A stretch of DNA of 46,031 bases from an uncultured beta proteobacterium (GTDB lineage: Bacteria; Pseudomonadota; Gammaproteobacteria; Burkholderiales; Burkholderiaceae_C): contig CAIYDK010000552.1 of assembly GCA_903924955.1 (NCBI GenBank), positions 1 through 46,031 of the forward strand, written 5' to 3'. Positions 1-46,031 of this stretch are shown in pieces. The stretch's first letter is position 1, and every line of letters starts with the position of its first letter. The notes below the pieces were generated by a model. It saw nothing but the letters and a program-made list of their open reading frames with translations. It did no database searches and was not told the DNA's origin. The translations under genes were made by a program, and so were the position numbers.

Positions 1-1
1 C

Positions 2-505
2 GTGGCCATGTTTGCTATCGGCATTACCCGCGAACGGGCGGCCAAACTGCGCTTTACTGCGCCCCACCTGGCCAGCGACATCTACGCTATCACCACGCAA
101 ACCAATCGCCGCATCAAGGATTGGGACGACATTGACAAGCCCGGTGCAGTCGTGGCTGTAGCGAAGGGTACCTTGCACGAGAGTGTCATGCAGGAGAAAC
201 TCAAGGCAGCACGACTTCTGGTTCTCGACACGCCCTTTGCCCGTGAGCATGAAGTGCAGTCGGGACGGGCGGATGTATTTATGACCGACTATCCCTATAG
301 CCAGCGGTTCCTGGCTAATGCTGACTGGGCACGCCTGTTATCGCCACCCGGGACTTATCATCTGACACCTTACGCCTATGCAATCAAGCCGGATGATGAT
401 AAGTGGCATGCGTGGCTTGAGCGCTTCGTTAGTGATGTCAAGCGTGATGGCCGCTTACTGGCCGCCGCCAAGCGCCACAAGCTTGACCCCATAGTCGCAA
501 AATAA
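2..505 (+). CDS. Periplasmic substrate-binding protein (SBP_bac_3-like), C-terminal part, truncated at window edge
   Basis: Protein ERAAKLRFTAPHLASDIYAITTQTNRRIKDWDDIDKPGAVVAVAKGTLHE..DVFMTDYPYSQRF resembles amino-acid-type SBP_bac_3; no start in window. Confidence 0.75.
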   Translation: MAMFAIGITRERAAKLRFTAPHLASDIYAITTQTNRRIKDWDDIDKPGAVVAVAKGTLHESVMQEKLKAARLLVLDTPFAREHEVQSGRADVFMTDYPYSQRFLANADWARLLSPPGTYHLTPYAYAIKPDDDKWHAWLERFVSDVKRDGRLLAAAKRHKLDPIVAK

Positions 506-2406
506 TGGACCGCGAACGCCGACTTTCATTGGCGTTCTTTGCGGCGCTGGCACTTTTCGTCAGTGCTACGCTGGGTATGACGTCGTACACCCTTTGGTTA
601 CTGCGTTCAGATGCCATCAAGAGCGGCCTTGACATCTCTGCACTCTTGGCACGCAGCTTCGAGGATCACTTAACGCAGAGTCTTCATGCCACTGAACTAG
701 CTGGAGTCAATGCAGCTTCATCAGATAACGAAAAACTCAATCTTGGCCAGATGGAGAAGGATTTTGTTTTCATATTGCGCCAGTCCCCCTACCTTCGTTC
801 CCTGTCGCTACTGGACGAAAACGATCACATCATCGTCAGCTCAAACCCCGGCAATTTGGGCCTGACTGTGACGACCAGAAATTACTTTCCAGCGGCGACT
901 GGTGTGCAGTCATTTTTACGAATTGGGTCACCCTGGGTCGGGCGAGACTTCGCAGACGGCCAGGCATCCGTTAACCAGGCGACCGGTGCGACATCCGCCA
1001 GCTTTGTACCGGTTACGCAGGGGGTACCGATAGGATCCCGCAACATCACCTTACTTGTGGCACTCAATCCCGACTACTTTCTGCACCACATATCCAGGCA
1101 ATTCGACACGAAGGCAGGTTCGGTGGAAGTATTGCGCCTTGATGGCGTGCAATTAATGGCAACCGACGCCGCCCAAAGTGATGGCCGTCCGGCCAGAGAA
1201 TCGACGAAGCCGCCCTCTTTTAACGAAGTAGAGTTCGGTGAATTCGAGCAGACATTAACAAACGGACGCCCTGTACTCTCCGCTTTTCGTGTCTCTCCGC
1301 TGTATCCCTTTGTGGTTGTTACCCACGTCCAGCGCGACTATGCCTTGATCCAATGGCGAACTGAGACCAGGACCATCATTGGCATCGTTTTTCCAACGCT
1401 AGTGCTGGTCAGTCTATTGGCGGTTGCGTTTTATCGTCGCCAGGTACTACTCAAAGCCAAGACGGCCGAAGCAAACCGACTGCAGCAAGTCAATGCTGCA
1501 CGTGTTTTCACCAACAGCCGCGAAGGAATCATGATTGTCTCGTCCGATGGCCGCATTGTCGATGTCAATGACGCATTTACGCGTATTACTGGTTACAGCC
1601 GGAACGAGGTCTTGGGACAAAACCCACGCATCCTGAGTTCCGGACGGCAGCCAAGGGAGTTTTATGTCGCCCTTTGGCGTGATTTGATTGAACATGGCTT
1701 CTGGAGCGGGGAAATATGGAATCGCCACAAAAATGGTCAACACTTTGCCGAAATGTTGACGATCAGCGCGGTGCCCAATTCGCAAGGGCTGGCACAACAA
1801 TTTGTGGCGCAGTTTTCTGATATTACGGAGCGTAGACAGCTGGAAGATCAGGTGCGCCTCATGGCCTTCTATGACCCACTGACCATGCTGCCGAACCGCC
1901 GCATGCTGGATGACCGTCTGAGCCAGGCCATGGCGGCAAGCAAGCGCAGTGGACTTTACGGGGCCTTGATGTTCCTGGACCTGGACAACTTCAAGCCTCT
2001 CAACGACACCTATGGGCACGAGATAGGTGACTTGCTGTTAATCGAAGTTGCTAAGCGTTTAAAGGGTTGCCTGCGGGAGGTGGACACCGTGGCACGCTTT
2101 GGCGGCGACGAGTTTGTGGTACTGCTCAGCGAACTAAATATCGACAAAAGCCTGTCCACCGAGCAAGCGCGCGGTGTGGCCGAAAAAATTCGCGCCAGCT
2201 TGGCTGTGCCCTACTTCTTGACACAGGCACAACCCGGCATGGAAGATAAAGCAGTCGAACACCATTGCAGCACCAGCATCGGTGTGGTGGTGTTCGTCAA
2301 CCACGAAGTCAATCAAACCGATCTCATGAAGTGGGCCGATGCGGCGATGTACCATGCCAAGGATGCCGGGCGCAATGCGATTCGGATTTACGGCATGCGC
2401 GAATAG
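505..2406 (+). CDS. Membrane diguanylate cyclase: periplasmic sensor (dCACHE-like), PAS, GGDEF
   Basis: N-terminal TM, periplasmic region, second TM (IIGIVFPTLVLVSLLAVAF), PAS (VFTNSREGIMIVSSDGRIVDVNDAFTRITGY), RFGGDEF with REVD I-site; start overlaps upstream stop (TAATG). Confidence 0.93.
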   Translation: MDRERRLSLAFFAALALFVSATLGMTSYTLWLLRSDAIKSGLDISALLARSFEDHLTQSLHATELAGVNAASSDNEKLNLGQMEKDFVFILRQSPYLRSLSLLDENDHIIVSSNPGNLGLTVTTRNYFPAATGVQSFLRIGSPWVGRDFADGQASVNQATGATSASFVPVTQGVPIGSRNITLLVALNPDYFLHHISRQFDTKAGSVEVLRLDGVQLMATDAAQSDGRPARESTKPPSFNEVEFGEFEQTLTNGRPVLSAFRVSPLYPFVVVTHVQRDYALIQWRTETRTIIGIVFPTLVLVSLLAVAFYRRQVLLKAKTAEANRLQQVNAARVFTNSREGIMIVSSDGRIVDVNDAFTRITGYSRNEVLGQNPRILSSGRQPREFYVALWRDLIEHGFWSGEIWNRHKNGQHFAEMLTISAVPNSQGLAQQFVAQFSDITERRQLEDQVRLMAFYDPLTMLPNRRMLDDRLSQAMAASKRSGLYGALMFLDLDNFKPLNDTYGHEIGDLLLIEVAKRLKGCLREVDTVARFGGDEFVVLLSELNIDKSLSTEQARGVAEKIRASLAVPYFLTQAQPGMEDKAVEHHCSTSIGVVVFVNHEVNQTDLMKWADAAMYHAKDAGRNAIRIYGMRE

Positions 2407-2556
2407 ACGATGCCCTAGACGCGGATCGGCTTACGCCACGGCGCGCAATTGGATGACGCCGAACTGACCAAGGTCAAGCTTCTGGTTAGAGGTGGGTGCT
2501 AGGATAAATCAACGCTCCAGCGCAGCCCCCAATCGTCATTCCCCAGAGGTGAAATC

Positions 2557-4488
2557 ATGAGAAAGAAAGTCGTATCCGCAGCCGAAGCCATTGCCATTTT
2601 GCGCGACGGCGATACCCTGTGTTGTGCCGGTTTTGGCAGCAACGGCGTGCCGGTTGAACTGATCCTGGCGCTGGAAAAGCGCTTTCTGGAAACCGCCACG
2701 CCGCGTAACCTGACGCTGTTGTTTGGCGGCGGCCCTGGCGACGGTGGAACGGGTGGCGTGAACCACCTTGCGCATGAAGGCATGTTGAAGCGTGTCATCG
2801 GCGGTCACTATGGTTTGGTTCCGCAAATTGGCAAGCTCGCCATGGAGAGCAAGGTCGAGGCCTATAACCTGCCGCTGGGCGTCATTTCCCACCTGTTCCG
2901 CGACATTGCGTGTGGTCTGCCCGGCACCGCATCCAAGGTCGGCCTGGGCACCTTTGTGGACCCGCGCCTGGAAGGCGGCAAGATCGGCACCAAAACGACT
3001 GAAGACCTGGTCAGCGTGATCAATCTGGGTGGCAAGGAGCTGCTCTACTACAAGACCATGCCGATCTCGGTGGCCTTCATCCGCGGCACCAGTGCGGATG
3101 CCGAAGGCAACATCACCATGGAGCGCGAGACGCTCACGCAGGACATGCTGGCCATTGCGACGGCCACCAAAAACAGCGGTGGCTTTGTCATTGCGCAAGT
3201 GGAGCGCATTGCCGAGCGCGGATCGCTCAACCCACGCCGGGTCAAGGTGCCCGGTATTCTGGTGGACTGCGTGGTGGTGGCTCAATCCGAGAACCATCCA
3301 CAAAACCTCAACGGTGCGTACAACCCGGCCTTCTCGGCCGAGGTGCGGGTACCGTTGGACGCCATTGCCCCCATGCCGCTGGACGAACGCAAGGTGATTG
3401 CGAGACGCGCCGCGTTCGAGTTGCTGCCCAACGCCGTGGTAAACCTTGGCATTGGCATGCCCGAGGGCGTGGCGGCAGTGGCGAACGAAGAAAAGATACT
3501 CAAATACATGACGCTCACCGCCGAGCCCGGAGTCATCGGCGGCATGCCCGCATCTGGCGTGAACTTTGGTGCAGCAACCAACCCGGACGCGGTGGTTGAC
3601 ATGAACCAGCAGTTCGACTTCTACGACGGCGGCGGCCTGGACCTGGCCTGCCTGGGCCTGGCCGAATGTGACCCGGCTGGAAGCATCAATGTCAGCCGCT
3701 TTGGCCCCAAGCTGGCCGGTGCGGGTGGTTTCATCAACATCACGCAGAACAGCCGTACGGTGGTTTTTGTGGGTACGTTCACGGCGGGTGGCTTAAAGGT
3801 CAAGGTGGTCGATGGCAAGGTCAGCATCCTGCAAGAAGGACGCTCCCGCAAGTTCGTCAACAAGATCGAACAGGTCACGTTTAGCGGACCCTATGCGTCG
3901 AGCACCGGGCAAAACGTGCTGTACGTCACCGAGCGCTGCGTGTTCAAGCTCTCACCCGGCGGGCTGGAACTGATCGAAGTGGCGCCCGGTATTGATATCG
4001 ACAAGGACATACTGGCGCAGATGGACTTCAAACCCATCATCAACAACCCGCAACCCATGGACGCGCGCATTTTCCTGCCCGACGCCATGCAACTCAATGA
4101 CACCTTGCTGTCGATCAGTCTGGTAGACCGCATGCAGTACGACGCCGCCAAAGGTACGGCGTATTACAACTTCCAGGGCCTGCGCGTCAAGGGCCCGAAA
4201 GATGTGGAAGACATCCGCCATGCTACGGAACAACTGTGCGTGCCGATCGGCAAGAAGATTTTGGTGGTGGTGAATTACGACAATTTCCAGATCGACGAAG
4301 CGGTGGTGGATGACTACTCCGCCATGGTGAAAGAAGTGACCGACAAGTTCTACACCGACGTATCGCGCTACACCACCAGCGCCTTCATGCGCCTCAAACT
4401 GGGCGAGGCACTGGAGAGTCGTGGCCTGGCGGCCCACATTTACGAAACTCCACAAGAAGCCATGGAGTCCGCAAGACAACCAAGTTAA
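2557..4488 (+). CDS. Acyl-CoA:acetate/3-ketoacid CoA-transferase (YdiF/propionate CoA-transferase-like) with about 120-aa C-terminal extension
   Basis: MRKKVVSAAEAIAILRDGDTLCCAGFGSNGVP; second half with NLGIGMPEGVAAVANEE and EPGVIGG catalytic-Glu motif; RBS-like agaggtg upstream. Confidence 0.88.
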   Translation: MRKKVVSAAEAIAILRDGDTLCCAGFGSNGVPVELILALEKRFLETATPRNLTLLFGGGPGDGGTGGVNHLAHEGMLKRVIGGHYGLVPQIGKLAMESKVEAYNLPLGVISHLFRDIACGLPGTASKVGLGTFVDPRLEGGKIGTKTTEDLVSVINLGGKELLYYKTMPISVAFIRGTSADAEGNITMERETLTQDMLAIATATKNSGGFVIAQVERIAERGSLNPRRVKVPGILVDCVVVAQSENHPQNLNGAYNPAFSAEVRVPLDAIAPMPLDERKVIARRAAFELLPNAVVNLGIGMPEGVAAVANEEKILKYMTLTAEPGVIGGMPASGVNFGAATNPDAVVDMNQQFDFYDGGGLDLACLGLAECDPAGSINVSRFGPKLAGAGGFINITQNSRTVVFVGTFTAGGLKVKVVDGKVSILQEGRSRKFVNKIEQVTFSGPYASSTGQNVLYVTERCVFKLSPGGLELIEVAPGIDIDKDILAQMDFKPIINNPQPMDARIFLPDAMQLNDTLLSISLVDRMQYDAAKGTAYYNFQGLRVKGPKDVEDIRHATEQLCVPIGKKILVVVNYDNFQIDEAVVDDYSAMVKEVTDKFYTDVSRYTTSAFMRLKLGEALESRGLAAHIYETPQEAMESARQPS

Positions 4489-4551
4489 ACGACCGTCTGG
4501 TGGTGGTGACTCCAAATCGGCTAACCTTGCCGGTTCACACAAGGAGCGTTT

Positions 4552-7500
4552 GTGGGACACACCATTCTCAAGTCATGTGCAGCGCTGTTGGCGACCGTCG
4601 TGCTGCAGGCGCAGGCATTCCAGATTGTCAGCGTCTCGCCCCAGGGCGAAGTGGCCCGCGTGCGCCAGGTGGTGGCCAAGTTTGATGACAGCGCGGTCAG
4701 CTTTGGCGACCCCAGGGCAGAGGCGCCGCTCACGCTCAGTTGCAGTGATGCACAGGTCACCAAGGGCAATGGTCGTTGGGTAACCGACCGCAGCTGGGCC
4801 TATGAATTTGAGAGCGACCTACCTCCCGGTGTCGCCTGCAATTTGCAAGTCCGCGCGGGCTTTAAGTCCGTCAAAGGTGCAGAGCTCACGGGTCAGAGCC
4901 GCTATCTATTCAGTACTGGCGGCCCCTTTGTGCAAAACATTCAGCCGTATGCAGGCAACCGCATTGATGAAGAGCAGTTTTTCACCCTGCGACTCAATGG
5001 AGCGGCCACCCTGGCCAGTGTGCAAGCCAATGTCTGGTGCACCGTCGAGGGTCTTGGCGAACGCGTAGCGGTACGGCTAATTGAAGGCGCGGACCGCGCC
5101 GCTCTGCTCAAATCCCTCGGGCTGGAAACGGCAGCCATCAAGGATCCGCTCAGCATCGTGACTCTGGCCTGCAACCGCACGATGACCCCGTCGAGCAAAG
5201 TGGAACTGGTGTTTGGCAAAGGGGTTAGCACGCCCGCACTTAGCAGCAACGCCAACGGCGTGTCCAACAACACAGAGAAGCGCTTCACTTTCCAGGTGCG
5301 TGAACCTTTCACCGCCAGTTTCAGTTGCGAGCGCGAGAATGCGCAAAGCGCCTGTTTGCCCATTCGTCCGATACGACTGGACTTCAACGCGCCGGTGCCG
5401 GCCAAGCTGCTGGCGGGTATACGGCTGAAGTCTGGCATGGACAGTCTCAAACCTGCTCCGCAGGGTGAAGGCGAGTCGGTCGCAGACGAAGACCATGTGA
5501 TGAACACCGTCACCTTCAAGGGCATCTTTCCAGAGCAGACGGTCTTCACATTGGAGTTGCCCAAGGGCTTCAAAGATGCCTCAGGCCGCATCCTGCGCAA
5601 CGCAGACAGTTTCCCGCTCAAGCTATCCACCGGGCCCATGCCGCCATTGGCTAAATTTGCTGCGACGCCCTTTGGTGTTGTGGAGCGCTTTGCCGAACCC
5701 GATGGAGTGGCCCTGCTGCCGTTGACGCTGCGTAACGTAGAAACAGTCCTGGCCATCAGGGGCCTGGACGTGGAGCAAGCGCGCAGCACCTCCAAAACGC
5801 CAACCGGCAAAGTCAGCACGTTGCAACCTGCGACCGACACCGACATCATTGCCTGGTATCTGAAAGTACAACGCTATGACAGTTTCACTGTCTCGCGCAG
5901 CAGCGCCGCGCGGGATGTAAAAGGTACCCTGCCCAAGTCGTTGGGCGAATACGACCGCACCCAAATTCAGTCCCGTATGGTCTCACTGCTTCAGGGCCAC
6001 GCCGGGGTCAAAACACTGGACCTGCCACAAGCGGCAGGCGGCGACCCACGTCCGTTTGAAGTGGTGGGTATCCCGCTGTCGGCGGGCTTCCATGTGGTCG
6101 AAGTCACCTCGCAAAAGTTGGGCGCATCGCTGCTGGATGATCACCATGGCCAAGACCGCACCATGGTCGTGCGCACCTCCGCGCTGGTGACCAATCTGGG
6201 CGTGCACTTCAAGCTGGGCCGCGAAAACGCCGTTGCCTGGGTCACCACGCTGGACAAGGGTACGCCAGTGGCTAACGCACAGGTGCGGGTGTCCGACTGC
6301 CGGGGCCGCCAAGTAGCCAGCGCAACCACCAATGCACAGGGTATTGCCAGCCTTAGCGGTATCTCGCCTCAGGCACCCACTTGCAGCGGCGACGGCAACT
6401 ACAACCAGGCGTATTTTGTGAGCGCACGCGCACCACAACCCACGGGTGACGGCAAGGGCTCGGTCAATGACATGGCCTTTACCTGGAGTGACTGGAATCG
6501 GGGCATCGAGCCCTGGCGGTTCAATGTGCCTACCAGTCGCGAAATACTGCCCGGCGAGCGCGCCCACACCATCTTCGACCGCACACTGTTGCGCGCTGGA
6601 GAAACCGTGTCCATGAAGCACCTCCTGCGTAGCGAGAACAAGCAAGGTTTTGGCCTGTCCAGCGCACAACCTGGTGCCCTGGTCATTACCCACGTGGGCA
6701 GCGGCCAGCAGTACACCAAAGTGGTGTCCTGGCGCAAAACTGCAACCGGCGGACAAAGTGCCGAGAGCACATTTTCCATTCCGCCAGCCGCCAAGCTGGG
6801 CGTCTACCAGGTGGAGCTGCGCGGTGGCAGTAGCGGTCGCAACTTCAGCACTGGAAGTTTCCGCGTGGAGGAGTTCCGCCTGCCGGTGCTGGAAGGCCGC
6901 GTAACACCCACCGACAAGAAGGCACTGGTCAACGTGAAGGCCTTGCCGGTGGATTTACAGATCAACTACGTCTCCGGAGGAGGCGCAGCCAGTCTGCCGG
7001 TACGCATCTCGGCCCTGGTGCGTGGCAAATCCCTGAGCTATGCCGACTACTCTGAATTCAGCTTCCAGAGCCCGCGCGGCACCCGTGACAACCGCACCAG
7101 CGGCGAAGAAGAAGTCGAGGCCAGTTCAGACGCGCGCGTCATTGCCGACAAACTGCCACTCACACTGGACAAGAGCGGTGCCGGCAAAGTGACCGTGGAC
7201 AAGGTCCCCACCAGTCGCACGCCGCAAGACCTGCTGCTGGAAGCCACCTACTCCGATCCGAACGGCGAGGTGCAAACCATTCGCAGCACGCAGACGCTGT
7301 GGCCCGCCGGTGTCGTGGCCGGTATCAAGACAGAAGGCTGGGTATCAAGCAGCCAGAAAATCAAGTTTCAAGCCCTGGCGCTAGACCTATCGGGCAAGCC
7401 GCAGGCGGATGTGGCGCTGGAGGTCAAGGCAACCGCCCGCATCGTCACCACCACGCGCAAGCGCATGGTGGGCGGCTTCTACACCTACGACAACAAAACC

Positions 7501-10500
7501 ACGGTCAAGGAACTCGGCAATGTCTGCAGTGGCAAGAGCGATTCGCGCGGCCTGCTGTTGTGCGAAACCAGCCTGAACGAGGCCGGCGAGGTGGAACTGG
7601 TCGTCACCGCCAAAGACACCGGTGGTAACAGCATCCAGGCCGCCAGTTCGGTGTTTGTCACCAAGCAGGGCGAGTTGTGGTTTGGGGGCGAGAACCATGA
7701 CCGCATCGACCTGTTGCCCGAGAAGAAGAGCTACCAACCGGGCGAGACCGCCAAGTTCCAGGTGCGCATGCCCTTCCGTTTTGCCACGGCGTTGGTGGCG
7801 GTGGAGCGCGAAGGCATCATCGAGACCGAAGTGGTGCAACTCAATGGCCAGGACCCCACCATCAACCTCAAGATCAAGGACGGTTGGGGGCCCAACGTGT
7901 ACGTAAGCGTGCTGGCCCTGCGTGGCCGCCTGCGCGAGGTGCCGTGGTACAGCTTCTTCACCTGGGGCTACAAGGCGCCGCGCGAATGGTGGACCAGCTT
8001 CTGGTACGAGGGGCGCGAATACGTGGCGCCCACGGCGCTGGTGGACCTGAGCAAACCCGCCTTCCGTCTGGGCGTGGCCGAAATCCGTGTGGGCACCAAG
8101 GCGCACCAGTTGGATGTGAGCGTGAAGGCCGACAAGGAAAGCTACGCGGTGCGCAGCCAGGCCAAGGTCACCATACAGGTGAAACTGCCCAACGGCCAAC
8201 CGGCGGCGAACGCGGAAGTAGCGCTGGCAGCCGTGGACCAGGCCCTGCTGGAGCTGATGCCCAACAACAGCTGGAACCTGCTCGATGCCATGCTAGCCCG
8301 CCGTTCCTGGGGCGTGGAAACCTCCACCGCGCAAATGGAAATCATCGGCCGGCGCCACTATGGCCGCAAGGCCGTGCCCGCCGGTGGTGGTGGTGGCAAG
8401 AGCGGAGCGCGTGAGCTGCTGGAAACCTTGCTATTGTGGAATCCGGCCGTGACGCTCGACGCCAATGGATCAGCCGTAGTCATGGTGCCGCTCAACGACG
8501 CACTGACCACCTTCAAGATTGTGGCCGTGGCTGATGCTTCAATCGGGCTGTTTGGCACGGGGTCGACCAGCATCCGCGCCACACAGGACCTGCAGATCAT
8601 CAGCGGCTTGCCGCCGCTGGTGCGTGAGGACGACCAGTTCCGCGCCCAGCTGACGCTGCGCAACACCACCAAGCAGGCCATGAAGGTGGAGGTGACGCCG
8701 CGTGCCACACTGCTGGACCTTAAACCGCAGACCATCGACATCCCCGCCGGTGACGCGCGCGAAGTGGCGTGGCTGGTGACGGCCCCGGCGCAGCTCGCCC
8801 AGTTGCGCTCCGAGGCGATTCTGTGGGAGATCGAGGCCAAAGACACCATTACCGGGGCCCGTGACGCACTGAAAGTGCGCCAGCGCATCATCCCCGCCGT
8901 GCCGCTCACCGTGCAGCAGGCCACGCTGGTGCAGATCGATGGCCCCTTCAGCCTGGATGTGAACGCCCCCGCCGACGCCATACCCGGTCATGGCGGCCTC
9001 AAGATGGCGCTGCAACCCAAACTGGCTGAGGGCCTGCCCGGCGTGCGCGACTGGTTTGCCAACTACCCCTTTATCTGCCTGGAGCAAAAAACCAGCAAGG
9101 CCGTCGGTCTGCGTGATGGCAGGCTGTGGCAAACCGCAGCCGCGCAAATCCCGAGCTACCTGGACTCGGACGGCCTGGCCAACTACTTCCCGCCGCGCGA
9201 TGGCGAGGCCAACCACGGCAGCGACACGCTCACCGCCTACCTGCTCTCCGCCACCCATGAGGCCGCCGCCATCAACCCCGCTTTTGCTCTGGCTGACGAC
9301 GTGCGTGCCCCCATGGAGCGCGGCCTGATCGCCTTTGTCGAGGGGCGTATCCAGCGTGACTTCTGGAGCCCGCGCAAGGATCTCGACATCCGCAAGCTCG
9401 CCGCCATCGAGGCCCTGTCGCGCTACGGCAAGGCGCAGGGCCGCATGCTGGGCTCCATCACCATCGCACCCAACCAGTGGCCCACCCACGCGGTGATTGA
9501 CTGGCTCAATATCTTGAAGCGCGTGCAGGACGCGCCGGAGCGCGACAAGCGCATCGTTGAGGCCAACCAGATTCTGCGTTCACGCATCAGCTACCAGGGA
9601 ACCAAGATGGTCTTCTCCACCGAGCGGGACGACTACTGGTGGTGGCTGATGCAAAACGGCGACGTCAATACCGCGCGCCTGATGCTGGCCGTGATGGACG
9701 ACCCTGCCTGGAAGGATGACATGGGCCGCCTGGCCAATGGCTTCATCAGCCGCCAGCAGAGCGGGGCATGGCATACGACCACCGCCAATTTATGGGGCGG
9801 ATTGGCACTGGAAAAGTTCTCGGCCAAATTTGAAGCGGTGGCCGTTGCCGGCGTGACCAAGGCATCCATGAGCACAGGCTCAGCATCCGTCGATTGGAGC
9901 AGGGTTGATCGCATCAAAACCACCGACGCGTCCGGCGCACCGAACCTGAACACCTGGTTTGGAGCGCCCGCCGCACCCGGCAATCTGCGCAACAACGGTA
10001 TGTTCCTGACCTGGAGCCAAACGGCTGCCAAAGACACGCTGAACGTCACCCACCAAGGGACCGGCAAGCCTTGGCTGACGTTGCAGTCGGTAGCGGCCGT
10101 GCAGCGCAAGGAGCGGTTCAGCGCGGGCTACCAGATCAGGAAGACCGTTACACCCGTGGAACAGGCCGACAAGAGCCTGCCCGCCGGGCGCTACACCCGC
10201 GGCGATGTGCTGCGCATCACACTGGAGGTGACCGCCAGCGCCGACATGACCTGGGTCGTCATCACCGACCCCGTACCCGCTGGCGCCACCATTCTGGGCA
10301 GCGGCCTGGGGCGTGACAGCGAGGTCGCAACGCAAGGCGAGAAAAAGGAAGGCTATGCCTGGGCTGCGTTTGAAGAGCGCAGCTTTGAATCCTACCGAAG
10401 CTACTACCAGTTCCTGCCCAGAGGCGTGGTGAAGATGGATTACACGATGCGGTTAAACAACGTCGGTGACTTCTCATTGCCTGCGTCGCGCGTGGAGGCA

Positions 10501-10566
10501 ATGTACGCGCCAGAGATGTTTGGCGAGGCGCCGAATACGCGGCTCAAGGTGGAGTCGCTGAAGTAG
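4552..10566 (+). CDS. Bacterial alpha-2-macroglobulin family protein (YfhM-like) with CLEQ thioester motif
   Basis: 2004 aa, signal-like N terminus, MG-type domains, YPFICLEQKTSKAVGLRD thioester; GTG start preceded by aaggag. Confidence 0.93.
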   Translation: MGHTILKSCAALLATVVLQAQAFQIVSVSPQGEVARVRQVVAKFDDSAVSFGDPRAEAPLTLSCSDAQVTKGNGRWVTDRSWAYEFESDLPPGVACNLQVRAGFKSVKGAELTGQSRYLFSTGGPFVQNIQPYAGNRIDEEQFFTLRLNGAATLASVQANVWCTVEGLGERVAVRLIEGADRAALLKSLGLETAAIKDPLSIVTLACNRTMTPSSKVELVFGKGVSTPALSSNANGVSNNTEKRFTFQVREPFTASFSCERENAQSACLPIRPIRLDFNAPVPAKLLAGIRLKSGMDSLKPAPQGEGESVADEDHVMNTVTFKGIFPEQTVFTLELPKGFKDASGRILRNADSFPLKLSTGPMPPLAKFAATPFGVVERFAEPDGVALLPLTLRNVETVLAIRGLDVEQARSTSKTPTGKVSTLQPATDTDIIAWYLKVQRYDSFTVSRSSAARDVKGTLPKSLGEYDRTQIQSRMVSLLQGHAGVKTLDLPQAAGGDPRPFEVVGIPLSAGFHVVEVTSQKLGASLLDDHHGQDRTMVVRTSALVTNLGVHFKLGRENAVAWVTTLDKGTPVANAQVRVSDCRGRQVASATTNAQGIASLSGISPQAPTCSGDGNYNQAYFVSARAPQPTGDGKGSVNDMAFTWSDWNRGIEPWRFNVPTSREILPGERAHTIFDRTLLRAGETVSMKHLLRSENKQGFGLSSAQPGALVITHVGSGQQYTKVVSWRKTATGGQSAESTFSIPPAAKLGVYQVELRGGSSGRNFSTGSFRVEEFRLPVLEGRVTPTDKKALVNVKALPVDLQINYVSGGGAASLPVRISALVRGKSLSYADYSEFSFQSPRGTRDNRTSGEEEVEASSDARVIADKLPLTLDKSGAGKVTVDKVPTSRTPQDLLLEATYSDPNGEVQTIRSTQTLWPAGVVAGIKTEGWVSSSQKIKFQALALDLSGKPQADVALEVKATARIVTTTRKRMVGGFYTYDNKTTVKELGNVCSGKSDSRGLLLCETSLNEAGEVELVVTAKDTGGNSIQAASSVFVTKQGELWFGGENHDRIDLLPEKKSYQPGETAKFQVRMPFRFATALVAVEREGIIETEVVQLNGQDPTINLKIKDGWGPNVYVSVLALRGRLREVPWYSFFTWGYKAPREWWTSFWYEGREYVAPTALVDLSKPAFRLGVAEIRVGTKAHQLDVSVKADKESYAVRSQAKVTIQVKLPNGQPAANAEVALAAVDQALLELMPNNSWNLLDAMLARRSWGVETSTAQMEIIGRRHYGRKAVPAGGGGGKSGARELLETLLLWNPAVTLDANGSAVVMVPLNDALTTFKIVAVADASIGLFGTGSTSIRATQDLQIISGLPPLVREDDQFRAQLTLRNTTKQAMKVEVTPRATLLDLKPQTIDIPAGDAREVAWLVTAPAQLAQLRSEAILWEIEAKDTITGARDALKVRQRIIPAVPLTVQQATLVQIDGPFSLDVNAPADAIPGHGGLKMALQPKLAEGLPGVRDWFANYPFICLEQKTSKAVGLRDGRLWQTAAAQIPSYLDSDGLANYFPPRDGEANHGSDTLTAYLLSATHEAAAINPAFALADDVRAPMERGLIAFVEGRIQRDFWSPRKDLDIRKLAAIEALSRYGKAQGRMLGSITIAPNQWPTHAVIDWLNILKRVQDAPERDKRIVEANQILRSRISYQGTKMVFSTERDDYWWWLMQNGDVNTARLMLAVMDDPAWKDDMGRLANGFISRQQSGAWHTTTANLWGGLALEKFSAKFEAVAVAGVTKASMSTGSASVDWSRVDRIKTTDASGAPNLNTWFGAPAAPGNLRNNGMFLTWSQTAAKDTLNVTHQGTGKPWLTLQSVAAVQRKERFSAGYQIRKTVTPVEQADKSLPAGRYTRGDVLRITLEVTASADMTWVVITDPVPAGATILGSGLGRDSEVATQGEKKEGYAWAAFEERSFESYRSYYQFLPRGVVKMDYTMRLNNVGDFSLPASRVEAMYAPEMFGEAPNTRLKVESLK

Positions 10567-10678
10567 ATAGCTTTCACTAAATCCACGCTCCAATTACAAC
10601 GCCTGTAATGACATTGATCAAATTGGCCTGCATATTGCTTGCCAATAATGATGTCATCAACAACCCAAGGAGTCGCCC

Positions 10679-11008
10679 ATGGTCACCACCAAGAAAGTCG
10701 CCGCACCCAGCAGCGAGCCAGCAGCCAAACGCGTGACCAAAAAACCCGCGCAGGCCAAGCCTGTCAAGCTGCAACCCGTTGTGGCAAAGCCTGTCGCTGC
10801 CAAGGTTGCGGCCAAGGTTGCGACCAAAAAGAAGGCGCCCGCATTGAAGCCCGCCATGAGTGCGGCCCAGCGCAACAACTATGTGGAGGTTGCAGCCTTC
10901 TACATCGCCGAGCGCCGCGGTTTTGCCGCAGCCAACCCAGCCGACGACTGGGCTGCTGCCGAGGCTGAAATTGACCGCCTGATCGCCAGCGGCCATTTCA
11001 CCGGCTAG
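10679..11008 (+). CDS. Small protein with Lys/Ala-rich histone H1-like N terminus and DUF2934-like C terminus
   Basis: KPVAAKVAAKVATKKKAPALKP repeats, then YVEVAAFYIAERRGFAAANPADDWAAAEAEIDRLI; aaggag RBS. Confidence 0.75.
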   Translation: MVTTKKVAAPSSEPAAKRVTKKPAQAKPVKLQPVVAKPVAAKVAAKVATKKKAPALKPAMSAAQRNNYVEVAAFYIAERRGFAAANPADDWAAAEAEIDRLIASGHFTG

Positions 11009-11026
11009 AGCGCCTGCGAGCGCTCT
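11007..11026. terminator. Perfect 7-bp stem hairpin between convergent genes (possible bidirectional terminator, no U-tract)
   Basis: agagcgc-ctgcga-gcgctct at the stop of the DUF2934-like gene, just before the 3' end of the OYE gene. Confidence 0.4.
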
Positions 11027-11034
11027 GGCGGGCA

Positions 11035-12138
11035 TCAGACCAGAGTGCCCAGCGCTGCTGGCGAAAAGTCGGACAGTTCGGCATTGCGCCCATCACGCAC
11101 CTTGACCGCCCAGTCAGGGTCACTGATTAGTGCTCGGCCTACCGCAACCAGATCAAAATCACCCCGGTCAAAGCGGCGCAGCAGTTCGTCAAGCGATGCG
11201 GGCTTGGACGACTCGCCGCCAAACGCCGCAATGAACTCACCCGACAAACCGACCGAACCCACCGTGATGGTCGGGCGACCGGTCAGCTTCTTGGCCCAGC
11301 CCGCAAAGTTCAAATCCGAGCCATCAAACTCTGGCTCCCAGAAGCGCCGCTGCGAGCAGTGGAATATGTCAGCCCCCGCGTCGGCCAACGGTTGCAGCCA
11401 GGCTGCCATCTCGTCAGGGGTCTTGGCCATTTGCACGGCGTAGTCCTGCTGCTTCCATTGCGACAGACGAATGATGATGGGGTAGTCGGGGCCCACCTCG
11501 GCGCGCACGGCTTTGAGAATGTCCGCCGCAAAGTGCCCGCGCTGCACCAGGTCGCTACCACCGTAGCGGTCATCGCGCAGGTTCAAGCCGCTCCAGAAAA
11601 ACTGGTCAATCAAATAGCCATGGGCACCGTGCAGCTCGATGGAGTCAAAACCCAGCCGCTTGGCAGCACCGGCGGCGCGGGCAAAGGCGGCAATGGTGTC
11701 AGCGATTGCCTCGTCCGTCATGGGCTCGCAAAATTGCTTGCCGGGGGTGGAATAGCCGGAAGGCGAGTCCCACGGCTGTGGTGGCACCCAGTCGGTGCGG
11801 CGATTGCGCACGGCGCCTACGTGCCAAAGTTGCGGAGCCATCACGCCACCGGCGCCGTGCACGGTGTTGATCACGTTTTGCCAACCGGCCAATGCATCAT
11901 CGCCCCAGAAGCGGGGCACATTGGGGTCGTTGCTTGCGGCTGGGCGCTCGACAACGGTGCCCTCGGACACAATCAATCCGACTGCGGCGGCGGCGCGTTT
12001 GCGGTAATACTCGGCCACCGCCTCAGTGGGCACGCCACCCGGTGAGAACGAGCGTGTCATGGGTGCCATGACAATGCGGTTGGACAGCTTCAGGGTCTTG
12101 TGCGAAAAGGGCTGGAACAGGGGTGCGGCGTTGGACAT
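11035..12138 (-). CDS. NADH:flavin oxidoreductase, Old Yellow Enzyme family
   Basis: LFQPFSHKTLKLSNRIVMAPMTRSFSPGGVPTE; FDSIELHGAHGYLIDQFFWSGLNLRDDRYGG. Confidence 0.93.
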   Translation of the reverse strand: MSNAAPLFQPFSHKTLKLSNRIVMAPMTRSFSPGGVPTEAVAEYYRKRAAAAVGLIVSEGTVVERPAASNDPNVPRFWGDDALAGWQNVINTVHGAGGVMAPQLWHVGAVRNRRTDWVPPQPWDSPSGYSTPGKQFCEPMTDEAIADTIAAFARAAGAAKRLGFDSIELHGAHGYLIDQFFWSGLNLRDDRYGGSDLVQRGHFAADILKAVRAEVGPDYPIIIRLSQWKQQDYAVQMAKTPDEMAAWLQPLADAGADIFHCSQRRFWEPEFDGSDLNFAGWAKKLTGRPTITVGSVGLSGEFIAAFGGESSKPASLDELLRRFDRGDFDLVAVGRALISDPDWAVKVRDGRNAELSDFSPAALGTLV

Positions 12139-12153
12139 GTTTTTTCGGGAAAA

Positions 12154-14427
12154 ATGGTAAAAGCAAAGGATCAGTCTACGGCCAGACGCGCAATCGCCCG
12201 CTGCCAGGGTGTCGCCAAAGCGATTGCTATTATTTTAATAGCAGCTTACGCACACTCCACGGGGGCTACCACCCCATTCGATCAGATAAAAGGGGGCTAC
12301 CGGTCTTCTGACACGCTGATTCTGGACCGCAATGGCGAGCAGCTGCACCGCCTGCGAACCGACGCCACTGTCCGGCGAGGCCAGTGGGTGGCGCTAGCCG
12401 ATATCTCCCCCGCACTGCGCGCAGGCTTGGTGCTAAGCGAAGACAAGCGCTTTTACGAGCATAGCGGGGTAGATTGGCAGGCCGTGTCCAGCGCAGCGTG
12501 GGCCAACCTGTGGAACAGCAAAACGCGGGGGGCCTCCACCATCACCATGCAGTTGGCCGGACTGCTGGATGATGACCTCAAACGCGGATCGCGTGGGCGA
12601 AGCCTAACGCAGAAGTTGGGGCAAACCGTGTCCGCGCAACTGCTGGAGCGCAGCTGGCGCAAAGACCAGATTCTGGAGGCCTACCTGAACCTGGTGCCAT
12701 TCCGGGGTGAGTTGGTGGGCATTGACGCGATGAGCCAAACCCTGTTTGGCAAAGCCCCCAATGGGCTGGACATGCGCGAAGCCGCCGTGGCTACGGCTTT
12801 GGTGCGTGCACCCAATGCCACAGCGGCGCAGGTGGCGCAGCGGGCGTGCTCGGCGCTCAAAAGCCTGCAAGCCTCGGGTGCCGACTGCGAGGCACTTGGC
12901 CTGTTTGCCGAGGGTGCCCTGCAGCGGCGCGACTACGCGGCAAGTGTGGGCGTGGCTGCGCATGTGGCGCGCAGACTAGTGAGCGCTATGCCGTCCGTTT
13001 CAGCACCCATGAACCTTGGCGCACCACGTGCTCCCACAAGGGTCGGCACCGTCAAGACCACGTTACGCGCACCCTTGCAACGATTCGCCCTTCAGAGCTT
13101 GCAGCAACACCTGCGTGAGCTGACCGACCGCCATGTGGAAGATGGTGCGATTGTGGTGTTGGATAACACGTCCGGCGAGGTTCTGGCCTGGGTAGGCTCA
13201 TCAGGCGAGGGCATCAGCAACGCCGCGGATGTGGATGGCGTCACCGCCCTGCGCCAGCCCGGCTCCACACTCAAACCCTTTTTGTATGCGCAGGCCATTG
13301 CCCAGAAGCGCATCACTGCTGCATCGCTGCTGGAAGACTCGGGCACACAAATCCAGACCACCGGAGGCCTCTACATCCCGCAGAACTACGACCACCAGTT
13401 CAAGGGTTGGGTCTCGGCACGCACCGCGCTGGGCGCATCCCTCAACGTGCCCGCCGTGCGCACACTGGTCATGGTGTCACCGGACGCGTTTCACAAGCAA
13501 CTGGTCAGATTGGGCCTGCCGCTCAGGGAGAGTGGCGACTATTACGGCTACAGCCTTGCGCTGGGCAGCGCGGAAGTCTCACTGCTCAACCTGACCAACG
13601 CCTACCGTGCACTGGCCAACGGCGGGCGCGCCAGCGCCACGACGCTCGCGCTGGGCAGCAAGCCGACATGGCAGGCTGCACTGGACCCACGCGCAGCCTT
13701 CATCGTGGGCGACATCCTGAGCGACCCGCTTGCCCGCGCACGCACCTTTGGCCCCGACAGCATCCTGGGCACCCGCTTCTGGACCGCAGTCAAAACCGGA
13801 ACCAGCAAAGACATGCGCGACAACTGGGCCGTGGGCTGGTCACAGCGCTACACCGTGGGCGTATGGGTCGGCAACGCCAGCGGCGCACCCATGTGGGACG
13901 TAAGCGGCACCACGGGGGCTGCGCCCATTTGGGCGGCAGTGATGAATTACCTCCACACCGCTCAGAGCAGCTACGCGCCAAAGCCACCGGCTGGCGTGGT
14001 GCAAACAGTGGTGCAATTTGCAGCAACGCCATCCACTGCCACCAGCCCCATGCCAACCGAGGCGGCGCGCAAGGAGTGGTTTCTGCAAGGCACACAACAG
14101 TCGTCGTTTGCTATAAATTCAGGAGCTGTACACGCAACGTATTCGGGGGATAAGGCCCGAATCTCTGCCCCGACTTCCGGCACCATCATTGCGCTGGACC
14201 CCGACATACCGCCCAAAAATCAGCGCGTGACTTTTCTGGCCAACGGCCCCAACCTTCGCTGGCTGATGGATGGCAAAGTTTTTGCCAATGGTGCATCCGC
14301 CCAGTGGCCGCCCTGGCCCGGTCGACATGTGGTCCGCATTACGGATTCCAAGGGACAGGTGCTGGACGAGGTGCGAATTGAAGTACGCGGTGCGGGGCTT
14401 GCCGAAACAACTGATCGACGACGTTGA
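12154..14427 (+). CDS. pbpC: Penicillin-binding protein 1C
   Basis: Transglycosylase motif EDKRFYEHSGVDW and GASTITMQLAGLL; transpeptidase QPGSTLKPFLYAQ and KTGTSKDMRDNWAVGW; BiPBP_C tail (GTIIALDPDIPPKNQRV). Start at internal ATG 12154. Confidence 0.92.
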   Translation: MVKAKDQSTARRAIARCQGVAKAIAIILIAAYAHSTGATTPFDQIKGGYRSSDTLILDRNGEQLHRLRTDATVRRGQWVALADISPALRAGLVLSEDKRFYEHSGVDWQAVSSAAWANLWNSKTRGASTITMQLAGLLDDDLKRGSRGRSLTQKLGQTVSAQLLERSWRKDQILEAYLNLVPFRGELVGIDAMSQTLFGKAPNGLDMREAAVATALVRAPNATAAQVAQRACSALKSLQASGADCEALGLFAEGALQRRDYAASVGVAAHVARRLVSAMPSVSAPMNLGAPRAPTRVGTVKTTLRAPLQRFALQSLQQHLRELTDRHVEDGAIVVLDNTSGEVLAWVGSSGEGISNAADVDGVTALRQPGSTLKPFLYAQAIAQKRITAASLLEDSGTQIQTTGGLYIPQNYDHQFKGWVSARTALGASLNVPAVRTLVMVSPDAFHKQLVRLGLPLRESGDYYGYSLALGSAEVSLLNLTNAYRALANGGRASATTLALGSKPTWQAALDPRAAFIVGDILSDPLARARTFGPDSILGTRFWTAVKTGTSKDMRDNWAVGWSQRYTVGVWVGNASGAPMWDVSGTTGAAPIWAAVMNYLHTAQSSYAPKPPAGVVQTVVQFAATPSTATSPMPTEAARKEWFLQGTQQSSFAINSGAVHATYSGDKARISAPTSGTIIALDPDIPPKNQRVTFLANGPNLRWLMDGKVFANGASAQWPPWPGRHVVRITDSKGQVLDEVRIEVRGAGLAETTDRRR
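12225..12270 (+). repeat. Short dispersed palindromic repeat, copy A (inside pbpC TM region)
   Basis: tgctattattttaatagcagcttacgcacactccacgggggctacc. Confidence 0.65.
14109..14158 (+). repeat. Short dispersed repeat, copy B (inside pbpC linker)
   Basis: tgctataaattcaggagctgtacacgcaacgtattcgggggataaggccc. Confidence 0.6.
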
Positions 14428-14459
14428 CAACGCATCTTTGCCTTGCCGGGCTCCGCGCT

Positions 14460-15848
14460 TCAGCAGCGCTGCGCTGGCAAAGTGGTGGCAACTTCAAACT
14501 CAACGCGGTTGCGACCATTTTCCTTGGCGCGGTAAAGGGCGTCATCGGCAAGTCGTAACAGGGTGTCGACATCTGCGCCGTTGTTCGGGAACGCTGATAT
14601 TCCAGCGGACAAAGTCGTCTGAATATTAAAAGCACCGTGCTTGATGGATGTAGTGCTCAGCGTGCTCTGCCACGCCTTGGCACGGGCCAGCGCGTTCTCG
14701 ATTGTCATGTTGGGCAGTGCAACCAGAAATTCTTCACCGCCATAGCGGCAAATAATGTCGCCCTCACGGGCGCCGTGCAACAGGATGGACGCCATGGCTT
14801 TGAGGACAGCGTCTCCGGTAGGGTGGCCGTAGGTGTCGTTGACGCGTTTGAAATGGTCCAGATCCACCATGACCAAGGCCATCGGATAGCCAACACGCTT
14901 GGCGCGAGACAATTCCCTGGGCAGGGTTTCTTCCAGGTAACGGCGGTTGTGCAACCCGGTCAACGGATCACGCAGCGTCTGCTCGGTCAGCATGGCATGC
15001 AAGGCCACGTTTTCCTGCAACTGCTCTTGCAACTGCTGGTTGGTGTCTTCCAATTTTTTTTGGTACTGCTTTCGCTCGTGCACATCACGCATGATTCCGT
15101 TGAAGGCGACGATTGCGCCAGATGCGTCATAGATAGGATTCGAATTGATCTCCACCCAAAATGGATCGCCGGACTTGCGGATGTGGGGTACTTCAAATCG
15201 CAGGGAGGCGTTGGTCACTCCGGCTGCCTCGTTCGCCTTGCGTATTCTCATCATGTTGGCAACGATCTCGCGGCCTTCGGGCGTAAAGAACTCCATGACG
15301 GATCGGCCCATGATCTCGTCGCGGGAAAACCCCGTACTCTCAGTGTAGGCACCGTTCACAAAGGTAAAGCACATCCGGTTATCGAGTCGCCAGACAGTAT
15401 CGGCCGTGTTCTCAGCGAGAAAACGGTATTGCTCTTCGCTTGCCTGCAACGCCATCTCTGCTTTTTTCCGCTCGGTGATGTTCTCTGCAAAAACGGCAAC
15501 GCGCCGCACTATGCCGTCAGGGTCGAAGGCCGGAACAAGACTGTGCCGGAAATACATGCCATTGCGCTCATCTTCCAGGACCACCGGCTTGCGTTGCAAC
15601 GCGGCCTTGCGCGAGATAGCGCGCCGCCCGGCAGCCGTCGCCTCGTCAAACAGCGAGTACACATCGGTGCCAATCAGCCGATCCATTTCAATGCCGAAGT
15701 GGGTTGCCGACTGAATATTTGCGCACACGATCTTGCCTTCCAGGTCGATGAGCAAGGATACGCCCGGCGTTGCGTCGACGAGCGCCTGCAACTCAACCTC
15801 GGTTGCCCTAGGCGGCGCCGGCTGGCTATCCACGGGGGGCCTTGACAT
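14460..15848 (-). CDS. Diguanylate cyclase with tandem PAS domains (soluble)
   Basis: Three PAS-like segments, then LRDPLTGLHNRRYLEE and RYGGEEFLVAL with REGD I-site; start taken at internal ATG (MSRPPVDSQPAPP). Confidence 0.92.
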   Translation of the reverse strand: MSRPPVDSQPAPPRATEVELQALVDATPGVSLLIDLEGKIVCANIQSATHFGIEMDRLIGTDVYSLFDEATAAGRRAISRKAALQRKPVVLEDERNGMYFRHSLVPAFDPDGIVRRVAVFAENITERKKAEMALQASEEQYRFLAENTADTVWRLDNRMCFTFVNGAYTESTGFSRDEIMGRSVMEFFTPEGREIVANMMRIRKANEAAGVTNASLRFEVPHIRKSGDPFWVEINSNPIYDASGAIVAFNGIMRDVHERKQYQKKLEDTNQQLQEQLQENVALHAMLTEQTLRDPLTGLHNRRYLEETLPRELSRAKRVGYPMALVMVDLDHFKRVNDTYGHPTGDAVLKAMASILLHGAREGDIICRYGGEEFLVALPNMTIENALARAKAWQSTLSTTSIKHGAFNIQTTLSAGISAFPNNGADVDTLLRLADDALYRAKENGRNRVEFEVATTLPAQRC

Positions 15849-16018
15849 GGCTGACGGACGGGTGTGACATGATTGCTCCAATATTCTTATTAGGGGGCTA
15901 TCGTAAGGCGCAAACCAGTCTGATGGCGACAGTTTGCATGGCAAAAGGAAGAATCACGCCAGTGTCCCAACTCCGAAAGTTCAATCTACAAAATGGGCCA
16001 TTGGGTCATTGGCACCGT

Positions 16019-16639
16019 TCACGGAGCCATGTAGCGCCCGACGCGGTGGTTGGTGGCCAGTGTTTGATTGAGCACCACCGCCCCCAGCACCGACAGCGCT
16101 GTGTGTTGCCAATCCACCACCGCAAACGAGCACAGCACAATAGTGCAATCCAGTGCCATCTGGATTCTTCCGGCCCTCCAGCCAAAACGCTCCTGCAAAT
16201 ACAACACCAGCACGTTAAAGCCTCCAAGGCTGGCGCGGTGACGAAACAAAATCAGCATGCCTGCGCCCATCAGCAGACCGCCCACAACAGACGTAAAAAC
16301 CGGATTCAGCAACTCAAACCGCACCAGCTTCGGAACCACATTGGTCAATAGCGCCAGCAAGACCACAGCAGTGAAAGTCTTGAGGGTAAACACCCGTCCC
16401 ATGCGCTTCCAGGCCAGCCCGTAGAACGGCAGATTAAGCAAAAAAATCAGTACTCCAAAGTTCCAGCCCGTGGCGTAGTGCAGCAAGAAGGCTATACCCA
16501 CCGTGCCCCCCGTCAGCAAGCCGTTGTGGCCAAACATGACGACGCCCATGGCAACAAACAGGGTGCCTGTAAGCAGCGCCTGAATGTCTTCATAAACCCG
16601 GTGTCGGGGTGAGTGGGGTGGGTTTGGCATATCGTGCAT
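16019..16639 (-). CDS. YitT family (DUF161) membrane protein
   Basis: ALLTGTLFVAMGVVMFGHNGLLTGGTVGIAFLLHYATGWNFGVLIFLLNLPFYGLAW. Confidence 0.85.
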   Translation of the reverse strand: MHDMPNPPHSPRHRVYEDIQALLTGTLFVAMGVVMFGHNGLLTGGTVGIAFLLHYATGWNFGVLIFLLNLPFYGLAWKRMGRVFTLKTFTAVVLLALLTNVVPKLVRFELLNPVFTSVVGGLLMGAGMLILFRHRASLGGFNVLVLYLQERFGWRAGRIQMALDCTIVLCSFAVVDWQHTALSVLGAVVLNQTLATNHRVGRYMAP

Positions 16640-16705
16640 CAGTGCCCACTGACTGCAGGCGAAGCAGATGATAACGGGATGCCGTGCGCCGTGCGGGCGT
16701 TGCGC

Positions 16706-18010
16706 TCAACCCTCCGCAAGTTGCTGTGCCACTTCGCGCATGTCGGGTCGTGCGGCCGGTGTCGCAACCAGACACTCCCCGGCCAATGCGCTGAGCTTTT
16801 TCAGTGCGACAGCATCTCCCACCAGCGGTTGTGCACGAGAAACCAGTTCGTCCAGCAAAACACCGAAGGCGCGCACTTCCAGTGCCTGCAAGGTGCCACT
16901 CTGCGCAGGCTGTCCCATGGGTAACGCAGTAGCCGCCCCGAAATCACTCAACACGGCCTGCCCGCTGGCCGGATTCCACAAAATATTATGGGCATAGAGG
17001 TCACCATGCATCACGCCCTGCTGGTGCAAATGGGCCACAGCGTGGGCAATGCAGTGCACGAGGCGCTGCAGCTTGGGCAATGGAATGCGTAAGTTCGCCG
17101 GGTATACATCGCGGGTGCAACTGTCCAGACTGGGCGGTCCGGCCAGGTTGACGTAGCTGCGCGAAATCAGAGGAAACAGCAAACCGCGAGTTCCTTTTGG
17201 ATGCCCAACCAATTCAGCACGGGGCGTGCTCAGCGCGGGGTGCTGCCCGGCGGCCAGGCAAGCAGCCTGCTCGTGCTCGGGCAAACCATCACTGGTCACC
17301 GCACCCTTGAACAGTTTAAGTGCGCCCATCTCCTCGCTGCCGTGGGAGTGCACTTTGTAAATATGACCGGAAGCGCCCTCGCCCAGTAGCCCATCCACCC
17401 GCAATTGTTGCCAGTGCACGCCGGGGAGTACGACGGTTGCAGGCCGACTCCAGCCCAGTGGGTTACCGGCAAGCGCAAGCCAAGCCAGACTGGGGAGCTC
17501 GCTCAACCAACCGGGTATATGTGCCAACTGGTTGGCTGCCAGGCGTATCAACTCCAGTTGCGGTGCATGGGCCAGCTCAGACGGAAGTTCCGCCAACTGG
17601 TTGCCCGCGAGCATCAGCTTTTGCAACGCGGGGCGTCGGCCCAGCTCTTTGGGCAACGTGGTGATCGCGTTGTCGGTCAGAATCAGCCAGCGCAATGCAG
17701 GCGGCAACGCGGTGCCCGGTACATCTTCAATTTGGCATGCTTTGAAGCCCACAACCTGCAAGGCCGCACATTCGCCCAGCACTTCCGGCAACTGAACGAA
17801 GGGGTTATCCGAACAAAAAATCACTTTCAATCGGTGCAGTCTTGGCAAATCTCGCGGCAGACAGCTGAGCTGATTCCCGGAAAGATTAAGTACCTCCAGC
17901 GTGTCCGCCAGGTCAAAAACTTCTGGCGGTAGCGTGCTCAGGCCGCAGGACAGGTCCAGGCGCCGTGTTCCGGCCAATGCGCCGCTGCGCAGTTGCTCAA
18001 GGGTGTGCAT
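16706..18010 (-). CDS. Leucine-rich-repeat protein with C-terminal Ser/Thr protein kinase domain
   Basis: About 6-7 LRRs (LEVLNLSGNQLSCLP, LRWLILTDNAITTLP, LQKLMLAGNQLAELP) and kinase motifs GEGASG, ALKLF, MHGDLYAHNILWN, SDFGAA. Confidence 0.92.
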   Translation of the reverse strand: MHTLEQLRSGALAGTRRLDLSCGLSTLPPEVFDLADTLEVLNLSGNQLSCLPRDLPRLHRLKVIFCSDNPFVQLPEVLGECAALQVVGFKACQIEDVPGTALPPALRWLILTDNAITTLPKELGRRPALQKLMLAGNQLAELPSELAHAPQLELIRLAANQLAHIPGWLSELPSLAWLALAGNPLGWSRPATVVLPGVHWQQLRVDGLLGEGASGHIYKVHSHGSEEMGALKLFKGAVTSDGLPEHEQAACLAAGQHPALSTPRAELVGHPKGTRGLLFPLISRSYVNLAGPPSLDSCTRDVYPANLRIPLPKLQRLVHCIAHAVAHLHQQGVMHGDLYAHNILWNPASGQAVLSDFGAATALPMGQPAQSGTLQALEVRAFGVLLDELVSRAQPLVGDAVALKKLSALAGECLVATPAARPDMREVAQQLAEG

Positions 18011-18063
18011 ATTTCATGGGCGCCAGCAGTCCAATCCATCGATAGATTTTTGGTGCGAACACC

Positions 18064-19032
18064 TTAAAGATCCAGCACCAGCAGCGGTGACATGGCGCGC
18101 GAACAGCATGGCGTGAACTGGTCATTGGCCGCAGCTTCTTCGGGGGTCAGGTACTGGTCCTTGTGATCAGGAATCCCTTCCAAAACACGGGTCAGACACG
18201 TTCCGCACACGCCCTGCTCGCAGGCGGTTTGCACGTCAACACCGGCTGCCGACAGCGTCTGAGTCACCGTCTGGCCACTGGGCACCGTGATCACGCGACC
18301 TGAACGCGCCAGCTTGACTTGAAAGCTGGCATCGCTTGCTGACACGGTTACCTCGGCACCGAAGGACTCGTAGTGCAGCTGGCTTTGCGGCCACTGCTGC
18401 GCGCTGGCTGCGGCCAGAACGGCATCCATAAAGCCTTTTGGCCCGCAGACATACACATGCACGTCAACACCGGCTGGCCGAAACAGCGCAGCAAGATCCA
18501 GCTTCTGGCTGGCATCACCATCGTCAAAATGAAACCGCACCCGAGGCGCAAAGGCGGAGGCACTGATTTGATCAAAAAAAGCAGCGCGCGCCCGTGAGCG
18601 GCTGCTGTAATGCATCTCAAATTCTGCACCGGTCGCGGTGAGTCGCTCGGCCATGCTCAGGATGGGCGTCACACCAATACCACCGGCGAGCAACAGGCTG
18701 CGGCTGCCCTTGGGCGCCAGGGCAAAGTGGTTTTTGGGAGCGCTGATTTGCAATAGCTGACCTTCTTGCACCTGCTCGTGCATGGCCTGCGAGCCGCCGC
18801 GTGAAGCAGGGTCGCGCAGCACAGCAATCAGGTAGCGGTGGGTCTCTGCCGGGTCATTGCACAGCGAGTACTGCCGTGTGAGGCCATTGGGCAAAAGCAC
18901 ATCCACATGCGAGCCCGCCGAGAATGCCGGCAAAGCGCCGCCGTCCGATCTCACCACTTCAAAGGACCTGATATCGATTGCTTCCATCGCTATGCGCGCC
19001 ACCCGAACCAGCAGAGTTGCACCTGAAGTCAT
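18064..19032 (-). CDS. vanB: PDR/VanB family ferredoxin-type oxidoreductase (vanillate O-demethylase reductase-like)
   Basis: RQYSLCND FMN/FAD region, LLAGGIGVTPILSM, C-terminal 2Fe-2S CEQGVCGTCLTRVLEG; adjacent to vanA-like gene. Confidence 0.85.
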   Translation of the reverse strand: MTSGATLLVRVARIAMEAIDIRSFEVVRSDGGALPAFSAGSHVDVLLPNGLTRQYSLCNDPAETHRYLIAVLRDPASRGGSQAMHEQVQEGQLLQISAPKNHFALAPKGSRSLLLAGGIGVTPILSMAERLTATGAEFEMHYSSRSRARAAFFDQISASAFAPRVRFHFDDGDASQKLDLAALFRPAGVDVHVYVCGPKGFMDAVLAAASAQQWPQSQLHYESFGAEVTVSASDASFQVKLARSGRVITVPSGQTVTQTLSAAGVDVQTACEQGVCGTCLTRVLEGIPDHKDQYLTPEEAAANDQFTPCCSRAMSPLLVLDL

Positions 19033-19041
19033 GGCTAAACC

Positions 19042-20118
19042 TCAATGGCTGTTGTCTGTGGCGGGGGTCGCGTGCTCTGCAGCGCTTGGCGACGGCTGTT
19101 CCTGCGCAATCAGACGGTCCAGTATCTTGCGCGACTGAATGCCACCGGCATCGATGTTGAGCATCAACAATGCACGCCCGGGGTGCATCAACAGGTTTTT
19201 TTGCTGCAACTCCAGCATCTGCAGGTCTTCACTGAAAATTTTTCCCTGCCCTTCGCGGATCGTGGCGGTCAGTGCCTTGTCGCCCGGGTTGAACTTGCGC
19301 GCCATGCCCCAGAAGTAGTGGATCGAGGTTTCTGTTTCCGGGGTAATGAAATCAACCACCACGCTATAAGCCTTGTGCTGGGGCGGGGCGTCGTATCCAC
19401 CGTTGCCGGCGTGTGCCACACCGACTTCAATCATCACGTTACTGGGCGGGGTAAAGCGGCAGATTTGCCAGCGGTCCACCAGTACATCGTCCGCCAGGTT
19501 GTTGCCCCGCAGTGCGAGCTTCCAGAACGGGGGTGGCAGGATGTTGTTCATGAAGCGGCTGGTGACCACCACGTCACCATCAACCGTGGTTTTGCACGGG
19601 GTTTCGTCAATTTCCTTTTGCCCAATGCTCGCGGCGTGCACATAGGTTTCGTGCGTCAGGTCCATCAGGTTGTCGATCATCAGGCGGTAGTCGCACTGAA
19701 TATGGAACAGGCCACCTCCGTAAGCCCACTCCGGGTTGTCGTGCCACTCCATGTGCGGGATGCTGGCTGGGTCAGCCTGCACGGCGTCACCCGGCCAGAC
19801 CCAGACAAAGCCATAACGCTCAACCACAGGGAAGCTCTTGACAGCCGGGAAGCCGCGTACACGCTGGCCAGGCATGGAAACCGCTTTCCCGTCGCAACCC
19901 ATCGCCAGACCATGGTAGCCACAGACCAGTTTGCCCTCTGACACGAAGCCCAGGGAGAGCGGCGCGCCCCGGTGCGGGCAGAAATTCTCTACCGCTGCCA
20001 CACGATTTTCGTCGCCACGGTAAAAGGCGATGTTCTCGCCACAGATGGTGCGCCCCAAGGGCTTTTCATCCATCTCATTCGGGGTACAGGCAACATACCA
20101 GGCGTTTTTTGGAAACAT
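19042..20118 (-). CDS. vanA: Rieske oxygenase, vanillate O-demethylase oxygenase subunit-like
   Basis: MFPKNAWYVACTPNEMDEKPLGRTICGENIAFYRG, Rieske CPHRGAPLSLG..CGYHGLAMGCDG; start at internal ATG 20118. Confidence 0.87.
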   Translation of the reverse strand: MFPKNAWYVACTPNEMDEKPLGRTICGENIAFYRGDENRVAAVENFCPHRGAPLSLGFVSEGKLVCGYHGLAMGCDGKAVSMPGQRVRGFPAVKSFPVVERYGFVWVWPGDAVQADPASIPHMEWHDNPEWAYGGGLFHIQCDYRLMIDNLMDLTHETYVHAASIGQKEIDETPCKTTVDGDVVVTSRFMNNILPPPFWKLALRGNNLADDVLVDRWQICRFTPPSNVMIEVGVAHAGNGGYDAPPQHKAYSVVVDFITPETETSIHYFWGMARKFNPGDKALTATIREGQGKIFSEDLQMLELQQKNLLMHPGRALLMLNIDAGGIQSRKILDRLIAQEQPSPSAAEHATPATDNSH

Positions 20119-20340
20119 GACGGTGGCGTCTTGGTTGATGGCAAGGTGCGAAAAACTCGCGTGTGGCTGGACTAACGGGGGATTTTGCCCCAAGACTTCG
20201 GCGCCCACACAGAGGCGGTTTGTTATCAACGCAGGCAATCAAACCCATGAAATCAAAAGAAATCAAATAGGTGGGCGCCAATTTCACGCCAGCGACGCGT
20301 GCAGCCAGCTAACATCTTCCAAACATAAGGAGACACTGGC

Positions 20341-21492
20341 ATGACCGTCATCACCAACATCGAAGACCTGCGCGTCCTCGCCCAAAAGCGCGTACCTCGC
20401 ATGTTTTACGACTACGCCGACTCCGGCTCGTGGACCGAGAGTACCTACAGCGCCAACGTGTCCGATTTCCAGAATATCAAGCTGCGCCAGCGTGTGGCCA
20501 TCAACATGGAAAACCGCAGCACCGCCAGCGCCATGATTGGGCAACCTGTGGCAATGCCGGTGGCGCTTGCGCCGGTGGGCTCGACCGGCATGCAGCATGC
20601 GGACGGTGAAATCCTGGCTGCACGCGCAGCCGAGAATTTCGGCGTGCCGTTCACACTCTCGACCATGAGCATCTGCTCGATAGAAGACGTGGCGGCCAAC
20701 ACCAAGAAACCCTTCTGGTTTCAGCTTTACGTGATGCGCGACCGCTCCTTCATTGAACGCCTCATCGAGCGGGCCCGCGCGGCCAAGTGCTCCGCATTGG
20801 TGCTGACGCTGGACCTGCAAATCCTCGCACAGCGCCACAAGGATCTGAAGAATGGACTCTCGGTGCCGGTCAAGCCCACCCTGTCCAGCATAGTCAACCT
20901 CCTGACCAAACCCCGCTGGTGCCTTGGCATGCTGGGCACCCAGCGACGCCAGTTCGGCAATATCGTGGGCCATGTGAGCGGCGTCAACGACGTGAGTTCC
21001 TTGTCCGCATGGACCACCCAGATGTTTGACCCTACCCTGAACTGGGCCGATGTGGAATGGATTAAGAAACGCTGGGGCGGCAAGCTCATCCTCAAGGGCA
21101 TTCAGGACGTGGAAGATGCCAAGTTGGCCGGAGAGAGCGGCGCTGACGCACTGATCGTCTCCAACCACGGTGGTCGCCAGTTAGACGGTGCCGAGTCATC
21201 CATCCGCGCCCTGCCGGCCATTGTGGATGCGGTAGGCAGCCAGATCGAGGTACATATGGACGGCGGCATCCGCAGTGGCCAGGATGTACTCAAGGCGGTA
21301 GCCCTGGGCGCCAAGGGTGTCTATATCGGCCGCCCCTTTGTCTACGGCCTGGGCGCCATGGGTGAGGCCGGCGTTGTGAAAGCACTGGAAATCATTCACC
21401 GGGAAATGGACATCACCATGGCCCTTTGCGGCAAGACCCGCATCGAAAACGTCGACAAGAGCATTTTATTGCCCGGTACCTACCCCGTCTGA
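20341..21492 (+). CDS. FMN-dependent alpha-hydroxy-acid dehydrogenase (LldD-like)
   Basis: RVPRMFYDYADSGSWTESTYSANVSDF; LIVSNHGGRQLDGAESSIRALP; aaggag RBS. Confidence 0.92.
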   Translation: MTVITNIEDLRVLAQKRVPRMFYDYADSGSWTESTYSANVSDFQNIKLRQRVAINMENRSTASAMIGQPVAMPVALAPVGSTGMQHADGEILAARAAENFGVPFTLSTMSICSIEDVAANTKKPFWFQLYVMRDRSFIERLIERARAAKCSALVLTLDLQILAQRHKDLKNGLSVPVKPTLSSIVNLLTKPRWCLGMLGTQRRQFGNIVGHVSGVNDVSSLSAWTTQMFDPTLNWADVEWIKKRWGGKLILKGIQDVEDAKLAGESGADALIVSNHGGRQLDGAESSIRALPAIVDAVGSQIEVHMDGGIRSGQDVLKAVALGAKGVYIGRPFVYGLGAMGEAGVVKALEIIHREMDITMALCGKTRIENVDKSILLPGTYPV

Positions 21493-21565
21493 GGCAACGC
21501 CGACCATGCAGATTCATGACTGGATCAATATAAAACCGGTCGTTTTGCGTTAGGATGAACCGGTT

Positions 21566-21594
21566 TGCAGCGCTGGGCTGCAGACCATTTTTTT
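21566..21594 (+). terminator. Hairpin plus T-tract downstream of lldD-like gene
   Basis: tgcagc-gctgg-gctgca then gaccattttttt; overlaps an upstream aaaccggt/accggttt inverted repeat. Confidence 0.5.
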
Positions 21595-21622
21595 ATTTGA
21601 CCTGGTACGCAAAGGATCTCCC

Positions 21623-22555
21623 ATGAGCCCAAGCAAATTCCGTCTGGTAACCCGCAGCGACTTTGATGGTCTGGTCTGCGCCGTGTTGCTCAACGAGCTG
21701 GACCTGATCGACGATATCAAGTTTGTCCACCCCAAGGACATGCAAGATGGCAAGGTCGATATCACCAGCCGTGACATCACCACCAACCTGCCCTATGTGG
21801 CGGCGGCCCATCTTTCTTTTGACCACCACGAGTCAGAGACCATTCGCAACACGGGTGAACGTGCCAACCACATCATCTCCGCCCACGCTCCTTCTGCGGC
21901 TCGGGTGGTGTATGACTACTACGGCGGCGCCAAGGCATTCCCCAACATCAGTAACGACATGATGCTGGCAGTTGACAAGGCCGACTCGGCCCAGTTCAGC
22001 CACGAAGAAATTCTGGAGCCTACTGACTGGGTGCTGCTGAACTACCTGATGGACTCCCGGACCGGCCTGGGCCGTTTCCGCGAGTTCCGCGTCAGCAACT
22101 ACCAGCTGATGATGGACCTCATCAAGTACTGCCGCAACCACGGCATCGACGACATTCTGCAGCTGCCGGACGTGGTCGAAAGAGTCGACTTGTATTTTGA
22201 CCACGCCGCCCGCGCGCGGGAACAAATGGAGCGCTGCGCCGTAGTACACAAGAACCTGGTTGTGCTGGACCTGCGCAACGAAGAGACTATTTTTGCCGCC
22301 AACCGGTTCATGATTTACGCGTTGTTCCCACAATGCAATATTTCCATCCACGTGCTGTGGGGCGTGCAAAAGCAAAACACTGTTTTTGCCACCGGCAAGT
22401 CCATTCTGGACCGTGGCAGCAAGACCAACGTGGGCGAACTGATGCTGCAATACGGCGGCGGTGGGCACAACGCGGCAGGTACTTGCCAGGTGGAGAACGA
22501 ACAAGCTGAGGACGTGTTGGGTGCGTTAGTCAATCAAATCAATTCCGATGGTTGA
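21623..22555 (+). CDS. DHH-family phosphoesterase / exopolyphosphatase-like protein
   Basis: RLVTRSDFDGLVCAVLLNELD, LSFDHHESE, C-terminal YGGGGHNAAGTCQV. Confidence 0.88.
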   Translation: MSPSKFRLVTRSDFDGLVCAVLLNELDLIDDIKFVHPKDMQDGKVDITSRDITTNLPYVAAAHLSFDHHESETIRNTGERANHIISAHAPSAARVVYDYYGGAKAFPNISNDMMLAVDKADSAQFSHEEILEPTDWVLLNYLMDSRTGLGRFREFRVSNYQLMMDLIKYCRNHGIDDILQLPDVVERVDLYFDHAARAREQMERCAVVHKNLVVLDLRNEETIFAANRFMIYALFPQCNISIHVLWGVQKQNTVFATGKSILDRGSKTNVGELMLQYGGGGHNAAGTCQVENEQAEDVLGALVNQINSDG

Positions 22556-23063
22556 AGCGGCGCCCGTTGCACCCGCCCGAGTCGTCTCCAGCTGGTGGCG
22601 CACCCTGGCTTATGCGTGCCTGATTGTGCTGTCCATCGGCGTTGCCACCGGCATGAGCATGTTTGAGCAGTTCAAGGCGCAGATTGCGCACGTGCAAGGT
22701 CAGTTGAAAGACACCGCGCAGATCAAGTACGTTGCCGTCCTCACCGACGAAAGGCAGGCACCTGCGATTTTGGTCACCATGACCATGCAGGACAACGCTT
22801 TGCAAGTTCAGCGGCTCAATACTGTGGCCGAAGGCCGCGAGGACAGCATGCAGTTATGGGCGCTGTCCGACGGCGACCCCGCGCGTTCGCTGGGCGTGCT
22901 GGAAAGTAGAGGCAAAACACTGCGCCTGCCCGCTACGGAACGCGATTTTGCCAGCGCCACCAGCCTTGCCATCAGCGTCGAAGACAAAGGCGGCGTCACA
23001 CAAGCCAAGGGCCCGCGACTGCCTTACCTGTTCAAGGGACCGGTCGTCCAGAAAGCCTTGTAG
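22548..23063 (+). CDS. Membrane-anchored protein with RskA-like anti-sigma C-terminal domain, lacking the zinc-finger anti-sigma part
   Basis: One TM (TLAYACLIVLSIGVATGMSMF) then LQVQRLNTVAEGREDSMQLWALSDGDPARSLGVLE..LAISVEDKGGV, like RskA C-terminal domain; 8-nt overlap with DHH gene. Confidence 0.7.
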   Translation: MVEAAPVAPARVVSSWWRTLAYACLIVLSIGVATGMSMFEQFKAQIAHVQGQLKDTAQIKYVAVLTDERQAPAILVTMTMQDNALQVQRLNTVAEGREDSMQLWALSDGDPARSLGVLESRGKTLRLPATERDFASATSLAISVEDKGGVTQAKGPRLPYLFKGPVVQKAL

Positions 23064-23077
23064 AGCGGACGCCAAAC

Positions 23078-24346
23078 TTGCGCCGCATTGCCCACCTGGA
23101 TATGGACGCGTTTTACGCGTCGGTCGAGTTGCTGCGCTACCCCCAACTCAAAGGCCTGCCGGTCGTGATTGGCGGCGGGCGCCGCGCCATCCAGGACGCA
23201 CTGGAGGCACTGCGGGCCACGGATGTCGCCAACGCCGACCCCAATGAACCTGAAACACCATGGGACACGACGTCGCAACGCGCTGCATTGCGCCGCATCC
23301 CGCTGGATGCATTTGCTCGGCTGGACAGCTACACCGGGCGCGGTGTCATTACCACCTCGACCTACGCGGCACGCCAATTTGGTGTGGGCTCTGCCATGGG
23401 TCTGATGAAAGCCGCCAAGCTCTGCCCGCATGCCATTTTGTTGCCGGTGGATTTTGAGGAGTACCGCAAATACTCGCGCCTGTTCAAAGGCATCATCACC
23501 GAAATCGCCCCGCTGATGGAGGACCGTGGCATCGATGAGGTCTACATTGACTTCACGGAAGTGCCCGGCGGCCAGCGCGAAGGCGGACGCGTCTTGGCGC
23601 GGCTGATTCAAAAGAGCATCTTTGACGCGACGGGCCTGACCTGCTCGGTGGGTGTGGCACCCAACAAACTGTTGGCCAAAATGGCCAGCGAATTCAACAA
23701 GCCGCGTGGCATTGCCATCGTCCAGGAAAGTGATCTGGAGAGTCTGATCTGGCCGCTGGCCTGCCGCAAGATCAACGGCATAGGTCCCAAAGCTGATGAA
23801 AAACTGAAAAGTTTTGGCATCGAGACGATTGGCCAACTGGCCCAGCGCGAGCTGACCTGGCTGATGCAGACCTTTGGCGTCAAGACGGGCGCCTGGCTGC
23901 ACGCCGCCTCCCGCGGGCAAGACGACCGCCCCATTGTGCTTGACAGTGAGCCCGTTAGCCTGAGCCGCGAGACCACGTTTGAGCGCGACCTGCATGCCGT
24001 GCGCGACAAAGCCGAACTGGGTGTCGTTTTCACCAAACTGTGTGAGCAGGTAGCCGCTGACCTGCAGCGCAAGGGCTATGTGGGAAAAACCATTGGCATC
24101 AAGTTGCGCTATGACGATTTCAAAAGCGTCACCCGCGATCTGACCATTGCGGATTACACCGCCGATGCAAAATCCATCCGCCACCACGCGGGGCTGTGCC
24201 TCAAACGCGTGCCTCTGCAGCAGCGCCTGCGTCTTCTGGGCGTCAGGGTGGGTGCCTTGGTGCGGGCCGATGAGGCTAAACTTTCCCGATTACCGAAGGA
24301 AACACCTGATCATGACCCCACTGCAATGCTTTTCCCTGACGACTGA
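23078..24346 (+). CDS. dinB: DNA polymerase IV (Y-family), TTG start
   Basis: RRIAHLDMDAFYASVELLRYP; YSRLFKGIITEIAPLMEDRGIDEVYIDFTEV; CSVGVAPNKLLAKMASEFNKP. Confidence 0.95.
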   Translation: MRRIAHLDMDAFYASVELLRYPQLKGLPVVIGGGRRAIQDALEALRATDVANADPNEPETPWDTTSQRAALRRIPLDAFARLDSYTGRGVITTSTYAARQFGVGSAMGLMKAAKLCPHAILLPVDFEEYRKYSRLFKGIITEIAPLMEDRGIDEVYIDFTEVPGGQREGGRVLARLIQKSIFDATGLTCSVGVAPNKLLAKMASEFNKPRGIAIVQESDLESLIWPLACRKINGIGPKADEKLKSFGIETIGQLAQRELTWLMQTFGVKTGAWLHAASRGQDDRPIVLDSEPVSLSRETTFERDLHAVRDKAELGVVFTKLCEQVAADLQRKGYVGKTIGIKLRYDDFKSVTRDLTIADYTADAKSIRHHAGLCLKRVPLQQRLRLLGVRVGALVRADEAKLSRLPKETPDHDPTAMLFPDD

Positions 24347-25157
24347 GAACCACATCGCCCACCTGGTGCTCAACAAGCCCGAGGCGATGAACACCATGCA
24401 CCCCACGTTCTGGCGCGAGCTGGACGCGGTGCTGACTGATCTGCACCAGGACGGCAAGGCGCGCGCTTTGGTCATCAGCAGCACCGGCAAGCATTTCAGC
24501 GCCGGTATGGCACTGGAAACATTCGCCGGCGCCATCACCATGGACGACCAAAGCCCCGAAGGGCGAGCCGCCATTTTTGACGTGCTGACCGACATGCAAG
24601 CCACCTTTACCAAACTGGAGACGCTGCGCATACCGGTTATTGCCGCCATTCAGGGTGGCTGCATTGGTGGCGCAGTGGACATGGTCAGCGCCTGCTGCAT
24701 CCGCTACGCCACGGCGCAGACCTTCTTCTGCATCCAGGAAATCAACATCGGAATGGTGGCCGACGTGGGTACGCTGCAGCGACTGCCCAAGCTGATTCCG
24801 CTGGCGGTGGTGAAGGAGATGGCCTACACCGGCAAACGCCTGGACGCACAGCGGGCCCTGCAATATGGTCTGGTCAACGCAATTTTTGACACTGAGGCCG
24901 CGATGCTGGAAGCTGCCCTGCAATGCGCCACTGATATCGCCAGCAAGCCGCCCATCGCTATTTGGGGCACCAAGCAAGCCATTCACTACGCACGCGACCA
25001 CTCAGTCGACGACGCGCTCAAGCAAATGGGCTGGCTGCAAGGCGCGATCTGGAGCAACCGCCACGTCATGGAAGCGGTCATAGCCATGAAGACCAAGCGC
25101 TCGGGTGAGTTCCCGGCGCTGGCGACGCTCACGCGGTTTGCGGATGTGGGATTATAG
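24312..25157 (+). CDS. Enoyl-CoA hydratase/isomerase family, resembles delta3,5-delta2,4-dienoyl-CoA isomerase
   Basis: MTPLQCFSLTTENHIAHLVLNKPEAMNTM; GGCIGGAVDMVSACCIRYATAQTFFCIQEINIGMVADVGTLQRLPKLI. Confidence 0.87.
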   Translation: MTPLQCFSLTTENHIAHLVLNKPEAMNTMHPTFWRELDAVLTDLHQDGKARALVISSTGKHFSAGMALETFAGAITMDDQSPEGRAAIFDVLTDMQATFTKLETLRIPVIAAIQGGCIGGAVDMVSACCIRYATAQTFFCIQEINIGMVADVGTLQRLPKLIPLAVVKEMAYTGKRLDAQRALQYGLVNAIFDTEAAMLEAALQCATDIASKPPIAIWGTKQAIHYARDHSVDDALKQMGWLQGAIWSNRHVMEAVIAMKTKRSGEFPALATLTRFADVGL

Positions 25158-25317
25158 GTTTGAGCCAAGCGGCCTGGATTGGTCGGATGCTGGGGAAATT
25201 CGAAAAAGTACGCACAAAACGTGCACGCAAGTGGCTATTTAGCAGCTATTACGAACACCCTTTGCACAAATATTGCAGCACAATTTCCACATCATTACCC
25301 CTGTGGAGCCGCTGGCC

Positions 25318-26937
25318 ATGAACATCACCGAATCCCTGCTGCACGCCCTCAAGACGCACGGCGCCACCCGCATTTTTGGCATTCCGGGCGACTTTGCCCT
25401 GCCGTTCTTTCGCATCATTGAAGAGTCAGAAATTCTGCCGCTGCACACCCTGTCGCACGAGCCCGGCGTAGGCTTTGCGGCCGATGCGGCGGCGCGGATC
25501 AACTGCGCGCTGGGCGTGGCAGCCGTCACCTACGGTGCTGGCGCATTAAACATGGTCAACGCTGTGGCTTCGGCCTATGCCGAGAAGTCGCCGCTGGTGA
25601 TTCTTTCGGGGGGGCCAGGCAAGGGTGAGGCGCGATCGGGCCTGCTGCTGCACCACCAGGCGAAAACGCTGGACTCGCAGCGCCAGATCTTTGAGCAAAT
25701 CACTTGTGACCAGGTGCGCCTGGACGACGCCGAACGCGCCCCGGCTGACATTGCCCGCGTGCTGGCCAACTGCATGCGCCAGTCACGCCCGGTCTACATC
25801 GAGTTACCGCGCGACATGGTAGGCGTTGAGTGCCTGCCAGTGCAGGCGCTGCCTACTCCTGTGGTAGATACCGACAAACTCGACGCCTGCGTTGCTGAGA
25901 TTCTGGACCGCCTGGCCAAGGCCACAGCACCGGTACTGATGGCGGGCGTGGAAGTGCGCCGCTTTGGCCTGGAAGACAAGGTAGCCGAACTCTCGCGCCG
26001 CCTGGGACTGCCGGTCGTCACCACCTTCATGGGCCGCGGACTGCTTTCCGAGGCCGATGCGCCGCTGGTGGGCACCTACATGGGCGTAGCGGGGCTGCCC
26101 GAGGTCACGCACCTGGTGGAGTCGTCGGACGCGCTGTTCATGCTGGGCGTGATCGTGTGCGACACCAACTTTGCCGTGTCCGAGAAGACCATCGACATGC
26201 GCAAAACCATACTGGCGTTCGACTCGCAGCTGACCATCGGCTACCACACCTACGCCAAGGTGTCGCTCACCGCACTGGTGGACCATATGCTCAAGCGTGT
26301 CAACACCACCGAGAAACACTTTACCGTCAACCGCCAGGTGTTTCCCCGTGGCATGGCGGCAGATGGCGCAACCATTGCCCCCAACGACATCGCCACGGCG
26401 GTGAACGATTTGATGGCCGAACACGGTCGCATGCCGATCGCTTCAGACGTGGGTGACTGCCTGTTTACCGCCATGGACATCGAGCACACTGCGCTGGTAG
26501 GACCGGGCTACTACGCCACCATGGGATTTGGCGTGCCGGCAGGTTTGGGTCTGCAAGCCGAGACCGGGCAACGCCCGCTGATTCTGGTGGGCGATGGCGC
26601 CTTCCAGATGACAGGCTGGGAACTGGGCAACTGCAAGCGCTACGGCTGGGACCCCATCGTGCTGGTGTTCAACAATGCCAGTTGGGAGATGCTGCGTACC
26701 TTCCAGCCCGAATCCAAATTCACCGACCTGGACGAATGGGGCTTTGCCCACATGGCCGCCGGCATGGGCGGCGCAGGGGTACGGGTGCACACACGCGCCG
26801 AGCTCAAGGCGGCACTGGACCATGCGATTGCCACCCGCGGCCAGTTCCAATTGATTGAGATCATGATCCCACGCGGGGTACTCTCAGAGGCCTTGCAGCG
26901 CTTTGTCACTGGCGTCAAACGTCTTAACGCCAAATAG
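25318..26937 (+). CDS. ThDP-dependent 2-keto acid decarboxylase, phenylpyruvate/indolepyruvate decarboxylase-like
   Basis: MNITESLLHALKTHGATRIFGIPGDFALPFFRIIEESEILPLHTLSHEPGVGFAADAAAR; ThDP motif LVGDGAFQMTGWELGNCKRYGWDPIVLVFNN; recalled similarity to Azospirillum IpdC/PPDC. Confidence 0.85.
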   Translation: MNITESLLHALKTHGATRIFGIPGDFALPFFRIIEESEILPLHTLSHEPGVGFAADAAARINCALGVAAVTYGAGALNMVNAVASAYAEKSPLVILSGGPGKGEARSGLLLHHQAKTLDSQRQIFEQITCDQVRLDDAERAPADIARVLANCMRQSRPVYIELPRDMVGVECLPVQALPTPVVDTDKLDACVAEILDRLAKATAPVLMAGVEVRRFGLEDKVAELSRRLGLPVVTTFMGRGLLSEADAPLVGTYMGVAGLPEVTHLVESSDALFMLGVIVCDTNFAVSEKTIDMRKTILAFDSQLTIGYHTYAKVSLTALVDHMLKRVNTTEKHFTVNRQVFPRGMAADGATIAPNDIATAVNDLMAEHGRMPIASDVGDCLFTAMDIEHTALVGPGYYATMGFGVPAGLGLQAETGQRPLILVGDGAFQMTGWELGNCKRYGWDPIVLVFNNASWEMLRTFQPESKFTDLDEWGFAHMAAGMGGAGVRVHTRAELKAALDHAIATRGQFQLIEIMIPRGVLSEALQRFVTGVKRLNAK

Positions 26938-26953
26938 GCCTACCGCCTTTTCA

Positions 26954-27811
26954 TCACTGCCGTGCGGTGCGTATATTGCGTGGCAGCGCCTGCGGGTGGC
27001 TGGTGCGAAATGGGTTGATGTCCAGACCGCCACGGCGCGTGTAGCGGGCATACACCGCCAGCTTCATGGGTTTGCAGCGCGTCCAGATGTCCATGAAGAT
27101 GCGCTCCACGCACTGCTCATGGAACTCGTTGTGGTTGCGAAAACTCACCAGGTATTGCAGCAATCCACCCTGCTCGATCTGGTCACCGGTATAGCTGATC
27201 TGCACGCTGCCCCAATCGGGCTGGCCCGTCACCAGGCAATTGCTCTTGAGCAGGTTGCTGACAAACACTTCGGACACGGGTGCCTCGTCGGGCGTCGCGG
27301 TCAGAAGCTCAGGCGCTGGTGTGTACTGCGTGCAGGCAATGTCCAGGCGGTCCAGATTGAGTCCGTCGAGTTCGTGCACCGGTTCGCGGTCAAACATTTC
27401 AGGGCCGAGCAGCGTCACGCCGATTGATGCGGGCGCGGTCATAGGCTCACCCGGTGTACGCCAGATGGCCTCAAAAATATCGGCGCGCAAGCGGGCCTTG
27501 ACCGCGTCAAAGTCGGCGAACTTCGTGTTGTTAAAGCTGTTGAGGTAGAGCTTGAACGACTTGCTCTCAATGATGTTCAGGCTCTCGCATGGAATGGTGA
27601 AATGCGCCAGTGCGACTTGCGGCTTGCCACGCAGATTCAGCCAGCTCAACTCAAACGCGGTCCACATATCAGCGCCAAAAAAGGGCGCTGCACCACTGAT
27701 GCCGATCTCTGCACGTTTGCCCGCGCGGGGAATCGGGAACAGCAGCGAAGCATCGTACTGGTCAATGTATGCGGACGTTTTACCCAGCTGCGATTGTTCG
27801 GGTGTATTCAT
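26954..27811 (-). CDS. queF: NADPH-dependent 7-cyano-7-deazaguanine (preQ0) reductase
   Basis: [41 protein letters not shown]-terminal [18 protein letters not shown]. Confidence 0.96.
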
Positions 27812-28719
27812 GGTTTGGCCGCCTGCAAATGTGGAATCAGTGCATCAAGAATCTGCACCAGTGGCTCGGGCGGCAGGTCGTGACCCATGCCCTCAATGCC
27901 CACCAGGCGGGCACCACGAATGCGCCGTGCCACATCCTCAGCATGCTCAAACGGCACCAGCGGATCAGCCTTGCCGTGCAGCACCAGGGTTGGGCTGGCA
28001 ATGCTTGCGAGCTGCGCTGCGCGGGTAATGTCCGCGACGATCGCCACCATCTGGCGCATAGTGCCTGCCGGGTGGTAGCTGCGCTGCACAGCGCGTGTGA
28101 TTCTGCTGCGCATCTCGGGCTCGGGAGTGGGGAAATCAGGGCTGCCAATGGTCTTGTACAGCTTCACATAATGGTCTACCACGGCCTCCTGCGCGCCACT
28201 GGTCGGGCGACTGAGCAACACGCGTAACACGTCGCGGTGCGCTTGCTTCAACCCTTTGGCACCACTGCTGCTCATGATGCTGGTCAAGCTGATTACGCGC
28301 TGCGGTGCCGCAATAGCCACGCGCTGCGCAACCATGCCGCCCATACTCACGCCAACAATGTGCGCACTGACCACACCCAACGCGTCCAGCACACCCAGCG
28401 CGTCTTGCGCCATGTCGTCCAGCGTATACGGTGGACGAATACGCAAGCCCAGCTTGTATTTGATCCCAGCCATCAGTATGTTGGGCTTTCCCAAATGGTC
28501 AAAGTGCTGGCTCAGGCCAATGTCGCGGTTGTCCATGCGGATGACGCGAAAACCCGCGTCCACCAACTCGTCGACCATTTGGGCGGGCCAGGCGACGAGT
28601 TGCATGCCCAACCCCATGATGAGCAGCACGGCGGGGCGGGTGAAGGCGTCGGTGTCCTGGGGATTGATTTCAGCGGTGTCTTCGACTTCGATGTCGAGTC
28701 CGTTTGCTCTTATTTTCAT
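27808..28719 (-). CDS. Alpha/beta hydrolase
   Basis: [42 protein letters not shown] overlap with queF. Confidence 0.9.
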
Positions 28720-28754
28720 AGCTGCTTGCGCTTATTTTACGGGGGCTGGTGGCC
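28705..28754 (+). repeat. Short dispersed repeat, copy C (between hydrolase start and yaaA stop)
   Basis: tgctcttattttcatagctgcttgcgcttattttacgggggctggtggcc. Confidence 0.7.
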
Positions 28755-29520
28755 AATTACGTCGAAACACCAGACGCTGCGGGGTCGAGTGGGCGGCATC
28801 CCACGCATAGCCGTCTTCATCAAACGCGCGCAATTGCTCGGGCTGCACCAACTGGCGGGTCACGGCAAAGCGCGCCATCATGCCGCGCGCACGCTTGGCC
28901 GAGAAACTGACGATTTTGTACTGGCCGTTGCGCAATTCTTCAAACACACACTCCACCACACGGGCCTTGAGCGCCTTGGTATCCACTGCCTTGAAGTACT
29001 CTTGCGACGCCAAATTGATGACGATGGGGCTGATGTCGGCGCGCAGGCGTTTGTTCAGGTAATCGGCAATTTGTGTGCCCCAGAAGTGGTACAGGTCGCG
29101 CCCCTGCGGGTTGGCAAGGCGCGTGCCCATCTCCAACCGGTAGGGCTGCATCAGATCCAAAGGGCGCAGCACGCCATAAAGACCACTGAGGATGCACACG
29201 TGCGCCTGCGCCCAGGCCAGATCAGCCTCACCCAGGTTGCGCGCATGAAGCCCATCGTAAACATCGCCATCAAAGGCCAGCACGGCGGCCCGCGCGTTCT
29301 TGACCGTGGCGCGGGTAGACCAGGCCTGGTAGCGCGCCACATTGAGCCCGGCGAGTTTGTCACTCAGCGACATCAAGCCGGCAATATCTTGCGGTGACTG
29401 GGTGCGTAAGATTGCAATCAACGCCTGGGACTGCTTCACGAACAGTGGCGCGGTAGGGTTGTGGGGAGCAAGGGGGGTGTCGTAATCGAGCGACTTGGCA
29501 GGTGAGAGTAAAAACAGCAT
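28732..29520 (-). CDS. yaaA: YaaA/UPF0246 peroxide stress protein
   Basis: MLFLLSPAKSLDYDTPL; ILSGLYGVLRPLDLMQPYRLEMGTRL; VINLASQEYFKAV; start at internal ATG 29520. Confidence 0.95.
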   Translation of the reverse strand: MLFLLSPAKSLDYDTPLAPHNPTAPLFVKQSQALIAILRTQSPQDIAGLMSLSDKLAGLNVARYQAWSTRATVKNARAAVLAFDGDVYDGLHARNLGEADLAWAQAHVCILSGLYGVLRPLDLMQPYRLEMGTRLANPQGRDLYHFWGTQIADYLNKRLRADISPIVINLASQEYFKAVDTKALKARVVECVFEELRNGQYKIVSFSAKRARGMMARFAVTRQLVQPEQLRAFDEDGYAWDAAHSTPQRLVFRRNWPPAPVK

Positions 29521-29527
29521 GGCTCCA

Positions 29528-30544
29528 TTATCCTGAAACCGCCCTTCCGTCATCCGACCCCTGCTCCAGTCGCACAAATTGCGCGGGGGTATGGCCGCTC
29601 CAGCGCCGAAAAGCACGCGAAAATGCGTTTTCATCCGAGAAACCCAACTTGTCGCCGACCACGGCAACAGCCCGACCACTGCGCAGGGCCTGCACCGCCA
29701 GGTCATACAAGAGCGCCTCGCGCAGACCCTTGAATGAAATGGCCTCGTCTGCCAGCTTGCGATTGAGGTGGCGTCCGCTCATGCCCAACTCATCGCCAAT
29801 GCGCTCTTTGCCCCAGCGCGGGTTTTTGCGAATGAGCTGCTGCACCCGCGCCGACACACTGTCTTGTGGCAACGAGGCCAGCATATCGTCGGCGAGCAGG
29901 CGCAAGTGCCCGTGTAGCGACTTGCCGGCCTGAATCAGGCTGTGGCCCAGTTCGCCGGAGGCAATAGCCACGCCATGAAAATCCTGGCCGAACACAACTG
30001 GGCACCCCAACAACGCTTCATACGCGGCGACCTCCGCGCGCGGCGCGTGCGCAAACTGCACCGTAGTTGGCTTGAAGCGGCCATTGGTCATCCAACGCGC
30101 CAGGCACACCACGCATCCCAAAGCAGCCTCGACCCGCTGCTCGACGCAGACGGTGTAGTCGGGCAGATAACGCAAAATCACCCCGCGTGCGTCGACATCG
30201 GGCACCACCTCAAAACGGGCACTATCGCCAATGATGGGCGCGTATTCGGTCAGCACCTCCAGTGCCTCGCCCAGGGTGTCGCAACTCAGCAGCAGCATAC
30301 CCACAATATCCAGATGTCCAGCCTGCAGGTCAATACCAACGGCCAGCGCGGCCAGCGGGTCAGTCGTGGTAGACGTGGCGAACAGCGACCACAGATTGTC
30401 CTGCTGCGTCATGGGTACGCGTGCACCCTGCGACAGTGCCAGACGCAAGGCATCAGGTACGTTGACGCCATGGCGCTGCGCGGCTTCAAGAATGGCCTGG
30501 GTAAAGCGTGCGTTGACGCTCGCTTGTCGGGTTTGGTCTGACAT
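29528..30544 (-). CDS. AraC family transcriptional regulator (Arabinose_bd-type N-terminal domain)
   Basis: C-terminal HTH: SGRHLNRKLADEAISFKGLREALLYDLAVQALRSG..LGFSDENAFSRAFRRWSGHTPAQF. Confidence 0.93.
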   Translation of the reverse strand: MSDQTRQASVNARFTQAILEAAQRHGVNVPDALRLALSQGARVPMTQQDNLWSLFATSTTTDPLAALAVGIDLQAGHLDIVGMLLLSCDTLGEALEVLTEYAPIIGDSARFEVVPDVDARGVILRYLPDYTVCVEQRVEAALGCVVCLARWMTNGRFKPTTVQFAHAPRAEVAAYEALLGCPVVFGQDFHGVAIASGELGHSLIQAGKSLHGHLRLLADDMLASLPQDSVSARVQQLIRKNPRWGKERIGDELGMSGRHLNRKLADEAISFKGLREALLYDLAVQALRSGRAVAVVGDKLGFSDENAFSRAFRRWSGHTPAQFVRLEQGSDDGRAVSG

Positions 30545-30610
30545 GGTGACCTATTGTGCCGAGGCTTTCTCCATGGTGCATGGCGGGCGGTTTGCGGCAT
30601 ACTCTCCAGA

Positions 30611-33241
30611 GTGAAAAACGTCGAATCCATCACCTCTGCATTGCCCGCTGAACCCCTGACAGCGCTGGCGCAGGCTGCCCTTTCGCTGGCGGCAGTGCCT
30701 GGGCACTTTGACGAGTTGCGCGGGCACACCGCCACGGGGGCTATCGGGCAACCGGATGCTACGCAATCAATAGCATCAAACACAGATATGACGGGGGATT
30801 GGGGTCAATTCTTTGAAAGCTGCTCGACTGACGGCCTGGGTCCGTTGGGCCAGCGCGCCATCACCCTGGCGCGCCAGATCCGCGACAACGGCGTCACCTA
30901 TAACGTCTATGCCGACGAGGACGGCCCCCAGCGCCCCTGGTCGCTGGGACTGTTTCCTCTGATTATTTCGGCACAGAGCTGGCAACAAATTGAGGTCGGC
31001 GTCTCGCAACGGGTTCGCCTGCTGGACCGCCTGATGGCGGATGTGTACGGACCGCAGGACCTGCTTGCCCAGGGACTGTTGCCACCCGCACTGGTTCAGG
31101 GGCACCCCGGCTACCTGCGCGCCATGCATGGCGTGCAACCGGTAGGCGGTACGCACTTGCACATTGCGGCGTTTGACCTGGCGCGGGGACCCGACGGCAA
31201 CTGGTGGGTAGTGTCGCAGCGCACGCAGGCACCCTCCGGGCTGGGCTATTTGCTGGAGAACCGACTGGCCGTGTCGCGCCTGTTCCCACAGGCGTTCGAA
31301 GGGTTGCAGGTGCAGCGCCTGGCCGGCACCTATCGCGCGCTGATGGACAGCATGAAGTCCATGAGCACCGCCGGGCAAGATGCCCATATCGCCTTGCTGA
31401 CACCGGGCCCCTACAACGAAACGTATTTCGAGCACGCCTACCTGGCGCGCTACTTGGGTATCACACTGGTGGAGGGCAACGACTTGATCGTGCGCGACCA
31501 GCACCTCTACCTCAAGACGCTGCGCGGACTGGTTCCAGTACACGGCTTGCTCAAGCGACTGGATGATCAGTTTCTGGATCCGCTCGAACTGCGGTCCGAC
31601 TCCACTTTGGGCGTTCCCGGATTGTTGCAAGCCATCCGCGCCGGCAACGTACTGGTGGCCAATGCGCCGGGGTCAGCGTTTCTGGAGTCGCCCGCCCTGC
31701 TGGGCTTTTTGCCGGCGCTGTCCGAACACCTGCTGGGAGAAGAATTGCTGTTGCCTGCACTGCCTACCTGGTGGTGTGGCGAGCGCTCGGCACTCGAGGA
31801 AGTGTTGCCACGCCTGCAGGAATATGCCATTAAACCCACCTACCCGGGTTCCACCATGCACGGCAATTTTGATTCCGTCCTGGGCCGCAGCCTGATGCCG
31901 CGAGAACGTGACGAGTGGGCGGGACGCATCCTGCGACAGAGCGACGAACACACCATTCAGGCCTATATGCCCTTGTCGCAAATGCCGACCTGGCAGGCTG
32001 AGACCGCGGACGTGGTGCCGCGCTCGGTCATGCTGAGGGTGTTTGCGGTGTCGCAAGGTGCCCAATCGTGGCGCGTGCTGCCCGGCGGCCTGGCCCGTGT
32101 GGCCGGGGGCGGCACCGAAGTCGCCTCCATGCAGCACGGTGGCAGCAGTGCCGATGTGTGGGCCATCACTACCGACCGTGTCGACAAGACCACGCTGCTG
32201 CAGCCAGCCCTGACCGCCTCGACGCTGGCCCACCGCAAACGCCTGGTCACCAGCCGCGCCGCCGAAAACCTGTTCTGGCTGGGACGCTACACCGAGCGCG
32301 CCGAAAACTCGGTCCAACTGGCGCGCCTGGTACTGGAATGCCTGAGCGGTGAGGACCAGTCCTCCCAACCCCTGCTGACCTGGCTGGGCAGAATGGCGCT
32401 CAACAACACGCTGGTGTTGCCCGGTGTGCCCGCGCTCACCCCCGTGGTGCAGGCGCGCCGGGTGTTTGAGCGCTCCCTCATCGCCAGCCTGGGCAGCAAC
32501 CATCAAGCGACCAGCGTGGGCTACAACCTGCGCGCGGTTCGACTGGCCGGAGCGTCCGTACGCGAACGCCTGTCACAGGAGCATTGGAGTCTGATGCAAC
32601 GCGCCGAGGACCGGTTCTTTGCCAGCTGTGCCGAGCACACACAAAGTGCCGACTATTCATCGGTGCAGGCACTGGCAACACTCAAGACCGCCAGTGACCA
32701 CCTGGCCGCTATTACGGGCTTGCAAACTGACCGCATGACACGTGACGACGGTTGGCGCCTGCTCAGCATAGGGCGCCATATTGAACGACTTGGCTTTCTG
32801 GCGGCGGCCCTGCGCATAGGCTTTGAGACCCACAGCGTGCACCAGACCGGGGGCTTTGAGGCCATGGTGAGCCTGTTCGACAGCACCATCACCTTCCACG
32901 CCCAGTACCAGCAAAGCCGCGACATAGCCGCGCTGGTGGACCTGCTGGTGCAGGACCGCGACAACCCGCGATCGCTGGCCTGGGTGGCGCATACGTTGCG
33001 CGGGCGTCTGGCCAAGCTGGCAGGCAGCGAGCCAAACCAGCTCAGCCTGCTGTCGTTCAGCGTGCCCGACCCCGGTACATGGCAGCTCGAAGCCCTGTGC
33101 ACAACCGACGGTGATGGACGTTACGCCCAATTGACCCAGCTGCTGCTCGACTGCAGCGAAGCCGCATTTCATGTATCTGAGGAAATTGGCGCCACCTATT
33201 TCACCCACTCCGGCGAGTCCGGACAAAGCCTGGGCGCGTAA
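30611..33241 (+). CDS. Circularly permuted ATP-grasp type 2 protein fused to alpha-E (DUF403) domain
   Basis: DGLGPLGQRAITLARQIRDNGVTYNVYADEDGPQRPWSLGLFPLIIS; LARYLGITLVEGNDLIVRDQHLYLKTLRGLVPVHGLLKRLDD; alpha-E region SRAAENLFWLGRYTERAENSVQLARLVLE. GTG at 30611 favoured over TTG at 30554. Confidence 0.9.
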   Translation: MKNVESITSALPAEPLTALAQAALSLAAVPGHFDELRGHTATGAIGQPDATQSIASNTDMTGDWGQFFESCSTDGLGPLGQRAITLARQIRDNGVTYNVYADEDGPQRPWSLGLFPLIISAQSWQQIEVGVSQRVRLLDRLMADVYGPQDLLAQGLLPPALVQGHPGYLRAMHGVQPVGGTHLHIAAFDLARGPDGNWWVVSQRTQAPSGLGYLLENRLAVSRLFPQAFEGLQVQRLAGTYRALMDSMKSMSTAGQDAHIALLTPGPYNETYFEHAYLARYLGITLVEGNDLIVRDQHLYLKTLRGLVPVHGLLKRLDDQFLDPLELRSDSTLGVPGLLQAIRAGNVLVANAPGSAFLESPALLGFLPALSEHLLGEELLLPALPTWWCGERSALEEVLPRLQEYAIKPTYPGSTMHGNFDSVLGRSLMPRERDEWAGRILRQSDEHTIQAYMPLSQMPTWQAETADVVPRSVMLRVFAVSQGAQSWRVLPGGLARVAGGGTEVASMQHGGSSADVWAITTDRVDKTTLLQPALTASTLAHRKRLVTSRAAENLFWLGRYTERAENSVQLARLVLECLSGEDQSSQPLLTWLGRMALNNTLVLPGVPALTPVVQARRVFERSLIASLGSNHQATSVGYNLRAVRLAGASVRERLSQEHWSLMQRAEDRFFASCAEHTQSADYSSVQALATLKTASDHLAAITGLQTDRMTRDDGWRLLSIGRHIERLGFLAAALRIGFETHSVHQTGGFEAMVSLFDSTITFHAQYQQSRDIAALVDLLVQDRDNPRSLAWVAHTLRGRLAKLAGSEPNQLSLLSFSVPDPGTWQLEALCTTDGDGRYAQLTQLLLDCSEAAFHVSEEIGATYFTHSGESGQSLGA
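30729..30777 (+). repeat. Short dispersed repeat, copy F (inverted arrangement, inside ATP-grasp gene)
   Basis: ccgccacgggggctatcgggcaaccggatgctacgcaatcaatagcatc. Confidence 0.5.
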
Positions 33242-33253
33242 GCGCAACCCACC

Positions 33254-34279
33254 ATGCAACTGCGCATCACCCACGAAACCTGTTACGACTATGTCCCACC
33301 GGTGGACATTGCGCAGCACGTGGCCTATTTGCAACCGCTGAATACCGCCAACCAGAAGTTGCTCAGCCATAGCCTGAACGTTACTCCCGCGCCCGCACAA
33401 CAAGTTGCCACGCTGGACGTGTATGGCAATATGCGCCAATTTTTTTCGCTGCAAACCGCACACACGCGGCTCCTGGTGACTGCCCGCAGTCTGGTGTCCA
33501 CCCGGGTTGTGCCCATGCCGGAGAGCGTCGTATCCTGGGAGCAGGTGCGCGAGCGCTTTCGCTACTGTGCCAACAAGCCGTTTGACGCCGCCGCCGAGTT
33601 TATTTTTCCCTCGGTCTATGCACCGCGCCACCCAGACTTTGCCGCCTACGCCCGGTTAAGTTTTGCCCCAGGCGTTGCGCTGCTGGCGGCTGCGCGCGAC
33701 CTGATGCAACGCATCCATCGTGACTTCACCTATGAGAGCCAAAGCACCCAGGTCAACACACCCGCGCTAGAGGCTCTGGCGCAGCGCAAAGGCGTGTGCC
33801 AGGACTTTGCCCACATCATGATTGCCTGCCTGCGCAGCTACGGTCTGCCAGCGCGGTACGTCAGTGGTTACCTGCTGACACAGCCCGCGCCAGGCCAGGA
33901 GCGGTTAGTGGGCAGCGATGCGTCTCATGCCTGGGTATCGGTCTACTTGCCAGATTTGCCCGAAATGGCTGACACAACAGGAGCGTGCACCAGCACGCGT
34001 TGGTGTGACTTTGACCCCACGAATGACCGCGATGGCTGGGGTACACCGGGCGAGGACTATGTCACGCTGGCGCTGGGGCGCGACTACGCAGACGTGTCGC
34101 CGATTCGCGGGGTCATTCATGGCGGCACCAACCACCAATTGACCGTGGGGGTAACGGTGGAGCCGTATGAAGAAAATGCCTGGACCAGCACGGCCCCAAG
34201 TCAAGGCCAGGATCAGTCACAATCACAATCGTCCTTGCAATCGCAGTCCCAGTCCCAATCCATGGGCGCTATCCTTTAG
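33254..34279 (+). CDS. Transglutaminase-like cysteine protease family protein, Gln/Ser-repeat C-terminal tail
   Basis: MQLRITHETCYDYVPPVDIAQHVAYLQPL; KGVCQDFAHIMIACLRSYGLPARYVSGYL; DASHAWVSVYLP; DFDPTND. Confidence 0.93.
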   Translation: MQLRITHETCYDYVPPVDIAQHVAYLQPLNTANQKLLSHSLNVTPAPAQQVATLDVYGNMRQFFSLQTAHTRLLVTARSLVSTRVVPMPESVVSWEQVRERFRYCANKPFDAAAEFIFPSVYAPRHPDFAAYARLSFAPGVALLAAARDLMQRIHRDFTYESQSTQVNTPALEALAQRKGVCQDFAHIMIACLRSYGLPARYVSGYLLTQPAPGQERLVGSDASHAWVSVYLPDLPEMADTTGACTSTRWCDFDPTNDRDGWGTPGEDYVTLALGRDYADVSPIRGVIHGGTNHQLTVGVTVEPYEENAWTSTAPSQGQDQSQSQSSLQSQSQSQSMGAIL

Positions 34280-34318
34280 ATAGCTGTTTGCGCCTATTCG
34301 GCGGGAGCTGGAAGGCGT
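34266..34318 (+). repeat. Short dispersed repeat, copy D (spans transglutaminase stop codon)
   Basis: gcgctatcctttagatagctgtttgcgcctattcggcgggagctggaaggcgt. Confidence 0.65.
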
Positions 34319-34346
34319 TTTACCATCAACTCACCTGGAATTAACC

Positions 34347-34802
34347 ATGAATATCTATGAAACCCTCGCCACCCTGGGCATCGACCTGCCACCCGTTTCC
34401 GTGCCCGCTGCGGCCTACGTACCGTTCGTGCAAACGGGCAACCTGGTGTTCCTGAGCGGTCACATTGCAAAAAAAGACGGCAAACCCTGGGTCGGCCAGC
34501 TGGGCAACAACATGGACACCGAAGAAGGCAAGTCTGCCGCACGCGCCATTGCGATCGACCTGATGGGCACGCTGCATGCCGCCACGGGTGACTTGAACCG
34601 CATTAAACGCATCGTCAAGCTCATGTCGCTGGTCAACTCCACGGGGAACTTCACCGAGCAGCACCTGGTGACCAATGGCGCCAGTGAGCTCTTCGGCCAG
34701 GTCTTTGGCGACAAAGGTGCGCACGCGCGCAGTGCCTTTGGTGTGGCACAGATTCCGATGGGCGCCTGCGTAGAAATCGAGCTGATTGCCGAACTGGCCT
34801 GA
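34347..34802 (+). CDS. RidA/YjgF family enamine/imine deaminase
   Basis: VPVAAY-type core: FVQTGNLVFLSGHIAKKDGKPWVGQLGNNMDTEEGKSAARAIAIDLMGTLHAATGDLNRIKRIVKL. Confidence 0.92.
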   Translation: MNIYETLATLGIDLPPVSVPAAAYVPFVQTGNLVFLSGHIAKKDGKPWVGQLGNNMDTEEGKSAARAIAIDLMGTLHAATGDLNRIKRIVKLMSLVNSTGNFTEQHLVTNGASELFGQVFGDKGAHARSAFGVAQIPMGACVEIELIAELA

Positions 34803-34811
34803 GTCCCGCCC

Positions 34812-36701
34812 ATGCCGTTTCTCCTGCTCTGGGCGCTGATTTTGGCGATGTGCGCACCCGCACACGCGCTGGCCCAGGCGGGACAGTCCACGAGTTTTCC
34901 AACATTCGACGTCTCAATTAATGGATCAGGACGCATCGATGTCGGTGCCCGCATGGGCGTGCTGGTGGACCGCGGCGGCTTGCTAACGATCACGCAGGTT
35001 CGCTCCTTAGGACCTGACTGGCAGGCCATCAACCGCAAGTCTGCCAACTTCGGCTTCACAGACGACACCTTCTGGCTGCGCCTGCAGCTCAACAATACGG
35101 ATGCCCAGACGTTGGCCCGTTTAATTGAATTGCCCATTCCGTTTCTGGACCATGTGGAACTGTTTCACTTTGCGGGCGACAACTTGCAAGGCCACTATGC
35201 GTTGGGCGACGAGCAGCCCTTTGCACAGCGACCGGTGCAGCACCGCAATTTCATCATGCCGCTGACTTTGGCAGCCGGTGTCAACACGGTCTATCTGCGG
35301 CTGGCGTCCAGTGGCACCATCGAAGCCCCGCTGCGCATATGGGACCCGGTTCTGTTTAGTGCCGCCAGCAACGATGAGAACCTGCTGCAGGGTGCGGTAA
35401 TTGGCGTGCTGCTGATCATGATCATCTACAACCTGTTTGTGTTCTTTTCCACGCGGGATATCAACTACCTTTATTACATCGGGTTTGTTGCCAGCTATTT
35501 GCTATTTCACCTGACTCTGACCGGCTTCACCTTTGCCTACATCTGGCCTGACGCGGTGCGATGGAACAGTTTCGCCATCTCCACCTTTATCGCCAGCGCC
35601 GCACTATTTACCTGCCTGTTTACCAACCACTTCCTCAAGCTGAAGAGCTTCTCCAAGCCGGCCTTCCATCTGGTGCGGGCCATGGCGCTGTTCAGTGCCG
35701 TACTCTTGTGTCTGACATTCCTTCTTCCCTACAGCTGGACGGTGCGCGTGGGGGCAGCCATCACGATACCGATAGCGGGCACCGCTCTGGTATTGGGCTA
35801 CTGGCGTTGGTGGCGAGGGGCACGTTTTGCACGCTATTTTTGCCTGGCCTGGACGGCGATTCTGATTGGTCTTATCGTTCTCAATGCCGGCAAACTAGGT
35901 TGGATACCCATCAACATCTGGACCGAGAATGCATCGCAGATCGGCATTGTTCTACAAGTGATTTTGCTGTCGTTCACGCTGGCGGACCGCATCAACAACG
36001 ACCGCACCCTGCGCATCAACGCACAGGCCGTGGCACTCGGACACGAACGCAAGGCCCGAGCCAGCCAGGAGCGCCTGGTGGAAGCAACGGCCCGAGCCAA
36101 CCGAGAACTGGAGGCGCGGGTTGAGTCCCGCACCACGGACCTGAACGCCACACTGGAACAACTCAAGGTGGCCAATGACCGCCTGCTGATGTTGTCCACC
36201 ACCGATGGACTGACCCAAATTGGTAACCGGGCGAGCTTTGACGCGGCAATATCAGTCGAACTTCGACGGGCCCAACGACAGCAAATCTCCCTGACGATTA
36301 CTTTGTTTGACATTGACCATTTCAAACGTATCAACGACACCTACGGGCACCTCGCGGGAGACGCCTGTCTGCGCGCACTGTCGGACCTGATGCGCCCGCG
36401 CATCCACCGCGCCGGCGACATCCTTGCACGCTATGGTGGCGAAGAGTTTGTAATTGCACTCATCGGGGTCGACGCTGAGCAGTCGATAGCGATGGCGGAA
36501 GAGTTTCGCGCAGCCATCGAAAACCTGGTGGTTGCGTTTGACGACCACAACATCCGGTTTACAGCCAGCTTTGGTTTAGTCTGCGCGGTGCCCGCCGCCC
36601 AGCATCAGGTGCGGGACTACCTGGCCACCGCCGACCGCGCACTGTACGCGGCAAAAGACAGTGGCCGCAATGCAGTGCGCGCCGCAGTCCTAGCAGATTA
36701 A
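34812..36701 (+). CDS. 7TMR-DISM diguanylate cyclase (DISMED2, 7TM, GGDEF)
   Basis: Signal peptide, FTDDTFWLRLQLNNTD, seven hydrophobic helices, coiled coil, TTDGLTQIGNRASFD, RYGGEEFVIAL with RAGD I-site. Confidence 0.94.
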   Translation: MPFLLLWALILAMCAPAHALAQAGQSTSFPTFDVSINGSGRIDVGARMGVLVDRGGLLTITQVRSLGPDWQAINRKSANFGFTDDTFWLRLQLNNTDAQTLARLIELPIPFLDHVELFHFAGDNLQGHYALGDEQPFAQRPVQHRNFIMPLTLAAGVNTVYLRLASSGTIEAPLRIWDPVLFSAASNDENLLQGAVIGVLLIMIIYNLFVFFSTRDINYLYYIGFVASYLLFHLTLTGFTFAYIWPDAVRWNSFAISTFIASAALFTCLFTNHFLKLKSFSKPAFHLVRAMALFSAVLLCLTFLLPYSWTVRVGAAITIPIAGTALVLGYWRWWRGARFARYFCLAWTAILIGLIVLNAGKLGWIPINIWTENASQIGIVLQVILLSFTLADRINNDRTLRINAQAVALGHERKARASQERLVEATARANRELEARVESRTTDLNATLEQLKVANDRLLMLSTTDGLTQIGNRASFDAAISVELRRAQRQQISLTITLFDIDHFKRINDTYGHLAGDACLRALSDLMRPRIHRAGDILARYGGEEFVIALIGVDAEQSIAMAEEFRAAIENLVVAFDDHNIRFTASFGLVCAVPAAQHQVRDYLATADRALYAAKDSGRNAVRAAVLAD

Positions 36702-36706
36702 ATCTT

Positions 36707-38266
36707 TCAGACCGTGTGGTGCGCCGCCACCTGGAACACGGATACGGCTTCCTTCATGCGGTCGGCCTGCTCACGCAGACTTTCAGCTGCAGCGGCGCTT
36801 TCCTCTACCAACGCGGCATTTTGCTGCGTCATCTGATCCAGGTTGCCAATCGCCGCATTCACCCCGGCAATACCGCTACTTTGTTCAGTAGCCGCTGTTG
36901 TAATCTCGCTGATCACATCTGCCACGCGCCGCACGGACTGCACGATTTCTTCCATAGTCGCACCGGCGTCGGTGACCAGGCGGGTACCCGACTCCACTTT
37001 GCCGACTGACGTGTCGATCAGGGTTTTTATTTCTTTGGCCGCCTCTGCACTGCGCTGCGCCAGGCTGCGCACTTCGCTGGCCACTACGGCAAAGCCACGG
37101 CCCTGCTCGCCGGCACGGGCGGCCTCCACCGCAGCATTGAGCGCCAGGATGTTGGTCTGAAACGCAATACCGTCAATCACCCCAATGATGTCGGCAATCT
37201 TCTTGCTGCTGGCATCGATTTCCTGCATGGTGGTGACCACCTGCATGACGACCGAGCCGCCTCGCTGGGCGACCGTCGAAGCATTGGCGGCCAGCGCACT
37301 GGCCTGGCGTGAGTTGTCTGTGCTGTGCTGCACTGTGGCAGTCAGCGCATCCATGCTCGACGCCGTGGACTGCAGATTGCTCGACGTCTGCTCGGTGCGC
37401 TGTGCCAGGTCGTTATTGCCCTGGGCAATCTCGGCACTGGCCGTGGCAATGCTGTCGGTACTCATGCGCACCTGCGAGACCATGCGCCCCAAAGAGTCAT
37501 TCATGGTGGCCAACGACCGCAACAAGGTACCGAACTCGTCTTCCCGTGTCGTGCTGATACCGGAACTCAAGTCACCCTCGGCAATGCGCGCTGCCAGTTC
37601 ATTGGCCTGGGCCAGCGGATTGCGGATGGAACGCACCAGCCAACCGGTTCCAAAAGTGATGAGAACCACCACCACCACCAGTCCAACCACAATGCCAACA
37701 CTATTGCTTTGGCGCCTATTTTCAGTCTCCGCTTGCACCTGGACGACATGATCCTCCTGCATCTTGACCAATTCCTTTTGCGAAGCGATGTACAAACCCA
37801 TTGCCGGCAAATACTGTGCGTTCATGATCTTCAAAGCCTCATCCATGTTGCCATCTGCGCGGGCCTTGCGGGCCTTGTCGCGCAGCTCAATCACCGGCTT
37901 ACGCAGACTGGCAATCTTGGCCAACTGAGTTCTATCCGCTTCCGTGATGGGCATGGATTCCAGTTTCTTCTGCAACACCGTAATCTGGTCGCTGGTGGCT
38001 GTCACTGCCTCTTTGAAGGCTGCGCTTACAGATGCCTCACCGCTCAGGATCATGGCCTGGTTGCGCACGGCATTGGTCTCCGTCAGTCCATTCCACTGGG
38101 TTGTGACCTGTACCAACTGGAACGCAACATCCTGACGGGCCCGTCCCTCGGCCAGAATGCCCGCACTGCGAACCAGTCCGACGCCCGCAACGACGACCAA
38201 AAAGGCCAGAATAACCACGATAAACAACCACAGCTTGGTGGCAATTTTTAAACGATCAATGCCCAT
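36707..38266 (-). CDS. Methyl-accepting chemotaxis protein (4HB, HAMP, signalling domain)
   Basis: IADIIGVIDGIAFQTNILALNAAVEAARAGEQGRGFAVVASEVRSLAQRSAEAAKEIKTLI hairpin tip. Confidence 0.97.
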   Translation of the reverse strand: MGIDRLKIATKLWLFIVVILAFLVVVAGVGLVRSAGILAEGRARQDVAFQLVQVTTQWNGLTETNAVRNQAMILSGEASVSAAFKEAVTATSDQITVLQKKLESMPITEADRTQLAKIASLRKPVIELRDKARKARADGNMDEALKIMNAQYLPAMGLYIASQKELVKMQEDHVVQVQAETENRRQSNSVGIVVGLVVVVVLITFGTGWLVRSIRNPLAQANELAARIAEGDLSSGISTTREDEFGTLLRSLATMNDSLGRMVSQVRMSTDSIATASAEIAQGNNDLAQRTEQTSSNLQSTASSMDALTATVQHSTDNSRQASALAANASTVAQRGGSVVMQVVTTMQEIDASSKKIADIIGVIDGIAFQTNILALNAAVEAARAGEQGRGFAVVASEVRSLAQRSAEAAKEIKTLIDTSVGKVESGTRLVTDAGATMEEIVQSVRRVADVISEITTAATEQSSGIAGVNAAIGNLDQMTQQNAALVEESAAAAESLREQADRMKEAVSVFQVAAHHTV

Positions 38267-38330
38267 ACCGCTATGCTCCTAAAGTAGGGCGCCAACGCCC
38301 ATTTAATTTTTTTGCGTGATCAGAATAGCA

Positions 38331-40565
38331 CTACTGTGCTTGCAAGGCCAGTACGTTGTCCATCGTGCTTGACAACTGTAGGGCTAAATTGCGTGCGGCT
38401 CCCGCAAGCAAGGCGGTAGCCACGGAACCGTGCTCTACGGCCAATGCATCAAGGGCCGCACGTGACAAAACGTAAACCTCGGCGTCCGTGACTGCAACGG
38501 CTTCTAGCATGGGCGACTCGCATTGCAAAAAACCACTGCTGCACAGCACGTCGCCGGGGCCTAGCTTGGCCAGATCAACGTTATCTCTTTTTTGGACCGA
38601 TGCCAGCACTTGCACCAGTCCGCTACGGATCAGGTAGAGCGCATCATCGCCGCCACCCTGTTTAAACAGCTTTTTCCCAGCGCGCACCGTACGGGTCGGC
38701 GCCAATGCCTGCAAGGCCTCAAGGTCCATTGCACTGACATGGTCCAGTAGCGGCATGGCTGACAAATCAACAGTCACGACCGCCATGGGTTCGAGTTCAG
38801 GATGTTGCGGCAGTTCACGGGCCTCAACCCATTTCAGGGCATCTTCGAGCTGCCGAAAGGCAAATGCCTTGTTCGTGGGCCGCACCACGCCAGTGTCCTT
38901 CAGAAAGCGCTTCATCTTCAGGCCGCTGGGCAGGTCCTTGGGAATGTCGCAAAAGACCAGGTAGCCGTCATTTTTCTCCAACTGGTCCTTGATTTGCTCC
39001 AGCACATGGGTTGCCGTGACATCGAGTGACTGCACGCGGCGCATGCTCAGAATGACATACTTGCGCGAGGCAGTTTCGGGCTCCAGTGCCGCGTGCAACT
39101 GGCTGGCCGTGCCAAAAAACAAGCTGCCCTGCAACTCAAATACCACCGAGTCGTGCGCTTTGGAATCCGTCCATATTGCCGAGCCAGGCCCATGGTGGCG
39201 CCGGGCAAAAATGGCAGCGCCTTCAGTACGCTTGCGCACCACGGAACTGCGGGTCTGTTCCCGAATGAAAAGCAGAATGGCCAGAGCCACGCCCACGCCG
39301 GAAGCTGCAATCAGGTTGCCAAATATCGCCACCAAGATCACCGAAAGAATCACCAAAAAATCCAATCGCGTCGCCGGCGTATAAAAGAACGCCAGACTGT
39401 GGCGGTCAATCATGCGAAAGCCTGTCACGATCAAAATACCGGCCAATCCCGCCACCGGAACCCATGCGATCAGTGGTGCCAGGAAAACCAGCGCCAACAG
39501 CGACGCAACACCGGTCACAAAGCCTGACACCCGTGTCGTGCCGCCACTGGAAATATTGATCAGCGAAGCGCCCATCGTGCCAGCCCCCGGAATACCCCCC
39601 GCCAGCGACGAGGCCATATTGCCAACGCCCTGCCCTATCAGTTCACGGTTGGCATCGTGGCTGGTGTTGGTCAGGGCATCAATCACCAGGCAGGTCTTCA
39701 ACGTATCAATTGACAGCAAGACAGCCAGTGTCAGCGCCGGAACCATCACTTGCAACAAAGTGGGTAGCGACAACAGCTCCATGCCCGGCAAACGTATGCC
39801 CAGCGTATCCAGTAGGTTGGCTCCGCTATCCGTCAGCGGCCCGACCAACAGGGGGTTGTGCTCCAGAACCAGCATAGCGGGGTCAAACCAACCCAAAACA
39901 CCGTAGCAAACCACGCCGCAAACGAGCGCCAGAATGGTGGCTGGAACGACCTTGGTCACGTAAGGCATCCACAACATGGCGGCTATGACCACTGCACCAA
40001 CGACTGCGCTTTGCCATACCCACAGTGAGGGATGTACCAGCGCAGTGAGCAAACCACCCGCACCACCCACCCCAAGAAACTTGGGTATTTGACTGCCGAT
40101 GATGATCAGGCCGACACCACTCAAGTACCCGCTGACCACCGGAAAGGGTATGAACTTGATTAACTTACCAATGCCCGCCAGGCCCAGCGCAATCTGAATG
40201 ACACCCGCAAAAAGACCAATTAACCCCAGGAGCAGCAGCGCCTTTTCTGCCGGCATGCCACCTTGGGCAAACCCCGCCGCCAGCGCCGACAACACGGCCG
40301 CAGCAGGGGCACAAGGCGCGGTGATCAACCGTGTGCGATCACCCACCAGCGGCGCCACGAGACCCAGCGCCGTGGCACCCAGAATTCCGGCGACAGCACC
40401 TTGTGCGCCTAAAGAGCCGCCCAGCGGTGCCACGATGGCCACGCCGAATGCAATCGCGGATGGCAGGGCAACCAGCATGGCGGCCAGGCCGCCCCAAATG
40501 TCACCAGCAAGCACAGGTTGCGTGGCTCGGTTGTCGCCGTCGCTTTCGTTAAGGGAGTCGTTCAA
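38331..40565 (-). CDS. SulP family anion transporter with STAS and C-terminal cyclic-nucleotide-binding-like domains
   Basis: GDIWGGLAAMLVALPSAIAFGVAI; MASSLAGGIPGAGTMGASLINISSGGTTRVSGF; STAS VFELQGSLFFGTASQL; cNMP-like AGKKLFKQGGGDDALYLIRSGLVQV. Confidence 0.93.
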   Translation of the reverse strand: MNDSLNESDGDNRATQPVLAGDIWGGLAAMLVALPSAIAFGVAIVAPLGGSLGAQGAVAGILGATALGLVAPLVGDRTRLITAPCAPAAAVLSALAAGFAQGGMPAEKALLLLGLIGLFAGVIQIALGLAGIGKLIKFIPFPVVSGYLSGVGLIIIGSQIPKFLGVGGAGGLLTALVHPSLWVWQSAVVGAVVIAAMLWMPYVTKVVPATILALVCGVVCYGVLGWFDPAMLVLEHNPLLVGPLTDSGANLLDTLGIRLPGMELLSLPTLLQVMVPALTLAVLLSIDTLKTCLVIDALTNTSHDANRELIGQGVGNMASSLAGGIPGAGTMGASLINISSGGTTRVSGFVTGVASLLALVFLAPLIAWVPVAGLAGILIVTGFRMIDRHSLAFFYTPATRLDFLVILSVILVAIFGNLIAASGVGVALAILLFIREQTRSSVVRKRTEGAAIFARRHHGPGSAIWTDSKAHDSVVFELQGSLFFGTASQLHAALEPETASRKYVILSMRRVQSLDVTATHVLEQIKDQLEKNDGYLVFCDIPKDLPSGLKMKRFLKDTGVVRPTNKAFAFRQLEDALKWVEARELPQHPELEPMAVVTVDLSAMPLLDHVSAMDLEALQALAPTRTVRAGKKLFKQGGGDDALYLIRSGLVQVLASVQKRDNVDLAKLGPGDVLCSSGFLQCESPMLEAVAVTDAEVYVLSRAALDALAVEHGSVATALLAGAARNLALQLSSTMDNVLALQAQ

Positions 40566-41016
40566 TTGCTTGCTCCTGGATGCTCATCAATTGTTCGGTG
40601 CTGACGCGGCGCGGAGCAATCTCGGCCAACGGAATCAACACAAATGCGCGCGCCCCCATTCTCGGGTGCGGAATGGTCAAGCCCGGGCTGTCAATCCGGC
40701 CATCGCCGTACACCAGAATGTCCAGATCCAGTGTGCGCGGCGCATTGCGGTAGGGCCGTTCGCGCCCCGCTTCAGCTTCCATGAGGTGCAGACATTGCAA
40801 CAACTCCGGTGCTGACAACAGGGTCTGCAACTCGGCCACGGCGTTGGTGTAATCGGGTCCACTGGAATCCATCGGCGCGGTGCGGTAATACGCCGACCTT
40901 GCCGTCACCACAATGCCGGGAGTTTGATCCAAGCGCCGCAATGCAGAATCCAGCGTGGCACGCGCGTCCCCCAAGTTGGCACCCAAGCCCAGGTAAGCGA
41001 TAACCGATGGGCGCAT
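40549..41016 (-). CDS. folK: 2-amino-4-hydroxy-6-hydroxymethyldihydropteridine pyrophosphokinase
   Basis: IAYLGLGANLGDARATLDSALRRL; RTLDLDILVYGDGRIDSPGLTIPHPRMGARAFVLIPLAEIAP; start at internal ATG 41016. Confidence 0.96.
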   Translation of the reverse strand: MRPSVIAYLGLGANLGDARATLDSALRRLDQTPGIVVTARSAYYRTAPMDSSGPDYTNAVAELQTLLSAPELLQCLHLMEAEAGRERPYRNAPRTLDLDILVYGDGRIDSPGLTIPHPRMGARAFVLIPLAEIAPRRVSTEQLMSIQEQAIERLP

Positions 41017-41023
41017 GGCAATA

Positions 41024-42610
41024 TCAGCTGTTGGGAGAGCCCCCGCCCTCGGCAGCACCGCCACCTGAAGCGCCGCCCGGGCGACGGCGACGGCGACGTT
41101 TTCGGGGCGCTGCGGTGTCACCCTCAGCGCCCGCATCTGGCGCACCAGCGGTCTCTGAACGTATTACGGCTGGATGGTCAGCCACCGAAGCATCGGCCCG
41201 GGGTACGCGGTGAACCCGCGGCGCCTGCTTGCGCTTATGCTGCTCTTCGCGCACCTGGTCGACCAGGTCCTGACGCAGGTTGTCGTCGGCCATGCTGAAC
41301 TCCTGCCACCAGTCGGCCAGCACCTCCTCCACCTCGCCAATGTCGGCACGCAAACGCATGAAGTCAAAGGCCGCCCGAAAGCGTGCCTGCTCCACCAGGC
41401 CAAAGGGCGTGCTGCCCATTCGTTTCTCGAAGCGCGGCTGCATCACCCAGATCTCGCGCATGTCGCTGGCCAGTTTGCCGCCGCCCGACACGTCGCCAAT
41501 GCGTGCGTGAAACACATCGTCAATAGCGTCCATCAGTGCCGGGTGCGAGTGCTGGTGCTGCTCCAGGCGGCGCGACCAACCGTCACGCACATCGGCCCAT
41601 AGCACACAGGCCAGCAGGAAGCTTGGCGCTACCGGCTTTCCCTCGCCCACGCGGCGGTCCGTGTCTTTCAGGGCAGCGTTCACAAAAGGTTGGTCGGAAC
41701 GTTCCACCACGACATCCAGTAGCGGGTAGATGCCGCGTGACATACCGAGCTTCTTCAACTGCTCGATCGAGGCCAATGCATGGCCTGTTTGCAGTAGCTT
41801 GAGCATTTCATCAAACAGACGGCTCTGTGGCACATCGGCCAGCAGTTCCTGTGACTTGACCAGCGGTGCTGCCGTTTTGTTCTCCAGCGAAAAACCCAGT
41901 GGGCTGAGCTTGGCCGCAAAACGCACCGCACGGATGATGCGCACCGGATCCTCTCGGTAGCGGGTGGCCGGATCGCCAATCATGCGGAGAACGCGATTTT
42001 TGACGTCCTTGAAACCGTTGTGGTAGTCCACCACCACCTGCGTCTGCGGATCGTAGTACATGGCGTTGATGGTGAAGTCACGGCGCACGGCGTCTTCTTC
42101 CTGCGGGCCCCATACGTTGTCGCGCAAGACACGCCCGGTCGAATCCACCGCGTGCTTCATACCGGCCAGCTCGCTTCGACTGGTCTTCTCGTTGCCGGCC
42201 ACTTGCTCCGCAGCGGCATTGTCAAGGTAGGCGCGAAAGGTCGAGACCTCGATCACCTCGTGTTCGCGACCGCGACCGTAGACAACGTGAACAATACGAA
42301 AACGCCTGCCAATAATGAAGGCGCGGCGAAACAGGCCTTTGACCTGCTCGGGCGTCGCGTTGGTGGCCACATCAAAGTCCTTGGGGCGCAAACCCACCAG
42401 CAGGTCGCGCACCGCACCGCCCACCACATAGGCTTCAAAACCGGCATCGTGCAACGTGCGCACGACGTTGATGGCCCGTTCATCCACCAAATTGGGGTCA
42501 ATGCCGTGGATTTGCACCGGCACATCCACGCGTTTGCCAAATTTGGCTTTCTTACCGGCAGCGCCCCCAGTGGCCTTGCCTAACAACTTGTCGATAAATT
42601 TTTTGATCAT
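41024..42610 (-). CDS. pcnB: Poly(A) polymerase I
   Basis: AYVVGGAVRDLLVGLRPKDFDVATNATPEQVKGLFRRAFIIGRRFRIVHV; RDFTINAMYYDP; basic C-terminal tail RKRRRRRRPGG. Confidence 0.96.
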   Translation of the reverse strand: MIKKFIDKLLGKATGGAAGKKAKFGKRVDVPVQIHGIDPNLVDERAINVVRTLHDAGFEAYVVGGAVRDLLVGLRPKDFDVATNATPEQVKGLFRRAFIIGRRFRIVHVVYGRGREHEVIEVSTFRAYLDNAAAEQVAGNEKTSRSELAGMKHAVDSTGRVLRDNVWGPQEEDAVRRDFTINAMYYDPQTQVVVDYHNGFKDVKNRVLRMIGDPATRYREDPVRIIRAVRFAAKLSPLGFSLENKTAAPLVKSQELLADVPQSRLFDEMLKLLQTGHALASIEQLKKLGMSRGIYPLLDVVVERSDQPFVNAALKDTDRRVGEGKPVAPSFLLACVLWADVRDGWSRRLEQHQHSHPALMDAIDDVFHARIGDVSGGGKLASDMREIWVMQPRFEKRMGSTPFGLVEQARFRAAFDFMRLRADIGEVEEVLADWWQEFSMADDNLRQDLVDQVREEQHKRKQAPRVHRVPRADASVADHPAVIRSETAGAPDAGAEGDTAAPRKRRRRRRPGGASGGGAAEGGGSPNS

Positions 42611-42625
42611 TCTTTTTCTGGCGAA

Positions 42626-43486
42626 TCAATCCGCCGGGGGTCCATTGAACAGGTCGAGTATGCGCCATCCGCGTTCCACCGCCAGCGCGCGCAAACGGGC
42701 ATCCGGGTTGGTGGCCACGGGCACCGTGGCTTTTTCCAATAGTGGTAAATCATTCATGGAGTCGGAATAAAACGTGGTGTGAACCGAGTCCCAGGCCAAG
42801 TCCCGGGACTGCAGCCATTGCTCGACGCGCGCAACCTTCCCTTCGCGGAAAGACGGCACGCCGCGTATGGTCCCGGTAAACCATCCCGAACCACCCACTT
42901 GCTCGTCGCGTTCCAGTTCCACCGCAATCAGGTGTGATACCCCAAATGCCTGGGCAATGGGACGGGTTACAAACTCGTTAGTGGCAGTAACGATGACAAC
43001 GAGGTCTCCGTTACGCTGATGCGCACGAACCAGCTCCAGCGCCTGTGGTCTTATGGCTTTCTGAACCGTAGCCCTCATGAAATCAGCGTGAGCAGCTATT
43101 GAATTGATAGCGCCCTGCTTGCAGATGGCAGCCGTTGCAAAGCGCACGTAGGCATAGACATCGAGCGTTCCCGCCTGGTATTGGGCATAAAAGGCGTCAT
43201 TCTGGCGCTTGAAATCGGCCGGATCGACCCAGCCACGCGCGATCGTGAACTCACCCCAGGCGTGGTCTGAATCGATCGGCAGCAGGGTGTGGTCCAAGTC
43301 AAAAAGGGCTATCTTGACCCCCACGCTCCCCACTTTTTGTGGTTCGCTGGACGTGCCGATGCCAGAGGCAACGACTCTTCGTCCTGTCCCACCCTGCGCA
43401 GGCAGGCTGGGAGCCGCAGGACTTAGCCCCGAGGGGGCCCTCGTGCCTAGGGGCGGCCCGTCGGCACTCAAGTGGTTCTCTTGCAT
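42626..43486 (-). CDS. HAD-IB family phosphatase; N-terminal about 54 residues come from a GC-rich repeat-like segment
   Basis: KIALFDLDHTLLPIDSDHAWGEF; VVIVTATNEFVTRPIAQAFGV; FYSDSMNDLPLLE. ATG 43486 overlaps hda stop (TAATG); alternative GTG start at 43324. Confidence 0.9.
   Translation of the reverse strand: MQENHLSADGPPLGTRAPSGLSPAAPSLPAQGGTGRRVVASGIGTSSEPQKVGSVGVKIALFDLDHTLLPIDSDHAWGEFTIARGWVDPADFKRQNDAFYAQYQAGTLDVYAYVRFATAAICKQGAINSIAAHADFMRATVQKAIRPQALELVRAHQRNGDLVVIVTATNEFVTRPIAQAFGVSHLIAVELERDEQVGGSGWFTGTIRGVPSFREGKVARVEQWLQSRDLAWDSVHTTFYSDSMNDLPLLEKATVPVATNPDARLRALAVERGWRILDLFNGPPAD
43066..43113 (-). repeat. Short dispersed repeat, copy E (inside HAD gene)
   Basis: Minus strand: gcgctatcaattcaatagctgctcacgctgatttcatgagggctacgg. 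Confidence 0.5.
43325..43483 (-). repeat. GC-rich, hairpin-forming segment between hda and the HAD domain
   Basis: Minus strand gggccgcccctaggcacgagggccccctcggggctaagtcctgcggctcccagcctgcctgcgcagggtgggacagg with nested inverted repeats (agggccccct; cctgc-ctgc-gcagg). Confidence 0.5.
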
Positions 43487-44184
43487 TAATTGTTGTCCAT
43501 CATCGATTTGATCAGCGGTATGGTGATGGCGCGTTGGGTTTGCAGGGCGTAGCCATCTAGCAGGTCCAGCAGTTCCATCAAACTGCCAAGGTCCCGGCTA
43601 AAGCGGGTCAGCATGAAATCCATCACCTCGTCGCCCAAAAACACACCACGCGCATCCGCCTCCTGGCGCAGCACGGCGCGGCGCTCGGGCTCACTCAACG
43701 TTTGCAAGTGATAAATGTGACCCCAGCCCAGACGGGTGCGCAAGTCGTCGCGCAGCTTAAGGTCCACGGGGGCACAATCGCCTGCCGCCAGAACCGGGCG
43801 TTGGTGGGTCTGGGCGTTGACAAACCAGTTGAAGGCCGTGTGCTGCTGTGCAGCGGTGTACAGGTGCACATCGTCCAGCATGACGGCGGCCCATGACTCA
43901 CTGAACTCGGGCGCGTCGAACACAGAGGCATCCAGCCACCCCACGCGCGCACCCTGTTCGCGCAGGGCTTCGCGGGCGGCTTTGAGGAGGTGACTCTTGC
44001 CACTGCCGGTCGCACCCCAAAAATAAGTGGCAACCGGTGAGCGAGTCGGGGAATCGATGCTGGAGTTGGACTTGGCTCCAATCCACAACTCCATATGGCG
44101 CAGAGCGGCCTCATTAGGGCCAGCACAAAAATTGGCAATCGTGGGCCCTGTCGAGAGGCCAATGTCAAGCGCGATCTGCTTCAT
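43486..44184 (-). CDS. hda: DnaA regulatory inactivator Hda
   Basis: MKQIALDIGLSTGPTIANFCAGPNEAALRHMELW; FWGATGSGKSHLLKAAREAL; start at internal ATG 44184. Confidence 0.92.
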   Translation of the reverse strand: MKQIALDIGLSTGPTIANFCAGPNEAALRHMELWIGAKSNSSIDSPTRSPVATYFWGATGSGKSHLLKAAREALREQGARVGWLDASVFDAPEFSESWAAVMLDDVHLYTAAQQHTAFNWFVNAQTHQRPVLAAGDCAPVDLKLRDDLRTRLGWGHIYHLQTLSEPERRAVLRQEADARGVFLGDEVMDFMLTRFSRDLGSLMELLDLLDGYALQTQRAITIPLIKSMMDNN

Positions 44185-44194
44185 GCTAATGCAT

Positions 44195-45277
44195 TCAACC
44201 TTGGTACAGGCGGCTGGCCAGGTAGCCCGATTTGACGCGTCGGATGGCCACCAGCAGCACCGCACTCAGCGGCAGAGCAACCAGCACACCGACAAAGCCA
44301 AACAGCTGCCCGAATGCCAGCAAGGCAAAAATGACGGCCAGGGGGTGCAGCCCAATACGCTCGCCCACCAGCCGAGGGGTCAAAAAGAACCCTTCCAGTA
44401 ACTGGCCACCGCCATACACCACTGCCACCATCGCAACGGTTTGCCCGATGCCCACGGTCGCCGTGAACTGCAGTAAACCGGCAAAAATGGCCAGCACCAG
44501 CCCAATACCGAAGCCGACGTAGGGCACAAACATAGCCAGACCGGTAAATATGCCAATTGGCAAAGCCAGATCCAGACCAAACAGTGCCAGACCCACGCTA
44601 TAGAACACCGCCAGAAGCAGCATGACCAGCAATTGTCCCCGCAGGTATTGACCCAGCACGGCATCGGCCTCGCTCAGAAAATGGTCACAACCTGCCTGCA
44701 GGCGCGGCGGGATCAGGGAACGCAATTGCCCCATGAACCGATCCCAGTCCATCAAAAGGTAAAACAGTGCCACCGGAATCAGAATGGCATTGCCAATCAA
44801 CGTGAACGCCACGCTGCCCCCCATCTTGAGCGACGCCAGCACGGAGCCCAGTGCATCTTCCACATTGGCGTTGAGGTACTTCATGACAAAGGCCTTGATG
44901 CTGCCCCCATCCAGCGAGAGGTGAATACCCCACTGTGCCAGCCAGGGCTTGGCCGCAGTATTCACACTGTCCATCACCGTAGGTAATTGTTCGCGCATCA
45001 GCGGCAACTCCTTGGCCAGAATCGGAACCATCAGAAAAATAAGTCCCAGCATGGCAAAAATGAACAGCAACTCCACCACGATCACCGCCAGCACGCGCGG
45101 AATGCGGCCGCGCCCAACATCATCCAGCCAGTTAACGATAGGAGTCAGGGCGTAGGCCAGCACGCTGGCCACCACAAAAGGCGTCAACACGGGTGCCAGT
45201 CGCCACAAAGCAAAGCCCAACAGTGCCGCTATCAGACTCCAGGCGGCAAAACTTTTTTGGGGGGGCGTCAATTGCAT
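44195..45277 (-). CDS. AI-2E family transporter (PerM-like)
   Basis: Multi-TM; LFYLLMDWDRFMGQLRSLIPP; GIFTGLAMFVPYVGFGIG; LVGERIGLHPLAVIFALLAFGQLFGFVGVLVALPLSAVL; start at internal ATG 45277. Confidence 0.94.
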   Translation of the reverse strand: MQLTPPQKSFAAWSLIAALLGFALWRLAPVLTPFVVASVLAYALTPIVNWLDDVGRGRIPRVLAVIVVELLFIFAMLGLIFLMVPILAKELPLMREQLPTVMDSVNTAAKPWLAQWGIHLSLDGGSIKAFVMKYLNANVEDALGSVLASLKMGGSVAFTLIGNAILIPVALFYLLMDWDRFMGQLRSLIPPRLQAGCDHFLSEADAVLGQYLRGQLLVMLLLAVFYSVGLALFGLDLALPIGIFTGLAMFVPYVGFGIGLVLAIFAGLLQFTATVGIGQTVAMVAVVYGGGQLLEGFFLTPRLVGERIGLHPLAVIFALLAFGQLFGFVGVLVALPLSAVLLVAIRRVKSGYLASRLYQG

Positions 45278-45358
45278 ACAGGAATGGAGGGGGTGAACCC
45301 GTAAAATCTGGGCAAATTCTATCGGTTCAGTCCCAAGAGCCATTGCAAGCCTACTCAA

Positions 45359-46031
45359 ATGACCCAATCCAGCCCCCCCACTCCCCTGTCCTACAAAGAC
45401 GCAGGTGTCGATATTGTCGCCGGCGACGCACTGGTCGAACGCATCAAGCCACTGGCCAAAAGGACCATGCGTGAGGGTGTTCTGGCCGGCATTGGCGGCT
45501 TCGGCGCGCTGTTCGAAGTACCCAAGCGCTACAAAGAGCCTGTGCTGGTCAGTGGTACCGATGGTGTGGGCACCAAGCTCAAGCTGGCTTTTGAATGGAA
45601 CATGCACGACACAGTGGGCATTGATCTGGTGGCCATGAGCGTGAACGATGTGCTGGTTCAAGGTGCCGAGCCCCTGTTCTTCCTGGACTACTTTGCCTGC
45701 GGCAAACTCGACATCGATACGGCCGCGGCCGTCATTGGCGGTATTGCCAAGGGCTGCGAGCTATCCGGCTGCGCCCTGATTGGCGGGGAAACCGCCGAAA
45801 TGCCTGGCATGTATCCAGCGGGCGAATACGACCTGGCTGGCTTCGCAGTCGGTGCGGTCGAAAAATCCAAAATTTTGACCGGTGCCGACGTAAAGCCCGG
45901 CGACGTGGTCCTGGGCCTGGCTAGCCACGGTGTGCACTCCAACGGGTTCAGTCTGGTGCGCAAGTGCATCGAGCGCGCCGAAGCTGCCAACGCCGTGCCA
46001 GTCACGCTGGATGGCAAGCCTTTCAAGAAAG
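45359..46031 (+). CDS. purM: Phosphoribosylformylglycinamidine cyclo-ligase, N-terminal part, truncated at window edge (absent from supplied ORF track)
   Basis: Manual translation from ATG 45359: [78 protein letters not shown]; frame open to window end. Confidence 0.97.

Follow-up and report, generated by a model that had tools for sequence, protein, structure and literature searches.

The pbpC gene of an uncultured beta proteobacterium raises the question of how a short palindromic repeat comes to lie twice, in frame, within a single protein-coding gene, and what kind of element it is. The window, by which we mean the whole stretch of DNA analysed (46,031 nt; contig CAIYDK010000552.1), carries pbpC at 12154..14427 on the plus strand; its open reading frame, translation and Pfam matches define a protein of 757 aa with Transgly (65-237), Transpeptidase (331-572) and BiPBP_C (665-742) domains. 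The first-pass annotation had described two in-frame copies of the repeat in this gene. Both are present as it described them and match one family. Copy A (12222..12280, plus strand) lies over the N-terminal signal-anchor (residues ~23-41), scores 75.8 bits (E 4e-16) with a covariance model and 70.9 bits with a weight matrix built without the window's copies, and by the latter score ranks 21st among 227 full-length copies. Copy B (14106..14164, plus strand), in the linker before BiPBP_C (residues ~651-669), is degenerate but certainly a family member (22.8 bits, E 0.0013, and 36.3 bits, respectively). The single frame claimed for the two copies holds as well, both being in phase 2, with codons starting at motif base 2.

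A dispersed, hairpin-headed repeat and its distribution

Copies A and B belong to one asymmetric, hairpin-headed DNA motif that occurs several hundred times in the genome. BLAST of copy A against its own genome returned 40 matches, the alignment of which shows one common unit, and a first covariance model, seeded from copy A and made from 29 aligned copies of that genome, recovered at least 150 matches in it, all with E below 4e-6. The weight matrix, built from 182 copies all outside the window, identified 261 separate copies scoring at least 14 bits in the 1.757 Mb read, and none at 12 bits or more in the same 1.757 Mb reversed, which rules out chance resemblance. Much of the sequence read was picked for holding matches; contigs and stretches not so picked hold 14 copies in 146 kb, and from this density we estimate that the whole genome, a Rhodoferax-like metagenome assembly of 627 contigs (91.5% complete, 5.3% contamination), probably holds 400-650 copies.

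The window itself carries six. Besides A and B, they comprise two copies that overlap gene 3′ ends, one that of a yaaA-type gene on the minus strand (28702..28760, plus strand; 55.1 bits) and one that of a transglutaminase-like gene (34264..34322, plus strand; 41.6 bits), and a copy in frame within a HAD-type hydrolase gene (gene at 42626-43324, minus strand; copy at 43057..43115, minus strand; 36.6 bits), all scored with the covariance model. The sixth is degenerate and sits at the 5′ end of an ATP-grasp gene of the circularly permuted type (30754..30812, plus strand; 22.4 bits with the covariance model, 29.9 bits with the matrix). A few bases upstream of this last copy, at the start of the ATP-grasp gene, a half-motif, CCACGGGGGCTA, occupies 30732-30749. 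Close pairs or clusters of the repeat are hardly found, and only 1.5% of copy spacings fall below 500 bp. In 150 copies from a one-contig congener, the repeat is scattered over both strands without strand bias and with random spacing.

The consensus of the repeat is AATTGCTATTAATTTAATAGCTGCTTACGCATATTCCACGGGGGCTAGAGGCCTATTTG, in which a GCTA-N9-TAGC hairpin is followed by GCTTACGCA, ACGGGGGCTA, AGGCC and ATTT, together ~60-71 bp. The unit is longer than the ~47 bp originally assigned to it: it is clear over ~59 bp and extends to ~71 bp by information content, with conservation weakening toward column 71 and none outside. Its information, ~50-60 bits, is spread over these ~59-71 bp; the motif has a GC content of ~47%, and its copies are single. 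Among the aligned copies, neither end conserves a GTAG or CGTC tetranucleotide, no symmetric ends (terminal inverted repeats) were seen, and the flanks are without information. Truncated copies are nearly absent, and a second family consisting of the left half only was rejected, as left-only matches are, with few exceptions, opposite-strand readings of the palindrome. Within the hairpin, compensatory base changes are no more frequent than in a shuffled control, and an RNA structure or function is therefore unsupported; the window and six repeat loci gave no Rfam 15 match above the gathering score.

The motif is present in many, not all, Comamonadaceae. Among 36 congeners (G001-G036), copies number dozens to hundreds in carriers and 0-3 in the others; about half of the congeners are near or at no fewer than 90 matches, and one is intermediate with 17. 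Many small genomes (2-3 Mb) are found among the non-carriers. At a threshold of E 1e-4, the motif was detected in 84 of 301 genomes of the wider GTDB family and in 43 of its 135 genera, compared with 0 of 24 genomes from other families of the order. A consensus query, which finds close copies only, detected one positive plasmid (from Rhodoferax antarcticus) among 72,556 plasmid records and no match in phages or viral contigs, and we accordingly set plasmid or phage carriage aside. Three candidate factors likewise failed to track the motif: a single Y1_Tnp (RAYT/Y1 transposase) gene is found in nearly all congeners, motif or not; reverse transcriptase genes do not follow motif presence and are absent from the complete carrier genome G001; and ComEC is found whether or not a genome carries the motif.

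Placement in genes and the permitted frames

According to gene calls from a home-made, codon-usage-based ORF caller, 113 copies (~43%) lie wholly inside genes, 72 straddle a gene end and 76 are intergenic, in sequence that is 87% coding. The non-coding copies are attached to gene 3′ ends, at a median distance of 1.5 bp, and sit between convergent rather than divergent gene pairs (29 vs 11, against a background of 209/210), with no preference of orientation (50 vs 47). In-frame copies occur in the genes for TruB, Cca, MutL, LolD, WaaA, pyruvate-dehydrogenase E2, PurL, DapF, LeuRS, UrtE, TlyA, threonine aldolase, HpnE and MiaA. In addition, three genomes carry a copy in the same linker near the C-terminus of a putative DNA polymerase IV gene (identified by eye), just before a clamp-binding-like tail (L221:17359-17417, L222:21543-21601 and L224:18839-18897, all minus strand).

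Presence within genes is restricted by frame. The first-pass annotation had proposed a genome-wide scan for frame bias and for an excess of hits, and both were found: the excess is that of the 261 copies over the empty reversed sequence, and 95 of the 113 coding copies are in phase 2, 48 of them sense and 47 antisense, leaving 18 for the other four frames together. The idea that one coding frame is tolerated or selected was hence right about the strong preference and wrong about the number, there being one preferred frame per orientation and, with it, two different peptides, approximately A-I-x-x-I-A-A-x-A-x-S-T-G-A and L-A-P-V-E-Y-A-Q-A-A-I-K-x-I-A. Stop codons alone do not explain this choice: the two phase-0 frames are used by 7 copies, where the stop-free rate in non-coding copies predicts 52 (chi-square p 1.7e-24), so that there is a preference for the peptide as well as for the absence of stops.

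To take the copies in pbpC simply as insertions by which a peptide is added would be only partly right. At site A, every PbpC orthologue has a signal-anchor, motif or not; the motif-free orthologues (from Variovorax, Cupriavidus, Herbaspirillum and other genomes) carry the same hydrophobic segment without a gap, and copy A, which falls at the end of a helix predicted for residues 2-35, is not an inserted peptide. The motif is present at this site in the PbpC of ten relatives (17-47 bits), and the congeners G031 (63.6 bits) and G007 (42 bits) have matches at the same position. Site B, by contrast, is an extra stretch of linker, modelled with low confidence (pLDDT below 50 at residues 654-665), and orthologues without the motif also lack the extra residues; here the motif occurs in 16 relatives (13-58 bits), including Rhodoferax, Polaromonas, Acidovorax, Giesbergeria, Simplicispira and Rubrivivax. 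The proposed comparison with motif-free orthologues thus gave opposite answers at the two sites, going against the first-pass annotation at A and not at B; both sites are occupied across genera.

Other proteins show the same range. Length changes over the ~20-codon motif were measured against solved homologues, which are distant, so that single values may be a few residues off. The net change is 0, with no indel, in LolD (copy of 61 bits) and at site 1 of MutL (50 bits), 0 to +8 residues in MiaA, +4 in TruB, +6 in LeuRS, +7 in PurL, ~+13 in WaaA, ~+16 in DapF and ~+27 in threonine aldolase; UrtE has no net change relative to its family profile. The copies in MutL and LolD are clear, gapless overlays of native codons. 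In the alpha-2-macroglobulin-like (MG2-protein) gene upstream of pbpC, a conserved, indel-free stretch (F-K-S-A-S-G...S-Y-Q-F-N-S-G-G) scores 12-31 bits in seven relatives (L264, L259, L279, L252, L235, L231 and L276) and well below zero in most others, the score coming from AT-rich codons for S-Y-Q-F-N; these partial copies look like a motif forming in place. Together, the indel-free cases in MutL, LolD, UrtE and the alpha-2-macroglobulin-like stretch indicate that the motif can take shape over existing codons. Given these overlays and the lack of siblings among the copies, the mobile or repair-generated element suggested in the first-pass annotation is only one possible origin.

Probable maintenance of the copies and its possible causes

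The 238 copies compared with one another show neither genealogy nor siblings and behave as independent draws from one matrix: their pairwise identity (mean 0.555, sd 0.0585) equals that of column-shuffled copies (mean 0.555, sd 0.051). The sole pair at 0.96 identity (L108:225-285 and L113:5027-5086) also has near-identical flanks, and we consider it a duplicated or strain-variant segment of the assembly and not a pair of repeat siblings. Conservation runs from ~0.25 to 1.00, invariant columns adjoining near-random ones, and this heterogeneity (p below 1e-56) is shared by copies in genes, at gene edges and in intergenic DNA. It persists if only the right half serves for selection: 96% of the copies so chosen keep the left half, whose columns are 0.37 to 1.00 conserved. 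The constraint reaches synonymous positions: across 17 sequences of PbpC site B from several genera, alanine is encoded by GCT in 51 of 80 motif codons, whereas the remainder of these genes uses it in 164 of 1876 (Fisher 1.5e-31). GC3 is 0.39 within motifs compared with 0.74 outside. Neutral decay of old insertions does not produce such patterns, and a recent burst would leave siblings. Therefore, the lack of genealogy, the column heterogeneity, the scarcity of truncations and the conserved GCT codons make it likely that maintenance of the DNA motif acts on each copy separately; the repeat seems to be kept up as DNA and not to be the debris of a dead transposon.

As to what maintains it, we favour a DNA-level site upheld by selection or drive, with a probability of roughly 0.48. 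Each copy would be kept individually as a recognition site, either as the target of a host protein or through an uptake or recombination drive that favours it. New sites would arise where the motif is acceptable, namely past stop codons, within linkers or signal peptides, or on top of native codons already similar to it, and within genes they would use one frame per orientation, the one that yields a benign, Ala-rich peptide. Four observations count against such a site: at 60-71 bp it would greatly exceed known uptake sequences, and most protein sites, in length; ComEC does not distinguish carriers from non-carriers; the residues gained in DapF, WaaA and PbpC site B call for more than point mutation; and its presence among congeners is sharply bimodal, which implies that cells can do without it.

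The main rival, which we regard as possible rather than probable, is a non-autonomous mobile palindrome akin to REPs or to the Rickettsia palindromic elements (RPEs), reportedly described by Ogata in 2000; moved by a transposase acting in trans, it would survive where it lands in a benign open frame and retain the parts that the transposase needs. The net gain of residues in DapF, WaaA, threonine aldolase and PbpC site B would follow directly from such insertions, and the intergenic copies hug stop codons and convergent gene pairs as REPs do (PMC3733652), a group for which, as for RPEs, in-frame copies are known, including one in truB (Di Nocera 2013, PMC3733652). However, mobility of this kind does not readily account for the absence of siblings among 238 copies, the missing GTAG/CGTC tag, Y1 transposase genes that do not follow the motif, the paucity of close pairs or clusters, the gapless overlays in MutL and LolD, or the constraint on every copy. 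Net length changes that vary from 0 in LolD and MutL to +16 in DapF, and the independence of the copies, speak for writing from a template, in which a short, diffusible single-stranded DNA or a replication template switch would replace a partly similar target while an error-prone step scrambled the variable positions. Yet a complete carrier genome lacks reverse transcriptase genes, no donor locus was found, and writing alone leaves the synonymous positions conserved across genera unexplained, so that we hold this mechanism to be unlikely.

The two remaining explanations are already contradicted by the pattern of constraint. Had the copies been inserted in one ancient burst from a single master and decayed neutrally since, their star-like relationships and the lack of sibling pairs would be understandable, but this history is very hard to reconcile with the contrast between conserved and free columns, with the near absence of truncated copies and with synonymous codons shared between genera. 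Similarly, selection on the encoded peptide instead of the DNA would explain the strong frame preference; nevertheless, the copies use either orientation equally often, with unrelated peptides as the outcome, fewer than half of them lie entirely within genes, the non-coding ones are under the same constraint, and synonymous positions follow the DNA motif, which leaves a protein-level module barely conceivable.

Returning to a maintained DNA-level site, we tentatively suggest a version that takes in the altered proteins: the long motif (60-71 bp) may spread and persist by overwriting sequence, genes included, after which selection or drive would retain it at every site. It would resemble an uptake or binding site, but one without precedent in length, and would reshape proteins in the single frame that each orientation permits. 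If the motif is indeed kept up at hundreds of sites, even in mutL, lolD, truB and leuS, a DNA-level process would impose sequence on the proteome of common freshwater and soil bacteria. Because close relatives carry either hundreds of copies or none, the genus lends itself to comparisons that could identify the factor involved and tell insertion, overwriting and drive apart.

Relation to known repeats and motifs

In the open-access literature, we came across no account of the complete unit, of copies in coding sequence or of the constraint on them, and a text search for the motif strings returned nothing relevant. Probable fragments have appeared in a 2017 motif survey, which listed two unexplained spaced motifs, GCTTAT-N5-AAGCG in Acidovorax ebreus (114 copies) and ATAGCT-N22-CAAAAG in Polaromonas naphthalenivorans (125 copies), found motif pairs to be most numerous in the Rhodoferax ferrireducens genome, and placed such motifs close to gene ends, with many in convergent pairs and most said to be intergenic (PMC5217627). 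In register, the Acidovorax ebreus pair corresponds to motif columns 29-44, and it probably represents a lineage variant of the repeat; the Polaromonas pair does not fit the register. The survey gives neither the full unit nor coding copies, frame rule or constraint.

The betaproteobacterial repeat element BRE, of ~90 bp and 69% GC which forms tandem arrays and has 4 copies in R. ferrireducens (Hot 2011, PMC3110155), resembles ours in being a short dispersed repeat of Comamonadaceae with some copies wholly inside coding sequences (PMC3110155). It is nonetheless a different, GC-rich repeat, the present one being shorter (59-71 bp), lower in GC and found as single copies. The likeness to RPEs and intragenic REPs goes further, as these too are palindromic, dispersed, and intergenic as well as in frame in housekeeping genes including truB. 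They add or replace ~20 residues in loops and linkers, where our repeat ranges from no net change (LolD, MutL) to a gain of +16 or more. The repeat described here differs in having no GTAG/CGTC end tag, RAYT association or clusters, and in its individually constrained copies without siblings, some of which overlay native codons without an indel. Moreover, tagged REPs are mostly intergenic, near 3′ ends and often paired, while our repeat combines proximity to 3′ ends with a large share of copies wholly in genes.

The DNA uptake sequences of Neisseriaceae and Pasteurellaceae (DUS/USS), as far as the excerpts of the two sources extend (PMC3630211, PMC2397512), have cores of only ~9-12 bp, compared with 60-71 bp and ~50-60 bits for the present motif. 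Within the same excerpts, they share with it hundreds of copies on both strands, genus-level variants, a preferred frame, many positions near gene ends, and copies that do not descend from one another.
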